64,000 bases of DNA from Gemmatimonadaceae bacterium (GTDB lineage: Bacteria > Gemmatimonadota > Gemmatimonadetes > Gemmatimonadales > Gemmatimonadaceae), in the NCBI GenBank assembly GCA_036003045.1, contig DASYSS010000085.1, forward strand, positions 62,001 through 126,000, written 5' to 3'. Under the pieces are notes generated by a model. That model saw nothing but the letters and a program-made list of their open reading frames with translations, searched no databases and had not been told where the DNA came from. Positions within the stretch are counted from its first letter, which is position 1. The number at the start of each line of letters is the position of its first letter. The position numbers were made by a program, and so were the translations under genes. Shown piece after piece: positions 1 to 64,000 of the stretch.

Positions 1-1
1 C

Positions 2-745
2 AACGAGGACAGTCCGACGGTGCCGATGCCCGCCGGCCTCGATCCGTATCAGCCGGACCAGCGCAACCAGGCGCAGCTGGCCGCCTCGGCGAACCCGGCG
101 AACTACGGCGCGTTCAAGGCCCGCGCCGAAGTGGAAGTGCAGAATCAATATCCGGGCATCAACACGATCATCCGGCCGTGTCTTATCGTCGGACCACTCG
201 ACCGCACCGATCGCTTCACGTATTGGCCGGCGCGCATCGACAAGGGCGGCGAAGTGCTCGCCCCCGACAAACCCGAGGACCCCTGTCAATTCATCGACTC
301 GCGCGACCTGGCCGAGTTCATGATACGGATGGCCGAGGCGCGCGAGTTCGGCACGTTCAACGCGATCGGACCGGAAAAACCGATGACGATCGCCGAAATG
401 CTCTACGGGGTGAAGGCGGTCACCACCGCCGGCGCGCAGTTCACGTGGGTGCCGTGGGAGTTTCTGCGCGCTCAAGGCGTGCGCCCGTGGCGGCACATGA
501 CCGTGTGGCAGCCGCCGTACGGAGCAACCGCCGGCTACCAGCGTCGGAATGCGTCGAAAGCAATCGCGAAGGGTTTGACCTTTCGGCCACTCGCCGTGAC
601 GGCGAAGGACACCCTGGACTGGCACAAGACACGTCCCGAGAAGGAGCAACTCGCGACGCTCAACGGGGAAATCAACGGACTGTCGATGACCAGAGAGGCC
701 GAAGTGCTCGCCGCGTGGAAGGCATCGCGCCAGGGAACCGAGTGA
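2..745 (+). CDS. NAD-dependent epimerase/dehydratase-like protein (5' truncated)
   Basis: This is the C-terminal part of a short-chain dehydrogenase/reductase-like sugar or isoprenoid epimerase; the reading frame is open to the window edge, so the true start and the Rossmann glycine motif lie outside. The first visible codons run in frame from base 2. The SDR catalytic pair is visible as YGAFK (Tyr codon at 104-106, Lys at 116-118), followed by the IIRPCLIVGP strand and the QFIDSRDLAEF segment typical of extended SDR epimerases after the active site. The tail past about 600 is charged and helical. The stop (743-745) overlaps the ATG of the next gene, so the two are probably co-transcribed. 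The substrate cannot be inferred. A GTG at 20 could be read as a start but would remove half of the fold. Confidence 0.75.
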   Translation, partial: NEDSPTVPMPAGLDPYQPDQRNQAQLAASANPANYGAFKARAEVEVQNQYPGINTIIRPCLIVGPLDRTDRFTYWPARIDKGGEVLAPDKPEDPCQFIDSRDLAEFMIRMAEAREFGTFNAIGPEKPMTIAEMLYGVKAVTTAGAQFTWVPWEFLRAQGVRPWRHMTVWQPPYGATAGYQRRNASKAIAKGLTFRPLAVTAKDTLDWHKTRPEKEQLATLNGEINGLSMTREAEVLAAWKASRQGTE

Positions 746-1134
746 TGGCGATTCCAGCATTCATCAGGAACCACAAGCTAGTCACGACGCTGGTTCTGGT
801 CATCGCCGTGCCCCTCGTGGCGCTCACAATCTACACCTTTGCCGCGCTTCACTACGTGTACGCGAGCGGAGAGCGCGCGGGCTTTCTACAGAAGATCTCG
901 AAGAAGGGATGGATCTGCAAAACGTGGGAAGGAGAAATCCAGCTGGCGGCCATCCCCGGGTCGATGCCGGAGAAATTTGAATTTACCGTTCGGTCGGATT
1001 CAATCGCCGAAGTGCTGAACAAGTTGAACGGCGAGCGTGTCGTCGTGACGTACGAGCAGCACAAGGGTCTGCCCACGTCCTGTTTCGGCGATACCGAATA
1101 CTTCGTGACTCAGGCGCGCGCGGTCGGCCAGTAG
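745..1134 (+). CDS. Small single-pass membrane protein, unknown function
   Basis: A 129-residue protein whose ATG shares a base with the stop of the upstream epimerase-like gene (TGATG). Residues about 10-32 form one hydrophobic transmembrane helix, and the rest (SKKGWICKTWEGE, then a beta-rich segment with two cysteines) should lie outside the cytoplasm. Proteins of this type are widespread and are sometimes labelled 6-phosphogluconate dehydrogenase in databases, but nothing here supports that enzyme: no Rossmann fold, far too short. I do not assign a function. The start is chosen because the upstream part of the same open frame overlaps the epimerase-like gene and has no protein-like character. 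Confidence 0.7.
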   Translation: MAIPAFIRNHKLVTTLVLVIAVPLVALTIYTFAALHYVYASGERAGFLQKISKKGWICKTWEGEIQLAAIPGSMPEKFEFTVRSDSIAEVLNKLNGERVVVTYEQHKGLPTSCFGDTEYFVTQARAVGQ

Positions 1135-1169
1135 CCCGACGCCGTCTCGCGGCCGCCCGCCGGTCGATC

Positions 1170-1187
1170 CGCGCCGTCAACGGCGCG
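1170..1187. terminator. Hairpin between convergent genes
   Basis: Arms CGCGCCG and CGGCGCG (7 bp) with a TCAA loop lie between the convergent stops at 1134 and 1177; the loop includes the stop codon of the minus-strand gene. A second small stem (CGATTT/AAATCG) follows at 1186-1200. There is no long T-run, so termination is plausible rather than certain. Confidence 0.4.
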
Positions 1188-1416
1188 ATTTCAGAAATCG
1201 TCCGACCCAGATGAGAACGAGGGCGCCGAGGAACGCCAGAAGAATTGATCCGATGAATCCACTCGAGTAGATCCCGATCAGACCAAAAAGGAAACGCCCG
1301 ACGATGCTTCCGGCGATGCCGAGGAGAAGATCCATGAGCAGGCCGTAGCCCGACCCGCGCGTGATCTGTCCGGCGAGGAACCCCGCGATGATGCCTACCA
1401 GGATGGCGACGATCAT
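1177..1416 (-). CDS. GlsB/YeaQ/YmgE family membrane protein
   Basis: A 79-residue, almost entirely hydrophobic protein with three predicted membrane helices and the glycine-rich pattern of the transglycosylase-associated (GlsB/YeaQ/YmgE) family: AGFLAGQITRGSGYGLLMD, then a GxxGS segment and a final GALVLIWVGR helix with a basic tail. Length matches the family (about 80-90). Members are linked to general stress response in other bacteria; the biochemical role is unknown. It converges with the small membrane protein gene and is followed by a hairpin. Confidence 0.85.
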   Translation of the reverse strand: MIVAILVGIIAGFLAGQITRGSGYGLLMDLLLGIAGSIVGRFLFGLIGIYSSGFIGSILLAFLGALVLIWVGRFLKSRR

Positions 1417-1448
1417 GGCGCTAATAGAACGGTTAGAGGTGGAGTCCG

Positions 1449-2525
1449 CTACTCGCCCTTCAACTTCGTGAGCTTCGCGTCGACGTCTTGCGGTACCAGC
1501 AGCGCGTCCGAGATGCCGGCGATTTCCTCGGCCTCCCGCCAGGCCGCTTCCAGCGCGGTCAGCTCGCCCTGCAGCGCGGCGCGCTCGGTCTCTTCGTGGA
1601 GGGCCATCTCCAGTGCGAGCCGCTGCACGGAGTCCAGCGCGAAGAGTCCGGTGTTCCAGTCGTGCTTGCGGCTGCTCTTCACGAACCGCGATTTCTTCAC
1701 GTGTCCCCGAGTCCAGTCGGGAAGATCCGTCAGGCCGGCGCGCGTCACGACGCGCGACATCGATCCGATGCGCTCGATGAAACGCTCGCTGCTACCGGCC
1801 GATTCGATCTTGGAGACCGCTTCGGCCACGGTCTTCTTCGATCCGCCGAATCGATTCGCCGCCGGAATGATGCGCGACGCGACGTGCATCGCCTGCTCGC
1901 CCTCGAACCGGGCCTGGCCGTTCTTGTAGCGGAGCGTCACCGCGATCGGCGACGACTCTCCCGGCTCGATCGACGTCTCGAGCAAATGCCGGCGCCGCAC
2001 GTCCATCAATTCGCCGTTCGGCCCCTTGATGCGCGCGACGATTTTTTCGGGGTTGCCGCGCACGATGCCCTTACCGGCGTTTCCGATCATCCACGCGAAA
2101 CTGCCGACTCCGACGCCGACGATGGCGCCGCCGGCGATCACCGCGCCGAGCGCGCCAAGCCCCGCACCGACGATCGCGAGCTGGCGGACGCGTCGCCGGC
2201 CGAACTGATCTCCATAGCGCCACGCGGCGAACTCCGGTCGCAGCGGCTCACCGATTCGAACGATGGTCGTTCCGTCTCGCAGCTTGGCGAGCCCGATGTT
2301 GTCGGTCGCGACGCGACGCCGCGTATCGCGATAGAGGCGCTCCGCTTCCTCGATCGCCTCCCAACGCTCTTCGAGCGGCGAGAGGTTCCATCGCTCGCAA
2401 TGGCGGCACACCACCCACAAACGGCCCTTCGCAGCATCGAACGCGAGGCGCCGGCCCACCGGAAACGTCTCGAACGTCTCGTTGCGGCCCAGGTCCTTCT
2501 GGCAGAAGAGACACGTCGCGTACAT
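1449..2525 (-). CDS. Zinc-ribbon membrane protein, unknown function
   Basis: A 358-residue protein I do not recognise by name. The N-terminus holds CLFCQ (about residues 5-9) and CRHC (about 41-44), a CxxC...CxxC pair that looks like a zinc ribbon. A glycine/alanine/valine-rich hydrophobic stretch at about 130-165 may form one or two membrane helices. The C-terminal third (from about 310) is rich in Glu, Ala and Leu and is probably a coiled coil. The ATG at 2525 is the first in the frame. It sits alone between the GlsB-like gene and the multicopper oxidase terminator. Confidence 0.7.
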   Translation of the reverse strand: MYATCLFCQKDLGRNETFETFPVGRRLAFDAAKGRLWVVCRHCERWNLSPLEERWEAIEEAERLYRDTRRRVATDNIGLAKLRDGTTIVRIGEPLRPEFAAWRYGDQFGRRRVRQLAIVGAGLGALGAVIAGGAIVGVGVGSFAWMIGNAGKGIVRGNPEKIVARIKGPNGELMDVRRRHLLETSIEPGESSPIAVTLRYKNGQARFEGEQAMHVASRIIPAANRFGGSKKTVAEAVSKIESAGSSERFIERIGSMSRVVTRAGLTDLPDWTRGHVKKSRFVKSSRKHDWNTGLFALDSVQRLALEMALHEETERAALQGELTALEAAWREAEEIAGISDALLVPQDVDAKLTKLKGE

Positions 2526-2563
2526 GGTCCGAGAAAACTATCGTGTGCACCGCATTCCGAGTT

Positions 2564-2603
2564 TCAAAAAGCGGGGAGGCGGCGAGCGTGTGCTCGCCGC
2601 CTC
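2564..2603 (-). terminator. Rho-independent terminator after the multicopper oxidase gene
   Basis: A perfect 12-bp stem (GAGGCGGCGAGC, loop GTGT, GCTCGCCGCCTC) spans 2576-2603. On the minus strand it is followed by CCCGC and five T residues (2565-2569), and it begins about 20 bases past the stop at 2622. Confidence 0.8.
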
Positions 2604-2621
2604 GCGTTTCGGCTGGATCCG

Positions 2622-4535
2622 TTACCGAACGTGCACCGGCACCGTGACGGTCGGTGGTGGGGGCGGGAATCCGGGCGGCGGCGGTGGCGAGCCCGGCGGC
2701 GGCGGCGGTGGACCGAACTTGAGCGTCATCTCGCCGGCCGCCTGCGGGGTGAACTCGAAGTCGTAGATCTGACCAGGATCCGAAATCAGCATGGCCGGAC
2801 GAAACGTGGCCTGTCGCTCCGGCAACGTCGCCCCGTCGCGAGCGATCGCGCGCCATTGTACCGGCTTGTCGTCGGTGTTCAGGCTCAACACCATCGGGCC
2901 GTCGTCGGTGATGTTGATGACGCGGAATCGATAGCGCTTCCCAACCGCGAGATTCATCGGCGCGGGCTGGGCTTTTCCGTTCATCAGATAGTTCGAGAAC
3001 GGTCCGACGACGACGTTCGTCGCGGGACCCGCGATGCCAAACACGAGTACGCGATCGGTCTCCGCGTCGAATTTCTGGCCCGAGTCGAGCACGATGATCG
3101 GCCCGTACAGGCCACCCGCGATCTGCGTCGCTTCGTCGAAGTGCGAGTGATACATGAATGTGCCCGCCCGCGGCGGTGTGAAGCGAATGGTTATTGAATC
3201 GCGCGGGCCGACCGACGGCAGGATATGGCCCTTGGATCCTGACCAATCGGGTACACCGTCCGGATAGCTCTCGAGCTCGATTCCATGCCAATGCACCGCC
3301 GCGCGTTCCTTCGCCTGGTTCACGATCGTCACCGCAACCGGCTGGTTTCGCTGCAACACGAGCGCCGGACCGGGGACGGGCATCGCCGATGGATCGGCGT
3401 CCTCCGGCGTCCCGCCCATTACGAACGAGAACCCGGGGTTTTTTCCATAGACGTTCGCCTTCTCGCGAATCGCCAGACGAATCGCACGCGCGTTCTTGGG
3501 CGGCGCTGCCTGCGGGCCGTGCGGCGCAACGGTGAGCCCGAGTACGAGACCGAACATCTGATGCGGTCGGTCGGACATGTGATGCGAGAGCATGGAGGCG
3601 TCCAACTCGCCCTTGTCAGCGTCGAGCGCGACGTCTTGCGAAAGATGCGAAGCGAAGTGGCAGTGGAAGATCCAGTTGCCCGGCCGCGACGGCAGCCACG
3701 CCATCGACATCGTCTGGAACGGATTGACGATGTCCGTCACGGCCATCTGTTGATCGCTCATGCGAAACAACGAGTCGACGACACCGTTGCCGTGCGACGT
3801 CACCCGGAAGTAGAAGCCATGTAGGTGCATCGGATGGTCGACTTCGGTGAGGTTGATGACGCGCCAATGCGCGGAATCGCCTTGCGTGAGCTCTATGCGC
3901 TCGGTGTGCGGCCACGAGAGCCCGTTGATGGCCATCGTTGCGCGGCCAAGTCCGGTCTTGCTCGTCGAGTCCAGCGTGAACCACCACGAGATGATGAAGA
4001 CGCGGTCCGTTGTCGGCGCGTTCGGCGGATCGACGACGATCGCGCCGTTGAGTTGGAAGTCGCCGTCTGGCCGAGTCCCGAATGGCCCTACGCCGCGGCG
4101 TCCCACGTAGTAGTAGGTTCCCGGCGCCGCCGCGGTGAATGAAACGCTGGTGCGCCCGTTCACTGGTACGATCACGCTGTCGGACATGCCGCGCGTCTTG
4201 CCGAACCCGGACACTATGAGCGGTTTGGCAAGCGTGTTGTGAATCGTCGCGCGCACTTCCGTACCCACCGGCACGCGGATAAGGGGACCGGGGTTCGAGA
4301 GCGGCTTGCCCTCCTCCGCCCAAGCGGCGACTGAAATCGCTCGCCCGTTGTCGCCTTCCGGGCGCCACACTCCTTCGCGCGCCTCGAGCTTTACCGTCAA
4401 CACCTTGCCGGCGAGCGCACCCGCGGCGTGGCGGTTCTCATTCGGCCGGATAGCCTCCGGCCCGCTCGATGTGGCTGACGTAACCGCCAGCGCCAACAAG
4501 GGCGTCAGATAGGACAGCGTCGTCGCTCTGAGCAT
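2622..4535 (-). CDS. Secreted multicopper oxidase with reversed copper-motif order
   Basis: A 637-residue exported oxidase that should couple oxidation of a phenol or metal to reduction of O2 at a type 1 plus trinuclear copper centre. Residues 1-23 look like a signal peptide. Copper ligands are present: HPMHLHG (234-240), HCHFASH (291-297, with type 1 Cys292), HWHG (415-418) and HSH (463-465). Unusually, the motifs normally found in the last cupredoxin domain come first and those normally in the first domain come second. The first cupredoxin-like domain (about 45-170) has none of the histidines. The C-terminus carries a proline/glycine-rich tract (about 606-628). Residue 302, in the axial type 1 position, is Val. 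It has its own terminator, and the region upstream to 4722 is free for a promoter. Confidence 0.9.
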   Translation of the reverse strand: MLRATTLSYLTPLLALAVTSATSSGPEAIRPNENRHAAGALAGKVLTVKLEAREGVWRPEGDNGRAISVAAWAEEGKPLSNPGPLIRVPVGTEVRATIHNTLAKPLIVSGFGKTRGMSDSVIVPVNGRTSVSFTAAAPGTYYYVGRRGVGPFGTRPDGDFQLNGAIVVDPPNAPTTDRVFIISWWFTLDSTSKTGLGRATMAINGLSWPHTERIELTQGDSAHWRVINLTEVDHPMHLHGFYFRVTSHGNGVVDSLFRMSDQQMAVTDIVNPFQTMSMAWLPSRPGNWIFHCHFASHLSQDVALDADKGELDASMLSHHMSDRPHQMFGLVLGLTVAPHGPQAAPPKNARAIRLAIREKANVYGKNPGFSFVMGGTPEDADPSAMPVPGPALVLQRNQPVAVTIVNQAKERAAVHWHGIELESYPDGVPDWSGSKGHILPSVGPRDSITIRFTPPRAGTFMYHSHFDEATQIAGGLYGPIIVLDSGQKFDAETDRVLVFGIAGPATNVVVGPFSNYLMNGKAQPAPMNLAVGKRYRFRVINITDDGPMVLSLNTDDKPVQWRAIARDGATLPERQATFRPAMLISDPGQIYDFEFTPQAAGEMTLKFGPPPPPPGSPPPPPGFPPPPPTVTVPVHVR

Positions 4536-4721
4536 GGTCGACCTCGCAACGGTGAACGGATGGGAACGACCGGCGGGGAATTGCCGAGAACGTTATGGCG
4601 GATCGGTCGAAGGTTCCAGCTTGAGTGCCGCCGTCGTGTGGGCACGGCCACGGCATGTCAGAACGAGCCCGCGAAACGAATCGTTCCACCCCCCCTCGCT
4701 GAGCGCACGGACCCTTCACCC

Positions 4722-4943
4722 GTGACCACGTACGTTCCGCCCCGCAGCCGACGTTCGAGTTTGGTGAATTCGGCCCGCGTCCGCACGATCGCGCAAGTCC
4801 TGATGCACGTCGCGAGCGAGTTCTGCTGCTACACGGCCCGCTCGATCGGCAGGCGAGGCATGGACGGCGACCTGCACGAGCAGCTCGGCCAACTGATCGC
4901 GTACGCGCGATCAGTTGGCGTGAAGCCGCCTTGGACCAAATAG
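4722..4943 (+). CDS. Possible small protein, 73 residues
   Basis: From a GTG at 4722 the frame encodes 73 residues, with a basic N-terminus (PPRSRRSS), a helical middle (VRTIAQVLMHVASEF), and a tail DGDLHEQLGQLIAYARSVGV. The tail resembles short helical proteins of unknown function that I associate with Gemmatimonadota, but this is recollection, not a search. It lies opposite to both neighbours and ends 3 bases short of the cyanophycinase-like stop. Its last codons encode the right arm of the 14-bp inverted repeat. It could be spurious. Confidence 0.35.
   Translation: MTTYVPPRSRRSSLVNSARVRTIAQVLMHVASEFCCYTARSIGRRGMDGDLHEQLGQLIAYARSVGVKPPWTK
4888..4919. repeat. Perfect 14-bp inverted repeat with TACG loop
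   Basis: Left arm GCCAACTGATCGCG and right arm CGCGATCAGTTGGC are exact reverse complements around TACG. It lies about 28 bases past the stop of the minus-strand cyanophycinase-like gene, so it may be its terminator stem, but no T-run follows on either strand. Confidence 0.7.
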
Positions 4944-4946
4944 CGT

Positions 4947-6485
4947 CTACTTGCCGATCAGCCGGTCCGTAAGCGCGTCGACGATGCGCTTTACGTCGGT
5001 CGTCTCGCTGTTGGTCAACACGACGATCGTCGCGTGCCGATCGGGCAAGCGGACGAACGCCGACCGCTTGCCGCCGGCAACCGCGTAAGCCGACAGCCGA
5101 GCCGCTCCAGCCCGGTTGTCGGTTTCCCATCCGGCGCTCAGGTCCACGCTGTGGGACGCGGCGCCATCGCCGGTGGTCGTGTCTCGGGCGAACGTTCGAG
5201 GAACCTCGTAGCCCAGAGCGACGCGATACAGCTCGTCGGCGTCAGACTGGACCTGCCCTTCGCGACTCATCGTCGTCTTGTGCAAGCCGACTGGCGTGGC
5301 GAACCGGCGGTTGAAACAGTTCTGGAGAGGCGTCGGGGGAGTCTGATTCGCGGCTCCGCCGCGGCCGCCGCGGCCGCGCCCACCCGAGTCGATGGGCAAC
5401 TGCGCGCACATGGCGGTGAACACGCGCGCGATCTCGCCGAGCTGGAACTGCGGCACCGTCGTCGTCGGCATGTACTTCGCCTGGTCGGGAATTCCATACG
5501 AACGGTCCACGAGCACCTTGCCGTCCTCGGCGACGAGCACCGTCGCTCCGCCGGCAGACGGCTCGGCGAACGGCTTGAACAACGAGTCGAGAAACGCGAC
5601 CGACACCTTCGACTCGCTCGCCGCGCGATGCATCACTTGCCGTGTGGACAGGTTGTACCGATCGCCCGGATACAGCGTGAGAAATGGCTTTCCCTTGTCG
5701 GTCGCGTCCTTGCCGCCGTATACGAAGGCCTTGTCGCGTCCGACGATCGTCGCCGTATCCCCGCGCACGACCCACGCCGTGCCTTCGTCCTCGGACATGC
5801 CAAGAAGGCTCGGGTATTTGGGCATGATCGAATCGGCGAGGTCGGGCAGCCGCTCCCGCGCCACGACGTGCTGGTCGATTCCGACGCCACGGAGAAAGGC
5901 GAAGCCTTTCTGGTAGCCCGGATAGTCCATGATGAAATTGTCATTCGACGGCGCGCCGCGAACGAGGAAATCGCCGAGGATCGACGCCCCGGCCGACGAT
6001 CCGCCGACGACGCCGCCGCGCGCGAGCACATCGTGGAAACCCGCCTCGGTCTTCGTCCCGGCATACGAATCGACCAAATGGAACTGGCGGCCGCCCTCGA
6101 ACCACACGCCGCCCGCCTTCTTGAGAATCGCCGCGAAGCTGTCCGAGTCGGCGAGTTTCTTGTCGTTTGTGTGCAGGACGTACACGTTCCGCGCGCCCGC
6201 TTGCCTCCAGCCTCGCGTGCCGGGTGCGTTCTGGTTGTAGACCGTGTCGCCCCCCGCCGTTGGGACGTCGATGATCAAGGCGTCGGGTCCGCCTGCGGCC
6301 TTGATGAACGCAGAGTAGATCTCCGGACCCATCGACCCGCCGCCGACCACGATGACCGTTCCGCGTTCGGGACCGACTTTGACCGCCGAGCCCTGCTGCG
6401 ACGGGGATCGGTCTTGGCCCGCGAGCGCGGCGGGCAGGACGACGAGCGAGAGCGAAACCAGGCGACGCATTTGTTTCCTCGGCAA
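4947..6485 (-). CDS. Cyanophycinase-like S51 peptidase fused to an inactive beta-lactamase-like domain
   Basis: A 512-residue exported protein; residues 1-23 form a signal peptide. Residues about 40-290 match the cyanophycinase/peptidase S51 (class I glutamine amidotransferase-like) fold: VIVVGGGSMG, then GGSSAGAS at 161-168 with nucleophile Ser164, and later SEDEGTAWVV. Family members hydrolyse multi-L-arginyl-poly-L-aspartate or other dipeptides. Residues about 313-512 look like a serine beta-lactamase/penicillin-binding fold (TVLVAEDGKVLVDRSYG, and VVLTNSE near the end), but the SxxK position reads GEIAR (Glu351 and Arg354 in place of Ser and Lys), so it should be inactive. A Gly/Arg then Pro-rich insert follows at about 368-385. 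The start ATG diverges from the DUF1611 gene across 88 bases. Confidence 0.8.
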   Translation of the reverse strand: MPRKQMRRLVSLSLVVLPAALAGQDRSPSQQGSAVKVGPERGTVIVVGGGSMGPEIYSAFIKAAGGPDALIIDVPTAGGDTVYNQNAPGTRGWRQAGARNVYVLHTNDKKLADSDSFAAILKKAGGVWFEGGRQFHLVDSYAGTKTEAGFHDVLARGGVVGGSSAGASILGDFLVRGAPSNDNFIMDYPGYQKGFAFLRGVGIDQHVVARERLPDLADSIMPKYPSLLGMSEDEGTAWVVRGDTATIVGRDKAFVYGGKDATDKGKPFLTLYPGDRYNLSTRQVMHRAASESKVSVAFLDSLFKPFAEPSAGGATVLVAEDGKVLVDRSYGIPDQAKYMPTTTVPQFQLGEIARVFTAMCAQLPIDSGGRGRGGRGGAANQTPPTPLQNCFNRRFATPVGLHKTTMSREGQVQSDADELYRVALGYEVPRTFARDTTTGDGAASHSVDLSAGWETDNRAGAARLSAYAVAGGKRSAFVRLPDRHATIVVLTNSETTDVKRIVDALTDRLIGK

Positions 6486-6573
6486 TCGAGTTCGGGGTGT
6501 GAAGATACTCGGCGCACCGCTTGCCGCGACTCCGACGGTTGGCCGGGCAGCCGACGACCGTTTGATTTATCGC

Positions 6574-7641
6574 ATGCCTCGTTACCTCGTCTACGCACAG
6601 GACCAGCTGGGCGCTCCATCGGCCAAAACAGCCCATGCGGTCATTCGATATTCGGCGCCGCATGTGGCTGCCGTCCTCGACCGTCGGAACGCCGGGCAAA
6701 AGGTTCAAGACGTCCTTGGATTCGGCGGAACCATCCCCGTGGTCGACTCGGTCGCGGACGGGGTCATCTGCGGCGCGGATGCGTTCCTCGTCGGCATCGC
6801 CGTCGCGGGGGACGGTCTACCGCACGACCTTCGGGCGATGCTCGCCCAAGCCATCGAGCATCGTCTCGATGTCTGGAACGGGCTGCACGGGTTCGTCGCC
6901 GAGGACCCGGACCTGGGGCCCCTCGCGGCGAAACTTGGCGTGCGAGTCCACGACGTTCGCAAACCGCCTGACGACCTGCCCGTCGGCGCCGGCCGTGTCC
7001 GCGAGTTGGACCAGACGATCGTGCTCGCGGTCGGAACCGACGCGAACATCGGCAAAATGACAGCGATGCTTCAGCTGCGCGACGCGCTGGCGTCGCGCGG
7101 CGTGCGGACGGCGTTCGCGCCGACCGGGCAGACCGGAATCTTCATCGAGGGCTGGGGCATCTGCGTCGACGCGGTCGTCGCCGACTTCATTGCCGGCGCC
7201 GCCGAAGCGGTCACGATTCGAGCCGCACGGGATGCCGACATCGTGATGGTCGAAGGCCAGGGCTCGATCCTGCATCCCGGCTATTCGGGCGTGTCGCTCG
7301 GGCTGCTGCACGGAAGCTTGCCGCACGCGCTGATCGCATGCCACCAGCCGAGTCGCGCGACCTTCCGCCACAACTCGTGGCTCCCGATCCCTCCCTTGTC
7401 GACCGTGATCGACCTGCACGAATCGATAGCCAATCCGCTGCGTCCGACGACGACGATCGGCGTTTCGTTGAACACGTCGGATTTGAGCGATCGCGACGCG
7501 CGCGCGGCTGTCGATCGGGCCAAAGAGGAGACCGGGCTGCCTGTCGTGGATCCGGTGCGGCAGGATCCGGCGCCGTTGGTCGAAGCCGTTCGCGAGTTCG
7601 ACCGCGAACGCCGCGCGAAACTCAGGCGTGCGTCGGCTTGA
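6574..7641 (+). CDS. DUF1611 P-loop protein (DgcN-like)
   Basis: A 355-residue cytoplasmic protein of the DUF1611 family. The N-terminal third is a Rossmann-like domain, and the second domain opens with a P-loop, GTDANIGKMT (154-163), followed by IVMVEGQGSILHP, characteristic of the family. Some members (DgcN) act in D-glutamate breakdown as N-acetyltransferases and are usually encoded next to a dipeptide-epimerase-like partner (DgcA); no such partner is here, so the substrate stays open. The ATG at 6574 is preferred over the upstream part of the frame, which overlaps the divergent gene and is not protein-like. It converges with the GumN gene over a 27-base gap. Confidence 0.8.
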   Translation: MPRYLVYAQDQLGAPSAKTAHAVIRYSAPHVAAVLDRRNAGQKVQDVLGFGGTIPVVDSVADGVICGADAFLVGIAVAGDGLPHDLRAMLAQAIEHRLDVWNGLHGFVAEDPDLGPLAAKLGVRVHDVRKPPDDLPVGAGRVRELDQTIVLAVGTDANIGKMTAMLQLRDALASRGVRTAFAPTGQTGIFIEGWGICVDAVVADFIAGAAEAVTIRAARDADIVMVEGQGSILHPGYSGVSLGLLHGSLPHALIACHQPSRATFRHNSWLPIPPLSTVIDLHESIANPLRPTTTIGVSLNTSDLSDRDARAAVDRAKEETGLPVVDPVRQDPAPLVEAVREFDRERRAKLRRASA

Positions 7642-7668
7642 TCACACGCTACCTCCGACCACGCGATC

Positions 7669-8583
7669 TCACATCTGGTCGATCGTGTATCCCTTGGAGC
7701 GCAGCATCGCGACCACACCCTGCTCTCCCACGAGGTGACCCGCGCCGACGACCACCAGCGCGTCGTCGTTGCCCTTGATCAACGATTCGATCTTCGGAAT
7801 CCACGCACGATTGCGCGCAGTGATCAGCGCGTCGAACATCGTCGGGGCTTTCGCAATGTTCGAGTTGATCAGGCTGTCGAGCATGGACGCGTCGCCGCGG
7901 CTCCAGGCGTCGCGGATGGAGCCCATCTCCTTGGCCGTCACGTCGGGGCCGTCGCTTTCGACGAGCATGCGCTCCTGATCCGCCTGCGACAGCCCGTCGA
8001 ACAGGCCCATCTGAAAATCGACGCTCTCGAGGCCCAGAACCGGCTTCGACGCCTGCTTTGCGCGCGTGTTTAGTTGCATGTCCACGCCGTACTGCGCCTG
8101 GAAATTCAACTTCTGCATCGCCAGCTGCGTCATCAGCAACGACACCATCCACGGCTTGAACCCGTTGACCTGATCCAGCGAGAGGCCGTACAGGTGAAGC
8201 AGCGAGTCGACCTTCGTCGCCGATTGCGGCGAGAGCACGCCGCGGAGCGTCTTCCCATCGCTGTACCGGCCGCGCATGAGCATCTCGGGGCCGCGCGCCA
8301 TTGCCGAGTCGAGGCTCGTCTCGAGCGTGAGCGATCGTGAGTGGGCGAACGCCGAATCGACTTCGGCGGGAAGCGTCGCCGCGTCGGCCGACAGAAGATG
8401 AACCGACCCGAGGATGTAGACGGTCGCGCCGTTCGGGCCGTGCACCCGGTAGAGCATGTGCTTGGACGACGTCACCGCCGGCCCGTGCGTCCCGATTGCC
8501 GTGGCCCGGACCTGCGCCTGGCTCGGCTGGACTCCCGCGACGAGGGCGCCCGTGGTCAAGGCGAGCTTGAGAGTGGTCGTCAT
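7669..8583 (-). CDS. TraB/GumN family protein
   Basis: A 304-residue protein with an N-terminal signal peptide (about 1-23, ending GVQPSQAQ). It carries both family signatures: ILGSVHLL (about 57-64) and VGAGHLVGEQGV (about 279-290). The Tiki/TraB/GumN fold is thought to be metal-dependent and protease-like; in Xanthomonas gumN lies beside xanthan genes, but the role is unproven. It lies 130 bases downstream of glnS on the same strand, so it may have its own promoter near the dyad at 8676-8696. Confidence 0.85.
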   Translation of the reverse strand: MTTTLKLALTTGALVAGVQPSQAQVRATAIGTHGPAVTSSKHMLYRVHGPNGATVYILGSVHLLSADAATLPAEVDSAFAHSRSLTLETSLDSAMARGPEMLMRGRYSDGKTLRGVLSPQSATKVDSLLHLYGLSLDQVNGFKPWMVSLLMTQLAMQKLNFQAQYGVDMQLNTRAKQASKPVLGLESVDFQMGLFDGLSQADQERMLVESDGPDVTAKEMGSIRDAWSRGDASMLDSLINSNIAKAPTMFDALITARNRAWIPKIESLIKGNDDALVVVGAGHLVGEQGVVAMLRSKGYTIDQM

Positions 8584-8675
8584 AGTGTAGAGAGGACGAT
8601 GGGTGCCGCCGGTCCGTTACCCGCCGGCAGGCCCAAATCCGTGTTGGTGCGTCAGGCGACCGTCATTTAAAGGAG

Positions 8676-8696
8676 ACTGTTACGAATCGTTACAGT
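8676..8696. promoter_or_regulatory. 21-bp dyad between glnS and the GumN gene
   Basis: The sequence ACTGTTACGA-A-TCGTTACAGT is a near-perfect dyad: five outer and four inner base pairs separated by one T-T mismatch, around a central A. It begins 18 bases past the glnS stop and lies 93 bases before the GumN start. It could be an operator or a short terminator stem; no T-run is present. Confidence 0.35.
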
Positions 8697-8713
8697 TCCC
8701 CTCCCCGCGGCCC

Positions 8714-10432
<1,719 letters not shown>

Positions 10433-10521
10433 GGGAGTCGAGGGATGTCGGCCGGCGACACCGGCACGAACCCGTAAGATACAACCCGACGCCGCGGTCT
10501 CGGCCTTCGGCGCCGCTCGAC

Positions 10522-11580
10522 TTACGCCTGCGGCAGCTCCATGCGGAACGAGAAGCGCGTCCCTTCCTCGACCGCGGTGTCGACGAGCAGCGAGCTGCCC
10601 ATCTTCTCGAGCAGGTTGCGGCAGATGGCAAGCCCGAGCCCGGCGCTCGAGAATCGGATGCCGACGGATCCAGGGCGGAACCCGTCGAACAGCATCGCGA
10701 GGACGTTGTCGGGAATGCCGCGCCCCGTGTCCTCGATCCAGAACTCCAGGAGCGTCGGCGAGTGTTCCGTGCAACCGACCGACACGGAGCCGCGTTCGGT
10801 ATAGCGCAGCGCGTTCGTCGTGAGGTTCAGGAGCACGCGACTCAACGCCGACGGATAGCCGAGCCGACCGTCGACCTGCGGGAAGGTCGTATTGAGCACG
10901 AGGTTCTTTTCTTCGGCGAGCGGCCGCACGATCGCGCACACGCCGAGGAGAACTTCGGTGATCGAGAACGGCGTGCGCTGGCCGTCGACGAGGCGATCGC
11001 CGTTGATCGCGTCCACGACGTCGGACGCCAGCGTGCTGAGACCGAGTGCGGCGCCGTAGACGAGGCCGAGCTGACGCTCTTGAACCTGCGTGACCGTTCC
11101 GCTCTGGCCGCGGCGAATCGTGTCGACCAGGAACAGAATCGAACCGAGCGGCGAGCGCATGTCGTGCGCCATCTCGACGACCGCTCGAAGCGCGTCGGGG
11201 CTCGACAGGCGCTCGGTGAATTCGTTCGCGACCGGAGGTGTCTGTTTCCCGGCAAGCTCCTCGAGCGCGGACAGCGCGCGCGCCAGTTCACGTCCGTCGA
11301 TGAGCGACGTCTCGACGGCGGCGCGCTGCAGGATGCGCGCGCGAAACGCGTTGATCTGATCGCGGCTCAGCGCCGTCGCGGTGACCGGAGCGGCGCCAGC
11401 GGCATCCGCGCCGATGCGCGCCGCCAGCTCGCGCAACCGCAGCTTGAGATCGGCGATCGCGGTGTCGGCCATCGGCCCGAGCTCTTCTACGGCGGCGTCG
11501 GCGGCCGCCGCGAGCAGCCGCCGAAACGCGTGCGGATCCGGGCGGCCGGAAGATTCGGGTCGCGAAATCGCAGCCGTCAT
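10522..11580 (-). CDS. Soluble sensor histidine kinase
   Basis: A 352-residue kinase with no membrane helix. The N-terminal 120 residues are helical and alanine-rich with no domain I can name. The phosphoacceptor box is MAHDMRSPLG (His139), followed by the N box NLTTNALRYT, the G1 box DTGRGIP and the G2 box GLGLAICRNLL, so the catalytic domain looks intact. It lies 80 bases downstream of the NtrC-type regulator and near the receiver/GGDEF-like protein, all on the same strand, suggesting one signalling cassette. With no sensor domain outside the cell, it probably senses a cytoplasmic partner. Confidence 0.9.
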   Translation of the reverse strand: MTAAISRPESSGRPDPHAFRRLLAAAADAAVEELGPMADTAIADLKLRLRELAARIGADAAGAAPVTATALSRDQINAFRARILQRAAVETSLIDGRELARALSALEELAGKQTPPVANEFTERLSSPDALRAVVEMAHDMRSPLGSILFLVDTIRRGQSGTVTQVQERQLGLVYGAALGLSTLASDVVDAINGDRLVDGQRTPFSITEVLLGVCAIVRPLAEEKNLVLNTTFPQVDGRLGYPSALSRVLLNLTTNALRYTERGSVSVGCTEHSPTLLEFWIEDTGRGIPDNVLAMLFDGFRPGSVGIRFSSAGLGLAICRNLLEKMGSSLLVDTAVEEGTRFSFRMELPQA

Positions 11581-11660
11581 GCTTCCCTCCGCGCGGCGCG
11601 GCCGACGGAGCCGGCGGGCGTGAGAACCACTATCACGGGGGATAGGTCAAACCCTCTCGC

Positions 11661-13235
11661 TCAAGTCTGCGACGAGTTCATGCCGTCACGGCGGAACCCG
11701 TGCCGCTCGAGGAGCCGATACAACGTCGTCCGGTCGACATTCGCGAGCCGCGCCGCCCGCGACATGTTGCCTGCTGCGCGCGCCACCAACCTCGTCACGT
11801 ATTCCTTCTCGAACGTGGCCAGCACCTGCTCCTTCGCCGCGTGGTACGCGTCGTTGTGCAGGGCCGCCATGTTCATCGTCTCCGCCGGCTGACTCCAGTC
11901 CTGATGGACCGGGATTTCCTCGGGTTGTATCTCCGAGCCGGGCTGCGCCAGAACGACGACGTGCTCGATGACATTCTGTAGTTCGCGGACGTTGCCGCGC
12001 CAGGGGCGCGACATCAAGAAGTCGAAAGCGGCATCACCGAAATGCGGCGGGTCGTCCTTGGGCGGGTGGTGGCGTGCCCAGAAACGTTCGAGGAAGTACG
12101 TCGCGAGAATGGGAATGTCCTCGACACGATCGCGTAACGGCGGAAGCGTGATCGGGAAGACGTTGAGGCGGAAGTAGAGATCCTCGCGCAGGTGCCGGCT
12201 TCGGATCGCCTCGCCCGGATCGCGATTCGTCGCCGACACGAATCGAACGTCGACGACGGCGTCTTGCTGCTCGCTGCCGACGCGACGAAGCACGCCGTCC
12301 TGCACGACGCGGAGCAGCTTCGCCTGCAGCGGAAGCGTCATCTCCGTGAGCTCGTCGAGGAAGAACGTGCCCCCGTTCGCCATCTCCAACAGGCCGACCT
12401 TTTCGCGGTCCGCGCCGGTGAACGCACCCTTTCGGTGGCCGAACATCTCCGACTCGAGAAGGTGCTCGGGGAGCGCCGCGCAGTTGAGTGGCACGAGAGG
12501 CTGGGACGCGCGGTTGCTGTGGCGGTGCACGAACTGCGCGATCATCTCTTTGCCGGTGCCACTCTCGCCGACGAGCATGACGGACGCGTTGGTCGACGCG
12601 ACCTTCCGCGCCAAGTCGATGACGCGGCGGAAGGCGGCGGAGGTGCCCAGGAGCGTGAGCTTGTCGCTGTTGCCGTTTCGCCTCCGCGACTCCTGCTGCG
12701 TCGATTCGCGGTCCCGCGTGGCGAGGACGGCGTGCGCCGCCCGGCCGAGTAGCACTTGCAGGTGCGTTCCGGAGAACGGCTTGGGGAGATAGTCCCACGC
12801 GCCGTGCCGAAGCGCCTCCATGCTCGAGGCGACGCTCGGGTTGCCGGTCATGACCAGGACGATCGTACCCGGGCGAATCGTGAGGACGGATTTGAGGATC
12901 TCGAGGCCCGGAACCGGCGTCATGTAGAGATCGACCATCACGATGTCGTAGTGCGCTCGACGAACCATCTCGAGCGCCTCATCGCCCCGTCCACACGTGC
13001 TGACGTTGTAACCCTCTACTTGGAGAACGCTCGCGCACCCTTCGCGGAGCGTACGGTCGTCGTCGACGATCAGGATCCGGATGGTCCCCCGATCTTCGAC
13101 GGAGATACCGGCTCCCTCCGCCAACCCTGGTTGCTCGTCCGAACTCACGATGGGCACCTCAGACTCGACAGCGGTTGGTGCCGGTGATGGATCGGACGGC
13201 AGGTAGACGTTGAACTCGCTGTACTTCGTCTTCAT
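11661..13235 (-). CDS. Sigma54-dependent response regulator (NtrC family)
   Basis: A 524-residue activator. The receiver domain (about 52-165) has acidic residues DDD at 58-60 and phosphoacceptor Asp102 (VMVDLYM). The AAA+ domain (about 192-420) has Walker A GESGTGKE (223-230) and the sigma54-contacting loop GAFTGA (270-275), so it should act with RpoN. The C-terminus (about 480-520) is a Fis-type helix-turn-helix (SRAARLANVDRTTLYRLLE). I chose the ATG at 13235; an in-frame TTG at 13325 would add 30 residues of non-conserved sequence. No target operon can be named from sequence. Confidence 0.9.
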   Translation of the reverse strand: MKTKYSEFNVYLPSDPSPAPTAVESEVPIVSSDEQPGLAEGAGISVEDRGTIRILIVDDDRTLREGCASVLQVEGYNVSTCGRGDEALEMVRRAHYDIVMVDLYMTPVPGLEILKSVLTIRPGTIVLVMTGNPSVASSMEALRHGAWDYLPKPFSGTHLQVLLGRAAHAVLATRDRESTQQESRRRNGNSDKLTLLGTSAAFRRVIDLARKVASTNASVMLVGESGTGKEMIAQFVHRHSNRASQPLVPLNCAALPEHLLESEMFGHRKGAFTGADREKVGLLEMANGGTFFLDELTEMTLPLQAKLLRVVQDGVLRRVGSEQQDAVVDVRFVSATNRDPGEAIRSRHLREDLYFRLNVFPITLPPLRDRVEDIPILATYFLERFWARHHPPKDDPPHFGDAAFDFLMSRPWRGNVRELQNVIEHVVVLAQPGSEIQPEEIPVHQDWSQPAETMNMAALHNDAYHAAKEQVLATFEKEYVTRLVARAAGNMSRAARLANVDRTTLYRLLERHGFRRDGMNSSQT

Positions 13236-13524
13236 CAAGAAGGGCGAAGATTGTGGAGACCACGCAACAGGATTGGTGCATGAGTGAGGCGGCTCACAAA
13301 ATGGCGGTGATGGATTGGCTGTCAAGCCTGAACTGAGTATCGGCGCGCATGGCGCGATGATACAGTAACATGGGTCAGGCTGTCCGAATGCACACAGCGT
13401 GCGCAGGAAGGCTCAAGCGGAGAGTGGCGGGCAGGAAACCGTAGCGTAGCGTCTACGCCACACCGAGACGCGTAACCGACCAGACTGTCGTCGGTTCCGA
13501 GTCAGGCTGCCATCTAAAACAGTT
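13236..13524. other. Gap upstream of the NtrC-type gene
   Basis: About 290 bases without a convincing gene. On the minus strand TTGACA (13320-13325) is a good -35 hexamer, with only weak -10 candidates 16-17 bases later (around CATTTT), so a promoter for the regulator is possible. Confidence 0.3.
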
Positions 13525-14487
13525 TTATACGGTTATTCGATCGTAGTTGAGCGGAGCACGGTCGACGACCGGCGTGCGCACATGATCAAGGGCTACTTCA
13601 GCCCGCCGAAGCAGCTCCGTCGGCTCGACACCGGCCGACGAGAGGTCGGAAATGGCGCAGTAGCCGGCGCTCAACGACGCGACGGCGCGACCCGCACCCA
13701 TGCTGCCGTTCCGCTCCAACGCGCTCGAGAGGCGATTCACCAGCTTCTCGGCGCCGCCCGCGTCGGTATCCGGCGCGAGGATGGCGAGTCTCGACGAACC
13801 AAGATACCCCAGCACATCCGACCGCCGGCTCTCCTCGCGGCAGACGTCGAGGATCTGCAGCAAGGAATCATGGCCGATGATCTCGCGTGTGATCTCCTCG
13901 CTCGCGTATTCGCCGCTCGACCACACGCGGACCTCGCCGGCGGGATTCGGCTTGACCGCGACACACGCGAGCGCCTCGTGCTGGCGAATGGCTCGCGCCC
14001 CCAAGTGCCTCGCCCAAAGCTCGAGGCCGTGGCTGCTGTACAGCCCGGTCGCGCTGTCGAGAAGCCCGCCGCCGCGCGCGTCGCGCACGGTGTCGGCCGC
14101 TCGGACGAACGTGCCGAGCTTCAGCATGAGCGTTTCAACGTCGAACGGTTGGCTGCAGTACTCCCACGCTCCCGCGGCGAACGCGGCGGCACCGGCGCGG
14201 TGAGCCCCCGCCACCGCGCTGGTGATGACGATCGGAGTCGAGTGATCGAAGAGCGGATCATCGCGAAGCGCCCGACACACTTCGATCCCACCCATGTCGG
14301 TCGTCGCAGCGTCGAGAAAAATCGCGTCGAGCGGTGTGCGTCGCGCCAACTCGAGCGCTCGGCGTCCCCGCTCGACCCGCACGACGCTATAGCCGTTCAA
14401 CTCGAGAACGCTCTCGAGCGACCGACCCGCCCACTCGCCGTCAGTGGCGATCAACACCAGGCGTGCGCGCTTTCGTGACTCGACCAT
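13525..14487 (-). CDS. Response regulator with degenerate GGDEF domain
   Basis: A 320-residue protein: receiver domain at about 7-125 (LVLIATDGEW, AIFLDAATTDMGG with the phosphoacceptor Asp, then ITSAVAGAH) followed by a domain with a GGDEF-like outline (LLDSATGLYSSHGLELW at its start). The active-site loop reads GSSRL (within YLGSSRLAILAPDTD) where an active diguanylate cyclase has GG[DE]EF, so it should not make cyclic-di-GMP; it may bind a nucleotide or act as a scaffold. I chose the ATG at 14487 just before the receiver domain; an upstream ATG at 14547 and a farther start at 14622 are possible. It heads the regulator-kinase set. Confidence 0.8.
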   Translation of the reverse strand: MVESRKRARLVLIATDGEWAGRSLESVLELNGYSVVRVERGRRALELARRTPLDAIFLDAATTDMGGIEVCRALRDDPLFDHSTPIVITSAVAGAHRAGAAAFAAGAWEYCSQPFDVETLMLKLGTFVRAADTVRDARGGGLLDSATGLYSSHGLELWARHLGARAIRQHEALACVAVKPNPAGEVRVWSSGEYASEEITREIIGHDSLLQILDVCREESRRSDVLGYLGSSRLAILAPDTDAGGAEKLVNRLSSALERNGSMGAGRAVASLSAGYCAISDLSSAGVEPTELLRRAEVALDHVRTPVVDRAPLNYDRITV

Positions 14488-14883
14488 TTGGGTTTTTGAA
14501 CGTTCGGAGTCTGACCAGCCATTCGGATGCGGCACCTGCATCATTTCGTTACAGTGCTGCGCGTGATCCGGCGTCCTGCGAGCGACAGAAATGCTGAAGC
14601 CGCTAGCGAGCGTCACCGCCAAAACGGACGCGCGTCGAGCGCGTTCCGCCAGCAGTACGTGTTCATTCCGAGTCGTTCCATCTCACACGCAGCCATATCA
14701 ACGACCGCGCGGAAAGCATCTTCCGTTCCGGCACCCAATGGCCGGGGTTGTCTGTTAAGCGGTTTATTACTAACAGGTTGGCATACGGTCGGCAAGTTGA
14801 CGAGAACGGCGTCGACACGCTGAGTGTCGCGGCCACGCGTCAGTTGTGTCGATTGCGGGCGCCAAGTAACTGGTGCTCGGCCA
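14488..14883. other. Gap between SusC-like and response regulator genes
   Basis: Both neighbours are on the minus strand. It must hold the promoter of the response regulator gene and the 3' end of the receptor transcript. CTGTTA and TAACAG near 14750-14775 form a short inverted repeat. An open frame of 99 codons crosses it on the minus strand but has no protein-like features at its start. Confidence 0.3.
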
Positions 14884-17800
14884 CTAGGGCGTGAGCGAGA
14901 ACTGGAGACCAAAACTGCGGATCGACGGCAGTTGTCCGAGCTCCACCCCCTGGAAACTCGAGGTACTCAGCGCGGTTTCCGGATCGATGTTCGGCGCCTT
15001 GCTCCACATCGCCAGATTCCGGCCGATCAGCGAGACTCTGACGCTCTGCGCGGCGAAGGGCGTGAGCCCTCTGAGCGGCCAGGAGAAGCTGATCCTGAGA
15101 TCGCGGAGCTTCATGAAGCTGGCGTCATAGATCCATGCCTCTTGAATCGGCAGCAACGCGGTGTAGTACGCCTGGGTTGTAGCGCGAACCGTGTTCGCCT
15201 TGCCCGTCGCCGCGTCCACACCGGCGAATGCCTGACCGCTGTCAGGTCGCGACGCCGTTTCCGCGAAGCTTCCCGACGTCATCCCCAGCAGGTTGGTGGT
15301 GCTGTAGATGCTGCCGCCCATCCGCGCATCGACGAGCGCCGAAACATCGACATGGCCAAGGTGAAAGTTCGTCGAGACACTGCCTGACCAAGCCGGCGCC
15401 ATCGTGCCGAGCACGCGCTGCTGTCCATCCGAGACCGGAACGCCGTTTTGGAGCAGCAGATTCCCCGACCCGTCGCGCTTGAACCCGCTGCCGACGAGTG
15501 CGCCGAGCGGCGACCCCTTTCGAGCCTCAACGCTGAGACCGTACACCGGCGGGCCAAGCGGCACGGCGGCAACGCCGCCGCTCACATCGTCGAGGTTGTT
15601 CGAGTTCTTCGCGAGCCTCCCATCGATCGACCACTCCGTGCCCTTCGACGTTCGAAGTGGAACGACCGTGGCTTGCAACTCCACGCCCTTGTTCGAGAGC
15701 GTGCCGACATTGCTCGCCACGACCGAGTGGGCGCCGCTCGTCACACCGAGGATCACGCCGCCGGTCTGCTCGTCGTACAGCGTCAGATCGAGACTGAGCC
15801 GGTTGCGAAGAAACGAGACCGACCCACCCAGCTCGAGCGACGTCGTCATCTCGGGACTGAGGCTCGGACTCGCCGAGATGGTCGCCGCCGAATCGGTGGA
15901 CGGAATGAAAATGTTCGTCAACAGAAGCGGCGGCACCGCGCCGCCGACCCGCGAAAGTCCGCCATGCACGACGGCGGAGCTGAGCTTGTCGCTCGCGACT
16001 CCAGCCGCGCGCGCCAGGTCGATTCGTCCCGAGATAGACGGGTAGAAGGCGGAGTTGCTGCCGGAAGCGAGCACCGAATACCACTCGTTGCGCGCGGTGC
16101 CCATGAGCGACGCGTAATCGTTGATCGCCCACTCACCGATCGCGAACAGCGACTCGGTCGTGTTGTCATTGGAGAGCTTCGTCGCCGGCGAGGGCAGCGT
16201 TCTTCCGGTGTCCGGTTGCTGATCCGACCCCGCGGTCGTGACGCTGAAATTGTTCGCGCGGTGCGAATAGCCGCCGGTGATTCTGAGACGGCCGGCATGC
16301 GACGCGTTATCCCCGTGAGGCGCCGCGACGTCGCCCGACAACAACACCTCGGCGTTCGTCTCGGAGGCAACGATCGTCTGTCGCTGAAAACCGCCGGCGG
16401 AGAAATCACCGCGCCCCGTCGCGGTCGGGAATCCGCCCATCCAAAACGGAGCGATGTCGAAGTCGCGCGATTGGTTGGAGTGGTCGGTTCCGACGCGCGC
16501 GATGGCGCTCACGTGCGGGGTGAACGCGTAGTCGACCGAACCGCCGCCGATCCAGCGCGTTCGGTCATCGCGATTGGTGTTGTCTTGCAGCGCGAAGTAC
16601 GGGTTGTTGAATTCGTTGTAGTTCCACGAGATCTCGCGCGGGTCGACTTGGATCGTGTGCGTGTGATCCATCAGCGCCGGCAAATCGACCTGTCGTCCGG
16701 TTCTCACCAGGTCGCCGATCGTGTTCGACGGATCGTATCCGGTACCCGGCCGGTTCCGCGCCACATCGTTGTTCACTTGGACGTGGGCACCGACTGTGAG
16801 CGACGAAGAGAGGTCGGCCTCACCGCGCACCGCCGCGCCCTGTCGGGTCAACGAACTGGTCGGGACGAAGCCGTTCGAGCTCCGCCGGTCGATCGAGACG
16901 CGAAAGTTCTCGGTCGCCCCCGCCTGCTGCACTGACGCGGTGGTCGTCAACGTCGTGCCGCCGCCGAAGAAATCCGCGACGTTGTTCGGTCGCGGTAGCC
17001 ACGGTCGAACGTCGCCGAGCTTCGGCGTCGTATAACTCGCCTGCGGAAGTGCCTGTCCCAAAAGGGGCGGGCCCCAGTTCTGCGCCACGCCGTCGTTCGT
17101 TCCGCCGCCGGCCCCGTCGAAGAAAGAGAACTGGCCGTTGAGTCCTTGGCCGTATGCGTTCTGGAATGTCGGAAGCCGAAGCACAGACTCGCTGGACGCG
17201 TTCTGGCTCGCCGAGACTTCGAATCCCGACAGTCCGCGTCCGCCGCGCGTCGTGACGAGGATGACCCCGTTCGCAGCCCGCCCTCCCCAGATCGCCGCCG
17301 CTGGACCGCGCAGCACCTGGACCGATGCGATTTCCGCGGGCTCGATGCCCTGGATCGGCGACCCGTAGTCGAACCCGCCGGTGCCGAATGCCTGTCCCGG
17401 CACGACGAAGCTCGTGTTCTCGAGCGGCACTCCGTCGAGCACGAACAGCGGCTGTGTGTTTCCGAGAATGGTGCGATAGCCGCGAAGGATCGCGACGGCT
17501 GAACCACCGGTCGCCGACGCACTGGTCACGTCGAGACCGACCACTCGCCCGGCGAGCGCGCTGACGAAGTCGGTGGGTCCGGCCAGCTCGTCGAAGGCGG
17601 TACTGTCGACCGTGGGCCGCACCGGTTCGATCGTCGCCCGCTGACCCGGCGCCGGTCCGCTGGCCTCGGCCGTTTGAACGGTGGCACCGCGCGAATCACC
17701 GACGGGGAACAGCTCGAAGTCGTGAGTCAGGGTCCCGCCGGTGAGCGCGATTCCGACGCTGGCGGGATTGTATCGAACGTGTCGCGCCTCGAGCGTCACC

Positions 17801-18042
17801 GTCTGCCCTCGGACGCTCGACGAGCGCACGATGAACGTGAAGCGGCCCTCGGCGTTCGTCGTCGTACCGATTCCCAATTCGCGGATCCGCACCGACGCTC
17901 CCTGCACGGGCAACCCGCCGGCCGACACGTGGCCGGTGATCGACTCCGGCTCCTGCGCGCGAGCCGTGGTCGCGAAGCCGTGCGCCGCCGACGCGAACGC
18001 CACCACCAGGGCAAGGGAACGCCAACCGCCGATGAGCCTCAT
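14884..18042 (-). CDS. SusC/RagA-type TonB-dependent outer membrane receptor
   Basis: A 1052-residue beta-barrel receptor that would import a ligand with TonB energy. Residues 1-29 form a signal peptide ending in TTARAQ. A carboxypeptidase regulatory-like domain (about 34-115) is followed by the plug (about 150-275, with QPLFVLDGVPLEN and VLRGPAAAIWGGRAANGVI, the SusC signature), then the barrel, ending in the aromatic-terminated strand FGLQFSLTP. The ATG at 18042 is chosen because the signal peptide starts there. No SusD-like lipoprotein follows; the only partner is the Ig/RCC1 lipoprotein gene upstream, 88 bases away on the same strand. Ligand unknown. Confidence 0.9.
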   Translation of the reverse strand: MRLIGGWRSLALVVAFASAAHGFATTARAQEPESITGHVSAGGLPVQGASVRIRELGIGTTTNAEGRFTFIVRSSSVRGQTVTLEARHVRYNPASVGIALTGGTLTHDFELFPVGDSRGATVQTAEASGPAPGQRATIEPVRPTVDSTAFDELAGPTDFVSALAGRVVGLDVTSASATGGSAVAILRGYRTILGNTQPLFVLDGVPLENTSFVVPGQAFGTGGFDYGSPIQGIEPAEIASVQVLRGPAAAIWGGRAANGVILVTTRGGRGLSGFEVSASQNASSESVLRLPTFQNAYGQGLNGQFSFFDGAGGGTNDGVAQNWGPPLLGQALPQASYTTPKLGDVRPWLPRPNNVADFFGGGTTLTTTASVQQAGATENFRVSIDRRSSNGFVPTSSLTRQGAAVRGEADLSSSLTVGAHVQVNNDVARNRPGTGYDPSNTIGDLVRTGRQVDLPALMDHTHTIQVDPREISWNYNEFNNPYFALQDNTNRDDRTRWIGGGSVDYAFTPHVSAIARVGTDHSNQSRDFDIAPFWMGGFPTATGRGDFSAGGFQRQTIVASETNAEVLLSGDVAAPHGDNASHAGRLRITGGYSHRANNFSVTTAGSDQQPDTGRTLPSPATKLSNDNTTESLFAIGEWAINDYASLMGTARNEWYSVLASGSNSAFYPSISGRIDLARAAGVASDKLSSAVVHGGLSRVGGAVPPLLLTNIFIPSTDSAATISASPSLSPEMTTSLELGGSVSFLRNRLSLDLTLYDEQTGGVILGVTSGAHSVVASNVGTLSNKGVELQATVVPLRTSKGTEWSIDGRLAKNSNNLDDVSGGVAAVPLGPPVYGLSVEARKGSPLGALVGSGFKRDGSGNLLLQNGVPVSDGQQRVLGTMAPAWSGSVSTNFHLGHVDVSALVDARMGGSIYSTTNLLGMTSGSFAETASRPDSGQAFAGVDAATGKANTVRATTQAYYTALLPIQEAWIYDASFMKLRDLRISFSWPLRGLTPFAAQSVRVSLIGRNLAMWSKAPNIDPETALSTSSFQGVELGQLPSIRSFGLQFSLTP

Positions 18043-18130
18043 GAGATCTCTAAGTGGTCTGGAGGATCCAAGGCCGGTCCCGACGACTGCCGGGCCGGTC
18101 GCGCACGGCCTAGCCGCTCGAACCAACTGA

Positions 18131-20140
18131 CTACGGAATGACTCCCAGCACGACGAACCTCGGAACGCTGCGCGTCGCCGTCGTCTTGTCCCCGAGCTCG
18201 CCGGCGAGATTGAGTCCCCAGCACGCCAACGAGCCGTCGGTGGTGATGCCGCAGGTGTGCGCCACTCCGGCGGCGATGGACTTGAATTTCAATCCGCCGA
18301 CAACCGCCGTCGGATCCGTGCGGCTGACCGTCGTGCTGTCACCGACCTGGCCGAACTGATTGTTGCCCCAGCAGTACGCGGAGCCGTCGCCGGTCAACCC
18401 GCAGGCATGGAAACTTCCGACGGTGAGCGAGACGAACACCGGCGCATTGTCATAAGCGTGCGGCGTGACCACGGTGCCGACGCCCTGCACCGCACCCCAG
18501 CAGTACGCCTTGCCCGTGGTAGAAAGCCCGCAGGTCCACGGATCGCCGCCGGCGATCGACTGGAACGCGAGGCCGCCCGTGACGAGGGTTGGCGCCACGC
18601 GATTCGTGCCGGTGCCGTCGCCGAGTTGACCGAATTGATTCGAGCCCCAGCAGAGCGCGTCGTGCGACAGCGTCAACGCGCAAACGTGGTTCACGCCGGA
18701 AGCGATCGTCGAGAACTTGAAGCCACCGTAGACGATCGTCGGTTTGAACATGGACGTCGTGTCGCCACGCGTACCCAGCTGGCCGACCTGATTCGATCCC
18801 CAGCAGTAGGCATCCTGGTCGGTCGTCAGACCGCACGTGTGCGCGGCGCCCGTCGCGACTTGAGCCCACGACAAGCTGCTCTGCAACTGAGTCGGTACGC
18901 CCGCAAGTCCCGCGTTGTGTCCGGTGGTGTCGACGAGCGCGTTGAACCCCCAGCAGTACACGGTCCCGCCGCTCGCGACGCCGCAGAAATGTGTCGAGCT
19001 GCCGACGATGTTCTGGAACGACACGCTGGTCCCAACGGCAGTCGGAACGGACTTGCTGAGCGTGTCACCGCCGCCGATCTGTGGCTCCTGACCCATGCAC
19101 GTCGCCATGCCGGCGGCGTCGAGGCCGCATGTCGAGAAGCCGCCGACTGCGAGCTTCACGGGCGTGTAGTGAATCGGCGTGCCGGTACCGGTCGCCTGAA
19201 TGTTGAGCGTTCCGCTTTCGACGCGCGCGACGAGAGTTTGCGTTCCAGGAACATCGCCAAGCGTCCACGTGCCGGGCGATGCGACACCATCGGCGCCGGT
19301 CGAAACGATCGGCGCGGCGACGCGGCCACCACCGGTCGGCGAGAAGGTGATCGGCACCCCGAGGCGCGGGTGCCCGAGACTGTCGACGAGCTTCACCGAC
19401 GGCGCGACGGGCAAGTCGGTCAGGATCTGCGCGGTCTGCTTGTCGCCGGCGACCGCCGACAATGCCGGGTACGACTTCACCGAGAATTCGACCGGGTTCG
19501 GGACGACGAACGTGAGTTTCTGATTGGTCGTGTCCACGACGGTCGCCGTGATCGTGTTCACCCCCGGCTGCGGTCCCAGCGTCCAGCGCGTCGCCGCGAG
19601 ACCATTCGGGCTGGATGTCGCGACGGAAGGCGACACGCTGCCGCCGCCCGCGGTCACCGTGAAGAGCACTCGCGCCCCGCCGACCAGCGCGTTGTTTGGA
19701 TTCGTGATGAGCACGCGCACGGAATCGGACACGACCGCGTTGGGCGTCGCGGCGTTGGGCTGAGTCCAAGCGAACGTCGCGATCTTGGCGGCGCCGGTCC
19801 ATACGACTTGGATCGGCAGCTCGCCCGAAGACACCCCGAGGGACGTCGCCGTGACGATCGTCGTTCCCGTATCGACAGCGGTGAACACGCCATTCGCATC
19901 GAATACACCGACACCGACCTTGCTGCTTTGCCACACCACGGGAACGTCGATGACCTTGCCGTGGATGTCGTTGACCGTGGCGTTGAACTTCTTCTTGGTT
20001 CCGCGCTCGAATTGCGACGGCGGGACGTCGATGAGGATCGAGCCCACTTGTTGCTGTCCACCAACAAGACCGCCGTCGCCGCCGCACGACAGGCAGCTGA
20101 GGGCAAAAAGGCCGACGATGACGTGTCGGGGGCTCCACAC
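18131..20140 (-). CDS. Ig-like and seven-repeat RCC1 lipoprotein
   Basis: A 669-residue exported protein. A hydrophobic segment ending ALSCLSCGGDGG suggests a lipoprotein signal, with Cys16 or Cys19 as the lipidated residue. Residues about 25-310 contain about three Ig-like (Big) domains; the rest holds seven RCC1-type repeats, each with a CGL/CAL and CWG cysteine pair and the GQLG turn, enough for one seven-bladed propeller with a disulfide per blade (the first blade has CMG instead of CWG). The start is uncertain: GTG at 20140 is used, and a TTG at 20185 would lengthen the signal. Its position just before the SusC-like gene suggests a surface partner role. Confidence 0.8.
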   Translation of the reverse strand: MWSPRHVIVGLFALSCLSCGGDGGLVGGQQQVGSILIDVPPSQFERGTKKKFNATVNDIHGKVIDVPVVWQSSKVGVGVFDANGVFTAVDTGTTIVTATSLGVSSGELPIQVVWTGAAKIATFAWTQPNAATPNAVVSDSVRVLITNPNNALVGGARVLFTVTAGGGSVSPSVATSSPNGLAATRWTLGPQPGVNTITATVVDTTNQKLTFVVPNPVEFSVKSYPALSAVAGDKQTAQILTDLPVAPSVKLVDSLGHPRLGVPITFSPTGGGRVAAPIVSTGADGVASPGTWTLGDVPGTQTLVARVESGTLNIQATGTGTPIHYTPVKLAVGGFSTCGLDAAGMATCMGQEPQIGGGDTLSKSVPTAVGTSVSFQNIVGSSTHFCGVASGGTVYCWGFNALVDTTGHNAGLAGVPTQLQSSLSWAQVATGAAHTCGLTTDQDAYCWGSNQVGQLGTRGDTTSMFKPTIVYGGFKFSTIASGVNHVCALTLSHDALCWGSNQFGQLGDGTGTNRVAPTLVTGGLAFQSIAGGDPWTCGLSTTGKAYCWGAVQGVGTVVTPHAYDNAPVFVSLTVGSFHACGLTGDGSAYCWGNNQFGQVGDSTTVSRTDPTAVVGGLKFKSIAAGVAHTCGITTDGSLACWGLNLAGELGDKTTATRSVPRFVVLGVIP

Positions 20141-20639
20141 GATGCGCGAACGTGACCCGACTCCGAGCGTCTTACTCAGCAGCAAGCGTCGTTTTCCAGT
20201 TTTCAGGGTAGGTAGGCAACCTGTCCGCGGCCCGGGTTTCTGCCGCAAGGACGACTCCACAGACTCCACAGAGACGATCGACTTGCGCTTTTCGGGACAT
20301 GGGGGAACGGCCCATGCGAGAACCCTGCCGTTCTGGCCGAACACTATTGTGCGGTCCGATAACCAGCAACTTGCGGTTTCGTTAAGAAGACCACCCAATG
20401 GTAGGCCTGTTGCATGCATGCAGCCCGTCGTTGCTGGGTTGCAACAACACCTTTTGCAGGGCATACTAGCGGGCCGCGTTAACCGCGCCGACCCTGGGTC
20501 GCGACGAGCATGGTTTTCGCCCATGGGGGCCGAGACTTGGTACAGCGGGCGCCGCTTCCAAGTGGTCTCAAGATGTTGCAATGTCGTATTATCGGGTAAC
20601 GGATCATCGTCGCCCAACTACTGAGACAAACCCGAGTCC
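20141..20639. other. Divergent regulatory region before the polysaccharide locus
   Basis: About 500 bases separate the RCC1 lipoprotein gene (minus) and the export operon (plus). It holds a perfect 12-bp palindrome TGCATGCATGCA (20411-20422), a palindrome GTTGCAAC (20438-20445), an inverted pair CCAGCAAC (20363-20370)/GTTGCTGG (20430-20437), and a tandem 9-bp repeat GACTCCACA at 20253-20270. TATTAT at 20587-20592 could be a -10 box for the export operon, but no good -35 is at the right distance. I see no known riboswitch on the plus strand. Confidence 0.45.
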
Positions 20640-21416
20640 ATGACCGGTCACACTGTATCGCTGAGAACCACCGCCGCTTTCGCCATTCTGCTCTCCCTGG
20701 GCTTCCCGTGCGGAGCTCAGACCGGGGTGTCGGTTCAGCCGTCTCCTCGCCGTGAGTTCGAGAGCCGGGCCGAGATCGAGGCACAGGCAAAGGCAGCCGA
20801 GGGGCAGCACCGACCTAACGAGGCGTGGCTACTGCGCCAACGTCTGGAGAAAGGGGACTTCCAAGACGGAGACCGCATCCTCATCGAGGTGCACGGAAAT
20901 GCCCTGATGCCGAAGGACTTCATCGGAATCCCTGACACGAACATCGTTCGAGCGGGCCGCCGGTTGGAGTTCCAACGCATGGCTGATCTGTCACTCGATG
21001 GCGTCCTGCGCTCGGAACTGAACGACAAGTTGACCGAACACTTTGCCCAGTACATCAAGGAGCCGAGCGTGCGAAGCACGCCCTTGGTGCGGGTCGCGGT
21101 GCTTGGCCTGGTCGGAAGGCCTGGGTACGTCTATACCAAGGCGGATGCACCGCTGAGCGACTTGATCATGCAGGCCGGCGGCCCCGGAGGGGATGCGAAC
21201 ATGGCCGGAATCGTGATTCGCCGCGGCGCGGATGTCATCTGGGACGAGCAGGATACCCGCGCCGCCCTGGCCGACGGCATGTCGCTCGACCGTCTCCACC
21301 TTCGCGCGGGCGACGAGGTCTTCGTACCGGGGCAGAGCCATTTTTCGTGGCTTACTGCCATCTCCGTGGGTCTTTCCGCAGCGTCTTTGCTTTATACGAT
21401 CACTCGACTCAGGTAA
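20640..21416 (+). CDS. Polysaccharide export protein (Wza-like, SLBB)
   Basis: A 258-residue protein with a signal peptide (about 1-27, ending FPCGAQ). A Poly_export domain (KGDFQDGDRILIEVHG, about 71-150) is followed by an SLBB domain (VRVAVLGLVGRPGYVYTKADAP, split over 137-160) and AGDEVFVPGQS near the end, then a hydrophobic C-terminal helix. It is the outer membrane or periplasmic part of a Wzx/Wzy-type secretion channel and is shorter than Wza (about 380), with one SLBB rather than two. It is followed after 55 bases by its usual partner, the tyrosine autokinase. Confidence 0.85.
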   Translation: MTGHTVSLRTTAAFAILLSLGFPCGAQTGVSVQPSPRREFESRAEIEAQAKAAEGQHRPNEAWLLRQRLEKGDFQDGDRILIEVHGNALMPKDFIGIPDTNIVRAGRRLEFQRMADLSLDGVLRSELNDKLTEHFAQYIKEPSVRSTPLVRVAVLGLVGRPGYVYTKADAPLSDLIMQAGGPGGDANMAGIVIRRGADVIWDEQDTRAALADGMSLDRLHLRAGDEVFVPGQSHFSWLTAISVGLSAASLLYTITRLR

Positions 21417-21471
21417 TTGTCTCCGACACGGTCGAACAGCCGTCCCGAACGACCGTCTCACCATACACGCC

Positions 21472-23865
21472 ATGTCAGACGACGCCGCTCCGCTGCAACT
21501 CGTTCCTTCTTCGGATTCGACCGCGCTCCAGATGCCGGAGCCGGGGCTGCCGCCGGCAGCGCTTCCGGGCCAGCCGCTCGAGCGCGCCCGTGGCGCAATG
21601 CGACGGTACCGCTGGCTGATGGTCGCCGTGATACTGGTGGCGATCGCCGGCGGCGTTGTGGCAACGCGGTTCGTAGAGCCCGTCTACGACGTCACGTCGA
21701 CCATCTGGGTCCAGGCCGAAACGCCGATGTCGCAACGTGTCGGCGCGTTCAAGGCCGACGAGCTTCTGACGTCGAGCGCGTGGGTGGAGTTGCTGAGGAG
21801 CACCCGCGTCGCGGACGCCGTCGTACGCAACCTCAATCTTTACGTCCGCCCTTCGAACTCGGCCGACTCGGTGGCCCTGCGCGGGTTCACCATCGGGGAC
21901 CGCTTCGCCGCGGGACGCTATGACTTGGCGATCGACCGCGATCGAAAGCGGTGGAGCCTCACGCCGCAAGGTGGAACTGCTGTGGACAGCGGGGCGGCCA
22001 CCGATTCGATCGGCCGGCGCCTCGGCTTCAAGTGGCTGCTCCCTGCCGAGGTGTTCTCCGGCGCGGGGACCAAGAAGGTCCAGTTCACGGTCTCCACGCC
22101 GCGCGAGACGGCGATCAGCTACATCAACCGACTGACCGCGAACCTGCCGCAGGGAAGCAGCTTCCTGTCGATGACGATGCACGACCCGGACCCCCAGGGG
22201 ACCGCGCGCACGATGAACGCGTGGATGCACGAATACATCAACGTCGCCGCGCAGCTCAAGAAACAGAACGTCGTCGAATACTCGAACATTCTGGCCGGAC
22301 AGCTGTCGACCGCCGAGCGCAGTCTGCACGACGCGGAGAATCAGCTCGAAACGTTCCGCGTTCAGACGATCACGAAGCCCGGCGAGCCCGGTACGCCGGT
22401 CGCTCCCGGAGTTCCGGCGTCGACCGACCCGGCGATCAAGAATTACTTCACGCAAAAGTTCGACTACGAGGACCTCAAGCAGGATCGCGAAGCGCTGGAG
22501 AAGATTCTCGCCAACCCATCCGACAGCGTCTCGGTCGAAGCCGCGCTGCTGATTCCGAGCGTCAGCAATAGCCCGAGCGCCAAGGCCCTTCGTGACGCGT
22601 TCGAACAGTTGAATACCGCGCGGGCGAAACTCGCGGCGGCGCGGCAGGCCTTCACCGATGAATACGCGACGGTCAAGGATCTTCGCGCGGACATCGATCA
22701 GCTTCAGACGCAGACCATTCCGCGGCTCGCCCAGAGTTTGCTGACGCAGCTCAAGGAGCGCGAGCTGCAGTATGCGCAGCGAATCAGCACCGAGTCGGTC
22801 GAAATGCAGGCGATTCCCGCGCGGACGATCGAAGAGATGCGCCTGCGGCGGCAGGTCGACGTTCAAGCGCAGATCTACGGCACGATCAAGACGACGTACA
22901 CACAGGCGCAGCTCTCCGAAGCGAGCACGACACCCGACGTCCGAATCCTCGACACGGCGATCGCCCCACTGTCGCCGTCGAAGAACACGGCACCGAGGCT
23001 GATGGCGATGGCGTTGCTCGCAGGCGTCGGCGGCGCGATCGCGTTGGCCCTGTTGCTCGACATGATGGACAAGCGGATTCGCTATCCCGAGCAGGTGACG
23101 AACGACCTCGGTCTCAGCATCGCCGCGGCGATTCCGAAGTTCCCGCGTGGCACCGTGAACACGCGCTCGCCGGAGCAGATCGCGCACCTCGTCGAGGCGT
23201 TCCGTTCACTTCGAATGCACGTTCGGCATGCGGGAACGACGCCCATCACGGTCGCCATCTCGAGCCCGCAGCCGGGCGACGGGAAATCGTTCGTGTCGGC
23301 CAATCTCGCGATGTCCTTCGCCGACGCCGGCTACCGCACGATTCTCGTGGACGGCGACACCCGCCGCGGAATGGCGCACGAGGTGTTCGGACTGAGCATG
23401 GAGAACGGTCTGACCGATTATCTTGCGGGCGCGGCAGACGCATCGCAGATCATCCGCCCGACGTCACACGAACGGCTCGCGTTCACGTCGTGCGGCCGGC
23501 GGCGGCCGAACGGGCCGGAACTGCTCACGTCGGCGGCACTGCCGAGGCTCGTTGCCGAGCTTCGCAATCGGTACGACGTGGTGCTGTTCGACACGCCGCC
23601 GCTGAATGCCGGGATCGATGCATACGCCATTGGCTCGGCCGTCTCGAACATGGTCGTGGTGCTTCGGGCGGGCAGAACGGAGCGGCGTCTGGCCGCAGCC
23701 AAGTTGCTGCTGGCCGACCGGCTTCCGATCAACATCATGGGCGCGGTTTTGAACGCGGTGCAGCTGGAAGGGGAATTCCAGTATTACGGGTACGCTTCGG
23801 GCTACGACTACAGCGACGACATGAGCGAAAGTGCGTCCGGCTCGAGGGCGTTGCAAAAAACCTGA
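21472..23865 (+). CDS. Polysaccharide co-polymerase / tyrosine autokinase (Wzc-like)
   Basis: A 797-residue inner membrane protein controlling polymer length and export. It has a cytoplasmic N-terminus, TM1 at about 47-66, a Wzz-type periplasmic domain with a coiled-coil region, TM2 at about 508-530, and a BY-kinase domain: Walker A SSPQPGDGKS (about 597-606), Walker A' ILVDGDTRRG (about 624-633), Walker B VVLFDTPP (about 702-709). The C-terminal tail carries a tyrosine cluster (YYGYASGYDY, about 772-781) that is autophosphorylated in trans. It is co-directional with the Wza-like gene, and a tyrosine phosphatase gene that could reverse the phosphorylation lies 1.2 kb away. Confidence 0.92.
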   Translation: MSDDAAPLQLVPSSDSTALQMPEPGLPPAALPGQPLERARGAMRRYRWLMVAVILVAIAGGVVATRFVEPVYDVTSTIWVQAETPMSQRVGAFKADELLTSSAWVELLRSTRVADAVVRNLNLYVRPSNSADSVALRGFTIGDRFAAGRYDLAIDRDRKRWSLTPQGGTAVDSGAATDSIGRRLGFKWLLPAEVFSGAGTKKVQFTVSTPRETAISYINRLTANLPQGSSFLSMTMHDPDPQGTARTMNAWMHEYINVAAQLKKQNVVEYSNILAGQLSTAERSLHDAENQLETFRVQTITKPGEPGTPVAPGVPASTDPAIKNYFTQKFDYEDLKQDREALEKILANPSDSVSVEAALLIPSVSNSPSAKALRDAFEQLNTARAKLAAARQAFTDEYATVKDLRADIDQLQTQTIPRLAQSLLTQLKERELQYAQRISTESVEMQAIPARTIEEMRLRRQVDVQAQIYGTIKTTYTQAQLSEASTTPDVRILDTAIAPLSPSKNTAPRLMAMALLAGVGGAIALALLLDMMDKRIRYPEQVTNDLGLSIAAAIPKFPRGTVNTRSPEQIAHLVEAFRSLRMHVRHAGTTPITVAISSPQPGDGKSFVSANLAMSFADAGYRTILVDGDTRRGMAHEVFGLSMENGLTDYLAGAADASQIIRPTSHERLAFTSCGRRRPNGPELLTSAALPRLVAELRNRYDVVLFDTPPLNAGIDAYAIGSAVSNMVVVLRAGRTERRLAAAKLLLADRLPINIMGAVLNAVQLEGEFQYYGYASGYDYSDDMSESASGSRALQKT

Positions 23866-24109
23866 TCAAAGCGGTTTGTTGCGGCAATTCGGGATCTGTG
23901 GGACGATCGCAACACGTTCAGCGGTTCCATGCGGCGCGTGTCACAGGGTTGTTTTTGACAAATCGTTTTGAATCAAAGGCTTACGAATATCTGCATCTAA
24001 GCCGCGCGCGAGCACGCAGGGTGCATGAGATTCCCCCACGCTGTCGGTCTTGACGTAGGGCCCGAAGCGGTCGGATCATCTTGGTCTCGAGTGGAGGGTC
24101 GTTCCCCCC

Positions 24110-24943
24110 ATGCAGGGTTTGCAGGCAAGCTTTTCTCGTCCGTTGCGTGTGCGGTCGGCGGGTGCTGCCGAGGCAAAGCCGGTAAGCCGAGGTAGCGCCG
24201 TTCGTCCGGCGCTCTTCGTCGACGCTGAACGCCCGATCACCACGACGGCGTTCGCCGACGTTGGATTCGCGCTTGGTTCTGACAACGAAGTCGCTCCACG
24301 TGAGCGCGACGAATCGGTGTCGCGCGCGCTGAACGTCGTCATCGCCGCCGTCGCGCTCGTGGTGCTCGCCCCGCTCATCGCGCTGATCGCGATCGCGATC
24401 AGGCTCACCTCGCGCGGACCGGTGCTCTATTCGCAGACTCGCGTGGGTGTCGACCGCCGCTGGCGCTTCGCTCGCAACTGCGACCGGCGCCTCTACGACC
24501 ATGGCGGCCGTCTGTTCACGATGTACAAGTTCCGCACGATGCAGGTGAACGCAGAGGCCGACGGCCGGGCGGTCTGGGCATCCAAGGCCGATCCGCGCGT
24601 CACGCTCTTCGGTCGGTTCCTGCGCGGTACACGGCTCGACGAAGTGCCGCAGCTTTGGAACGTGTTGCGCGGCGACATGAACATCGTGGGACCGCGCCCC
24701 GAGAGACCGACGATCGTCGCCGAGCTCCGACGTCACATTCCGGAATATCAGCAACGTCACCGAGTCAAACCGGGAATCACCGGATGGGCGCAGGTCAATC
24801 AGTCGTACGACGCGTGCATCGATGACGTGCGCCAAAAGGTCCAGCTCGACCTCGAGTACGTGCGTCGCCAGGGCGTCATGGAGGACCTCCGCATCATGTC
24901 GATGACGGTTCCGGTGATCCTGTTCCGCAAGGGCGGCTGGTAA
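24110..24943 (+). CDS. Undecaprenyl-phosphate sugar phosphotransferase (priming enzyme)
   Basis: A 277-residue bacterial sugar transferase. It moves a sugar 1-phosphate from a nucleotide sugar to undecaprenyl phosphate, starting the repeat unit. A single membrane helix at about 72-97 precedes the catalytic domain, with MYKFRTM, RLDEVPQLWNVLRGDM and IVGPRPE, and GITGWAQVN near the end. The protein has only the C-terminal half of WbaP-type enzymes, plus a 70-residue disordered N-terminus. It follows the kinase gene after 244 bases and is closed by a strong terminator. The sugar (Glc, Gal or an amino sugar) cannot be read from sequence. Confidence 0.9.
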   Translation: MQGLQASFSRPLRVRSAGAAEAKPVSRGSAVRPALFVDAERPITTTAFADVGFALGSDNEVAPRERDESVSRALNVVIAAVALVVLAPLIALIAIAIRLTSRGPVLYSQTRVGVDRRWRFARNCDRRLYDHGGRLFTMYKFRTMQVNAEADGRAVWASKADPRVTLFGRFLRGTRLDEVPQLWNVLRGDMNIVGPRPERPTIVAELRRHIPEYQQRHRVKPGITGWAQVNQSYDACIDDVRQKVQLDLEYVRRQGVMEDLRIMSMTVPVILFRKGGW

Positions 24944-24962
24944 GACACCGGTTCGAAAAGCG

Positions 24963-24999
24963 AAGGCCGACTCTCATCACGAGTCGGCCTTTTCGTTTG
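24963..24999. terminator. Rho-independent terminator of the export operon
   Basis: AAGGCCGACTC and GAGTCGGCCTT form a perfect 11-bp stem, followed by TTCGTTTG on the plus strand; A-rich sequence on the other side makes it usable for the convergent gene as well. Confidence 0.85.
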
Positions 25000-25017
25000 T
25001 GGTCGGGATCGGAACAA

Positions 25018-25668
25018 CTAGGACGTGGCTAGTCCGTGCACGAGGGCATCGACCGCAGCCGAGAGACGAGCGTAGATCGCCGCAATCGCGTCCGAGTCGA
25101 GCATATAGGGGTCAGGAATCGAAGGGCCCTCAGACGACTCATCCACGCCGCCGAGCAGGATCGTTTTGGCCGCCGCGGTCGAATAGCGGGACACGATCTC
25201 CGCCTCGTTGCGATAGTCCATCACGCAGATCAGATCCGCGCGCTGAACCATGGCCGGAGTGATCACGCGCGATCTGTGGGCCTGAAGGGAGATCCCGAGT
25301 CGGGCCGCAGCGGCGACTGCGCGAGGATCGGCGACGCGGCCTTCCCGCGTCCACGTTCCGCCGGATTCGACTCCAATCGCGGCGCCCGAGGGCATCCGAG
25401 CACGAAATAGCTCGGCGGCGACAGGGCTCCGCATCACGTTTCCGTGGCAAACGAATAGCAGCGAGCGAGGCGAACCGCGGAGCTTCGGGCGATCGGAGCG
25501 GAGCCGGAAGGCGCGCGCGAGACGGAGGCGGACGTAGGCCGCAACCGTGTATGAGGGCAAACCCCGACAGTCGCGGGCCGCGTCGACAATGAACGCCGGC
25601 AACACGCGCTTGATCCGCGAACTGACGGGTGACGCGGACACCGGGTTCGAAATGGGCGCCTCGGTCAT
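25018..25668 (-). CDS. Low-molecular-weight protein tyrosine phosphatase
   Basis: A 216-residue phosphatase. The catalytic loop is CHGNVMRS (Cys74 to Arg80, the Cx5R motif), and the general acid lies in DPYM near 187-190. It probably dephosphorylates the Wzc-like kinase tail. Two differences from the usual enzyme: a 70-residue basic N-terminal extension, and Met79 where most members have a second cysteine that protects the catalytic one by a disulfide. The ATG (25666-25668) overlaps the stop of the upstream GT2 gene, so they are translated together. Confidence 0.88.
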   Translation of the reverse strand: MTEAPISNPVSASPVSSRIKRVLPAFIVDAARDCRGLPSYTVAAYVRLRLARAFRLRSDRPKLRGSPRSLLFVCHGNVMRSPVAAELFRARMPSGAAIGVESGGTWTREGRVADPRAVAAAARLGISLQAHRSRVITPAMVQRADLICVMDYRNEAEIVSRYSTAAAKTILLGGVDESSEGPSIPDPYMLDSDAIAAIYARLSAAVDALVHGLATS

Positions 25669-26855
25669 GCGATCGGGGCGACGACGTCGCGACGAGTCGG
25701 TTCCCAGATCTTGTCTTCTCGTGCGCGCAACAACCGCGCAGTCGCGTGCACGACGGCGACGTTCGCCGCCACTGCGAATGCCACGATACTTATGGGGCGC
25801 GGCATTCGTTTTCCCTCGGGCCAGAGAGCGCCCACGATCGCGACACCGGCAACGGCGAGCGAAAACAGGGCCAGCCACGCCGCCCAGGCGTGGGCCCTCG
25901 CGAGTACGACGAGGGCTGCGGCGGCGGGAACGCCCATCAACGGGACGAGCCAGCGACACACCTTGTGGCTCACCAGTTTCCACGCGAACGAGCCATAGCG
26001 CATCGGGTCCAACATTTGTCGCGTGCTGTACAGCGTTTCCATTCCCCGCGAAATCGTCCGAACCTTTCGAACGTATTCGCGTCGTAGCGACGCCGTGCGC
26101 GGAACGTATGCGAGGGCTTCGTTCACTGAAACTGCCTTGAATCCGTGTCGCTTCGCCGTCAGCGGCGCGCAGAAATCGCGGCTCAGGTCGGAGGCGATTG
26201 GAAGGCGGTGGAGCTCGGTTCGAATCGCATAGCAGCAACCAGATGCGCCCACGATGCCGCCGGTGCGTGTCTCCAGATCCCGGAGCCGCATCTCGTAGTC
26301 CACGTACCCGGCCTCAACGCTATTGGCCGAGTCGCGGGCCGAGACACTGACGTCGCGCCCAGAGGCGACACCGACCGTCGGGTCCTGCAATCGAGCAACC
26401 AGATTGGTGATGACACTGCGGTGTAGCCGGATGGAGGCGTCGGAGTTGACGACGATCTCCCCTCGGATCACACCACAGGCTGCGTTCTCGATCGCGGTCT
26501 TTCCGCCGCGGACCGGCATTCGCAGAAGCTCGACTCCGCGATCGGCGTATGACCGCACGATGTCGTCCGTCGCGTCAGTCGAAGCGTCCGAGACGATCAG
26601 CAACTGGGATCGCTCACGCGGGTAGTCCTGCTGGAGAAGCGCGTCGATGGCACCGGCGATTTGTCGCTCTTCGTTGTACGCTGGTACGACCACGGTGACC
26701 GTCGGCTGGTACGGCGACCCGGCCAGCCCGGCCCCCATGCTCTCGTCCGCGCGACGCAGTCCGGCCCCGATCCACAGGAGAGCCGGGTAGATCGCGTAGC
26801 TGTAAGCCAGGAGGCCGACGGGAAGGAGCAGGAAGACGTAGGCGAGCGCGGTCAT
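25665..26855 (-). CDS. Membrane glycosyltransferase, family 2
   Basis: A 396-residue GT2 enzyme. An N-terminal membrane helix (about 3-28) is followed by the GT-A domain: TVVVPAYNEE (about 55-64), VSDASTDATDD, VNSDASI for the metal-binding region, and a C-terminal group of two or three membrane helices after about 300. The layout is that of processive or lipid-linked-sugar GT2 enzymes that add a sugar on the cytoplasmic face. The ATG at 26855 starts the first membrane helix. It heads a two-gene unit with the tyrosine phosphatase and diverges from the O-antigen ligase operon over 225 bases. Confidence 0.88.
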   Translation of the reverse strand: MTALAYVFLLLPVGLLAYSYAIYPALLWIGAGLRRADESMGAGLAGSPYQPTVTVVVPAYNEERQIAGAIDALLQQDYPRERSQLLIVSDASTDATDDIVRSYADRGVELLRMPVRGGKTAIENAACGVIRGEIVVNSDASIRLHRSVITNLVARLQDPTVGVASGRDVSVSARDSANSVEAGYVDYEMRLRDLETRTGGIVGASGCCYAIRTELHRLPIASDLSRDFCAPLTAKRHGFKAVSVNEALAYVPRTASLRREYVRKVRTISRGMETLYSTRQMLDPMRYGSFAWKLVSHKVCRWLVPLMGVPAAAALVVLARAHAWAAWLALFSLAVAGVAIVGALWPEGKRMPRPISIVAFAVAANVAVVHATARLLRAREDKIWEPTRRDVVAPIA

Positions 26856-27080
26856 GGCTCGGCCTCGTTCACACGCTGGCGATTTGGCGCGCTGGCACGT
26901 TTCGCGACGGCATTTCTCACCCCAAAAGGACGCCACCCGCTCTCAAAAGTCATACGCTCGCCAACCGGGGTTCCAGGCACGAAAGGTTGCTTGTCTAATC
27001 ACGCTTCGTCGATAGGTTAACACGTTGTGCGCCAATGGGCTTCGGGTGCCCCGGGGCCGCCGAAACGCCAAAGACGCTGA

Positions 27081-28511
27081 ATGCCAGCCACGCCGCTAAG
27101 AAGCCCACGGATCCGCGGAAGCGTTCCGCCCAGTGCAGGCCGGGGTCCGTCCGGTACTGCTCGTGGCGTAGTCCGCCAGACCCAAGCCAAGGCAACCAGC
27201 CTCCTTCGAGATCCGTTCCGCATCGGCATCCTCATCCTGCTGGTGGACACCATCAGCAAGACGACGGGTGAGATTCCCGCGGCGCAGTTGATTCGGCCGA
27301 GCCTCCTGATTTTTTGCGGATGCGCGTTCTACGCCGTGTTGAACTTCAAAAAATCGGTGAATCTCGAGGTCTTTCATTATCGGGTGCCGCAGCTGATTCT
27401 CTTGCAAGCAGCGCTCGCCTGCGGGTCGGCGCTCTTTGGAATCTCGATGGGGCACGCGGCGTACTACATCCTCACGAACTACTGGAAGACGCTCGCCGTC
27501 GCGCTGCTCCTCATCGTCAGCCTGCGCAATTTGAGCGACGTCCGCCGCATGATTTGGGCGACGGCGCTTGCCGGCGTCCTCCTCTCGTTCATCTCCGTCT
27601 TCATCACGCACCTCTCGAAACAACGCGGCGGCGCGGTCTACGACGCGAACGACGTCAGCACGATCGTCGTCATGACGGTGCCGTTGACGCTGTTCGCGGC
27701 GCAGACCACGAAGGGGATCTGGCGGATCTTGTGCATCGCGGGACTCGTCCTGTGCGCAGAGACGATCGTGATCTCGGGCTCGCGCGGCGCATTCTTCGGC
27801 ATCGTCGCGGTCGGAGCCGCGCTCTTGCTATTCCTGCCCGGCATCTCCCCGGTGAAGCGAGTGATGTACGTCGGCGGGATCGCGGCCACGCTGGCGATCT
27901 TCGCGCCTGAAGGCTACTGGGAATCGATGCAGAGCATCGTCACGAATCCGACGGCCGACTACAACTGGGACGCCGGCATGGGCAGGCGACAGATCGCCAA
28001 GCGCGGCATCGGCTACATGATGGACCATCCCTTTTTCGGATTGGGAATCGACAATTTCTCGATGCAGGAAGGCATGTATTCCGACTACGCCAAGGAACTC
28101 ATGTCTCGGAACATCGGCGTGAAGTGGACCGCGCCGCACAATTCGTGGGTGGAGGCTGGCGCGGAGACGGGAATCCCAGGCCTCCTCGTGTGGGTCGCTC
28201 TGGTGGTCGGGAGCACCGTGCCGCTGATCAGGTTGCGCCGCAAGATGCCCGCGTCGTGGGCCCGCGACGGAACACCCGATCAACGATTCGTCTACCTGGC
28301 GACGCTGTACGTTCCGATCTCGATCCTCGGATTCGTCGTCTGTGCGACCTTCGTCTCGTTTGCGTGGAGCGACCAGTCGTACGTGCTGCCGGCGATCGCG
28401 ATGGGAATTCAGATGGCCTGCGTCCAGCAGTTCGGCCTCACCGTCGGAACGCCCGCGCGTCGACCAGTCGCACGAGGCAGGCGCGCCACGTTGGGACCCA
28501 ACGCCGTCTAG
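27081..28511 (+). CDS. O-antigen ligase / polymerase family protein
   Basis: A 476-residue integral membrane protein with about ten hydrophobic helices and the Wzy_C signature APHNSWVEAGAETGIPGLL (about 353-371), in which the His and Glu positions are typical of O-antigen ligases and polymerases. It either polymerises repeat units (Wzy) or ligates polymer to lipid A or another acceptor; sequence alone does not separate these. It heads a plus-strand operon of six genes. The ATG at 27081 gives a 45-residue cytoplasmic N-terminus; no Shine-Dalgarno is visible. Confidence 0.88.
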   Translation: MPATPLRSPRIRGSVPPSAGRGPSGTARGVVRQTQAKATSLLRDPFRIGILILLVDTISKTTGEIPAAQLIRPSLLIFCGCAFYAVLNFKKSVNLEVFHYRVPQLILLQAALACGSALFGISMGHAAYYILTNYWKTLAVALLLIVSLRNLSDVRRMIWATALAGVLLSFISVFITHLSKQRGGAVYDANDVSTIVVMTVPLTLFAAQTTKGIWRILCIAGLVLCAETIVISGSRGAFFGIVAVGAALLLFLPGISPVKRVMYVGGIAATLAIFAPEGYWESMQSIVTNPTADYNWDAGMGRRQIAKRGIGYMMDHPFFGLGIDNFSMQEGMYSDYAKELMSRNIGVKWTAPHNSWVEAGAETGIPGLLVWVALVVGSTVPLIRLRRKMPASWARDGTPDQRFVYLATLYVPISILGFVVCATFVSFAWSDQSYVLPAIAMGIQMACVQQFGLTVGTPARRPVARGRRATLGPNAV

Positions 28512-28541
28512 CGCTCCGAGTCGGTTCTGGACAATTCAAGC

Positions 28542-29750
28542 GTGACGCCGGACCCCAACGTCGTCCTGGTGACCGACGGCGAACAGCGCGCGGCTCTAGC
28601 CGTCGTTCGTTCGTTGGGCGCGGCCGGGTTTCGCGTCATCGTCGCCGCGCAGCGCAAGACTTCGCTGGCCGGTGCTTCTCGATTCGCCGCCGGGAAAATC
28701 CAGGTCCCGTCAGCCCTCGTCGATCCCGCGTCATTCGTAACGGCTATTCGGTCCGCGACGGAGGCCAACAACGTCGGATTGCTGATTCCGATCGCCGACG
28801 ATTCGTTGCTGCCCATTCTCGAAGCGCGCGAGCAGTTTCGCGGCATCACGATTCCCTTCGCGACGCTCGACCAAATGCGCCGCATCTCCGACAAGGGCGC
28901 GCTGTTGCGCATCGCGTCGAAGCTCGGCATTTCGGTCCCGGAACAGCGGGTGGTCGAATCTCGATCGACGGCCCACGACGTCGACATTCCCTCTCTTCGC
29001 TTTCCAGTCGTGGTCAAGCCATCGCGCTCAGTCGTGGAGATCGGCGCGAAGCGCGCGAAGGTCGGCGTGTCGCACGCCGCCGACGCCGCCGAGCTCGAAG
29101 CGCGGATCGCCTCGTATCCCGATGGGGCCTTTCCGCTTCTCGTCCAGCAACGCGTCGTCGGCCCCGGGATCGGCGTTTTTCTTCTGGTGTGGAACGGAGA
29201 GACGGTGGCCGTCTTTGGGCACCGAAGAATCCGCGAGCATCCTCCGTCGGGTGGCGTGAGCGTGTATCGAGAGGCAATTCTTCCCGATCCGGAGCTCGTC
29301 GCGAAATCGCGGGCGCTCCTCGATTGTTTCATGTGGCAGGGCGTCGCGATGATCGAGTACAAGGTCGAAGCGTCGACCGGCGATCCCTACCTCATGGAGG
29401 TAAACGGACGTTTTTGGGGATCGCTTCAGCTCGCGATCGACGCGGGAGTGGATTTTCCAGCTTTGCTCGCTCGCGTCGCGCGGACCGGAGAAGGCAACGT
29501 CGGCGCGGTTCACGCCGGCGCGCTTCGGCCGGGCATTCGTAGCCGCTGGGAATGGGGCGAGGCCAGTCATCTCCTCGCCCGAGTCAGAAAGTCGAGAGAG
29601 GAGCTTGCCCTACCGGCGGACGCTCCGTCGCTGCCGAGGACGCTGATCGACATGTTCCGTTGGCGCCGTGGAGATCGGTTGGAAATACTGCGGCTGTCGG
29701 ACCCGGCGCCTTTCTGGCGCGAAACCGTGGACTGGTTCAAACGACGATGA
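28542..29750 (+). CDS. ATP-grasp family ligase
   Basis: A 402-residue ATP-grasp enzyme. It has a PreATP-grasp Rossmann-like N-terminus (VVLVTDGEQRAALAVVRSLG), the ATP-binding lid (FPVVVKPSRSV, about 148-158) and the metal-binding segment LMEVNGRFWGSLQLA (about 282-296) with the expected Glu and Asn. These enzymes join a carboxylate to an amine, thiol or similar group through an acyl-phosphate. In this setting it may attach an amino acid or small acid to a sugar or precursor. GTG start 30 bases after the O-antigen ligase gene; its stop overlaps the next ATG (ATGA). Confidence 0.85.
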   Translation: MTPDPNVVLVTDGEQRAALAVVRSLGAAGFRVIVAAQRKTSLAGASRFAAGKIQVPSALVDPASFVTAIRSATEANNVGLLIPIADDSLLPILEAREQFRGITIPFATLDQMRRISDKGALLRIASKLGISVPEQRVVESRSTAHDVDIPSLRFPVVVKPSRSVVEIGAKRAKVGVSHAADAAELEARIASYPDGAFPLLVQQRVVGPGIGVFLLVWNGETVAVFGHRRIREHPPSGGVSVYREAILPDPELVAKSRALLDCFMWQGVAMIEYKVEASTGDPYLMEVNGRFWGSLQLAIDAGVDFPALLARVARTGEGNVGAVHAGALRPGIRSRWEWGEASHLLARVRKSREELALPADAPSLPRTLIDMFRWRRGDRLEILRLSDPAPFWRETVDWFKRR

Positions 29751-30916
29751 CTCGCCGACGGATGCGCGTCCTGCACATCGTTCAGAACCTCAATTGGGGC
29801 GGGATGGAGCGCGTCATCGCCGATCTGGTCACGCGAACCGACGCCGACCGCTTCGAGCTTCACCTGTTGTGCCTCCAGTACCTCGGGCGTTTCGCAGAAG
29901 GACTCGACCGGGTAGCACAGCTCCATGTTGCCAAGCCGATGTCGCGGTTCTCGATGTTGAACCCCCGCGGCCTGACCGCGACGATTCGCGAGATCGCTCC
30001 CGATCTAGTCCACACGCACAGCGGCATCTGGTACAAGGCCTCGCTCGCGGCCAGACGCGCCGGCGTGGGCGCGCTCGTTCACACGGAACACGGACGCCGG
30101 AATCCCGACCTCTGGTCGGATCGTCTGTTCGATGGTGCGGCGGCTCGGCGGACCGACGTGGTCGTCGCCGTTTCACAGCGGCTCGCGGAGGAGCTGCCGC
30201 GCGCACTCCGAATTTCGAACGCCAAGATCGCCTGCATACCGAATGGAATCGACACCGAGCAGTTCAAACCGATAGCCGACACCGGCGCTGTCCGCCGGGA
30301 GCTCGGTCTCGGCGCCTCGACGCCGATTGTCGGGAGCATCGGACGCCTCGAGCCGATCAAGGCATACGATCAGATGGTGGAGGCGTTCTCGGACTTCGCG
30401 CGCCGGCCGACCGGGCGGGATGCCGTGCTCGTTCTGGCGGGCGAAGGAAGCACGCGCGAGGCCATCGCCGGGCAGATTCGACGACTCGAGTTGGAGGGAC
30501 GCGTTCACCTGCTCGGATGGAGAAGCGACATTCACGATCTTCTATCTTCGTTCTCGCTCTTCTCGATGTCGTCGCGGAGCGAAGGAACGTCCATCAGCTT
30601 GCTCGAAGCCATGAGTATGGGCATTCCGCCGATCGTCACAGACGTCGGCGGCAACGCGGGGGTCTTGGGACCGTCGCTGTCGAGCAATCTGGTACCGTTT
30701 GGGCAACCGAAGGCGATGGCCGACGCGTGGGAGCGCTTGCTCGCCCAATCGTCGGTGCGCGACGAAAGCGCGCGGCGCGCGCGCTGGCGTGTGGCGACGG
30801 CGTTTGGCCTCGACGCCGTCGCGACGGCGTACGAAGATTTGTACGTCCGGCTCGTGGGGCGGAGAGCCGGCAAGACGGACGGAGACGTGTCCCAACTCGC
30901 CAGGGCCAGCACATGA
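29747..30916 (+). CDS. Glycosyltransferase, family 4
   Basis: A 389-residue GT-B enzyme. The N-terminal domain has VLHIVQNLNWGGMERVI, the usual glycine loop, and the C-terminal domain has the nucleotide-sugar binding signatures GSIGRLEPIKAYD and SMSSRSEGTSISLLEAMSMG (EX7E motif). It adds one sugar to the lipid-linked repeat unit in the cytoplasm. The ATG overlaps the ATP-grasp stop, and its own stop overlaps the wecB ATG, so translation is coupled. Confidence 0.9.
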   Translation: MTRRRMRVLHIVQNLNWGGMERVIADLVTRTDADRFELHLLCLQYLGRFAEGLDRVAQLHVAKPMSRFSMLNPRGLTATIREIAPDLVHTHSGIWYKASLAARRAGVGALVHTEHGRRNPDLWSDRLFDGAAARRTDVVVAVSQRLAEELPRALRISNAKIACIPNGIDTEQFKPIADTGAVRRELGLGASTPIVGSIGRLEPIKAYDQMVEAFSDFARRPTGRDAVLVLAGEGSTREAIAGQIRRLELEGRVHLLGWRSDIHDLLSSFSLFSMSSRSEGTSISLLEAMSMGIPPIVTDVGGNAGVLGPSLSSNLVPFGQPKAMADAWERLLAQSSVRDESARRARWRVATAFGLDAVATAYEDLYVRLVGRRAGKTDGDVSQLARAST

Positions 30917-32016
30917 AACTGCTCCACGTCGTGGGAGCGCGGCCGAATTTTCCGAAACTCGCGCCCGTTCACCGTGCTGCCGAGGCCGCGGGATTGGAGC
31001 AGTGCGTCGTTCACACGGGGCAGCACTACGACGATGCCCTCTCGGGGTCCTTCTTCCGCGACCTGGCGATTCGCCCGCCGGACGTGAACCTGGAAGTGGG
31101 CTCGTCGTCGCACGCCGTACAGGTCGCGCGGATCATGGAACGCTTCGAGCCGGTGCTCGAGCGATACGCGCCGGATTGGGTCGTGGTCTACGGCGACGTC
31201 AACTCGACGGCGGCGGCGGCGCTGGTCGCGTCGAAGATGAACGTGCGCGTCGCGCACGTGGAGGCGGGACTCCGCAGCTACGACCGACGCATGCCGGAAG
31301 AGATCAACCGCATGGTCACCGACCGGCTCGCCGACCTGCTGCTCGTTCCTTCGCGCGATGCCGTCGAGACGCTGCGCGCCGAAGGCGAGCCCGACGAGGA
31401 AATCGAGTTCGTCGGCAACGTGATGATCGATTCGCTCTTCTTCGCGCTCGACATGGCGCGCCGCACCGGCTTTCGCGAGTCGATCGGGCTGACACGCGGC
31501 TCGGCCTTCGTCGTCACGCTGCACCGGCCGTCCAACGTCGATGATTCCTCGCGCCTCGAGTCGATCGCGGACGCGTTGTCGCAGCTCGCAGAGCAGGCTC
31601 CCGTGATATTCGCCGCGCATCCGCGCACGGCGCAGCGGTTGGCCGCCTCGGGGCTGTCGCTCGGGAAGACGCGCGTGCTCGAGCCCCTGCCCTATCCAAA
31701 GATGCTCAATCTCGTGGAGGGGGCTCGCGTCGTGATCACCGACTCGGGGGGGCTGCAGGAGGAGACGACGGCGCTTGGCGTTCCGTGCCTGACCGTGCGC
31801 GAGAACACCGAGCGCCCGATCACCGTGACCGAGGGAACGAACGCGTTGGTTCCGGACCCGCGCGACCTCTTCGACGCGGCCATGCGCGCGACGGCACCGG
31901 TGGCGGAGCGCCGTCCCGAAGGGTGGGATGGGCGGGCGGCGGAACGAATCATCGAAGCGTTTCGCGCGCGCGACGGCTCGGCACGCCGGTCTCTCGACAA
32001 AGCCGCGGCGCGTTGA
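30913..32016 (+). CDS. wecB: Non-hydrolysing UDP-N-acetylglucosamine 2-epimerase
   Basis: A 367-residue enzyme interconverting UDP-GlcNAc and UDP-ManNAc. Hallmarks are VGARPNFPKLAPV at the start, VYGDVNSTAA, HVEAGLRSYDRRMPEEINR, the TLHRPSNVD segment and the C-terminal ITDSGGLQEETTALGVPCLTVR with REN(T)ERP. Full length for the family (about 370). It implies that ManNAc, ManNAcA or a derivative is a polymer component, although no UDP-ManNAc dehydrogenase (WecC) is in the window. ACATGA overlap with the GT4 gene upstream. Confidence 0.93.
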   Translation: MKLLHVVGARPNFPKLAPVHRAAEAAGLEQCVVHTGQHYDDALSGSFFRDLAIRPPDVNLEVGSSSHAVQVARIMERFEPVLERYAPDWVVVYGDVNSTAAAALVASKMNVRVAHVEAGLRSYDRRMPEEINRMVTDRLADLLLVPSRDAVETLRAEGEPDEEIEFVGNVMIDSLFFALDMARRTGFRESIGLTRGSAFVVTLHRPSNVDDSSRLESIADALSQLAEQAPVIFAAHPRTAQRLAASGLSLGKTRVLEPLPYPKMLNLVEGARVVITDSGGLQEETTALGVPCLTVRENTERPITVTEGTNALVPDPRDLFDAAMRATAPVAERRPEGWDGRAAERIIEAFRARDGSARRSLDKAAAR

Positions 32017-32030
32017 CGGGCGAGGAGCCG

Positions 32031-33431
32031 ATGGCGGCGCCGACGCCGGTTTTCGAGTCGAAGATCCGCGGCGACGCGAGCGCGCCGCGGCGGCGACTAT
32101 TGCTGCTGACGTACCATTTTCCGCCCGACGGAGCCGTCGGCGGTTTGCGCTGGGAACAGATGTCGAAGTTCTTCAGCGCGAATGGGTGGGCGATCGACGT
32201 CATCATGCGCGACGTGTCGAAGCTTCGCTCGCCGGACATGCGGCGGATGGAGCAGCTGCCGGCCCACGTTCGCGTCTACTCGGCCGTCGAGATCGAGCCT
32301 TGGTTGGCGAGAATGGAGGCGGGCATGTTGCGCGTTGTGCGTTCGTTTCGGTCCCGCACGTCGCGCGCAGGGGCGGCGGCGCCGACGACGGGACGGGCGA
32401 GCGCCAACGGTTCGGCGCCGCGACAAAAAAAGCGCTGGCTCGTGCACGCGCATGCGTCGATCGTTCGCGTCGAACGCGATCGCGCCTGGGGACGCGCGGC
32501 GATAGCGACGGGCGCCGGGTTGGGTCGCGCGAACCGCTACGACGCCGTCGTCAGCTCCGGACCGCCGCACATGGTGCACGACGCGGCGAGGACCGTCGCG
32601 CTGCGGCTCGGCGCGCCGCACGTCATGGACCTGCGCGATCCATGGAGCGCGTTCGAGCTCGAGCACGGCGATTCGACGAGCCGACTCTGGTTCGCCATCG
32701 CGCGGCATTACGAGAAGCGCGCGGTCCGGTCGGCCAAACTGGTCGTGATGAACACCGACTTGGCGCGCGACGAGATGCGGCGATTGTATCCGGCCGCGGC
32801 CGATCGAATCGTGACGGTCAGCAACGGCTCCGACGACGAGCCGATCCCCGCGGTCGAGGCCGACGGACGCTTCGTGGTGCGATTCGCGGGTTCGATCTAC
32901 ATGGACCGCAACCCCGGGCCGTTCTTCCGCGCCGCGGCATCGGTCGCGCGGCGCCATCGGCTGACGCCGTCGCAATTCGGCGCGGAATTCATCGGTGAAG
33001 TCGAGGAGTTCGCCGGACAAAGCGTCCGCGCGATGGCCGAGCACGAAGGGTTCGGCGACTATCTCACGCTGGGCGGCGCTCGACCGCGCGACGACGCGCT
33101 CAGATTCGCCGCCGGCGCGACGATGCTCCTCAACCTGCCCCAGGCTACGCACCAGTGCGTTCCGGCGAAGCTGTTCGAGTACGTTCGCTTCGATTCTTGG
33201 TTGCTCGTCCTCGCGGAAGCGCACAGCGCGACGGCCAAGATGTTTCAAGGAACCGACGCGGACGTCGTCGCGCCGGATGACGTCGACGGCATGGCCGCTG
33301 TGATCGAACGCCGTTATCTCGAGTTCGTCGACGGGCGCCGTCCGCACGCCGTCGGGCGGGACGGGCGATTCGACCGCAGGCGGCAAGCGGAGCTGCTGGC
33401 CGATCACCTTTCGCGGATCGTCGAGGGATGA
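32031..33431 (+). CDS. Glycosyltransferase, family 4-like
   Basis: A 466-residue GT-B enzyme. The first domain has LLLLTYHFPPDGAVGGLRW and ends with VMDLRDPWSAFE, typical of a GT4 subgroup that includes capsule and teichuronic acid transferases; the second has VTVSNGSDDE and LFEYVRFDSWLLVLAE. A disordered, basic insert (about 105-140) separates parts of the first domain. The ATG at 32031 follows the purine-rich GAGGAG (32022-32027), which supports this start over the long upstream frame. Its stop overlaps the start of the deacetylase. Confidence 0.85.
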   Translation: MAAPTPVFESKIRGDASAPRRRLLLLTYHFPPDGAVGGLRWEQMSKFFSANGWAIDVIMRDVSKLRSPDMRRMEQLPAHVRVYSAVEIEPWLARMEAGMLRVVRSFRSRTSRAGAAAPTTGRASANGSAPRQKKRWLVHAHASIVRVERDRAWGRAAIATGAGLGRANRYDAVVSSGPPHMVHDAARTVALRLGAPHVMDLRDPWSAFELEHGDSTSRLWFAIARHYEKRAVRSAKLVVMNTDLARDEMRRLYPAAADRIVTVSNGSDDEPIPAVEADGRFVVRFAGSIYMDRNPGPFFRAAASVARRHRLTPSQFGAEFIGEVEEFAGQSVRAMAEHEGFGDYLTLGGARPRDDALRFAAGATMLLNLPQATHQCVPAKLFEYVRFDSWLLVLAEAHSATAKMFQGTDADVVAPDDVDGMAAVIERRYLEFVDGRRPHAVGRDGRFDRRRQAELLADHLSRIVEG

Positions 33432-34345
33432 ATCGGCGGCTCAAGCGCGTCGCGGAATCGGCGATCCTCGCGAGCGGAGTGCCCCGCCTCACACGGCGCG
33501 CGCACCGCTCGCGCGTGTTGGTGCTCGCGTATCACAACATCGTTCCGACCGGCGAAGTCGCCGAAGGCGATGCGACGCTCCATTTGCCGCAACGCGAGTT
33601 CGCCCAGCAGCTCGACGCGATTCGTCGAACGCACGACGTGGTACCGCTGGCGTCGATCTTCGACGCGCCGGGCGTGCGCGGCCGGCCGCGCGTGGTCATC
33701 ACGTTCGACGACGCCTACGCCGGCGCGCTCGACGCCGGGCTCCGGGAGCTCGCCCGCCGAGACATGCCGTCGACCGTTTTCGTCGCTCCCGGGCTTCTGG
33801 GCCGGGTGACCTGGTGGGACGCGCTCTCGCGACCCGGCGGGGCCGGGCTTCCCGAGGCGGTGCGCAACCACGCGCTCGTGGAGCTCGCGGGAAAAGGCGA
33901 CGGCGTGGTGAGCTGGGCCAAATCCTCCGGGAATTTTCCGGCCGAGCTGCAGCGGCGCCCACGCATCGCCCGACTCGAGGAGATCGAGCGGGCCGTCGCC
34001 GAATCGCGCGTGACGCTCGGTTCGCACACGTGGTCGCATCCAAATCTTCGTGCTCTCACCGACGCCGACGTGCGCGAGGAACTTTCGTCGTCGTTCGAAT
34101 GGCTCAGAGCGTGGTTTCCAGACGCGACGATTCCCTGGCTCAGCTACCCGTATGGGTTCTGGTCGGAGCCGGTCCGCGACATCGCGGCGGAAGTCGGCTA
34201 CGCCGCCGCCGTTCGCGTCGAGGGCGGATGGGTCGCGGCCGAAGGTGCGCGTGCGCCGTACGAGATTCCTCGCCTCAACGTTCCGTTCGGAATGTCGGTC
34301 AACGGACTGTCGCTGCGCCTCGCGGGGATAGCGGCCGGCCGCTGA
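33428..34345 (+). CDS. Polysaccharide deacetylase (NodB domain)
   Basis: A 305-residue carbohydrate esterase family 4-like protein. The NodB motifs are ITFDDAY (91-97, with the catalytic base and metal Asp) and SHTWSHPN (199-206, with metal ligands His200 and His204), plus a later PYGFWSEPV segment. It should remove N-acetyl groups from a polymer or a lipid-linked sugar. There is no signal peptide; a short hydrophobic patch near the N-terminus is too weak to be a membrane anchor. ATGA overlap with the GT4 gene; the 3' end overlaps the convergent GT4 gene by 47 bases. Confidence 0.85.
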   Translation: MNRRLKRVAESAILASGVPRLTRRAHRSRVLVLAYHNIVPTGEVAEGDATLHLPQREFAQQLDAIRRTHDVVPLASIFDAPGVRGRPRVVITFDDAYAGALDAGLRELARRDMPSTVFVAPGLLGRVTWWDALSRPGGAGLPEAVRNHALVELAGKGDGVVSWAKSSGNFPAELQRRPRIARLEEIERAVAESRVTLGSHTWSHPNLRALTDADVREELSSSFEWLRAWFPDATIPWLSYPYGFWSEPVRDIAAEVGYAAAVRVEGGWVAAEGARAPYEIPRLNVPFGMSVNGLSLRLAGIAAGR

Positions 34346-35579
34346 CCGGCGCGCGAGTCGACGCGAAGATCTCGAGGAAGCGCTTTTCATCTTCGCGCCA
34401 GTTGTACTTCTCGGCGGCGGCTCGCCGCCCGTTGTCGGCGAGCCGCCGACGCGTCGCACGATCGCGGAGAAGCGAGATCACGGCGGAGGCGAGTGATGCC
34501 GAGTCGCCGGGCGCGAAGAAGACGCCCGCGTGCGTTTCGTCGAGAACGCGCCGCATCGGCGGCAAATCCGATGCGACGATCGGGACGCCGGCGGCCATGT
34601 AATCGAACAGCTTGTTGGCGAGTGTGATTTTCACGTGCCGTCCGGCGCGAAAGGGCAGAAGCCCGACGTCCGCGGCTGCATAAAGCTCGGGGAGCGAAGC
34701 GTGCTCCCTCCACCCCAGCAGGTCGACGCTCGCCTCGAGGCCGGACTCGGCGACGAGTCGTTCGATTTCTCCGCGCTCGTCGCCGTCGCCGGCGACGACG
34801 AGTCGCGTCTTAGGGAATGCTTCGCGGATCAGCGGCAGCGCTCGCACGACGTCGGCGACGCCGCGGTCCCACATGAGAATGCCGACGAACAAGAGACTGA
34901 ACTCGTCGAAGGCCGGGGCGTCGCGCGAGGGATCTCGAGGCACGGCGCCGATCGCCTCGAGGTCTTCGGGCGTGTTTCCGACGTGGACGATTCGATTCGC
35001 CGGCACGCCGAGCCGGACGCAGCGGTCCCGCGATTCGTCGGAGACGACGACCACCGCGTCGGCGCGTCGCAGCACGGCTCGCTCGACGCGCTCCGCGCCG
35101 CTCGGATTCTTCACGATGCGATCGAGGAACGACGCACGGCCGAATTCGACGCGATCGCGCAGGAATTCCGGATACACCTCCGCCATGTCATAGACGACGG
35201 GGAGGCCGAGTCGCCGGCCGACGGCGAGCGCCGTGAGCGCGAGAGGCAGATCCCGCACGACGATGCAATCCGCGCCGCAATCCACGGCCGCCCGCAGAAT
35301 CGAGAAGTACCAGACTGGATTGGCCGGAAACGGAAAATTGATGACGCGATTGATCGGCCGCGCGGCGGTGCACGGAAGGCGCCGGACCGTCATCCATTCC
35401 GTCTGTTCGACGCGAGGCTGACATCGGTCGTTTCGCGAGATCAGAACCACGCGATGCCCCGCGGCCGCCAAGCTTCGGGTCTGCTTCGCGACGCGCGTGG
35501 CACGCCAGGGCCAGTCGCCGTCGTAGACGTAGAGAACCGTTCTGCCCTGGCCGGTCGGCGCCGAAGCGAAGGCGTTCAC
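34299..35579 (-). CDS. Glycosyltransferase, family 4 (paralogue A)
   Basis: A 426-residue GT-B enzyme. The N-terminus VLYVYDGDWPWRATRVAKQT closely matches that of the GT4 at 41998, so the two are paralogues. The C-terminal domain has LLFVGILMWDRGVADV and the ITLANKLFDYMAAGVPIVAS signature with the EX7E region altered. GTG at 35579 overlaps the stop of the upstream AsnB gene (GTGA), which favours this start over an ATG 30 bases upstream. Last gene of the minus-strand unit of AsnB, CapA, AsnB and GT4. Confidence 0.87.
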   Translation of the reverse strand: MNAFASAPTGQGRTVLYVYDGDWPWRATRVAKQTRSLAAAGHRVVLISRNDRCQPRVEQTEWMTVRRLPCTAARPINRVINFPFPANPVWYFSILRAAVDCGADCIVVRDLPLALTALAVGRRLGLPVVYDMAEVYPEFLRDRVEFGRASFLDRIVKNPSGAERVERAVLRRADAVVVVSDESRDRCVRLGVPANRIVHVGNTPEDLEAIGAVPRDPSRDAPAFDEFSLLFVGILMWDRGVADVVRALPLIREAFPKTRLVVAGDGDERGEIERLVAESGLEASVDLLGWREHASLPELYAAADVGLLPFRAGRHVKITLANKLFDYMAAGVPIVASDLPPMRRVLDETHAGVFFAPGDSASLASAVISLLRDRATRRRLADNGRRAAAEKYNWREDEKRFLEIFASTRAPVSGRPLSPRGAATVR

Positions 35580-37528
35580 GTCGCCGCCGCCCAATGATCC
35601 ACCCATGCCTGATACATGATCACCGCCCACAGCGCGTGGGCTCGGCCGTCTCGCCCGCGACGGAGATCGCTCCACGCCCGCCTCACGGGTTTGGGATCGA
35701 AGCCGTTCTCGCGCAATCGCGAGTCGGCGAGTAGCTCCTCGCCCCACCCTCGCAGACTTCCCCGCAGCCACGCCGCGATGGGCACCTCGAAGCCCATCTT
35801 CGGCCGATCGACGAGCGGCGCGGAGACGTAGCGGTCGAGCAACCGCCGCAGGATCCATTTCCCGCGGCCGTCGCGGATCTTCATGTCCAGCGGCAGCCGC
35901 CACGCAAACTCGACGACTCGCGGGTCGAGCAGCGGCACGCGCACCTCGAGACTCACGGCCATGCTCGCGCGGTCCGTCTTCGTGAGAAGATCGTCGGGCA
36001 GATACACCGCTTGATCGGCGAGCATCATGCGCTCGACGAACGCGCCGACGTCGGCACCGAGCAGCCGCTCGAACTCGCCGTTCGATTCCAGCTGATCCGG
36101 CGTGATCGACTCGGGATGCTGCCATGCCGAAACCATCGACCGGTAGCGCGCGGTGGCATCGCCGGCGTCGAGCAGAGCGCCGACGCCGTCGATCTTGTCG
36201 CCGGCACGCCGAACGCGCAGCGGCGGCACCATCGTGCCGACGCCGCTCGCGATCGAGTCCAACGCCGACGGCGGCAGCGATCGCACGGCGCCGGCGAGCA
36301 GGCGGCGCGCGGCGCGCGGCACCCGACCGATCAGCCCGACCAGACGCTGGCCCCGCACATAGCGATGATAGCCGCCGAACACCTCGTCACCGCCGTCGCC
36401 GGAGAGCGCGACGGTGACCGCCCGGCGCGCGAGCTCGCAGACGAGGAACGTCGGGATCTGAGACGAGTCGGCGAACGGCTCGTCGAACATCGCGGGAAGG
36501 CGCGGCACGACGTCGAGCGCGTCACGATCGGTAACGATGAGCTGCGTGTGCTCCGTCCCGAGATGCTTCGCGACACCGGCGGCGAAGGGCGCCTCATCGT
36601 ACTCGGGACGATCGAATCCGATCGAGAAGGTGCGTGGCGGACGCGCCGAGGCCTTTCGCATCAACGCCACGACGAGGGACGAATCGACGCCGCCGGAGAG
36701 CAACGCCCCGAGGGGCACGTCCGATTCCAACTGGCCCGCGACCGCGCCCGCGAGCAGCGCGTCGAGCTGATCGACCGCCTCGCTCTCGGAGCCGACGAAC
36801 GCGTTCGCCAATCCAACCCGCGCCGCGTCTTCAGCCGACCAATACGCTTCCGGCGACGGAAGCGGCATCGCCGGGTCCGCGACGTGGACGAGATGGCCGG
36901 GCAAGAGCTTGACGACGTGGCGAAAAATCGAGCGCGGTGCCGGTACGTAGAGATACCGCAGATACGCGGTGACGGCCTCGCGGTCGATCGAGGCGTCGAA
37001 TTCCGGAAGCGCGCGCAGGGCCTTGAGCTCCGACGCGAACGCGACGGCGCCCGGCTTCGCGTAGACGTACATCGGCTTCACGCCGAGGTGGTCGCGAACC
37101 AGCGACAGGCGCCGCAGCTCCGCGTCCCACGCGGCAATGGCGAACATGCCGCCGAGCCGGCGGACGGCCGCATCCACCCCCCAGGCCTCGAACGCGGCGA
37201 GAATGACCTCGCTGTCCGAATGACCGCGCCATCGCGCGCCGCGCGCTTCGAGTTCTCTCCTTAGATCGCGATAATTGTAGATCTCACCATTGAACACGAT
37301 CGTGTAGCGGCCGCTCGCCGACCGCATGGGCTGGTGACCGGCGTCGCTCAGATCGATGACCGCGAGCCGGCGAAGACCGAGCCCGATTCCGGCGTTCGCG
37401 TCACACCACGTGCCGCCGTCGTCGGGCCCGCGGTGCACGATCGGCGCGAGCATTCGCGCCGTCGTCTCCTCCAGCTCGCGCGCCGAAACCGCCCCGCGCG
37501 CCAGAAGCACGCCAGCCAAGCCGCACAT
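35576..37528 (-). CDS. asnB: AsnB-type glutamine-dependent amidotransferase (copy 1)
   Basis: A 650-residue class II amidotransferase. The N-terminal Met-Cys-Gly leaves Cys2 as nucleophile for glutamine hydrolysis; HRGPDDGG and FNGEIYN follow. The synthetase domain has the PP-loop SGGVDSS (about 278-285) and FSIGFDRPEYDE. In asparagine metabolism it makes Asn from Asp; in polysaccharide loci such enzymes (WbpS type) amidate uronic acids. The setting favours the second role, but this is inference. The ATG shares a base with the CapA stop (TGATG). Confidence 0.88.
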   Translation of the reverse strand: MCGLAGVLLARGAVSARELEETTARMLAPIVHRGPDDGGTWCDANAGIGLGLRRLAVIDLSDAGHQPMRSASGRYTIVFNGEIYNYRDLRRELEARGARWRGHSDSEVILAAFEAWGVDAAVRRLGGMFAIAAWDAELRRLSLVRDHLGVKPMYVYAKPGAVAFASELKALRALPEFDASIDREAVTAYLRYLYVPAPRSIFRHVVKLLPGHLVHVADPAMPLPSPEAYWSAEDAARVGLANAFVGSESEAVDQLDALLAGAVAGQLESDVPLGALLSGGVDSSLVVALMRKASARPPRTFSIGFDRPEYDEAPFAAGVAKHLGTEHTQLIVTDRDALDVVPRLPAMFDEPFADSSQIPTFLVCELARRAVTVALSGDGGDEVFGGYHRYVRGQRLVGLIGRVPRAARRLLAGAVRSLPPSALDSIASGVGTMVPPLRVRRAGDKIDGVGALLDAGDATARYRSMVSAWQHPESITPDQLESNGEFERLLGADVGAFVERMMLADQAVYLPDDLLTKTDRASMAVSLEVRVPLLDPRVVEFAWRLPLDMKIRDGRGKWILRRLLDRYVSAPLVDRPKMGFEVPIAAWLRGSLRGWGEELLADSRLRENGFDPKPVRRAWSDLRRGRDGRAHALWAVIMYQAWVDHWAAAT

Positions 37529-38613
37529 CAGGACGTCGGGCCGAAGGCGGCCTTCAACTTGTTGCGCACGGTTCGTCCAACGAGCTCCCCGAGTGCAATC
37601 GGAGGCACCCGCCACAACCGCGCCAGGGCGTACGGGTACACGGCCCGACGCTGCGCGCGCCAAGTACGCGCGATCTCGCGACGGTACTCGTCGGCGGCGA
37701 GCGCGCGAAACTGGCCGGCGTCGACGAACGGAACGTCGCCGGCCTCGAGGACCGGGTGGTAGCTTGTCCCGAGGCGCGTCGCGCGCGCGGCCGCGGCGGT
37801 GACCGTCCCGCCGGCAATCTCGGCGCGCAACAGCAGCCCGCGGCGAAACGGCTCGTACCACACCATGTCGCCGACGCAGTTGCCAAGGCTGTAGGCGATC
37901 AGCCCGCGCCGGTATCGCTCGATCGGCCGCGCGACGTGCGGGTGATGGCCGAGCACGAGCGCGACCCCGCCGTCGATGAGAGATCTGGCAAAGGCCGTCT
38001 CGTCGGCGGAGGGCGTCGTGACGAACTCCTCGCCCCAATGGAGCGAGACGATCAGCGATTCGACATCCGGCCGGAGGCGCGCGACGTCGGCGCGGATGGC
38101 GTCGGGCGTTCCCTCGGCGTACGGCGGCTCGCCGTCGCCGTACTGCCGCGGACGGAGACAGTACGACAGGATCCCCACGGTGACGCCTGCGGCGACGACC
38201 GTGACCGGCGCCGCGGCCCACGGAGCGACGCCGCGCACTCCGCACGGAGTGATCCCCGCCGCTCGAAGCGAAGCCACCGATTCCTTGAACGCGTCGGGTC
38301 CGTGCTGCACCGCGTGGTTGTTCGCGACGTTGAGCACGGTGAAGCCGGCGGAACGCAGCGCCGGCGCGAAGCGAGGAGCGCCGCGCATCTGACGTGACGC
38401 CCAGGTCGACGTCGCGGCGCTGCGCGACGCGAGCGGCACTTCGAGGTTGCCGAACACGATGTCGCCTTCGCCGAGCGCCGGACGAAGATTCTCGAATGCC
38501 GGCGCGAGATCCGCCTTGGCGTAGCGACTGCCAAAGCCGAAACCCACCGAGGTGGGGGAGTCGCCCAGCTGAAGGTCGCCGACGGCGACGACGCGGCAGG
38601 AGCGGACCGTCAT
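37528..38613 (-). CDS. CapA family protein (PgsA-type metallophosphatase)
   Basis: A 361-residue protein of the CapA/PgsA family with a calcineurin-like phosphoesterase fold: VAVGDLQLGD at the start, FGNLEVPL, NVANNHAVQHGPDAF, VSLHWGEEF and LGHHPHVARPIE. In poly-gamma-glutamate producers CapA belongs to the synthesis/export complex; in other capsule loci its role is not defined. There is no signal peptide or membrane helix, unlike Bacillus CapA. It lies between two AsnB genes on the same strand, 30 bases after one and overlapping the other. Confidence 0.85.
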   Translation of the reverse strand: MTVRSCRVVAVGDLQLGDSPTSVGFGFGSRYAKADLAPAFENLRPALGEGDIVFGNLEVPLASRSAATSTWASRQMRGAPRFAPALRSAGFTVLNVANNHAVQHGPDAFKESVASLRAAGITPCGVRGVAPWAAAPVTVVAAGVTVGILSYCLRPRQYGDGEPPYAEGTPDAIRADVARLRPDVESLIVSLHWGEEFVTTPSADETAFARSLIDGGVALVLGHHPHVARPIERYRRGLIAYSLGNCVGDMVWYEPFRRGLLLRAEIAGGTVTAAAARATRLGTSYHPVLEAGDVPFVDAGQFRALAADEYRREIARTWRAQRRAVYPYALARLWRVPPIALGELVGRTVRNKLKAAFGPTS

Positions 38614-38643
38614 CCGCGCGCGGCCACGAGCGAGGTCGCGCGC

Positions 38644-40488
38644 CTAGACCGCGGCGCCATGCTGCTCCGCCCAGACGTAGACGTTCCCGAGGAGCCACAG
38701 GGACTCGCCGTGGTCGGCCGCGCCGCTCACCTGTTCGGCGACGAGACGCTGGAGTACGGTTTGATCGAACAGCGACGCAGCCGGATGCGACGGATCCTTC
38801 AAGCGCGTGAGCAGCGGAGCGAACACCGGCGAGCGGAACCACGCGTCGAGTGGAATGCCGAATCCGGATTTCGCGCCGCGCGTGACCGTCGGACTCAAGT
38901 ACCGCTCCGCGACGCGTTTGACGACGGCCTTGTTCTCGGTGCCCGACAGCTTGAGTCGCCCGGTGAGTTGCAGCCCCCACTCGACGAGGGGGACGTCGAG
39001 GAACGGCACACGTCCCTCGAGACTCGCCGCCATCGACATCCGGTCGATGCGATCGAGGGCGCAACAGAGGTACGTGAGCAGCTCGTACCGAGAGAGCGTC
39101 GCCACTGAACCGGCATTCGATCGCGCGCGGTCGAGCAGACAGCGCCGTTCGTCGAACGCCGCGTCGACCGGATTCGCGGAGAGCCGGGCGACCAATTCAG
39201 GAGCGACGTACGCCGAATTGAGAAGAATCGCGTCGTCGAGCTTTTCGCGAAGGCTGTTGGCCATCTTCGCGGGCCGATGACCGGGGCCGGCAGCGATCAC
39301 GCTCGCCAGCGCGCCACGCAAAACACCGGGCAGCGGTTCGGCGGCCGCGCGCCATCGAGCGATGTGGTAGCGAGGATACCCGCAGAACAATTCATCCGCG
39401 CCCTCGCCGGTGAGCACGACGGTCACGTGCCGGCGTGCGAACCGGCTGAGCTGAAAGAGCGGGATCGAGTTCGGATGGCTTAGCGGCTCGTCGTGGTGTC
39501 GGACCAACAGCGGAAGCAGACCGAGGAACTCGCTCGGCTCGGCGACGACAGTGTGATGGTCCGACTTGATTCTCGCGGCGGTGTCGGCGGCGAGACCGCG
39601 CTCATCCCACGCCGGGTCCTCAAAGCCGACGGCGAACGTCTGAAGCGTGTGCGAGGACGACGCCGCCGCGTACGCGCTCACCAGTCCGGAGTCGACGCCG
39701 CCGCTGCAGAACGTACCGAGCGGCACGTCGCTCATCATCTGCGACGCGACGGCCTCGCGGAGCAACGGGTCCAACGCTTCGGCGGCTTCGTCGAGCGAGG
39801 TGACGGCGTCCTCGCCGACGGGCGGTGTCCAGTAACGCGACACCGTGATCCGTCCCTGTTCGAATGCGGCCGTGTGTCCAGGCGCGAGGCGCCGCACGTC
39901 GTCGAAGAACGTGTTCGTCCCGGCGACGTATCGAAAAATCAAATACTCCTGAAGACTCTCGGGGCGCACGCGCGCGGGAACGCCGGCCGCGAGGATCCCT
40001 TTGATCTCAGACGCGAAATACAGCGTGGCATCGCGCAGACAGTAGAACAACGGCTTGATCCCGAGATGATCGCGGGCGAGGAGCACGCGTCGCCGCTTCA
40101 CGTCGTGAATCGCGAACGCGAACATTCCGTTGAGCCGAGCTACGAAGCCGTCGCCCCACTCCTCGTAGGCATGGACCAGCACCTCCGTATCACAGTGTGT
40201 GCGGAACAGGTGTCCACGCTTGACGAGTGAATCTTTGAGGTCCTGAAAATTGTAGATCTCTCCATTGTATGTGACCCAGACCGTTCCGTCCTCGTTCGAG
40301 AGCGGTTGAGCGCCGCCCTCGAGATCGATGATGCTCAGACGCCGGTGTGCGAGCGCAACGCCCGCCTCGACGTGCATGCCTTCACCGTCGGGGCCGCGAT
40401 GCGCGATCGCGTCGCGCATGCGATGCGCGACGCCGAGATCGACGGGTTGCGTCGAATCAGAATGTGCCAGTCCGCAGATGCCGCACAT
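38644..40488 (-). CDS. asnB: AsnB-type glutamine-dependent amidotransferase (copy 2)
   Basis: A 614-residue class II amidotransferase with Cys2 (MCGICG), AHRGPDGEG, TYNGEIYN, and the synthetase PP-loop SGGVDSG (about 264-270). It is clearly a different enzyme from the copy 3 kb away, with many changes outside the motifs, so the two probably act on different substrates. First gene of the minus-strand unit; it diverges from the CapK-like gene over 76 bases, which must hold promoters for both directions. Confidence 0.88.
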   Translation of the reverse strand: MCGICGLAHSDSTQPVDLGVAHRMRDAIAHRGPDGEGMHVEAGVALAHRRLSIIDLEGGAQPLSNEDGTVWVTYNGEIYNFQDLKDSLVKRGHLFRTHCDTEVLVHAYEEWGDGFVARLNGMFAFAIHDVKRRRVLLARDHLGIKPLFYCLRDATLYFASEIKGILAAGVPARVRPESLQEYLIFRYVAGTNTFFDDVRRLAPGHTAAFEQGRITVSRYWTPPVGEDAVTSLDEAAEALDPLLREAVASQMMSDVPLGTFCSGGVDSGLVSAYAAASSSHTLQTFAVGFEDPAWDERGLAADTAARIKSDHHTVVAEPSEFLGLLPLLVRHHDEPLSHPNSIPLFQLSRFARRHVTVVLTGEGADELFCGYPRYHIARWRAAAEPLPGVLRGALASVIAAGPGHRPAKMANSLREKLDDAILLNSAYVAPELVARLSANPVDAAFDERRCLLDRARSNAGSVATLSRYELLTYLCCALDRIDRMSMAASLEGRVPFLDVPLVEWGLQLTGRLKLSGTENKAVVKRVAERYLSPTVTRGAKSGFGIPLDAWFRSPVFAPLLTRLKDPSHPAASLFDQTVLQRLVAEQVSGAADHGESLWLLGNVYVWAEQHGAAV

Positions 40489-40564
40489 CGATCGAGTCGA
40501 AGCTGAAATGAGACGCGCGCGCGGTTGACCGGTCGCAAACGCGACGGTACGTTCCGCTGACGGC

Positions 40565-42001
40565 ATGCCTGGAAAAGCTAGCGTGGGCCTCGGCGATCGG
40601 ATTTATCAGGCTTCGCCCAATTGGCTGCAGACGTTCCTGCTTAACGCGTATGCCGGTCGCCTGCGCCTGCGGCGCTCGGGACGCCAATTCCGGGCCATTT
40701 CGACCGAATGGGATCGAAGCGAAAGATGGCCTTCGGACCGCCTTCGCGAGCTCCAGGATGCGCGGGTACGGGACCTGGTCCACTACGCGTACGACCGCGT
40801 CCCCTTTTATCGGCGGCACTGGGACGAGCACGGCGTGCGCGTGCGCCAGGTGCAGGGCGTCGCGGACCTTGCCCAACTGCCGGCCGTCACGAAGACGCAC
40901 GTTCGGGCCGCCGGGGACGAGATGCTCCGCGACGGCAACCGCAACGGATTGTTCCACGGGCACACGAGCGGCACCACGGGTTCGCCCCTCTCGTTGTGGT
41001 ACGACCGCGACATGTTGGTGGTGAACAACGTCGCCCACTGGCGGCAGCGGCGATGGGCAGGGTGCACCCCCGGCACCTGGTGCGCACTGCTCCTCGGCCG
41101 CGTGGTTGTCCCACCGGAACGCCGCGAGCCGCCCTTCTGGCGCGTGGACTACGCCGAACATCATCTCTGGTGCTCGACGTTCCACCTGTCGGAAGAAAAC
41201 CTGCATCTCTACGTTCGCGAGCTCCGCGCGCGGGGAATCCGGTTCATCGAGGGGTATCCGTCCACGCTCTTCATTCTGGCGCGCCACCTGCAGCGTCAGG
41301 GACTGACGCTGCCGATGACCGCCGTGTTCACGTCGTCCGAGACGCTCCACGCCGTTCAGCGGGAGGCGATCAGCCAAGCGTTCGCCGCCCCCGTGTTCGA
41401 CTTCTACGGGTCCGCCGAGCGCGTCATCTTCGCGGGCGAATGCGCCCAGCACGCGGGAAAGCATCTATTCGACGAGTATGGCGTGACCGAGGTGACGGAC
41501 GACGCGGGGAACCCGGTGGCGCCCGGGGCGCGGGGATTCCTGACCGGAACAAGCTTGTGGAACCGCGGCATGCCTATGATCCGGTACCAAAGCTCCGACG
41601 TCACTCGTCTGATGCCGGAGCCTTGCGCCTGCGGGCGTACCCTCGGACGGATGGCCGACATCACGACAAAGGCCGAGGATATCGTGATGACTCCGGACGG
41701 CCGATTCATCTCGCCGTCGGTGTTGACCCACCCCTTCAAGCCGTTCGACCAGATCCTCAAGTCGCAGGTCGTGCAAGACGGAGCGGATCACGTCACCGTG
41801 TCGATCGTCGCCGGCGCGTCTTTCACTTCGGACCATCGGGCTCAACTCGAGCACGGCCTTCGAGCGCGTCTCGGCGACCGAATGCGCGTCGACACGCAAC
41901 TCGTCGACGAAATCCCGTCGGAGACATCCGGCAAGTTTCGATGGGTCGTTTGCCGCGTGCCGCACGACCGTGCGGTGAACTGGGAGGCGGCCGAGACTTG
42001 A
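40565..42001 (+). CDS. Phenylacetate-CoA ligase-like / CapK family adenylating enzyme
   Basis: A 478-residue ANL-superfamily protein of the CapK branch. The adenylate-binding motif is HTSGTTGSPL (about 135-144), followed by FDFYGSAERV and YQSSDVTRL; the small C-terminal domain ends with SGKFRWVV. CapK proteins are frequent in capsule loci, where they may activate a carboxylic acid for transfer to a sugar; the substrate is unknown. It starts a plus-strand unit, and its stop overlaps the TTG start of the next gene (TTGA). Confidence 0.85.
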   Translation: MPGKASVGLGDRIYQASPNWLQTFLLNAYAGRLRLRRSGRQFRAISTEWDRSERWPSDRLRELQDARVRDLVHYAYDRVPFYRRHWDEHGVRVRQVQGVADLAQLPAVTKTHVRAAGDEMLRDGNRNGLFHGHTSGTTGSPLSLWYDRDMLVVNNVAHWRQRRWAGCTPGTWCALLLGRVVVPPERREPPFWRVDYAEHHLWCSTFHLSEENLHLYVRELRARGIRFIEGYPSTLFILARHLQRQGLTLPMTAVFTSSETLHAVQREAISQAFAAPVFDFYGSAERVIFAGECAQHAGKHLFDEYGVTEVTDDAGNPVAPGARGFLTGTSLWNRGMPMIRYQSSDVTRLMPEPCACGRTLGRMADITTKAEDIVMTPDGRFISPSVLTHPFKPFDQILKSQVVQDGADHVTVSIVAGASFTSDHRAQLEHGLRARLGDRMRVDTQLVDEIPSETSGKFRWVVCRVPHDRAVNWEAAET

Positions 42002-43206
42002 CTCTTCGCGTCCTGTACGTCTACCAGGGCGATTGGCCGCGCAACGCCGTTCGGGTTCGCAAACAGACGCAGGCGCTGGCCGCTGACGGTTTCGCCGTAC
42101 GGCTGCTCGCCGCGAATCCGAACAACAAGTCGCGCCGCGAGCGCAACGACTGGATGGAGATCGAGCGCGTGCCGTCGTTCGGCGGCGGTCGGATCGGCGC
42201 GGCGTTGGGTTTTCCGGTCTTCGCGAATCCGCTCTGGGTGTGGGAGATCTGGCGCGCGGCGCGCGACTTCCGTCCGGACTGTATGATCGTGAGCGATCTG
42301 CCGCTCGCGCCGACGGTGTTGCGCGTCGGGCGCGCCCTTGGCGTTCCCGTGCACTACGAGATCTCGGACGTTTATCCCGTGGCGTTCCGATCCAATCGCG
42401 ACGCGCATCCGAGCCTCGCGTCTCGTATCGCGCGAAACCCGACCGTCGCGGAGGCGTTGGATCGCGGCGTGATTCGCGGCGCGGCGTCCGTCTTCGTCGT
42501 GTCGGAGGAGTCTCGCGCCCGGTGCATCGCGATGGGCGCCTCACCCGACGCGGTCGCGCTCGTTGGCAACACGCCGGCGCAGCTGACGGACTTGACGACG
42601 ATGCCCGCGCTGCCCGCCGACCTCGCGGGCTGGGAAGACCGGGTGGTCGTCCTGTTTCTTGGCAACCTGCTCTCGGACCGCGGCCTGATGTTGTCGCTCG
42701 ACGCGATGGCGCTCGCGGTGCGCGCGTTCCCGAAGCTCGCGCTCGCGATCGTCGGCGACGGCCCGGAAACGCGTCCGCTGGCGACGCGAATCGACGAGCT
42801 CGGACTCGGCGACTGCGTGCGTCTGCTCGGCTGGAAGAGCCATGAGGTGCACGACGACTACTACAGGCACGCGGCGATCGGCCTGCTGGCGTTTCTCAGC
42901 ACCGAGCACATCGAGATCACGCTGCCGAACAAGCTGTTCGACTACATGGGCGCGGCGTTGCCCGTCGTCGCGAGCGACGTCGCCTCTTTGCGCCGCGTCG
43001 TCGAAGCAACGGGCGCCGGCGTGCTCGTTCCTCCGGGGAACGCCGCCGCGCTGGCCGACGCGCTGGTCACCTTGGCGCGCGACCCGGCGCGCCGCCAGGC
43101 GCTCGGCGCCGCGGGGCGCGCCGCCATCGAGGGTGCGTACTCGTGGGAGCACGACCGCGCACGCATGCTCGAGCAGATTCGCCGCTCACTCGGAGACGGC
43201 GAGTGA
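41998..43206 (+). CDS. Glycosyltransferase, family 4 (paralogue B)
   Basis: A 402-residue GT-B enzyme. Its N-terminus VLYVYQGDWPRNAVRVRKQT and its C-terminal ITLPNKLFDYMGAALPVVAS match the GT4 at 34299, so the two arose by duplication and presumably recognise related sugars. VVLFLGNLLSDRGLML marks the start of the donor domain. TTG at 41998 is set by the TTGA overlap with the CapK-like gene; the stop overlaps the formyltransferase start (GTGA). Confidence 0.87.
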   Translation: MTLRVLYVYQGDWPRNAVRVRKQTQALAADGFAVRLLAANPNNKSRRERNDWMEIERVPSFGGGRIGAALGFPVFANPLWVWEIWRAARDFRPDCMIVSDLPLAPTVLRVGRALGVPVHYEISDVYPVAFRSNRDAHPSLASRIARNPTVAEALDRGVIRGAASVFVVSEESRARCIAMGASPDAVALVGNTPAQLTDLTTMPALPADLAGWEDRVVVLFLGNLLSDRGLMLSLDAMALAVRAFPKLALAIVGDGPETRPLATRIDELGLGDCVRLLGWKSHEVHDDYYRHAAIGLLAFLSTEHIEITLPNKLFDYMGAALPVVASDVASLRRVVEATGAGVLVPPGNAAALADALVTLARDPARRQALGAAGRAAIEGAYSWEHDRARMLEQIRRSLGDGE

Positions 43207-44009
43207 TCCCGCTTCCATCGCAGGCGACGTCGTCCGGGCTGCGCGTCGTCGTACTGACGTGCGGCGATCTCGGCATCGAGGTCGCGAACGCTCTCTCGTG
43301 CGTAGCGGGCGTCGACGTCGTCGCACTGTTCAAGTCGCCCTGGATGCGCAGCGCGCTGTCGGTGCGACAGAAGATCCGGCACGTCGTGCGCACGCAAGGC
43401 GTCGGCGGCCTGTTCAGGGTCGCGCGCTCACGGATCCTTCCGCGGACGACGACGACTCGCGAGCTGATGTCGCTCGATTCGCGAGTGACGCTGCTCGAGT
43501 TCGACGATTTTCATTCGCCGGCCGCGCGTGAACGGCTGGTCGAGCTGCGACCGGACCTCGGCGTCGTCGCGGGCACGTACATCCTTCGCGACGGCATCTT
43601 CGACATTCCTCGGTACGGATCGATCAACCTGCACTCGGGAAAGGCACAGCTGTATCGCGGCTCGGCGCCGGCGTTCTGGGAGCTCTACAACGGCGAGACG
43701 GAGGTCGGGATCACGATCCATCGGGTGTCGCCGGCGGTCGACGCCGGCGACGTGCTCCGGCAGGAAATCTTCGCCCTCGACTCGGCTCCCTCGGGCGATC
43801 CGATCGCGTACATCGAGCGATATCGCCGAGATGTGCTGCGACCGAACGGCGTTCGGATGCTCGTCGATGTGGTGCGCGAGATCGCCGCCGGAACGGCGAT
43901 CGCCACCGCGCAAGACCATAGCGCCGCGCGCACGTATCGCGCGCCCGACTACAAGGCGGTCCGCGAGCTCCGCGCACGGGTTCGTCGTCGGCGGGGCGGA
44001 GCCACGTGA
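43203..44009 (+). CDS. Formyltransferase, probably acting on an amino sugar nucleotide
   Basis: A 268-residue protein with a formyl-transferase N-terminal domain. The catalytic triad of the family is present with correct spacing: Asn142 and His144 in SINLHSG, and Asp180 in VDAGD, 36 residues after the His as in methionyl-tRNA formyltransferase. LYRGSAPAFWELYNGE and GITIHRV fit the substrate loop. It lacks the C-terminal tRNA-binding domain, so it should not formylate Met-tRNA; sugar N-formyltransferases of O-antigen loci have this size and location. GTGA overlap at both ends. Confidence 0.85.
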   Translation: MIPLPSQATSSGLRVVVLTCGDLGIEVANALSCVAGVDVVALFKSPWMRSALSVRQKIRHVVRTQGVGGLFRVARSRILPRTTTTRELMSLDSRVTLLEFDDFHSPAARERLVELRPDLGVVAGTYILRDGIFDIPRYGSINLHSGKAQLYRGSAPAFWELYNGETEVGITIHRVSPAVDAGDVLRQEIFALDSAPSGDPIAYIERYRRDVLRPNGVRMLVDVVREIAAGTAIATAQDHSAARTYRAPDYKAVRELRARVRRRRGGAT

Positions 44010-44782
44010 GCCGGCGTCTCAAGGCCGCACTGGGCTTCCTGATCTTCCAGCTCGGACTGCATCGCATCATGCTGCGGCGGAAGGCGATCGTCGTGCTGTT
44101 TCATCGCGTCGACGACCGCTACGCGTCCGACGCCATCAGCTGTTCGGTCGAGAAGTTCGAGCGGTTCTGCACCTTTTTTTGTCGATACTTCACCGTCGTG
44201 CCGCTCGGCACGCTGGTCGAGAAGGTGCAGCGCGGCGAGGATGTGAGCGGGCATCTCGTCGTCACGTTCGACGACGGATATCTCGACAATCACCAGATCG
44301 CGGCGCCCCTCCTGAAGCGGCGGCAAGTGCCCGCGTGTTTCTTCATCGCGACCGACTTCGTCGAGAGCGATCGGGTGCCGTGGTGGGACCGGGAGGCCGG
44401 CATCCAGTCCGAGTGGATGAGCTGGGACCAGGTGCGAGATCTCGCGGCACAGGGATTCGAGCTCGGCGCGCACACCTGCAATCACGTGGATCTGGGCGTC
44501 GTCAACGGCGAAGAAGCTCGGCGCGAGATCACGGACTCGGGCACCCGGCTCGCCAAGGAAGTCGGCGTCGACGTCGGGCTTTTCAGCTATCCCTACGGGC
44601 GCCGGAATCAGATCACCGACGCGAACCGCCAGCTCGTGCGCGACGCGGGCTACGACTGCTGCATGTCGGCGTACGGGGGCAACGTGACGCCCGACTCGAA
44701 CCCCTACGATCTGCGGCGGATCCCGATCTCACAGTGGTACGTGAGCGCATATCAGTTCGGCTTCGAGGCGCTCAGAGCCTGA
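44006..44782 (+). CDS. Polysaccharide deacetylase (NodB domain), second copy
   Basis: A 258-residue CE4-like protein. Motifs are VTFDDGY (86-92) and AHTCNH (155-160, metal ligands His156 and His160), with SYPYGRR later. The N-terminus is basic and weakly hydrophobic and may associate with the membrane. It differs strongly from the deacetylase at 33428, so they are not recent duplicates. GTGA overlap with the formyltransferase; the next gene follows after 3 bases. Confidence 0.85.
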   Translation: MSRRLKAALGFLIFQLGLHRIMLRRKAIVVLFHRVDDRYASDAISCSVEKFERFCTFFCRYFTVVPLGTLVEKVQRGEDVSGHLVVTFDDGYLDNHQIAAPLLKRRQVPACFFIATDFVESDRVPWWDREAGIQSEWMSWDQVRDLAAQGFELGAHTCNHVDLGVVNGEEARREITDSGTRLAKEVGVDVGLFSYPYGRRNQITDANRQLVRDAGYDCCMSAYGGNVTPDSNPYDLRRIPISQWYVSAYQFGFEALRA

Positions 44783-44785
44783 GCC

Positions 44786-45532
44786 ATGGTTCGCGCTCAA
44801 CTTCGCGAGCTGTACTGGAAAGTCGAGCGCTTGATCGTCCCGGGGCTCAAGTACTCGCAGGAGACGTACGAGGAAGAGCTCTTTCGAATCGTTCAGCCGG
44901 GAATGGTGTGGCTCGATCTGGGTTGCGGGCGCTCGCTCCTGCCGCCATGGCGCTCGGAGGGCGAGAGACGACTCACGGCTCGCGCGCGATCGTTGGTGGG
45001 AGTCGACCCGGACTTGGCCGCGCTTGGCGACAATCGTTCGCTCACCGACCGAGTCGCGGGAAACGCGTCGCGATTGCCGTTTCGCGATAGGATATTCGAT
45101 CTGGTCACCGCGAACATGGTCGTCGAACATCTGGCCGATCCCGTGAGTCAGTTTCGCGAGATCGCGAGGGTTCTGCGCCCCGGCGGACGGTTCGTCTTTC
45201 ACACGCCGAACGCGCGCGGATACGACACGCTCGCCGCGCGCATGATTCCCGAGTTTGCAAAAAAGGGAATGCTGCGGGTGCTCGAAGGCCGGCATCCCGA
45301 AGACGTCTATCCGACCTTCTATCGGGCGAACACTCCCCGTCAGGTCGAGTCGGCGTCCTCACAGGCCGGACTGCGCGTCGAGAGCATCAAGCTGTTCGTG
45401 AGCACGGCCGCCACCGCAAGTGTGCTCCCGCTCGCGATCGTCGAGTTGTTCTGGATTCGCCTGCTCATGACAGAGCCGCTGCGGGGCCTGCGGCCAAACT
45501 CGATCGTGATTCTGTCCAAGGCCGCCGACTGA
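44786..45532 (+). CDS. SAM-dependent methyltransferase, class I
   Basis: A 248-residue methyltransferase of the Methyltransf_11/23 type. The SAM-binding motif I is VWLDLGCGRS (41-50), motif II DLVTANMVVEHL, and motif III LRPGGRFVFHTPN. It probably methylates a sugar hydroxyl or carboxyl in the repeat unit. The C-terminal 25 residues contain a hydrophobic stretch (TAATASVLPLAIVELFWI) that could attach it to the membrane. Last gene of the CapK unit; converges with the SGNH gene over 14 bases. Confidence 0.85.
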   Translation: MVRAQLRELYWKVERLIVPGLKYSQETYEEELFRIVQPGMVWLDLGCGRSLLPPWRSEGERRLTARARSLVGVDPDLAALGDNRSLTDRVAGNASRLPFRDRIFDLVTANMVVEHLADPVSQFREIARVLRPGGRFVFHTPNARGYDTLAARMIPEFAKKGMLRVLEGRHPEDVYPTFYRANTPRQVESASSQAGLRVESIKLFVSTAATASVLPLAIVELFWIRLLMTEPLRGLRPNSIVILSKAAD

Positions 45533-45546
45533 ACTTCGCGCGAACG

Positions 45547-46656
45547 CTATTTCTGCTCGGCGGTCGCTAGCGGCGGTCGGACCTCGAGAACGACACGGGC
45601 GATCAGCCCGGCGACGCGCTTGGCGCCGAGCGGTGTGTAGTGAACTGCGTCGTCGAAGTTCTCCGCGTGTCCGTTGAGCGCCGGCGGGAGGTCGACGACC
45701 GCGAAGCTGTCGCGGCGTCCGAGACCGAGCACCGTGTCGCGCGCGGCCCACATGAAATCGAGCATCGCCTGGGGCGTCGCTCGCGCCGAGTATTGGCGCC
45801 ATGACGCCATCGTCGCGCTGTCGTTTACCGTGAGAGTGCGGCCGAACCGCATGGGGTACGCGGCCACGACGGGCTGCGCCCCAGCGGCACGAATCGCCGC
45901 GACCATCGAGTCGAGGTCGGCCCGATACGCGTTGAGGCGATCCGGGGGCAACGCGGCGAAGTACCAATCCGCCGAGCGATTCCCCGTCAGTTCCCGAAGG
46001 TGGTTTTGGACTCGCACTTCCTGGATGAAATCCGGGACGTGGAGGAACCAGTGCACACGTTCGGCGAATCGCGACTCGAGCTGGATCCGGCGGCCTGCCG
46101 CGGCGACCGGCTGCGGCGCGCGCGGCGGATTTGGGAGCGCCTTCACCGCCGGCATCGGGTTGTCGCCGGCGTACAGCGAGGGGCTCGTGACCACTACGAC
46201 GATGTCGGGGTGGTACCGCGAGGCCCAGGCCTTCCAGTACGGAATCAACGAGCGTAGCGTGGCGCCGACCATCGCGGCGTTGAGAACGCGATAACACCCG
46301 TGGGTCGCGAGCGTGTCCTGGAGCTGCGCCGGGAACTCATTCCCGGGAGCGCCCGAGCCGGTGCCGAACGTCTCGGACGCACCCAGCGTCATCACGCGAA
46401 CACACCCGGGCGGCGGAGACAGCGACGACTCGGGTGAGCGAAATCCCGCGCTGTTCAAGCGGAGCTCGCGATACCTCCCGTTCGGCGCGCCGTGCGTGCC
46501 GAGCGAGTCGTGGACGAGGAGGTCGTCGTAGCCCGGCGCGGCGAGCAACGGAATCCCGAGCCGCCAATAGTCATCGAGCCGCACGCCACCTTCGGCGAGA
46601 GCGCCAGCCACGCCGACGAGCAGGATGCCATACGTCAGCTGGCGCGCCAGCGACAT
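45547..46656 (-). CDS. SGNH/GDSL-like hydrolase, membrane-anchored
   Basis: A 369-residue protein with an N-terminal hydrophobic helix (about 5-22). The SGNH block I is LGASETFGTGS (Ser in GAS in place of GDS), and the C-terminal DAVHYTPLGAKRV holds the Asp and His of the triad. It starts 7 bases after the MBOAT gene, as AlgJ/AlgX-type partners do in alginate O-acetylation. It probably carries the acyl group from the MBOAT protein to the polymer in the periplasm, or removes it. Confidence 0.8.
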   Translation of the reverse strand: MSLARQLTYGILLVGVAGALAEGGVRLDDYWRLGIPLLAAPGYDDLLVHDSLGTHGAPNGRYRELRLNSAGFRSPESSLSPPPGCVRVMTLGASETFGTGSGAPGNEFPAQLQDTLATHGCYRVLNAAMVGATLRSLIPYWKAWASRYHPDIVVVVTSPSLYAGDNPMPAVKALPNPPRAPQPVAAAGRRIQLESRFAERVHWFLHVPDFIQEVRVQNHLRELTGNRSADWYFAALPPDRLNAYRADLDSMVAAIRAAGAQPVVAAYPMRFGRTLTVNDSATMASWRQYSARATPQAMLDFMWAARDTVLGLGRRDSFAVVDLPPALNGHAENFDDAVHYTPLGAKRVAGLIARVVLEVRPPLATAEQK

Positions 46657-46663
46657 CCGCGAT

Positions 46664-48079
46664 CTAGAAGGCGCGGTAGACAAAATCGCTCCCCGTTCCC
46701 GCGACGATGAACGCGACCGAGACGGCGACGGCCACCGCGACCCCGGCCGCCGCTCGGCGCCTGAGCTGGAAGCCCTCGACGAGCTCCGACGACGTCGGCC
46801 CCGCGAACGCCACGACACCGCCGAACGCGATCGGGAGCGCGATCAAGCGAATCGCCGCCGAGGGAATGGCGTTCAGCACCGTTCCGACTCCCAGGACTTC
46901 CGGCGCGTACACCAATCGTCCGGCGAGAGTGAGCGCGGTCGGCACGGACGGCGAGCGGAAAACGACCATCGTCAGGTTGATGAACAGAAACGTGACGATC
47001 GTCGCGGCGACGTCCGGCATCGGCCGCTTGAGCCGCTTCCAGTACTGATACGCGGCGATTCCCGCGCCCTGCAGCGTTCCCCAGAGGACGAACGTCCACG
47101 CCGGGCCGTGCCAGAATCCGGCGATCGTCATCGCCAGTAACGACGCCACGCATGCCTTGTGGACGGTGACCCTTCCCCGCCCCATGCTCCGGATGATCGG
47201 CGTGTAGAGGTACGTCGTGATGAAGTTCGACAGGCTGATGTGCCAGCGCTGCCAGTATTCGCTCATCGTGCGCGAACGGTACGGCGCGTTGAAGTTGTTC
47301 ACGAGGCGAATGCCGAGCAGCCTCGCCGCGCCGATCGCCAGATCCGAATATCCGCTGAAATCGAAGTACAGCTGGAACGTATAGGCGAGCGACGTGAGCC
47401 ACGCGCCCGCGATGGACAGCGTGGCGACGTTCGCGTATCCCGCGTCGGCGACGCGAGCGAACGAGTCCGCGATCACCGCCTTCTTGAACAGCCCGATGGC
47501 CATCAGCGCGATGCCGCGAGCGAGACGCTCGTCGCGTCCGTCCTGGCCGCCGATGTCGTTCAGCTGTCCCACAAAATGCTTCACGCGCTCCAACGGGCCG
47601 GCGGTGACGTTTGGAAAGAACGACGCGAACGTGAAATGGTCGAACGCCGAGCTCGCGGGAATGAGCCGTTCGTACGCGTCCACGAGGTACATCACCTGCG
47701 CGATCGTGAAGAAGCTGATGCCGAGCGGAAACGCCCAGTGCGCGACGCGGCCGCCGCCGAAGATTCCGACGATGAAGTTGGTGTACTTGGCGACGCAGAG
47801 GACGAGCACGTCCACCGTCAGGCCGAAGATCATGATGCGCTTGCGCGTCGGCTGCGCGTAGCGCGGCGACGACAGCGCGCGGCCCACTCCCCAATTGAAC
47901 GCCGCCGAGGCGAGCAACAGCGGGAGAAACCGAACCGACCCACCCGCGTAGAACACGAGCGACGCGCCGAGAATCCAGGCTTGCGCAGCTTTTGCCGAGA
48001 CGAAATCGCGCAACAAATGCGTCCCGATCACGACGATCGGGAGAAAACCGAAGAGAAACACGACGGAGACGAGCGACAT
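46664..48079 (-). CDS. MBOAT family membrane O-acyltransferase (AlgI/DltB-like)
   Basis: A 471-residue polytopic membrane protein with about eleven hydrophobic helices. Family motifs are FPNVTAGPLERVKHF, YFDFSGYSDLAIG, NFNAPYRSRTMSEYWQRWHI and FWHGPAWTF, where the last His (about 325) is the catalytic residue. It should transfer an acyl group from a carrier in the cytoplasm across the membrane to a polysaccharide. It is encoded directly after an acyl carrier protein and FkbH-like gene, which suggests the donor is an acyl-ACP rather than acetyl-CoA. Confidence 0.92.
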   Translation of the reverse strand: MSLVSVVFLFGFLPIVVIGTHLLRDFVSAKAAQAWILGASLVFYAGGSVRFLPLLLASAAFNWGVGRALSSPRYAQPTRKRIMIFGLTVDVLVLCVAKYTNFIVGIFGGGRVAHWAFPLGISFFTIAQVMYLVDAYERLIPASSAFDHFTFASFFPNVTAGPLERVKHFVGQLNDIGGQDGRDERLARGIALMAIGLFKKAVIADSFARVADAGYANVATLSIAGAWLTSLAYTFQLYFDFSGYSDLAIGAARLLGIRLVNNFNAPYRSRTMSEYWQRWHISLSNFITTYLYTPIIRSMGRGRVTVHKACVASLLAMTIAGFWHGPAWTFVLWGTLQGAGIAAYQYWKRLKRPMPDVAATIVTFLFINLTMVVFRSPSVPTALTLAGRLVYAPEVLGVGTVLNAIPSAAIRLIALPIAFGGVVAFAGPTSSELVEGFQLRRRAAAGVAVAVAVSVAFIVAGTGSDFVYRAF

Positions 48080-48134
48080 CAGCGTGTGTCCCCGGCCCGC
48101 GACTCATGCTCGCGCGTCTGCCGGCCGCGGCGCA

Positions 48135-48374
48135 TCAGGCGCTGATCTTCCTCTCGATGAGGTCGACCATGTCGCCCACGTTCTTCAACGTCTCGAGCTC
48201 GCCGAGCGCGAAGCGGATTCCGAACTCGCGCTCCGTTTCGGCGACCAGCGTGATGTGCGCGAGCGAGTCCCAGCCCGGCACGTTCAGGCCGCTCGACGCC
48301 CGCGTAACGGTGAGCGACGGGTTGTCGAGCACATCGCGGAACAACGGCTGCAGCCGATCAAGTATGTCCGGCAC
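48135..48374 (-). CDS. Acyl carrier protein
   Basis: A 79-residue carrier protein with the phosphopantetheine attachment site GWDSL (Ser37) and ACP-like helices (ETEREFGIRFALGELETLKNV, split over 46-66). The GTG at 48374 is supported by a strong purine-rich Shine-Dalgarno on the minus strand (GGAGGAGG within 48385-48396), about 8 bases upstream; an ATG at 48404 would start before that site. The 5' end overlaps the FkbH gene by 17 bases. It is a dedicated ACP for the neighbouring FkbH and MBOAT enzymes, not the fatty acid ACP. Confidence 0.88.
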   Translation of the reverse strand: MPDILDRLQPLFRDVLDNPSLTVTRASSGLNVPGWDSLAHITLVAETEREFGIRFALGELETLKNVGDMVDLIERKISA

Positions 48375-50166
48375 CGGTCTTCTCCCCTCCTCCTCCGTTC
48401 GCATGACGGATGTGGCGGTTGCGCGGCGAGTACTCCCGTTCCCCGGCCAGCTCGAGACACCACGACGTTCGTTCCGGCCCGTCGTCGGTCAGTTGCGTGA
48501 AGCCAAGCTTTGAATAGTGTTCGGCGACCATGCCGTTTCGCGCCGTGGGAATGTAGTAGCCGACGATTCTATCGACGCCGGCCTGCCGCGCGCGCAACAC
48601 CAGCGCGTCGAGCATCGCGTCCTCCATCCCGCGCTTCAGGACGCGGCAGCTCATGAGCCACAGATCGACGTGCAGCGTTCGATCGTCACGACGCCCAATG
48701 ACGACGGAAACCAGCCCGTTGTCGCCGAAGACGTCGGTGAGGCGTCCGTACAGCGTGATGTACTCCGGGTCCGCGGCCACCGCTTCCATCTCCGCCTTCG
48801 TATAGCGCCGCGTCGTGAGGTTGAACTGGTTGGTCTTGTTGGTGAGCTGCGTGATTCGGTCGAGGTACACTGGCGAGAACGCGTCGATCTCGCCGACCAT
48901 TCCGAGCGACGCGAGATACGCGTCGTAGTCCTCGAACTTCTGGGCAAGCGCCTCGCGTTCGGCGTTCTGCGCGTAGAGCGCCGTGCGCTGGGCGTCCTCG
49001 GCGGACAGCGAGATCGTCTCGAAGTAACGAGCCGCGTCGATGATCGCGGGGTACCGGCATACGTCGTCGCCGACGTTGGGAACGGCGACCATCGGCAACT
49101 GCGCCTCGACCAGGTGGCGCTCGGCCGGGTTGTCGTCGACGAACACGAAGCTGTCGAGCCCGAGGTTCAACTGGCGCGCGATCGCCTCGATGTTCTGGTG
49201 TTTCGGCTCCCAGTTCGCGACGAACGCCGCGAAATCGCCGATGCGCAGCACGCTGTCTGGGTGCGAGAATCCGCGGCGCGCCATCGCGTCATCGTTCTTC
49301 GAGCACACGGCGAGCAAAACACCGCGGTCCTTGAGACGCCGCGCATACTCCTGGAACGCGGTGTACGCTTCGCCGCGAGGCGTCTCTCGGCCGATCACGA
49401 TCTTGTCCGGACCGTCGTCACCGATCACGCCGCCCCACATCGTGTTGTCGAGGTCGAGGACGAGCACCTTCCGACTCCGGCCGCGCGCCGCCGCGATGAG
49501 CGACGCGAGCGAGTGACCCGTCACGACATCCGCCTCGGGCGACGTCGGAATCTTGTACGAGTACCAACGATCCGGAGCGTGCCAGGCGACGCCGCTCGTG
49601 GCGGCGAGAGACGCGGCGTCGTGCAACAGGAGGCGCGAGTTGATGCGCGCGGCCCGAACAAGCTCCCGGTTGAGCCTTGCGACAAAGTGCGACGCCCCGG
49701 CGAACGATGATGCATCGAGATGCCCCAGCGGCCGCAGAGCAGGGGTCTCGAAGGTGTTCATGATGATTTGGCACGGCAGCGCGGACCACACCGCGCCCCA
49801 CACGGCGGCAAAGTGATCCAGGCGCGAACGTACGGCCGCCTCCAGCTCCTCCTCGTTCGCCGCGTTCGGGACCTGCAGGTTCACCGACGTGAGGTGCAGG
49901 TACACCAAATCGGGCGCGAATTCGACGAGCGCGCTCGAGTCGAGAACCGTGTCCTCGAAGTATTTGTTGTACTCGGACTGATAAATGACCGGCTTGATCC
50001 CGCGGTCGAGCAAAAAGAGCTCGAGCCACGACGCGAGTTCCTGCGTCGTCGGACCGCCCAGCATCGCGATCCTGACCGGCGCCAATCCGGCCTGCTCGGC
50101 GCGGGCTCGGGTCAGGCTCCGGCGCTTTCGGAACAACAACGGAAAATCGTGCGGAAAGGCGAGCAT
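48358..50166 (-). CDS. FkbH-like HAD-IIIC family protein
   Basis: A 602-residue three-part protein: an N-terminal SGNH-like part (about 30-215), a HAD domain (about 232-370) with VLDLDNTMWGG (Asp238 and Asp240), CSKND (288-292), Lys322 and VFVDDNPAER (341-350), and a C-terminal GNAT-like part (about 440-590). FkbH proteins take 1,3-bisphosphoglycerate, remove a phosphate and load the glyceryl group on an ACP. Next to a dedicated ACP and an MBOAT protein, it suggests glyceryl-derived acyl decoration of the polymer. The ATG at 50166 faces the GT4 gene across 185 bases. Confidence 0.9.
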   Translation of the reverse strand: MLAFPHDFPLLFRKRRSLTRARAEQAGLAPVRIAMLGGPTTQELASWLELFLLDRGIKPVIYQSEYNKYFEDTVLDSSALVEFAPDLVYLHLTSVNLQVPNAANEEELEAAVRSRLDHFAAVWGAVWSALPCQIIMNTFETPALRPLGHLDASSFAGASHFVARLNRELVRAARINSRLLLHDAASLAATSGVAWHAPDRWYSYKIPTSPEADVVTGHSLASLIAAARGRSRKVLVLDLDNTMWGGVIGDDGPDKIVIGRETPRGEAYTAFQEYARRLKDRGVLLAVCSKNDDAMARRGFSHPDSVLRIGDFAAFVANWEPKHQNIEAIARQLNLGLDSFVFVDDNPAERHLVEAQLPMVAVPNVGDDVCRYPAIIDAARYFETISLSAEDAQRTALYAQNAEREALAQKFEDYDAYLASLGMVGEIDAFSPVYLDRITQLTNKTNQFNLTTRRYTKAEMEAVAADPEYITLYGRLTDVFGDNGLVSVVIGRRDDRTLHVDLWLMSCRVLKRGMEDAMLDALVLRARQAGVDRIVGYYIPTARNGMVAEHYSKLGFTQLTDDGPERTSWCLELAGEREYSPRNRHIRHANGGGGEKTGAGHT

Positions 50167-50240
50167 CTACGTCCCCACCCTGACAGGTACGATGCGATGG
50201 TCTCGGAAAGTATCGGCTGTCACCGATCGAGGAAATCGCA

Positions 50241-50261
50241 AGGAGCAGAGCATTTGCTCCT
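50241..50261. promoter_or_regulatory. Dyad in the FkbH/GT4 divergent region
   Basis: AGGAGCA and TGCTCCT form a perfect 7-bp inverted repeat around GAGCATT, midway between the two divergent genes. It may be an operator or a transcript hairpin; nothing else supports either. Confidence 0.3.
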
Positions 50262-50351
50262 GTCTCTGCCCTAGGTGAACTTTTGTCCGGCGCGACCCGC
50301 TACTGGACGTTCGAGGACGCATTCCCACGATCCAACGACCGTGACCCCGAC

Positions 50352-51581
50352 GTGACACAGGCTCATCCGCCCCGCCCCAAGCCGACGTACGCCCTCGTGC
50401 TGCCTTGGGACCCGACCGGCCCAGGCGGCGTCAACCAGGTCGTTGTCAATCTGTACCGGCAGATCGCGGAGGCTGGGGAATTCGAGCCGCTCTTGATCGT
50501 GAATCGATGGTCGGCGCGCCGGCCAATCGAGACGATGGTCGACGGCCGTCGAACGATATACATCCGCTCACCGTGGGCCGAAGGGGCCCGCTGGGGCTTC
50601 GTCAAATGGCTCGTGAGCGCGCCCCGCCACCTCGCGGACATGTGGCGAATCGCTCGCCGAAACCGCGTCGTCGCTTTCAACGCGCATTATCCGTCGCTCG
50701 GTGCGTTTGGCATCGCGCTCCTTCGATGGGCGAAGCTCTTTCGAGGCTCGCTGATCCTGTCCTTTCATGGAATGGACATTACGGAAATACGAGCCGGCCG
50801 CGGGCTGGAGCCGCGGGCCTGGCGCTTCGTTTTCGACCGCGCCACGGCGATGGTGGCTTGTTCGCGCGCGTTCGGTGAGGAGGTGAAGGCCCTCACTGGA
50901 ACCGAGGCCGTCGTCGTGCACAATGGGCTCGACGTCGATCACTTCGTTCAATCGGTGGATCGAAGCCCCGACCCACTGGCGCCGGTCGGCGATCGCCGGT
51001 TCGTGCTGGGCGTCGCGACCTTCGAACGAAAAAAGGGTCTCGACGTTCTGGTGCGCGCGTTCGCCGACGTAAGGCGATCGAGCCCCGGCGTCGCCCTCGT
51101 CCTGGTTGGACGTCCCGCGGAGGCGACGGCGGAGCTTCGATCGCTCACGTCGACGCTCGGACTCGACAACGACGTGTTCTTCTTCGAGAACGTGCCGCAT
51201 GCGCAGGTCTCGCGATTCTTCGAGCGCGCCGCCGTCTTCTGTCTCCCGTCTCGCGCGGAACCGTTCGGGATCGTGATCTTGGAGGCGGGGGCGTTCAACG
51301 TTCCCGTGGTCGCGACGCGCGTCGGTGGTATTCCGGAGATTCTGGACGATGGCGAGACGGGCATCCTGGTTCCTCCGGACGACCCGTCAGCGCTGGCCGC
51401 GGCCCTAGCGCGTGTCCTGTCGGACCGCGAACTCGCCGGCAGGGCCGGCCGAAGACTCCACGAACGCGTGCGCTCCGACTTCTCGTGGAGGCGGGCCTAC
51501 GAAGCGTATCGGAGCCTCGCTCCGCATCCACCCGAAGGTCCCGCCCTCACAAGCGGCGCTACTTCGTCGTCCACCACTTGA
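50352..51581 (+). CDS. Glycosyltransferase, family 4
   Basis: A 409-residue GT-B enzyme. The acceptor domain has VLPWDPTGPGGVNQVVVNL with the glycine loop, then LSFHGMDITEI; the donor domain has GVATFERKKGLDVLV and the EX7E motif in SRAEPFGIVILEAGAFNVPV. It stands alone as a plus-strand gene between minus-strand units. The GTG at 50352 fits the start of the homologous sequence; an upstream TTG at 50283 would add 23 residues. The end overlaps the convergent lipoprotein gene by 23 bases. Confidence 0.85.
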   Translation: MTQAHPPRPKPTYALVLPWDPTGPGGVNQVVVNLYRQIAEAGEFEPLLIVNRWSARRPIETMVDGRRTIYIRSPWAEGARWGFVKWLVSAPRHLADMWRIARRNRVVAFNAHYPSLGAFGIALLRWAKLFRGSLILSFHGMDITEIRAGRGLEPRAWRFVFDRATAMVACSRAFGEEVKALTGTEAVVVHNGLDVDHFVQSVDRSPDPLAPVGDRRFVLGVATFERKKGLDVLVRAFADVRRSSPGVALVLVGRPAEATAELRSLTSTLGLDNDVFFFENVPHAQVSRFFERAAVFCLPSRAEPFGIVILEAGAFNVPVVATRVGGIPEILDDGETGILVPPDDPSALAAALARVLSDRELAGRAGRRLHERVRSDFSWRRAYEAYRSLAPHPPEGPALTSGATSSSTT

Positions 51582-53457
51582 AGTCGTCGATCGCGATCGA
51601 GAAGGTGATGCCGCTGGCGTCGGTGCGAGGCCCGCCCCATTCGACGACGCCGACACCGGTCGACGTGGAATTGAGACCATCGAGCTCCGTAACATCGCAC
51701 CACGGTTTCCAGCCACCCGTCGGCTTCACACCGCAAGCACTGCGTTCGAGGTTGTTCGTCAACTGGCCGTCGATCCAGAGGCGCGCGATTCCGTCCCGCG
51801 CGCCGGGCGCGCTATTCGGCTTGAACTGGATCGTCCAGCGATGCCACTGGCCGTCTGCGTACTGGCCGAAATACGGACCCGCCGGCGAGTCCGACTCGCA
51901 ACCGATCTGCTGCACGTCGTTGGCGGCGATCATCGTGTAGCTCGGACCGTAGATCGGACAGGTGCCCGAATGCGAGTGGGTGTTGAACTGGAGGCGGTTG
52001 TTGCCGTGCCAGAGCATGATGTTCTTGATCTGGACGATCGCCGACCAATTTCCGCCGGCGTCCTTCGTGGTGAGCGAGTAGCCGGCGTCCGGCGTCCACT
52101 TCGCCCAGTACTGCACGAACACCGTCTTCTGGCCGACGACCGGCACAGAGCCATTGGTCGTCACCACGCCGTGCGATTCTTGAGAGATGCCGTCGTAGTG
52201 GAACGACACGCCGTTGCCGGAACGGCCGGGGACGATCTGCACGCCGTTGTCGACGCCGGGGCCCCCGTTCGTTGAGAACGTGGTGCAGTAGTACCACGAG
52301 TGGTCGATGACCCGGTGCGGCACTTCCTTGGATCCGCACGCCGGATGAAGCATCGCGTTGGTGTACGAGTCGAAGTTTTCGTCGAACAGCATCGTCTGCT
52401 GCGTCGCGTCGAAGACCGGCTCGGCGACCAGCTGCGGGGAGCTCGTCGGCGGCGGAGTGACCGGTGGCGTAGCCACGGGGGGGGCGGTCACGGTAAACGA
52501 CGCGGTGCCGCTCACGCCGTCGATCACGCCTTGAATCGCCGCCGAACCGCCACTTCGCGCCGTTACGATGCCTTCACTCGACACGGTTGCCACCGCGGTG
52601 TTGAGCGACGTCCATGCCGCCGTTTTGCCGGCGAGGGCGTTCCCCTTCGCGTCCTTCGCTACGGCATGAGCGGCCGAGCTGTGTCCCGGGGCAATGCCCG
52701 TGGAATCGAGTGTTATGACCACCGACGCCGTTGCGGGAGCCGCAGGCGGCGGATTGGCCGGCGTCGGTGTTTTCGGCGGCTGCTGCGAGGGAGGAATCGG
52801 CTCGATCGGGGACCCTGGCGGCGCCTCCGGAGTGACGCGCACCAAGGTGCTGTCGCTCTGGCCGTCGATGATCAGGACGATGGCAACTTGACCGAGCGCC
52901 TTGGCTCGAATCAGCCCTGAGGGGTCCACACTGGCGACCGTGGAGTCGCGAGAGACCCATTGAATCGGCGTTTCTCGGAGATCGGTGATCTCGTCGCCCG
53001 CAGGATCGATGACATGATAGGCCAGCCCCATCGCGCCGCCGAGCGCCAGAGGCGTGAAGCTCGCGACCATGTGAATCGCGCGAACCGCGGCGTGTACGAT
53101 CACCAGGGTCGTGTCCACGTGCCCATGCAGGTGAAGTATGACGTTCGCGCGTCCCGGAGCCAAGGCCGACGTCAGACCAGTGCTCGAGACGGAAGCAACT
53201 TGTGGATTATCGCTCACCCAGGTCGGCGCACTGCCTAGCGCGGCAACGCCAATCTGGTGTCTTTGACCCACGGCGACGGTGACCGTGTGCTGAAGTTTCG
53301 ACCACACGACGGAATCCTGCGGATCAGACACCGCGTCGCAGCCCGACAGTGTGAGTGCGGTCACAGAGGCGAGCGAGACGATGCGGACTCCGCGGCGAAT
53401 CCAAGTGGCAGTCGTGCGTGACGGCGCGACATTGCGCCATGGCGCGCAACGCTCCAT
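51559..53457 (-). CDS. Lipoprotein with three Big repeats and a C-terminal lectin/lyase-like domain
   Basis: A 632-residue exported protein. A basic N-terminus leads to VTALTLSGCDA, a lipobox. Three Big (Ig-like) repeats span about 45-330, with a proline-rich linker between the second and third. The last 288 residues are one domain opening LFDENFDSYTNAMLHPACG and containing GQWHRWTIQFKPNS and RLWIDGQLTNN, which reminds me of concanavalin-like folds of polysaccharide lyases and LamG proteins; this fold is a guess. That domain is nearly identical to the one in the next gene upstream. The ATG at 53457 gives a lipoprotein signal of usual length. Confidence 0.8.
   Translation of the reverse strand: MERCAPWRNVAPSRTTATWIRRGVRIVSLASVTALTLSGCDAVSDPQDSVVWSKLQHTVTVAVGQRHQIGVAALGSAPTWVSDNPQVASVSSTGLTSALAPGRANVILHLHGHVDTTLVIVHAAVRAIHMVASFTPLALGGAMGLAYHVIDPAGDEITDLRETPIQWVSRDSTVASVDPSGLIRAKALGQVAIVLIIDGQSDSTLVRVTPEAPPGSPIEPIPPSQQPPKTPTPANPPPAAPATASVVITLDSTGIAPGHSSAAHAVAKDAKGNALAGKTAAWTSLNTAVATVSSEGIVTARSGGSAAIQGVIDGVSGTASFTVTAPPVATPPVTPPPTSSPQLVAEPVFDATQQTMLFDENFDSYTNAMLHPACGSKEVPHRVIDHSWYYCTTFSTNGGPGVDNGVQIVPGRSGNGVSFHYDGISQESHGVVTTNGSVPVVGQKTVFVQYWAKWTPDAGYSLTTKDAGGNWSAIVQIKNIMLWHGNNRLQFNTHSHSGTCPIYGPSYTMIAANDVQQIGCESDSPAGPYFGQYADGQWHRWTIQFKPNSAPGARDGIARLWIDGQLTNNLERSACGVKPTGGWKPWCDVTELDGLNSTSTGVGVVEWGGPRTDASGITFSIAIDDFKWWTTK
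51562..52425 (-). repeat. 864-bp direct repeat, copy A (C-terminal domain)
   Basis: This stretch aligns with 53758-54621 at a constant offset of 2196 bases, with no insertions or deletions and only scattered substitutions. It encodes the shared 288-residue domain. At the protein level I count roughly 20 substitutions. Confidence 0.9.
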
Positions 53458-53754
53458 GAGAGACGAGCTCCGAGTTTTTTGGTTTGGGGTTTCTGGCGGG
53501 TCACGCGGACGCCGAGACAACGCCTGCGGGCGAATCGCGCAACTAGAATTGGACTGCGGGTCTTTCCAAGGCCAGCAACTGATGGGCAGTGCGCCCAGAT
53601 GTCGCGCCTAAATAGCCTCGCATCCCGAGCCCGTCAGTGGCGCTCGTCACACATCACGAAAAAGCCCGCGATTCTTTTCGCGGGCTTTTCGTGATGTGCT
53701 CTATTTAGCAGGCTCTAATCGCGGCCCGCGGCGGTTCTTGGCCGCGACCCAATC
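53458..53754. other. Gap between the two Big-repeat lipoprotein genes
   Basis: About 300 bases holding the terminator of the upstream gene (53651-53697) and, closer to 53457, the promoter and leader of the shorter lipoprotein gene. I looked for the riboswitch motif found before the longer gene and did not find it here. Confidence 0.4.
53651..53697. terminator. Bidirectional rho-independent terminator
   Basis: ACATCACGAAAAAGCCCGCG and CGCGGGCTTTTCGTGATGT pair over 19 bp with one extra A, around an 8-base loop. Both strands have T-rich flanks inside the stem. It lies 58 bases past the stop of the longer lipoprotein gene, separating its transcript from the next gene. Confidence 0.85.
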
Positions 53755-56379
53755 CTACTTGCTCGTCCACCATTTGAAGTCGTCGATGGCGATCGAGAGT
53801 TTGATGCCGCTGGCATCGGTGCGAGGCCCGCCCCATTCGATGACGCCGACACCGGTCGACGTGGAATTGAGGCCGTCGAGCTCCGTAACATCGCACCACG
53901 GCTTCCAACCGCCCGGCGGCGTGATGCCACAGGCGCCGCGTTCGAGATCGTTCGTCAACTGCCCATCGATCCAGAGGCGCGCGATTCCGTCCCGCGCGCC
54001 CGACGCGGTATTCGGCTTGAACTGGATCGTCCAGCGATGCCACTGACCGTCCGCGTACTGGCCGAAATACGGACCGGCCGGCGAGTCCGACTCGCAGCCG
54101 GTCTGCGTCATGTCGTTGGCGGCGATCATCGTGTAGCTCGGACCATAGATCGGACAGCTGCCGGAATGGGAATGGGTGTCGAACTGGAGGCGGTTGTTGC
54201 CGTGCCAGAGCATGATGTTCTTGATCTGGACGATCGCCGACCAATTTCCGCCGGCGTCCTTCGTGGTGAGCGAGTAGCCGGCGTCCGGTGTCCACTTCGC
54301 CCAGTACTGCACGAACACCGTCTTCTGGCCGACGACCGGCGCAGAGCCATTGGTCGTCACGACGCCATGGGACTCCTGAGAGATGCCGTCGTAATGGAAC
54401 GACAGGCCGTTGCCCGAGTGACCGGGGACGACCTGCACGCCGTTGTCGACGCCGGGTCCTCCGTTCGTTGAGAACGTGGTGCAGTAGTACCACGAATGGT
54501 CGATGACTCGGTGCGGCACTTCGGTGGACCCGCACGCCGGATGGAGCATCGCGTTCGTGTACGAGTCGAAGTTTTCGTCGAACAGCATCGTCTGCTGCGT
54601 CGCGTCGAAGACCGGCTCGGCCAGTGAATCCGTGTTCGTTTGCGGCAGGGTCGGCACGTACGGCGGCGGGACGATCACGGTGATCGTCGCCGCGCCATTG
54701 ATGCCGTCGATCGTGCCCTGAATCGGCGCCGAGCCCCCGGTCGTCGCCGTGACGATGCCGGTGGTGGAGACCGTGGCGATCGTCGGACTGAGCGAAGCCC
54801 ACGTGACGGTCTTCCCGGTCAGTACGTTGCCCTTCGAGTCCTTCGCGACCGCGTGAGCGACCGAGGTGTGTCCAGGAGCAAGGTTCGTTGAATCCAGTGT
54901 CACCGTAACCGACGCCGTCGGCGCGGGAGGCGGCGGCGTTTGCGTCGGAGCCGGCGCGTCGACCGTGAACGTCGCGTCACCCGTCTGCGATTCCACCGTC
55001 GCGCGAATCGTCGCGCTGCCCGCAACCAGCGCCGTGACCGTGCCGCCAATCGAGACAGTCGCCACGCTCGGGTTCAACGACGACCACGAAACGGTCCGGC
55101 CGTTGAGCACATTGCCCGTCGCGTCGCGGACGGTCGCCGTAGCGGTCATCGTCTGCCCCGGATTCAAGCTTGCGCTGCCGAGTGTGACCGTCACCGTCGC
55201 GACGGGATCGACGCCCACCGTTTCCGTCGCGTCGCCCGTCTGCCCTTCCGACGTCGCGCGAATGACCACGGCGCCCGTCGTATTCGCGCTCACGACGCCA
55301 TTCGACCCGACGCTGGCAATCGATGTATCGAGGGACGACCAAGTCACGGTGCGTCCCGTCAGCGGATTGCCCAAGGCATCGGTGACGGTCGCCGTCGCCT
55401 GGGTCGTCTGGCCCGGCAAGATCTTGTTCAAGCCAAGCGTGACAGTGACCTGCTCCACCGGGGCCTTTCCGACCGTGAGCAGAACACTGAACGATTTGCC
55501 CTCCGACGTCGCCGTGAGCATCGCGGCTCCGACGCCTCGGCCCGTGATGTTCGCCTTGTCAGCGGACGTGCCGACGACGCTGAAGATCGACGTGTTGCCC
55601 GAGGACCACGTGATGCTGCGTCCGGTGAGCACACGCCCCGCGGCGTCGGTGACGACGGCGTTGGCGTGCACCGTTTGGCCGACGTTCAACGCGGTGCTGC
55701 CGTTCAGATTGATGTAGATGGTCGCCACCGGAACCGGCGGGGATTTCGAGACGCTGATCTTCGCGAACGAGACCTGTCCGCCGCTCGTCGCCGAGATGTT
55801 CGCCGTTCCCTCGCCGCGCGCGACGACGACGCCGGCCGACGACACGGAAGCGATGCTGGTATCGGGCGTGGACCACTGCACCGGGAAGCCGTCGACCGCC
55901 GCGCCGGTTGAATCGCGCGGCGTTCCGATCAGCTGACGGTTGTCGCCGACGACGATCGCGTCGGCGCCTGGGGTCACTTCGAGGAAGGTCACCGGAGTTT
56001 CGATGACCGTCACGAGCGAGCTGGCGGCTTTGCCGTCGACGACGCAGCTCGCCATCGTGCTGCCGCCGCGAACGCCGGTGACGGAACCACCGGCGTCGAT
56101 CGTGGCGACGCCCGGATCGGCGATCGTCCACGACGGCGCGGAGGAGACGACGACGCCGCGCGAGTCGAGTGCTTGACATTTGAGCGGCGTCACCGAGCCG
56201 CGCATCACGGATGCGGACGGCGGCGACACCGAGACGTTGTTTGCTTTGCCATCGCCAAACCCGGCAGCCGAACCATGCACGGACGTGGCGTTGTCGATGC
56301 TCGTACAACCGAGCGCGATGGCGATCGAGATCCCGAGGAGTCCTACACCGACCTCATGAAGCCTCTTTGTGGGAAGCAT
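53755..56379 (-). CDS. Lipoprotein with six Big repeats and a C-terminal lectin/lyase-like domain
   Basis: An 874-residue exported protein. Residues 1-25 form a lipoprotein signal (ISIAIALGC). Six Big (Ig-like) repeats of about 85-90 residues follow (about 45-575), the last three very similar to each other (TVTWSSLDTSIASV type). The final 288 residues are the domain shared with the gene at 51559. The stalk plus head layout suggests a surface adhesin or polymer-binding protein. The start ATG has a GGAG Shine-Dalgarno (56387-56390) and lies 25 bases below a cyclic-di-GMP-I riboswitch, so its expression is probably set by cyclic-di-GMP. Terminated at 53651-53697. Confidence 0.85.
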   Translation of the reverse strand: MLPTKRLHEVGVGLLGISIAIALGCTSIDNATSVHGSAAGFGDGKANNVSVSPPSASVMRGSVTPLKCQALDSRGVVVSSAPSWTIADPGVATIDAGGSVTGVRGGSTMASCVVDGKAASSLVTVIETPVTFLEVTPGADAIVVGDNRQLIGTPRDSTGAAVDGFPVQWSTPDTSIASVSSAGVVVARGEGTANISATSGGQVSFAKISVSKSPPVPVATIYINLNGSTALNVGQTVHANAVVTDAAGRVLTGRSITWSSGNTSIFSVVGTSADKANITGRGVGAAMLTATSEGKSFSVLLTVGKAPVEQVTVTLGLNKILPGQTTQATATVTDALGNPLTGRTVTWSSLDTSIASVGSNGVVSANTTGAVVIRATSEGQTGDATETVGVDPVATVTVTLGSASLNPGQTMTATATVRDATGNVLNGRTVSWSSLNPSVATVSIGGTVTALVAGSATIRATVESQTGDATFTVDAPAPTQTPPPPAPTASVTVTLDSTNLAPGHTSVAHAVAKDSKGNVLTGKTVTWASLSPTIATVSTTGIVTATTGGSAPIQGTIDGINGAATITVIVPPPYVPTLPQTNTDSLAEPVFDATQQTMLFDENFDSYTNAMLHPACGSTEVPHRVIDHSWYYCTTFSTNGGPGVDNGVQVVPGHSGNGLSFHYDGISQESHGVVTTNGSAPVVGQKTVFVQYWAKWTPDAGYSLTTKDAGGNWSAIVQIKNIMLWHGNNRLQFDTHSHSGSCPIYGPSYTMIAANDMTQTGCESDSPAGPYFGQYADGQWHRWTIQFKPNTASGARDGIARLWIDGQLTNDLERGACGITPPGGWKPWCDVTELDGLNSTSTGVGVIEWGGPRTDASGIKLSIAIDDFKWWTSK
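53758..54621 (-). repeat. 864-bp direct repeat, copy B (C-terminal domain)
   Basis: Partner of 51562-52425 at an offset of 2196 bases. Similarity falls sharply at 54621, where the linker before the head domain begins; the Big repeats just upstream are related but much more diverged. Confidence 0.9.
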
Positions 56380-56403
56380 TCACGGTCTCCGCAGATTTGA
56401 TGT

Positions 56404-56497
56404 TCGGCGGCTCGGCTGGCATGGCCCGTCGTCCGGGCGGTAGCCCCGCAGCTTTCCGTCGCTGGGTTTCCCCAGGTTTGGCTTTGTCGCATTCAGC
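56404..56497 (-). promoter_or_regulatory. Cyclic-di-GMP-I (GEMM) riboswitch
   Basis: Read on the minus strand, the leader shows the GEMM-I core in order: GCGACAAAGCCAAACC, then a five-pair hairpin CUGGG-GAAA-CCCAG with a GNRA loop (56462-56475), then GCGACGGAAAGC and GGGGCUAC, a second stem CCGCCCGG/CGGGC, and the closing AUGCCAGCCGAGCCGCC. These match the conserved CAAACC, tetraloop, GACGxAAAGC, GGxCUA and AUGxCAGCCG features of the family. It ends about 14 bases before the Shine-Dalgarno of the Big-repeat lipoprotein, so translation control is likely. Direction of the effect (on or off) cannot be told by eye. Confidence 0.85.
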
Positions 56498-56670
56498 TCT
56501 GCCGAGAGCGGAAATGCGGGCGAAAACGGCTTGCGCCGTCACTCCTTCGACGACCCGAATTCCGAGCGGTCACTGGCCGCGCGAATCTTCAGCAGTTGTT
56601 AGAAAACGTTATAAATCGCTGTCACGTTTCGCTGCAGAGGCGCAAAGAGTTCACGCGCTCGCCCGCGCGA

Positions 56671-56859
56671 TTATGTGCGATCCGTCACGTCGCGGAAGAG
56701 CCAGTCCTCGCGGCGGCGGACACGCTTCCAGAGATACGGGAGCGTCGCGTCGGCGAGCGCGCGATAGATCCAGAGCGGCGCGCCGAACGGCCACTCCGCA
56801 GGAGTCGAGACAACGATTTCACAACCAGCGTCGCGAACCGCTATCGAGCCATTTATCAT
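56671..56859 (-). CDS. Possible small protein, 62 residues
   Basis: An ATG at 56859 opens 62 codons ending at TAA: a start INGSIAVRDAGCEIVVS, then WPFGAPLWIYRALADATLPY and a basic, Trp-containing tail. The composition is more protein-like than other frames here, but there is no Shine-Dalgarno and no family I recognise. It may be a remnant of a longer gene. Confidence 0.3.
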   Translation of the reverse strand: MINGSIAVRDAGCEIVVSTPAEWPFGAPLWIYRALADATLPYLWKRVRRREDWLFRDVTDRT

Positions 56860-56954
56860 GCACGGCAACGGCCGCTGCATGGAAACCGCGGGTCGCAGCC
56901 CGTCTCGCTCCGATCCGCAGGAATGCCATCCCCTTTTGAGCCGCTGGAGCAATC

Positions 56955-58031
56955 TTGGCACGCTTGATCGCGTTCTACTTGCCCCAGTTCCATCCGATTC
57001 CCGAGAACGACGAGTGGTGGGGCCGGGGATTCACCGAGTGGACGAACACGGCGAAAGCGAAACCGCTATTCCCGGGACATTATCAGCCCCACGTTCCCGC
57101 CGATCTGGGCTTCTACGATCTGCGAGTGCCCGAGACTCGCGCGGCGCAGGCCGCGATGGCGCGCGCTTACGGCGTCGAAGCTTTTTGCTACTACCACTAT
57201 TGGTTCGCCGGTCGCCGAATCCTCGAGCGGCCATTCACCGAGGTCCTGGCGTCCGGCGAGCCCGATTTTCCGTTCTGCCTGTGTTGGGCGAATCAGACGT
57301 GGACAGGCATTTGGCACGGTGAGCCGAACCGGGTCTTGATCGAGCAGACCTATCCGGGTGCCGACGATCACCGCCGTCACTTCGAATCGCTGCTCCCAGG
57401 GTTTCACGACCGACGATACGTGCGGGTCGACGACAGACCGCTCTTCGTTTTCTTCAGGCCGGCCGACGTTCCTGAAACGCCGGCGACGATGGACCTGTGG
57501 CGCCGACTGGCGCAGGAAGCCGGCCTGGGGGATCTCTTCCTCCTCGGAACGAACATTCCCGATCGATCGACAGCTGCGGATCTCGGACTCGACGGCGCGA
57601 TCGTGGGCAAGCTTCCCCAGCTTCGTCCGTGGGTCAGCCGGCGAAGGCCAATCAAGTGGCTGCAGCGGAAGTATCAGGATGCGAAGGGAATGCCGACCGT
57701 CTATCGGTACGAGGAGGGCGCGGCCTTGTGGACGTGCTCCGAGGCGTTCACCGATGGCGCCTATCCTTGCTTGCTTCCGAACTGGGACAACACTCCGCGA
57801 AGCGGGCGCAACGGTTTGGTGCTCCACGGTGCGACGCCGCAGCTGTTCGAGGCGCACGCGCGGATGATCGCGGTGGGCGTTCGGGGGCGCCCGGCGGAGC
57901 GGAACCTCGTATTCATCAAATCGTGGAACGAGTGGGCGGAGGGGAACCATCTCGAGCCCGATTTACGGTTCGGGCTCGCGTTCCTGGACGCGTTGAAGGC
58001 CGTGTTCAGTGACGATGGTGCGCGGCCCTGA
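56955..58031 (+). CDS. WbsX-like / glycoside hydrolase 99-like protein
   Basis: A 358-residue protein of the Glyco_tranf_WbsX family, which shares a fold with GH99 endo-mannanases. Signatures are AFYLPQFHPIPENDEWWG, FTEWTN, FCLCWANQTWT and FIKSWNEWAEGNHLEPD. These proteins are frequent in O-antigen and rhamnan loci; their chemistry is unsettled (glycosyltransferase or hydrolase). There is no signal peptide, so it is cytoplasmic. The start is a TTG at 56955, chosen because homologues begin at this position with the (M)ARLIAFYLPQ strand. Confidence 0.85.
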   Translation: MARLIAFYLPQFHPIPENDEWWGRGFTEWTNTAKAKPLFPGHYQPHVPADLGFYDLRVPETRAAQAAMARAYGVEAFCYYHYWFAGRRILERPFTEVLASGEPDFPFCLCWANQTWTGIWHGEPNRVLIEQTYPGADDHRRHFESLLPGFHDRRYVRVDDRPLFVFFRPADVPETPATMDLWRRLAQEAGLGDLFLLGTNIPDRSTAADLGLDGAIVGKLPQLRPWVSRRRPIKWLQRKYQDAKGMPTVYRYEEGAALWTCSEAFTDGAYPCLLPNWDNTPRSGRNGLVLHGATPQLFEAHARMIAVGVRGRPAERNLVFIKSWNEWAEGNHLEPDLRFGLAFLDALKAVFSDDGARP

Positions 58032-58584
58032 CCGCGGCAGAAAGGACCCTTCGAGTGCCGTCGATGGGGCCCTCGACGAACGCGAGTTCGTGCAGCTAAC
58101 CGGCTATCCTGCATCGGGATTCGCGCAGAGGGGGTCGTGTGTAGCGCAGATGCAGCAAGGGCGATGCGCCCACGCCACGCCGCGGTAGCGACTCAGCGCG
58201 AAGTATGGTAGACCAAGTGCGAAAATAGAGCGATTGGATACAGCATCCGTTCTTGGACGGTATCGCGGAAAGAGCCGTCAAGTCGTTGTCGGGTCGTCGA
58301 TAGTGTCTTTCGTATTAGTAAGGAGAGACCCTGATGCGACGGCACGGGACCGCGTGGACGGCTGTAACGTTTTGGCCTGTTAAGGATGGACCGAGACATG
58401 CAAAAGGCGGGGCCGCGAACTCAGCAGCCCGATCTCTCGCGACAGTTTTTCCGCATGCGAGAGATCCCGGCCGGGTGAGCGGCGCCGCGCGGACCGTGGC
58501 GCGCAGCAGGGCAGCGGCACTATCGCAGGGATCAAGGGCTCACTACGGGCCCCGGATTGGAACCACGCTCAATCGGAGAATCAA
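58032..58584 (+). other. Long gap and probable structured leader before the secreted lipoprotein gene
   Basis: About 550 bases without a gene. A loose promoter-like pair lies near 58290-58320 (TTGTCG, then GTATTA about 20 bases later). If this is used, the leader is some 260 bases long, with a perfect 10-bp stem at 58431-58466 and purine-rich single-stranded parts. It does not match the cyclic-di-GMP-I motif seen at 56.4 kb. Confidence 0.4.
58431..58466 (+). other. 10-bp hairpin in the leader
   Basis: GATCTCTCGC and GCGAGAGATC are exact reverse complements around a 16-base loop containing a run of five T. It lies 118 bases before the start codon. Confidence 0.5.
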
Positions 58585-59868
58585 ATGCGAATGACCCGCA
58601 GTACCGCCGCAATGTCGGCGCTCACCGTACTTTTTGCCGCTGCCTGTTCGGACTCCGTGGTTGCTCCAGATTCGCCGACGCGAGCCGCGCCGGTCGGTTC
58701 GTCGCGAGCCCTCATCAACACGTTCCTACCCGGCGTCGTCGTCGCTGGTGGGGACGCCGGAGCGTTTACGAACGCGATCAATCCCACTGAGGCGACCCGC
58801 CTTCATGGGGCGTTCTGGGACAACGTCTCATCTGATGATGCGGACTTCGCGACCACGAAGTTGATCAAGTGCAACATCGGCTACTACGTGCTCGGAACGA
58901 TCCCGGCCACCTGCCTGGAAACGGATGCCCTCTCGTTCGCCAACCGGGGAGGTTTCACCGGCGGCAACTATTGGGGTGACAACGGCGGTATCGGCGGCGG
59001 CCAGGACGGCTCGTCGTTCCTGTTCAGCGGTCAGTACACGTACGACGTCAAGCTCGTCGGCACGTACGCCGGCGGCACCAGCGAAGTCGGCGTCTTCACC
59101 AAGGTCGGCACCACGTACACCTTCCACCCAGTGCCGGCGTGGGGAACGAAGACGGTCAACAATACGATCACGTTCAACACGAACCTGCTCCCCGGTGCCG
59201 AGAAGGGTGCCAACTGGGGCTTCTATGTGAAGAACACGTCGCTGAATGCGACGGGCAGCTGCGCTGCGCAGAGCGCCTGCTCCGACGCCACGGGCAGCTA
59301 CACGGGCGCGCCGTTCCAGCAGTTCTCGCTGTTCATCAGCTCCGACGGTAAGAAGCTCGAGGTCGGTCTCGAGGACAACGCGCTCTCGCCGTTGTGGGCC
59401 GGCAACGACCCGATCAACAACCCGACGAACAGAGACTCGGACTACCAGGATTACATCCTATCGGTCACGCCTTCCGTGATCGCCATTCCGGGTGGCTGCA
59501 CGCTCGGCTTCTGGAAGACGCACACCGGGTTGGGCCCGCAGGAAAACGACTGGCCGAGTCCGTACGTCCCGGGCGTCACGACGCTCGGTGGCGCCGGCTT
59601 CGTCGGTACGGGCAACCAGACCACGACCATGCTCGACGCGCTGTCGTTCAAGGGCGGCCCGTCGGTTCAGGATGCCAAGAACCTCCTGATGAAGCAGGCC
59701 GTCGCGGCCCTGCTCAATGCGGCTACCCCTGGCATGAATTACCCGCTCAGCGTTGCCAACGTCATCAGCATGGTCAACACGGCCTTGGCGTCGGGCGACA
59801 GACAGACGATCCTCAACCTCGCCGGCGTCCTCGAGGCAGACAACAGCCTCGAAGGTCCGCTCTGCTAA
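58585..59868 (+). CDS. Secreted lipoprotein with TLGFWKTH motif, unknown function
   Basis: A 427-residue exported protein with a lipoprotein signal (TVLFAAACSDS, Cys21). The middle (about 95-300) is glycine-, asparagine- and threonine-rich and ends in DSDYQDYILSV, similar to the DxxDMxV ends of DUF4114/PEP-CTERM-type surface domains. After that comes GGCTLGFWKTHTG (about 307-319), a short motif that recurs in secreted proteins of several phyla. No catalytic residues are evident. The start has a clear Shine-Dalgarno, GGAG at 58575-58578, six bases before the ATG. A strong terminator follows. Probably an abundant surface or matrix protein. Confidence 0.8.
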   Translation: MRMTRSTAAMSALTVLFAAACSDSVVAPDSPTRAAPVGSSRALINTFLPGVVVAGGDAGAFTNAINPTEATRLHGAFWDNVSSDDADFATTKLIKCNIGYYVLGTIPATCLETDALSFANRGGFTGGNYWGDNGGIGGGQDGSSFLFSGQYTYDVKLVGTYAGGTSEVGVFTKVGTTYTFHPVPAWGTKTVNNTITFNTNLLPGAEKGANWGFYVKNTSLNATGSCAAQSACSDATGSYTGAPFQQFSLFISSDGKKLEVGLEDNALSPLWAGNDPINNPTNRDSDYQDYILSVTPSVIAIPGGCTLGFWKTHTGLGPQENDWPSPYVPGVTTLGGAGFVGTGNQTTTMLDALSFKGGPSVQDAKNLLMKQAVAALLNAATPGMNYPLSVANVISMVNTALASGDRQTILNLAGVLEADNSLEGPLC

Positions 59869-59889
59869 TCGTCTTCGCTGGATGAATGC

Positions 59890-59928
59890 GAACGGCCCCG
59901 ATCTCCGGATCGGGGCCGTTTCGTTTTG
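59890..59928. terminator. Rho-independent terminator
   Basis: AACGGCCCCGAT and ATCGGGGCCGTT form a perfect 12-bp stem around CTCCGG, followed by TCGTTTTG. It closes the secreted lipoprotein gene and lies just past the end of the convergent methyltransferase gene. Confidence 0.88.
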
Positions 59929-59950
59929 ACCGGATCGAAAGTTCGTGTCG

Positions 59951-60724
59951 TCAGCGAACCGGCGACGAAGCCTTCCAATAAGCCAGCGTCGTCCCGGCAA
60001 TTCGTTTCACGTCGCGCCCCATCGCTCTCCACTCGCCGAGGGCCCGCAATACGCCGGGGTGCGTCGGGTCGCAGTCGTGCCAGAGAAAGACTCCATTGCC
60101 GCCGCAGAGCGCGTAGCACTGCTCCGAGTCGTGCTTCGCGTGCTCGTACGTGTGCGAGCCGTCGATGAAGAAGAAGGTCGGATGGCCCGCCTCGCGAAAA
60201 TCCCACGTCGCCGTGTCGGCGCGATGCTGGCAAATGCGCGCGGCAACCGGAGAGTCCAGAAACTCACGGCCCACCACTCGGCTCGCGATCAAGTGCCAAT
60301 CGTCTTTCGGCAGACTTGCCTCCGCGCCCTCCGGACCGAAGCCGTCCGGAAGGTCGACCGTGTTGATCGTCGCCGTCGGAAGCGTCTCGGCCATCTGCCG
60401 CGCGGTGTATCCCATGAACGTCCCGATCTCGAGGACCTCCTTCGGTTCTTCCGCGACGAGAATGCCCAACAACGTGAGCAGCTCGTTGGTCGGCAGCATC
60501 CCGTCTTCGTACTCCGAGATCGGAAGGGTGATTCGCGGCCGACGGCCGGCGAGGATCTCGGCCAGTCGAATCGTCGGAATGTCGAGCGGCGAAGAGTACG
60601 GCTCGTCTCGCGCTCCCCGAAACGCGCGCAGGGCCGCCTGGGCGAAACGATCCGGCTTGCCGCGCAGCAAATAGGGCAGCGAGGCCACGTTGGTGCCGAA
60701 GACGATGCGGAGAAGTTGTTTCAT
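59951..60724 (-). CDS. SAM-dependent O-methyltransferase-like protein
   Basis: A 257-residue class I methyltransferase (Methyltransf_24 type). The SAM motif is VLEIGTFMGYTA (about 97-108), then INTVDLPDGFG, and FFFIDGSHTYEH for the metal- or substrate-binding region. It most likely methylates a sugar of the polymer or its end. The ATG overlaps the stop of the GT9 gene (ATGA), and it is the last gene of the rfb unit. Confidence 0.82.
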   Translation of the reverse strand: MKQLLRIVFGTNVASLPYLLRGKPDRFAQAALRAFRGARDEPYSSPLDIPTIRLAEILAGRRPRITLPISEYEDGMLPTNELLTLLGILVAEEPKEVLEIGTFMGYTARQMAETLPTATINTVDLPDGFGPEGAEASLPKDDWHLIASRVVGREFLDSPVAARICQHRADTATWDFREAGHPTFFFIDGSHTYEHAKHDSEQCYALCGGNGVFLWHDCDPTHPGVLRALGEWRAMGRDVKRIAGTTLAYWKASSPVR

Positions 60725-61797
60725 TCGACGGTGTGCGCGGAGATCCCGGCGCCGGCGAGACGGAGCCAGTCTTCGTCGGCCCGCAGTCGCTCGATCACCT
60801 GGGAAGCGGTGAGTGTCGCCAGGGGCCCCGGATGGCGGAGGAGCACTCTTTCCGTCCGCTGGACGAAGAAGCCTTCGTACGGACGCCAGTCGTGACCCTT
60901 GAAACGACTCAACAGAATGAGCGAAGGCGTGTGCCACGCGTTCGCCATGTGAGCTGGACCGCTGTCGATGCCAATGAAGAATCCCGCACGCCGAATCACG
61001 TCGGCGGTCTGCAACAACGTCAGGCGACCGCACAACGATGAGACAAATCGTCCCGGCGGGAGTTTGGCGTCGAGGCCCACCTCGACGACGCTGACGCCGC
61101 AGCTTTCGATGTAACCGACGAGGTCCGTCCAGGCGGAGGCCATCCAATCGCGGTCCGGGTCATTCGAGGCGGCGTGAATCGCCACGAACCGACTCGGTAG
61201 ATGGAGGCGATCGACGCTCTCGCGCACCGACGGTGGCAGATGGATCGTCGCCTCTCCGGACAACTCCTCGATGCCGGCCGCTTTCGAGAACGCTCCGATG
61301 AGGCTTCGTTCGCGGACGTAAGTTCGCGTATCGATCGTCGGATCACCCCACGTCTTGAGATGCCGCACGCCGTCGATTCCCGTCGGCCGATTGTTCACGT
61401 GCAGATCGATCGTCTGGTCGAACACGGCGGACTGAATGATGGGCGTGAGCGAAGCGAGAGATCGAATGGTGAACACCTGGTCGATGCCGGGATGGGTCGT
61501 CACGAGCTCGGCGTACGCCGGCTTCACGATCCAGACGATTCGAGCGCCCGTGTGGCGCTGGCGCGCCCAGGCGACCACCGGTTCGCACGCGATGATGTCG
61601 CCCATGTGTTCGGCGAGCAGGATGCCGCAGATCGGCCGCGACGGCTCGCGTTCACGGAGGCGACGGACTTGCTGAATCACCGATCGCGCTTCCCCGCGAG
61701 CCCGCCGAATCGCCGCAAACCGCCGCAGAGCTTCCCGCGCCTCGAAGAGACGCGCGCGAAACGGAATGAATCGCTTGAGAGACGGCGTCGCGGGCAT
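60721..61797 (-). CDS. Glycosyltransferase, family 9 (heptosyltransferase-like)
   Basis: A 358-residue GT9 enzyme. ILLAEHMGDIIACEPVV is the N-terminal glycosyltransferase signature with the Asp of the active site, and FFIGIDSGPAHMANAW is the donor-binding signature of ADP-heptose transferases. The N-terminal 40 residues are basic and could bind the membrane. In lipopolysaccharide it would add heptose to the core; here it may transfer another sugar. It lies 6 bases after rfbB. Confidence 0.87.
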   Translation of the reverse strand: MPATPSLKRFIPFRARLFEAREALRRFAAIRRARGEARSVIQQVRRLREREPSRPICGILLAEHMGDIIACEPVVAWARQRHTGARIVWIVKPAYAELVTTHPGIDQVFTIRSLASLTPIIQSAVFDQTIDLHVNNRPTGIDGVRHLKTWGDPTIDTRTYVRERSLIGAFSKAAGIEELSGEATIHLPPSVRESVDRLHLPSRFVAIHAASNDPDRDWMASAWTDLVGYIESCGVSVVEVGLDAKLPPGRFVSSLCGRLTLLQTADVIRRAGFFIGIDSGPAHMANAWHTPSLILLSRFKGHDWRPYEGFFVQRTERVLLRHPGPLATLTASQVIERLRADEDWLRLAGAGISAHTVE

Positions 61798-61803
61798 CCG
61801 CGA

Positions 61804-62967
61804 TCACTCCCGGACGGGAATTCCGCGGGATTCGCCGATCGTGACGGCGCCCGGTCCCACCGATGAGTTGCCGTATTGCCGATCGATCCACTGGCGATAG
61901 CTGCCGTCCATCACTGCGCTCCACCACGCTTCGTTCGTCAGGTACCAGTCCACCGTGCGGGCGAGACCCGTGTGCAGCGTTTCGCGCGGCTCGAAGCGAA
62001 GCGTCGACGCGATGAAGCTCGGATCGATCGCGTACCGCCGATCGTGCCCGGGACGATCGCGCACGTGGGCGATCAACTCGGCACAGCTTGCGCGACGCGC
62101 CGCCGGGCATTCGGAGAAACGCTCTTGAAGTGCGCGGTCGGCGCCGATACGCTCGTCGACCAAGGCGCAAAGCTGTCGCACGATGTGAACATTCTCATGT
62201 TCGGCGCGGCCGCCCACGTTGAACGTCCTGCCCGCGACATCGGCGCCGAGAATCCGGTCGATGGCCACGCAATGATCTTCGACGAAAAGCCAGTCGCGCA
62301 CCTGCTTGCCGTCGCCGTACACTGGCAGCTGCATCGCGCGGAGCGCGTTGACGATCATCAACGGGATGAGCTTTTCGGGAAACTGATATGGCCCGTAGTT
62401 GTTCGAGCAGTTGCTGATCGTCGCGGGGAGCGCGTAGGTATGCTGGTAGGCGCGCACGAGATGGTCCGATGCGGCTTTGCTCGCCGCGTACGGCGAGTTC
62501 GGCGAGTACGGCGTGCGCTCGGTGAATGCGGCGTCCTGCGGCCCGAGCGAGCCGTAGACCTCGTCGGTCGACACGTGGTGAAAGCGTACGCCGGGGCGCC
62601 ACGCCGAATTCGTGCGCCACGCCGCGCGCGCGGCGTCGAGCAGCACCTGCGTGCCGACGACGTTCGTTCGCACGAACGCCCCCGGCTCGACGATCGACCG
62701 GTCGACGTGCGACTCCGCCGCGAAATGCACGATGGTGTCGATCTCGTGATCGGCCAATGCACGCGCGACGGCTTCCGGCTCGGCGATGTCGCCCCGGACG
62801 AACGCAAAGCGTGGATCTGCGTCGAGGCCGGCGAGCGTGGCGAGGTTGCCGGCGTAGGTCAGGGCGTCGAAGACGACCACGCGATCACTCGCGTGCTCAC
62901 GCAGCCAATAGCGGACGAAGTTCCCACCGATGAATCCGGCGCCGCCGGTCACGAGGAGCCTACGCAT
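61804..62967 (-). CDS. rfbB: dTDP-glucose 4,6-dehydratase
   Basis: A 387-residue extended SDR that makes dTDP-4-keto-6-deoxyglucose. The Rossmann motif is VTGGAGFIGGNFVR (6-19), followed by AAESHVDRSI, HVSTDEVYGSLG, and YAASKAASDH (Tyr and Lys of the catalytic pair), NCSNNYGPYQFPEKLIPL and RDWLFVEDHC. A short insert (about 275-305) is slightly longer than usual. The 5' end overlaps rfbD by 8 bases. It supplies the rhamnose pathway, or other 6-deoxy sugars for the polymer. Confidence 0.96.
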   Translation of the reverse strand: MRRLLVTGGAGFIGGNFVRYWLREHASDRVVVFDALTYAGNLATLAGLDADPRFAFVRGDIAEPEAVARALADHEIDTIVHFAAESHVDRSIVEPGAFVRTNVVGTQVLLDAARAAWRTNSAWRPGVRFHHVSTDEVYGSLGPQDAAFTERTPYSPNSPYAASKAASDHLVRAYQHTYALPATISNCSNNYGPYQFPEKLIPLMIVNALRAMQLPVYGDGKQVRDWLFVEDHCVAIDRILGADVAGRTFNVGGRAEHENVHIVRQLCALVDERIGADRALQERFSECPAARRASCAELIAHVRDRPGHDRRYAIDPSFIASTLRFEPRETLHTGLARTVDWYLTNEAWWSAVMDGSYRQWIDRQYGNSSVGPGAVTIGESRGIPVRE

Positions 62968-63829
62968 TCATGAGCTCACGTGTAGACGCGGCGACACCGA
63001 CGCGCCAATGGGGCGGCAAGAATCCGATGGTACGCCACGAGTCGTGTTTGTCGAGCACCGAATACGCGGGACGCTTGGCCACCGAGGGACGCTCGCTGCT
63101 GCGGATTGGTTCGACGCCAGCTCCGGTTGGAAGACGACCCTCCGACGCGAGCGTCTCCATGACGGCGACGGCGACGTCGTACCACGACGCGACGCCGGCG
63201 TCAGTGAAGTGAAGCAAGCCGGTCGCGGCGTTGCCGGCGAGACACCAGAGCGCCCGCGCGAGGTGTCGCGCGCGTGTCGGCGTGCCGATCTGGTCGTCCA
63301 CGACACGCATGGCCTTTCCTGCACCGAGAAAACGCACGGCGGTTTTCACGAAGTTCGTGCCGACAGCCGAGTGAACCCACGCAGTGCGAACGACCACCGC
63401 ATTCCCCGCCGTGGCCAACGCACGACGTTCGCCTTCCAACTTCGTCGAGCCGTAGACGCTGATGGCACCCGCGAGCGCGCCGACTGCGTATGGCTCGTGA
63501 GCGCGTCCATCGAACACGTAGTCGGTCGAGATGTGCAAAAAACGGGCGCCCATCTCCGCGCTCGCTTCGGCCATGACGCCGGGCGCGACGCCGTTCACCG
63601 CCATCGCGTCGTCGGCCGCCGATTCGGCGCCGTCGACGTTCGTATACCCGGCGCAGTTGATCACCGCGTCGGGACGCACCTCGCGTGTGACGCGCAGGAC
63701 CGCGTCGCGATCGCGAACGTCGACGTCGCCCACGTCGAGCGCGATGATTCGAGCGTCGCTGGGCGCCATCCCCAACAGCTCCAATCCGACTTGGCCCGCC
63801 GCCCCAAAGATCAGCACACGCCTGGTCAT
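62960..63829 (-). CDS. rfbD: dTDP-4-dehydrorhamnose reductase
   Basis: A 289-residue SDR that reduces dTDP-4-dehydrorhamnose to dTDP-L-rhamnose. It has FGAAGQVGLELL at the start, VINCAGYTNVDGAES, HISTDYVFDG and YGSTKLEGE with the catalytic Tyr and Lys. The ATG at 63829 overlaps the rfbC stop (ATGA), which decides against the longer frame. The order is rfbC-rfbD-rfbB on the minus strand. Confidence 0.95.
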   Translation of the reverse strand: MTRRVLIFGAAGQVGLELLGMAPSDARIIALDVGDVDVRDRDAVLRVTREVRPDAVINCAGYTNVDGAESAADDAMAVNGVAPGVMAEASAEMGARFLHISTDYVFDGRAHEPYAVGALAGAISVYGSTKLEGERRALATAGNAVVVRTAWVHSAVGTNFVKTAVRFLGAGKAMRVVDDQIGTPTRARHLARALWCLAGNAATGLLHFTDAGVASWYDVAVAVMETLASEGRLPTGAGVEPIRSSERPSVAKRPAYSVLDKHDSWRTIGFLPPHWRVGVAASTRELMNA

Positions 63830-64000
63830 TCGAACCAGGCCTGCGACGAAAACGCGCACGCCCCGGCGTCAGCGTCGGACAGCGTCGGCTCGACGCCGTG
63901 GGGCAACGGCCAACGAATTCCGATCTCAGGGTCGTTCCAACGAATCGCACGGTTCGACGGCGCGTGATAGACCGTCGTGCACTTGTACGTCACGTCGGCG
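63826..64000 (-). CDS. rfbC: dTDP-4-dehydrorhamnose 3,5-epimerase (3' part only)
   Basis: The last 57 codons of an RfbC gene enter from the right edge on the minus strand. The text reads VTYKCTTVYHAPSNRAIRWN, then a DPEIGIRWPLPHG segment, both diagnostic of the C-terminal part of RfbC, and ends QAWFE before TGA. The catalytic His and Asp lie outside the window. Its stop overlaps the rfbD start. Confidence 0.92.
   Translation of the reverse strand, partial: ADVTYKCTTVYHAPSNRAIRWNDPEIGIRWPLPHGVEPTLSDADAGACAFSSQAWFE

Follow-up and report, generated by a model that had tools for sequence, protein, structure and literature searches.

A cyclic-di-GMP-I riboswitch before a surface lipoprotein gene of Gemmatimonadaceae, with a predicted ribosome-binding-site mask 5' of the aptamer

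Introduction

How would a sensor of cyclic di-GMP (c-di-GMP) that ends 23 nt before a start codon reach the ribosome-binding site (RBS), in which direction would it act, and what kind of protein would it govern? The question arises from a 64-kb stretch of Gemmatimonadaceae DNA, referred to here as the window, for which a preliminary description had proposed a c-di-GMP-I switch controlling a large lipoprotein with Big repeats, encoded within a polysaccharide locus. That proposal is right in each of its parts, as judged by RF01051, by Pfam and by the neighbouring genes, among which are those for RmlB/RmlD-like sugar enzymes, glycosyltransferases and an MBOAT acyltransferase. We describe the aptamer, the protein and the helices around the aptamer, and then weigh what the switch would do.

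An ordinary aptamer in the leader

Two features define the locus:

56403 to 56492, minus strand: c-di-GMP-I aptamer (RF01051, 68.2 bits, E 3.2e-11, complete)
53755 to 56379, minus strand: surface lipoprotein of 874 aa, in which Pfam finds five Big_2 stretches (ALGC, residues 22-25, resembles a lipobox by eye)

Judged from its sequence, the leader of the lipoprotein gene is a c-di-GMP-I riboswitch whose aptamer is an ordinary member of RF01051. This was the single RNA family over curated cut-offs when the window was searched with cmscan, and all other Rfam matches around the lipoprotein gene were under theirs. The search with the Rfam c-di-GMP-I model, proposed beforehand as the check on the assignment, is significant (the score above against a curated cut-off of 35 bits); all 87 of the 87 model positions align, and on the sub-region alone the E value is 4e-12. 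The GEMM-I core, the GNRA hairpin and the closing segment before the Shine-Dalgarno sequence, read earlier by eye, were all found: the aptamer contains a GAAA tetraloop and the AUGCCAGCCG segment, and is followed by GGAG at 56390-56387 and, 23 nt past its 3' end, by the ATG at 56379-56377, both on the minus strand. The span first quoted for the riboswitch, 56379-56500, holds the aptamer and also includes the RBS and part of the upstream hairpin.

In Vc2 numbering, G20, A47 and C92 are the contacts that read c-di-GMP, and all three are kept in the RF01051 alignment (G20 at 56482); position 20 does not carry the A of c-AMP-GMP (GEMM-Ib) aptamers. The pair 21-46 is C-G rather than the consensus G-C, a compensated double change, and among 102 aptamers that of the window is the only one with C21 in which G20 is kept; the C46 of the consensus is strongly conserved.

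A lipoprotein with a possibly lyase-like C-terminal domain

The gene product has a lipobox-bearing signal peptide (by eye) and Big_2 matches over the cut-off, as befits a Big-repeat surface lipoprotein, and Pfam finds five Big_2 stretches where six Big repeats had been counted. Its C-terminal part and its surroundings comprise the following:

53758 to 54627, minus strand: C-terminal domain, predicted jelly-roll, polysaccharide-lyase-like (weak Pfam match, low-confidence model and its fold matches)
51559 to 53520, minus strand: paralogue without riboswitch, adjoining the lipoprotein gene, with a C-terminal domain 92% identical
53654 to 53711, no strand assigned: terminator-like hairpin with T-runs, GCCCGCGA...UCGCGGGC, with A/T flanks, between the lipoprotein gene and the paralogue

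Against PF14099, the C-terminal 290 aa reach E 0.0011 and 19.4 bits in Pfam, under the cut-off of 29.9 bits, and by this score the domain is not assigned to PF14099. An AlphaFold2 model built from a 16-sequence alignment is all-beta and of low confidence (pLDDT 55, pTM 0.63), and the best fold matches of this pLDDT-55 model fall among jelly-roll lyases and related domains that act on sugars. Foldseek places it with PL36 Aly36B (E 5.6e-8), PL20 glucuronan lyase and PL14, over a range of E 5.6e-8 to 2.4e-4, and the same low-confidence model has a VIA Z of about 12 over about 195 residues to PL36 and PL14. A jelly-roll fold is what the domain, as modelled at this low confidence, would share with these three enzymes, and its Lys136 falls in the alignment on a lysine that is retained in most homologues; sequence identity is about 10-12%, the Pfam score is short of its cut-off and the lyase activity is putative.

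The PDB matches that phmmer gave for the domain look like chance. It turned up in none of the five congeners searched, a contig scan for relatives found none, with full-length domains only in the two copies of the source genome, and an iterative profile seeded with both did not grow. If the modelled fold is a guide, the likeness of this C-terminal part to polysaccharide lyases fits polymer binding or cutting better than adhesion alone, and the protein more likely binds or cuts matrix than serves purely as an adhesin. The earlier suggestion of a matrix adhesin or polymer-binding protein would accordingly hold in its second half and fit less well in its first.

Only one of the two paralogues appears to be under the switch, since the other lacks a riboswitch and lies behind the terminator-like hairpin. 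A weak match to Thr_leader at the position of this hairpin, found on both strands, was set aside as the hairpin itself. The N-terminal parts of the tandem paralogues differ. Two further reading frames of the locus have zero Pfam matches: a 427-aa lipoprotein-like frame at 58585-59868 (plus strand), and a 96-aa frame at 56671-56961 (minus strand), directly upstream of the leader and possibly a gene remnant.

Three helices share strands around the aptamer

Upstream of the aptamer lies a strand that can pair in two ways:

56488 to 56518, minus strand: H1 hairpin 5' of the aptamer, CGCAUUUccGCUCUcggcAGAGCuGAAUGCG (state A, RBS free; fold and arm covariation)
56493 to 56517, minus strand: anti-RBS strand 5' of the aptamer, pairing with 56376-56400 in state B and folded back on its own H1 arm in state A
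56490 to 56492, minus strand: P1 5' strand AUG, pairing with CAU at 56402-56400, with a bulged A alongside
56376 to 56400, minus strand: RBS arm with the Shine-Dalgarno sequence and the start codon, masked in state B

This arrangement suggests that the RBS is hidden by a strand 5' of the aptamer. In the window, the state B helix covers the Shine-Dalgarno sequence and the AUG and runs on into P1, and its duplex stands out against shuffled upstream strands (z -3.5). Across relatives we used a swap test, in which each upstream strand is paired with its own RBS and with those of other leaders, and the duplex energies are compared. The own-RBS duplex is the stronger one, by about 2 kcal/mol (z -6.7, 80 leaders), and the result holds with one leader per genome (z -6.1) and in 75 non-redundant leaders (z -6.0). 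The anti-Shine-Dalgarno (anti-SD) signal is confined to positions -20 to -2; the test is null at -80 to -46, at -60 to -31, in the aptamer core, in the aptamer tail and in the first codons. Because these control regions are null, shared ancestry is disfavoured as the cause of the RBS pairing. In a mixed set of 23 c-di-GMP-I leaders from other phyla, whose start codons are poorly assigned, the same test gives z -1.8 (p 0.04).

The arms of H1 covary as well (z -7.5 to -8.9 in 75 non-redundant relatives), and so does P1, for which a flank swap gives z -4.5 and two columns show five or six pair types in relatives. We also considered whether H1 copies the RBS in its 3' arm; the test was null (z -0.7) and this reading was dropped. 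Having strands in common, states A and B are mutually exclusive in folding, and over all leaders they are balanced, with a median difference of -0.1 kcal/mol. The three covarying helices and their overlap are directly supported, as are the identity of the aptamer and the domain make-up of the protein. A sigma-70 promoter scan found none.

As a separate observation, in 35 of 80 leaders (for example, L015 and L043) the anti-SD hairpin is preceded by a GGCAGGATCG-like motif; the CGGCAG within it is complementary to CUGCCG at the aptamer 3' end.

Direction of the switch and rival explanations

The reading that we favour, and consider probable, is a translational OFF riboswitch that works by 5' strand exchange, so that low c-di-GMP would yield a lipoprotein that binds or cleaves polysaccharide. 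In state A, the strand 5' of the aptamer would fold back as H1, leaving the Shine-Dalgarno sequence and AUG open; in state B, it would pair with both (helix H2), extending P1 and blocking translation. Binding of c-di-GMP would stabilize P1, draw its 5' strand from H1 and favour state B. Ligand binding is predicted, and the sign is read from topology: the masking helix continues into P1, which sits beneath the ligand pocket, so c-di-GMP most likely turns translation OFF. The Big-repeat lipoprotein would then be made at low c-di-GMP, for example, during dispersal, and its jelly-roll C terminus may bind or cleave polysaccharide, perhaps that of the cell's own matrix. The platform speaks for OFF control, not for production in the biofilm state, to which the earlier description had tied the protein. 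Equilibrium folding with the aptamer insulated gave no net shift in RBS exposure (p 0.53). In the window leader, state B is the more stable one by 7.3 kcal/mol even with ligand absent, so an ON default would be kinetic, depending on H1 being transcribed and folded before the rest.

The same helices could also serve an ON switch, in which the ligand-bound aptamer stacks on H1, the RBS is open and c-di-GMP raises a matrix-binding protein in biofilms, a direction that the preliminary description had implied. Class I switches with an ON response exist, namely Vc1 of Vibrio cholerae, ahead of the colonization factor gene gbpA (PMC4744006), and Bc2 of Bacillus thuringiensis (PMC6366702), and in sister-family genomes such leaders come after A20 aptamers whose 3' ends overlap terminators and which look like ON switches. 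Here, however, H1 takes the 5' side of P1, a helix that covaries, and a ligand that stabilizes P1 should for that reason disfavour H1; the working class I switches of Clostridioides difficile, that of ZmpI among them, are uniformly OFF (PMC6366702). We regard the ON direction as unlikely, if well worth keeping in view.

Much less credible is an aptamer that acts on transcription termination or mRNA stability, with RBS pairing secondary: intrinsic terminators are built on the aptamer 3' end in some relatives, but in the window the gap from aptamer to AUG measures only 23 nt and holds no predicted minus-strand terminator, and the covariation involves the RBS. Hardly more plausible is the notion that the C21-G46 swap, which adjoins the pocket, has left the window copy non-functional or with a shifted ligand preference. 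The rarity of the swap and the conservation of C46 speak for it; yet the change is compensated in an aptamer that scores well, keeps its three contacts and has an intact platform.

Comparison with known systems

Set against RF01051 at large, the leader in the window shares aptamer sequence, secondary structure, ligand-contact positions and a surface-protein target, and differs in the compensated pair and in the platform strand 5' of the aptamer. Vc1 is likewise a class I switch before a surface or colonization protein and is not a terminator; it lies about 110 nt or more from its open reading frame and is ON (PMC4744006), whereas the leader in the window combines a nearby AUG with predicted RBS masking. 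No anti-SD was found between Vc1 and its gene, and its mechanism was called unclear (PMC4744006). The zmpI switch of C. difficile resembles our reading of the window in being class I and OFF and in its target, an exported enzyme acting on the surface layer; ZmpI is a protease that releases surface adhesins (PMC6366702), and the two differ in acting through transcription termination and on protein adhesins there, and through translation and probably on polysaccharide here. Mutually exclusive helices with one common strand are also found in strand-exchange riboswitches of group 3, in a review in which the platform is the downstream sequence (PMC10907184), in contrast to the upstream switching strand predicted in the window. 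Our search of the open-access literature found no riboswitch platform with an anti-SD 5' of the aptamer, which does not prove absence; the platform looks like a new variant built on an aptamer of a known kind.

A set of riboswitch-linked lipoproteins

The 5.4-Mb source genome has ten GGDEF matches and one EAL match, so c-di-GMP can be made there. A second c-di-GMP-I copy in the same genome (L002) stands ahead of a subtilisin-like protease lipoprotein (protease by eye). The 5' anti-SD pairing is likewise present in L002, where CUUCCCUCAA pairs with UUGAGGGAG. Its contig also has a GGDEF gene, about 4.5 kb distant.

RF01051 occurs in 81 of 118 relatives, in 80 of them over the cut-off, with up to nine copies per genome. 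In 92 of 102 leaders an open reading frame starts 8-40 nt beyond the aptamer, in 74 of them at 17-27 nt, and 70 of 83 riboswitch-linked products have a lipobox-like pattern. Pfam assigns Big_2 to 50 of 79 such products, as against about 20 open frames in the whole source genome, followed by right-handed beta-helix (11), subtilase (7), PF14099 lyase (7), ricin-type lectin (6) and PL14 lyase (5). The leaders were compared across the whole riboswitch-linked lipoprotein set and are conserved. The set is spread over Gemmatimonadota and lies mostly 17-27 nt ahead of the starts of secreted lipoproteins. In the open-access literature we found no c-di-GMP-I regulon described for the phylum, again without proof of absence, and a single paper there brings Gemmatimonadota, riboswitch and c-di-GMP together, in a passing mention.

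Genomes of a sister family hold hybrid tandems (L011, L020, L025, L075 and L080), in which an A20 aptamer of the c-AMP-GMP type is followed by a G20 c-di-GMP-I aptamer. The 3' end of the A20 aptamer is an intrinsic terminator, the G20 aptamer comes 158-185 nt on, and in the cases read the tandems precede Big-repeat lipoproteins. At L256 and L257, three A20 aptamers follow one another at a spacing of about 157 nt; terminator-like hairpins come next, and the gene beyond encodes a Big-repeat-like lipoprotein. We know of no description of A20 triplets. A second A20 type stands before unrelated genes (L089 and L109); its tetraloop is GCGA or GUGA, and its 3' flank, GGUUGCCGAAGGUG, is a different one. 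Triplets of c-di-GMP-I aptamers are already known, with 12 in PMC9481103, and the A20/G20 hybrid pairing is absent from the logic-gate table of that paper.

Discussion

Taken to the level of the phylum, we tentatively propose that Gemmatimonadota have a wide c-di-GMP-I regulon of matrix-binding or matrix-cutting lipoproteins, controlled through exchange between a 5' anti-SD and P1, to which, in the sister family, a preceding A20 aptamer with a terminator of its own would add a two-messenger gate on a single gene; the matrix role, like the lyase activity, is one we infer. An RBS masked from 5' of the sensor, as predicted here, would be missed by searches limited to the downstream side of aptamers, and for Vc1 of V. 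cholerae this suggests the upstream side of the aptamer as a place to look for an anti-SD. One RNA signal would govern surface lipoproteins by the dozen, with domains of the sugar-polymer or protease kind, and a little-studied soil phylum would thereby gain a concrete output of c-di-GMP.
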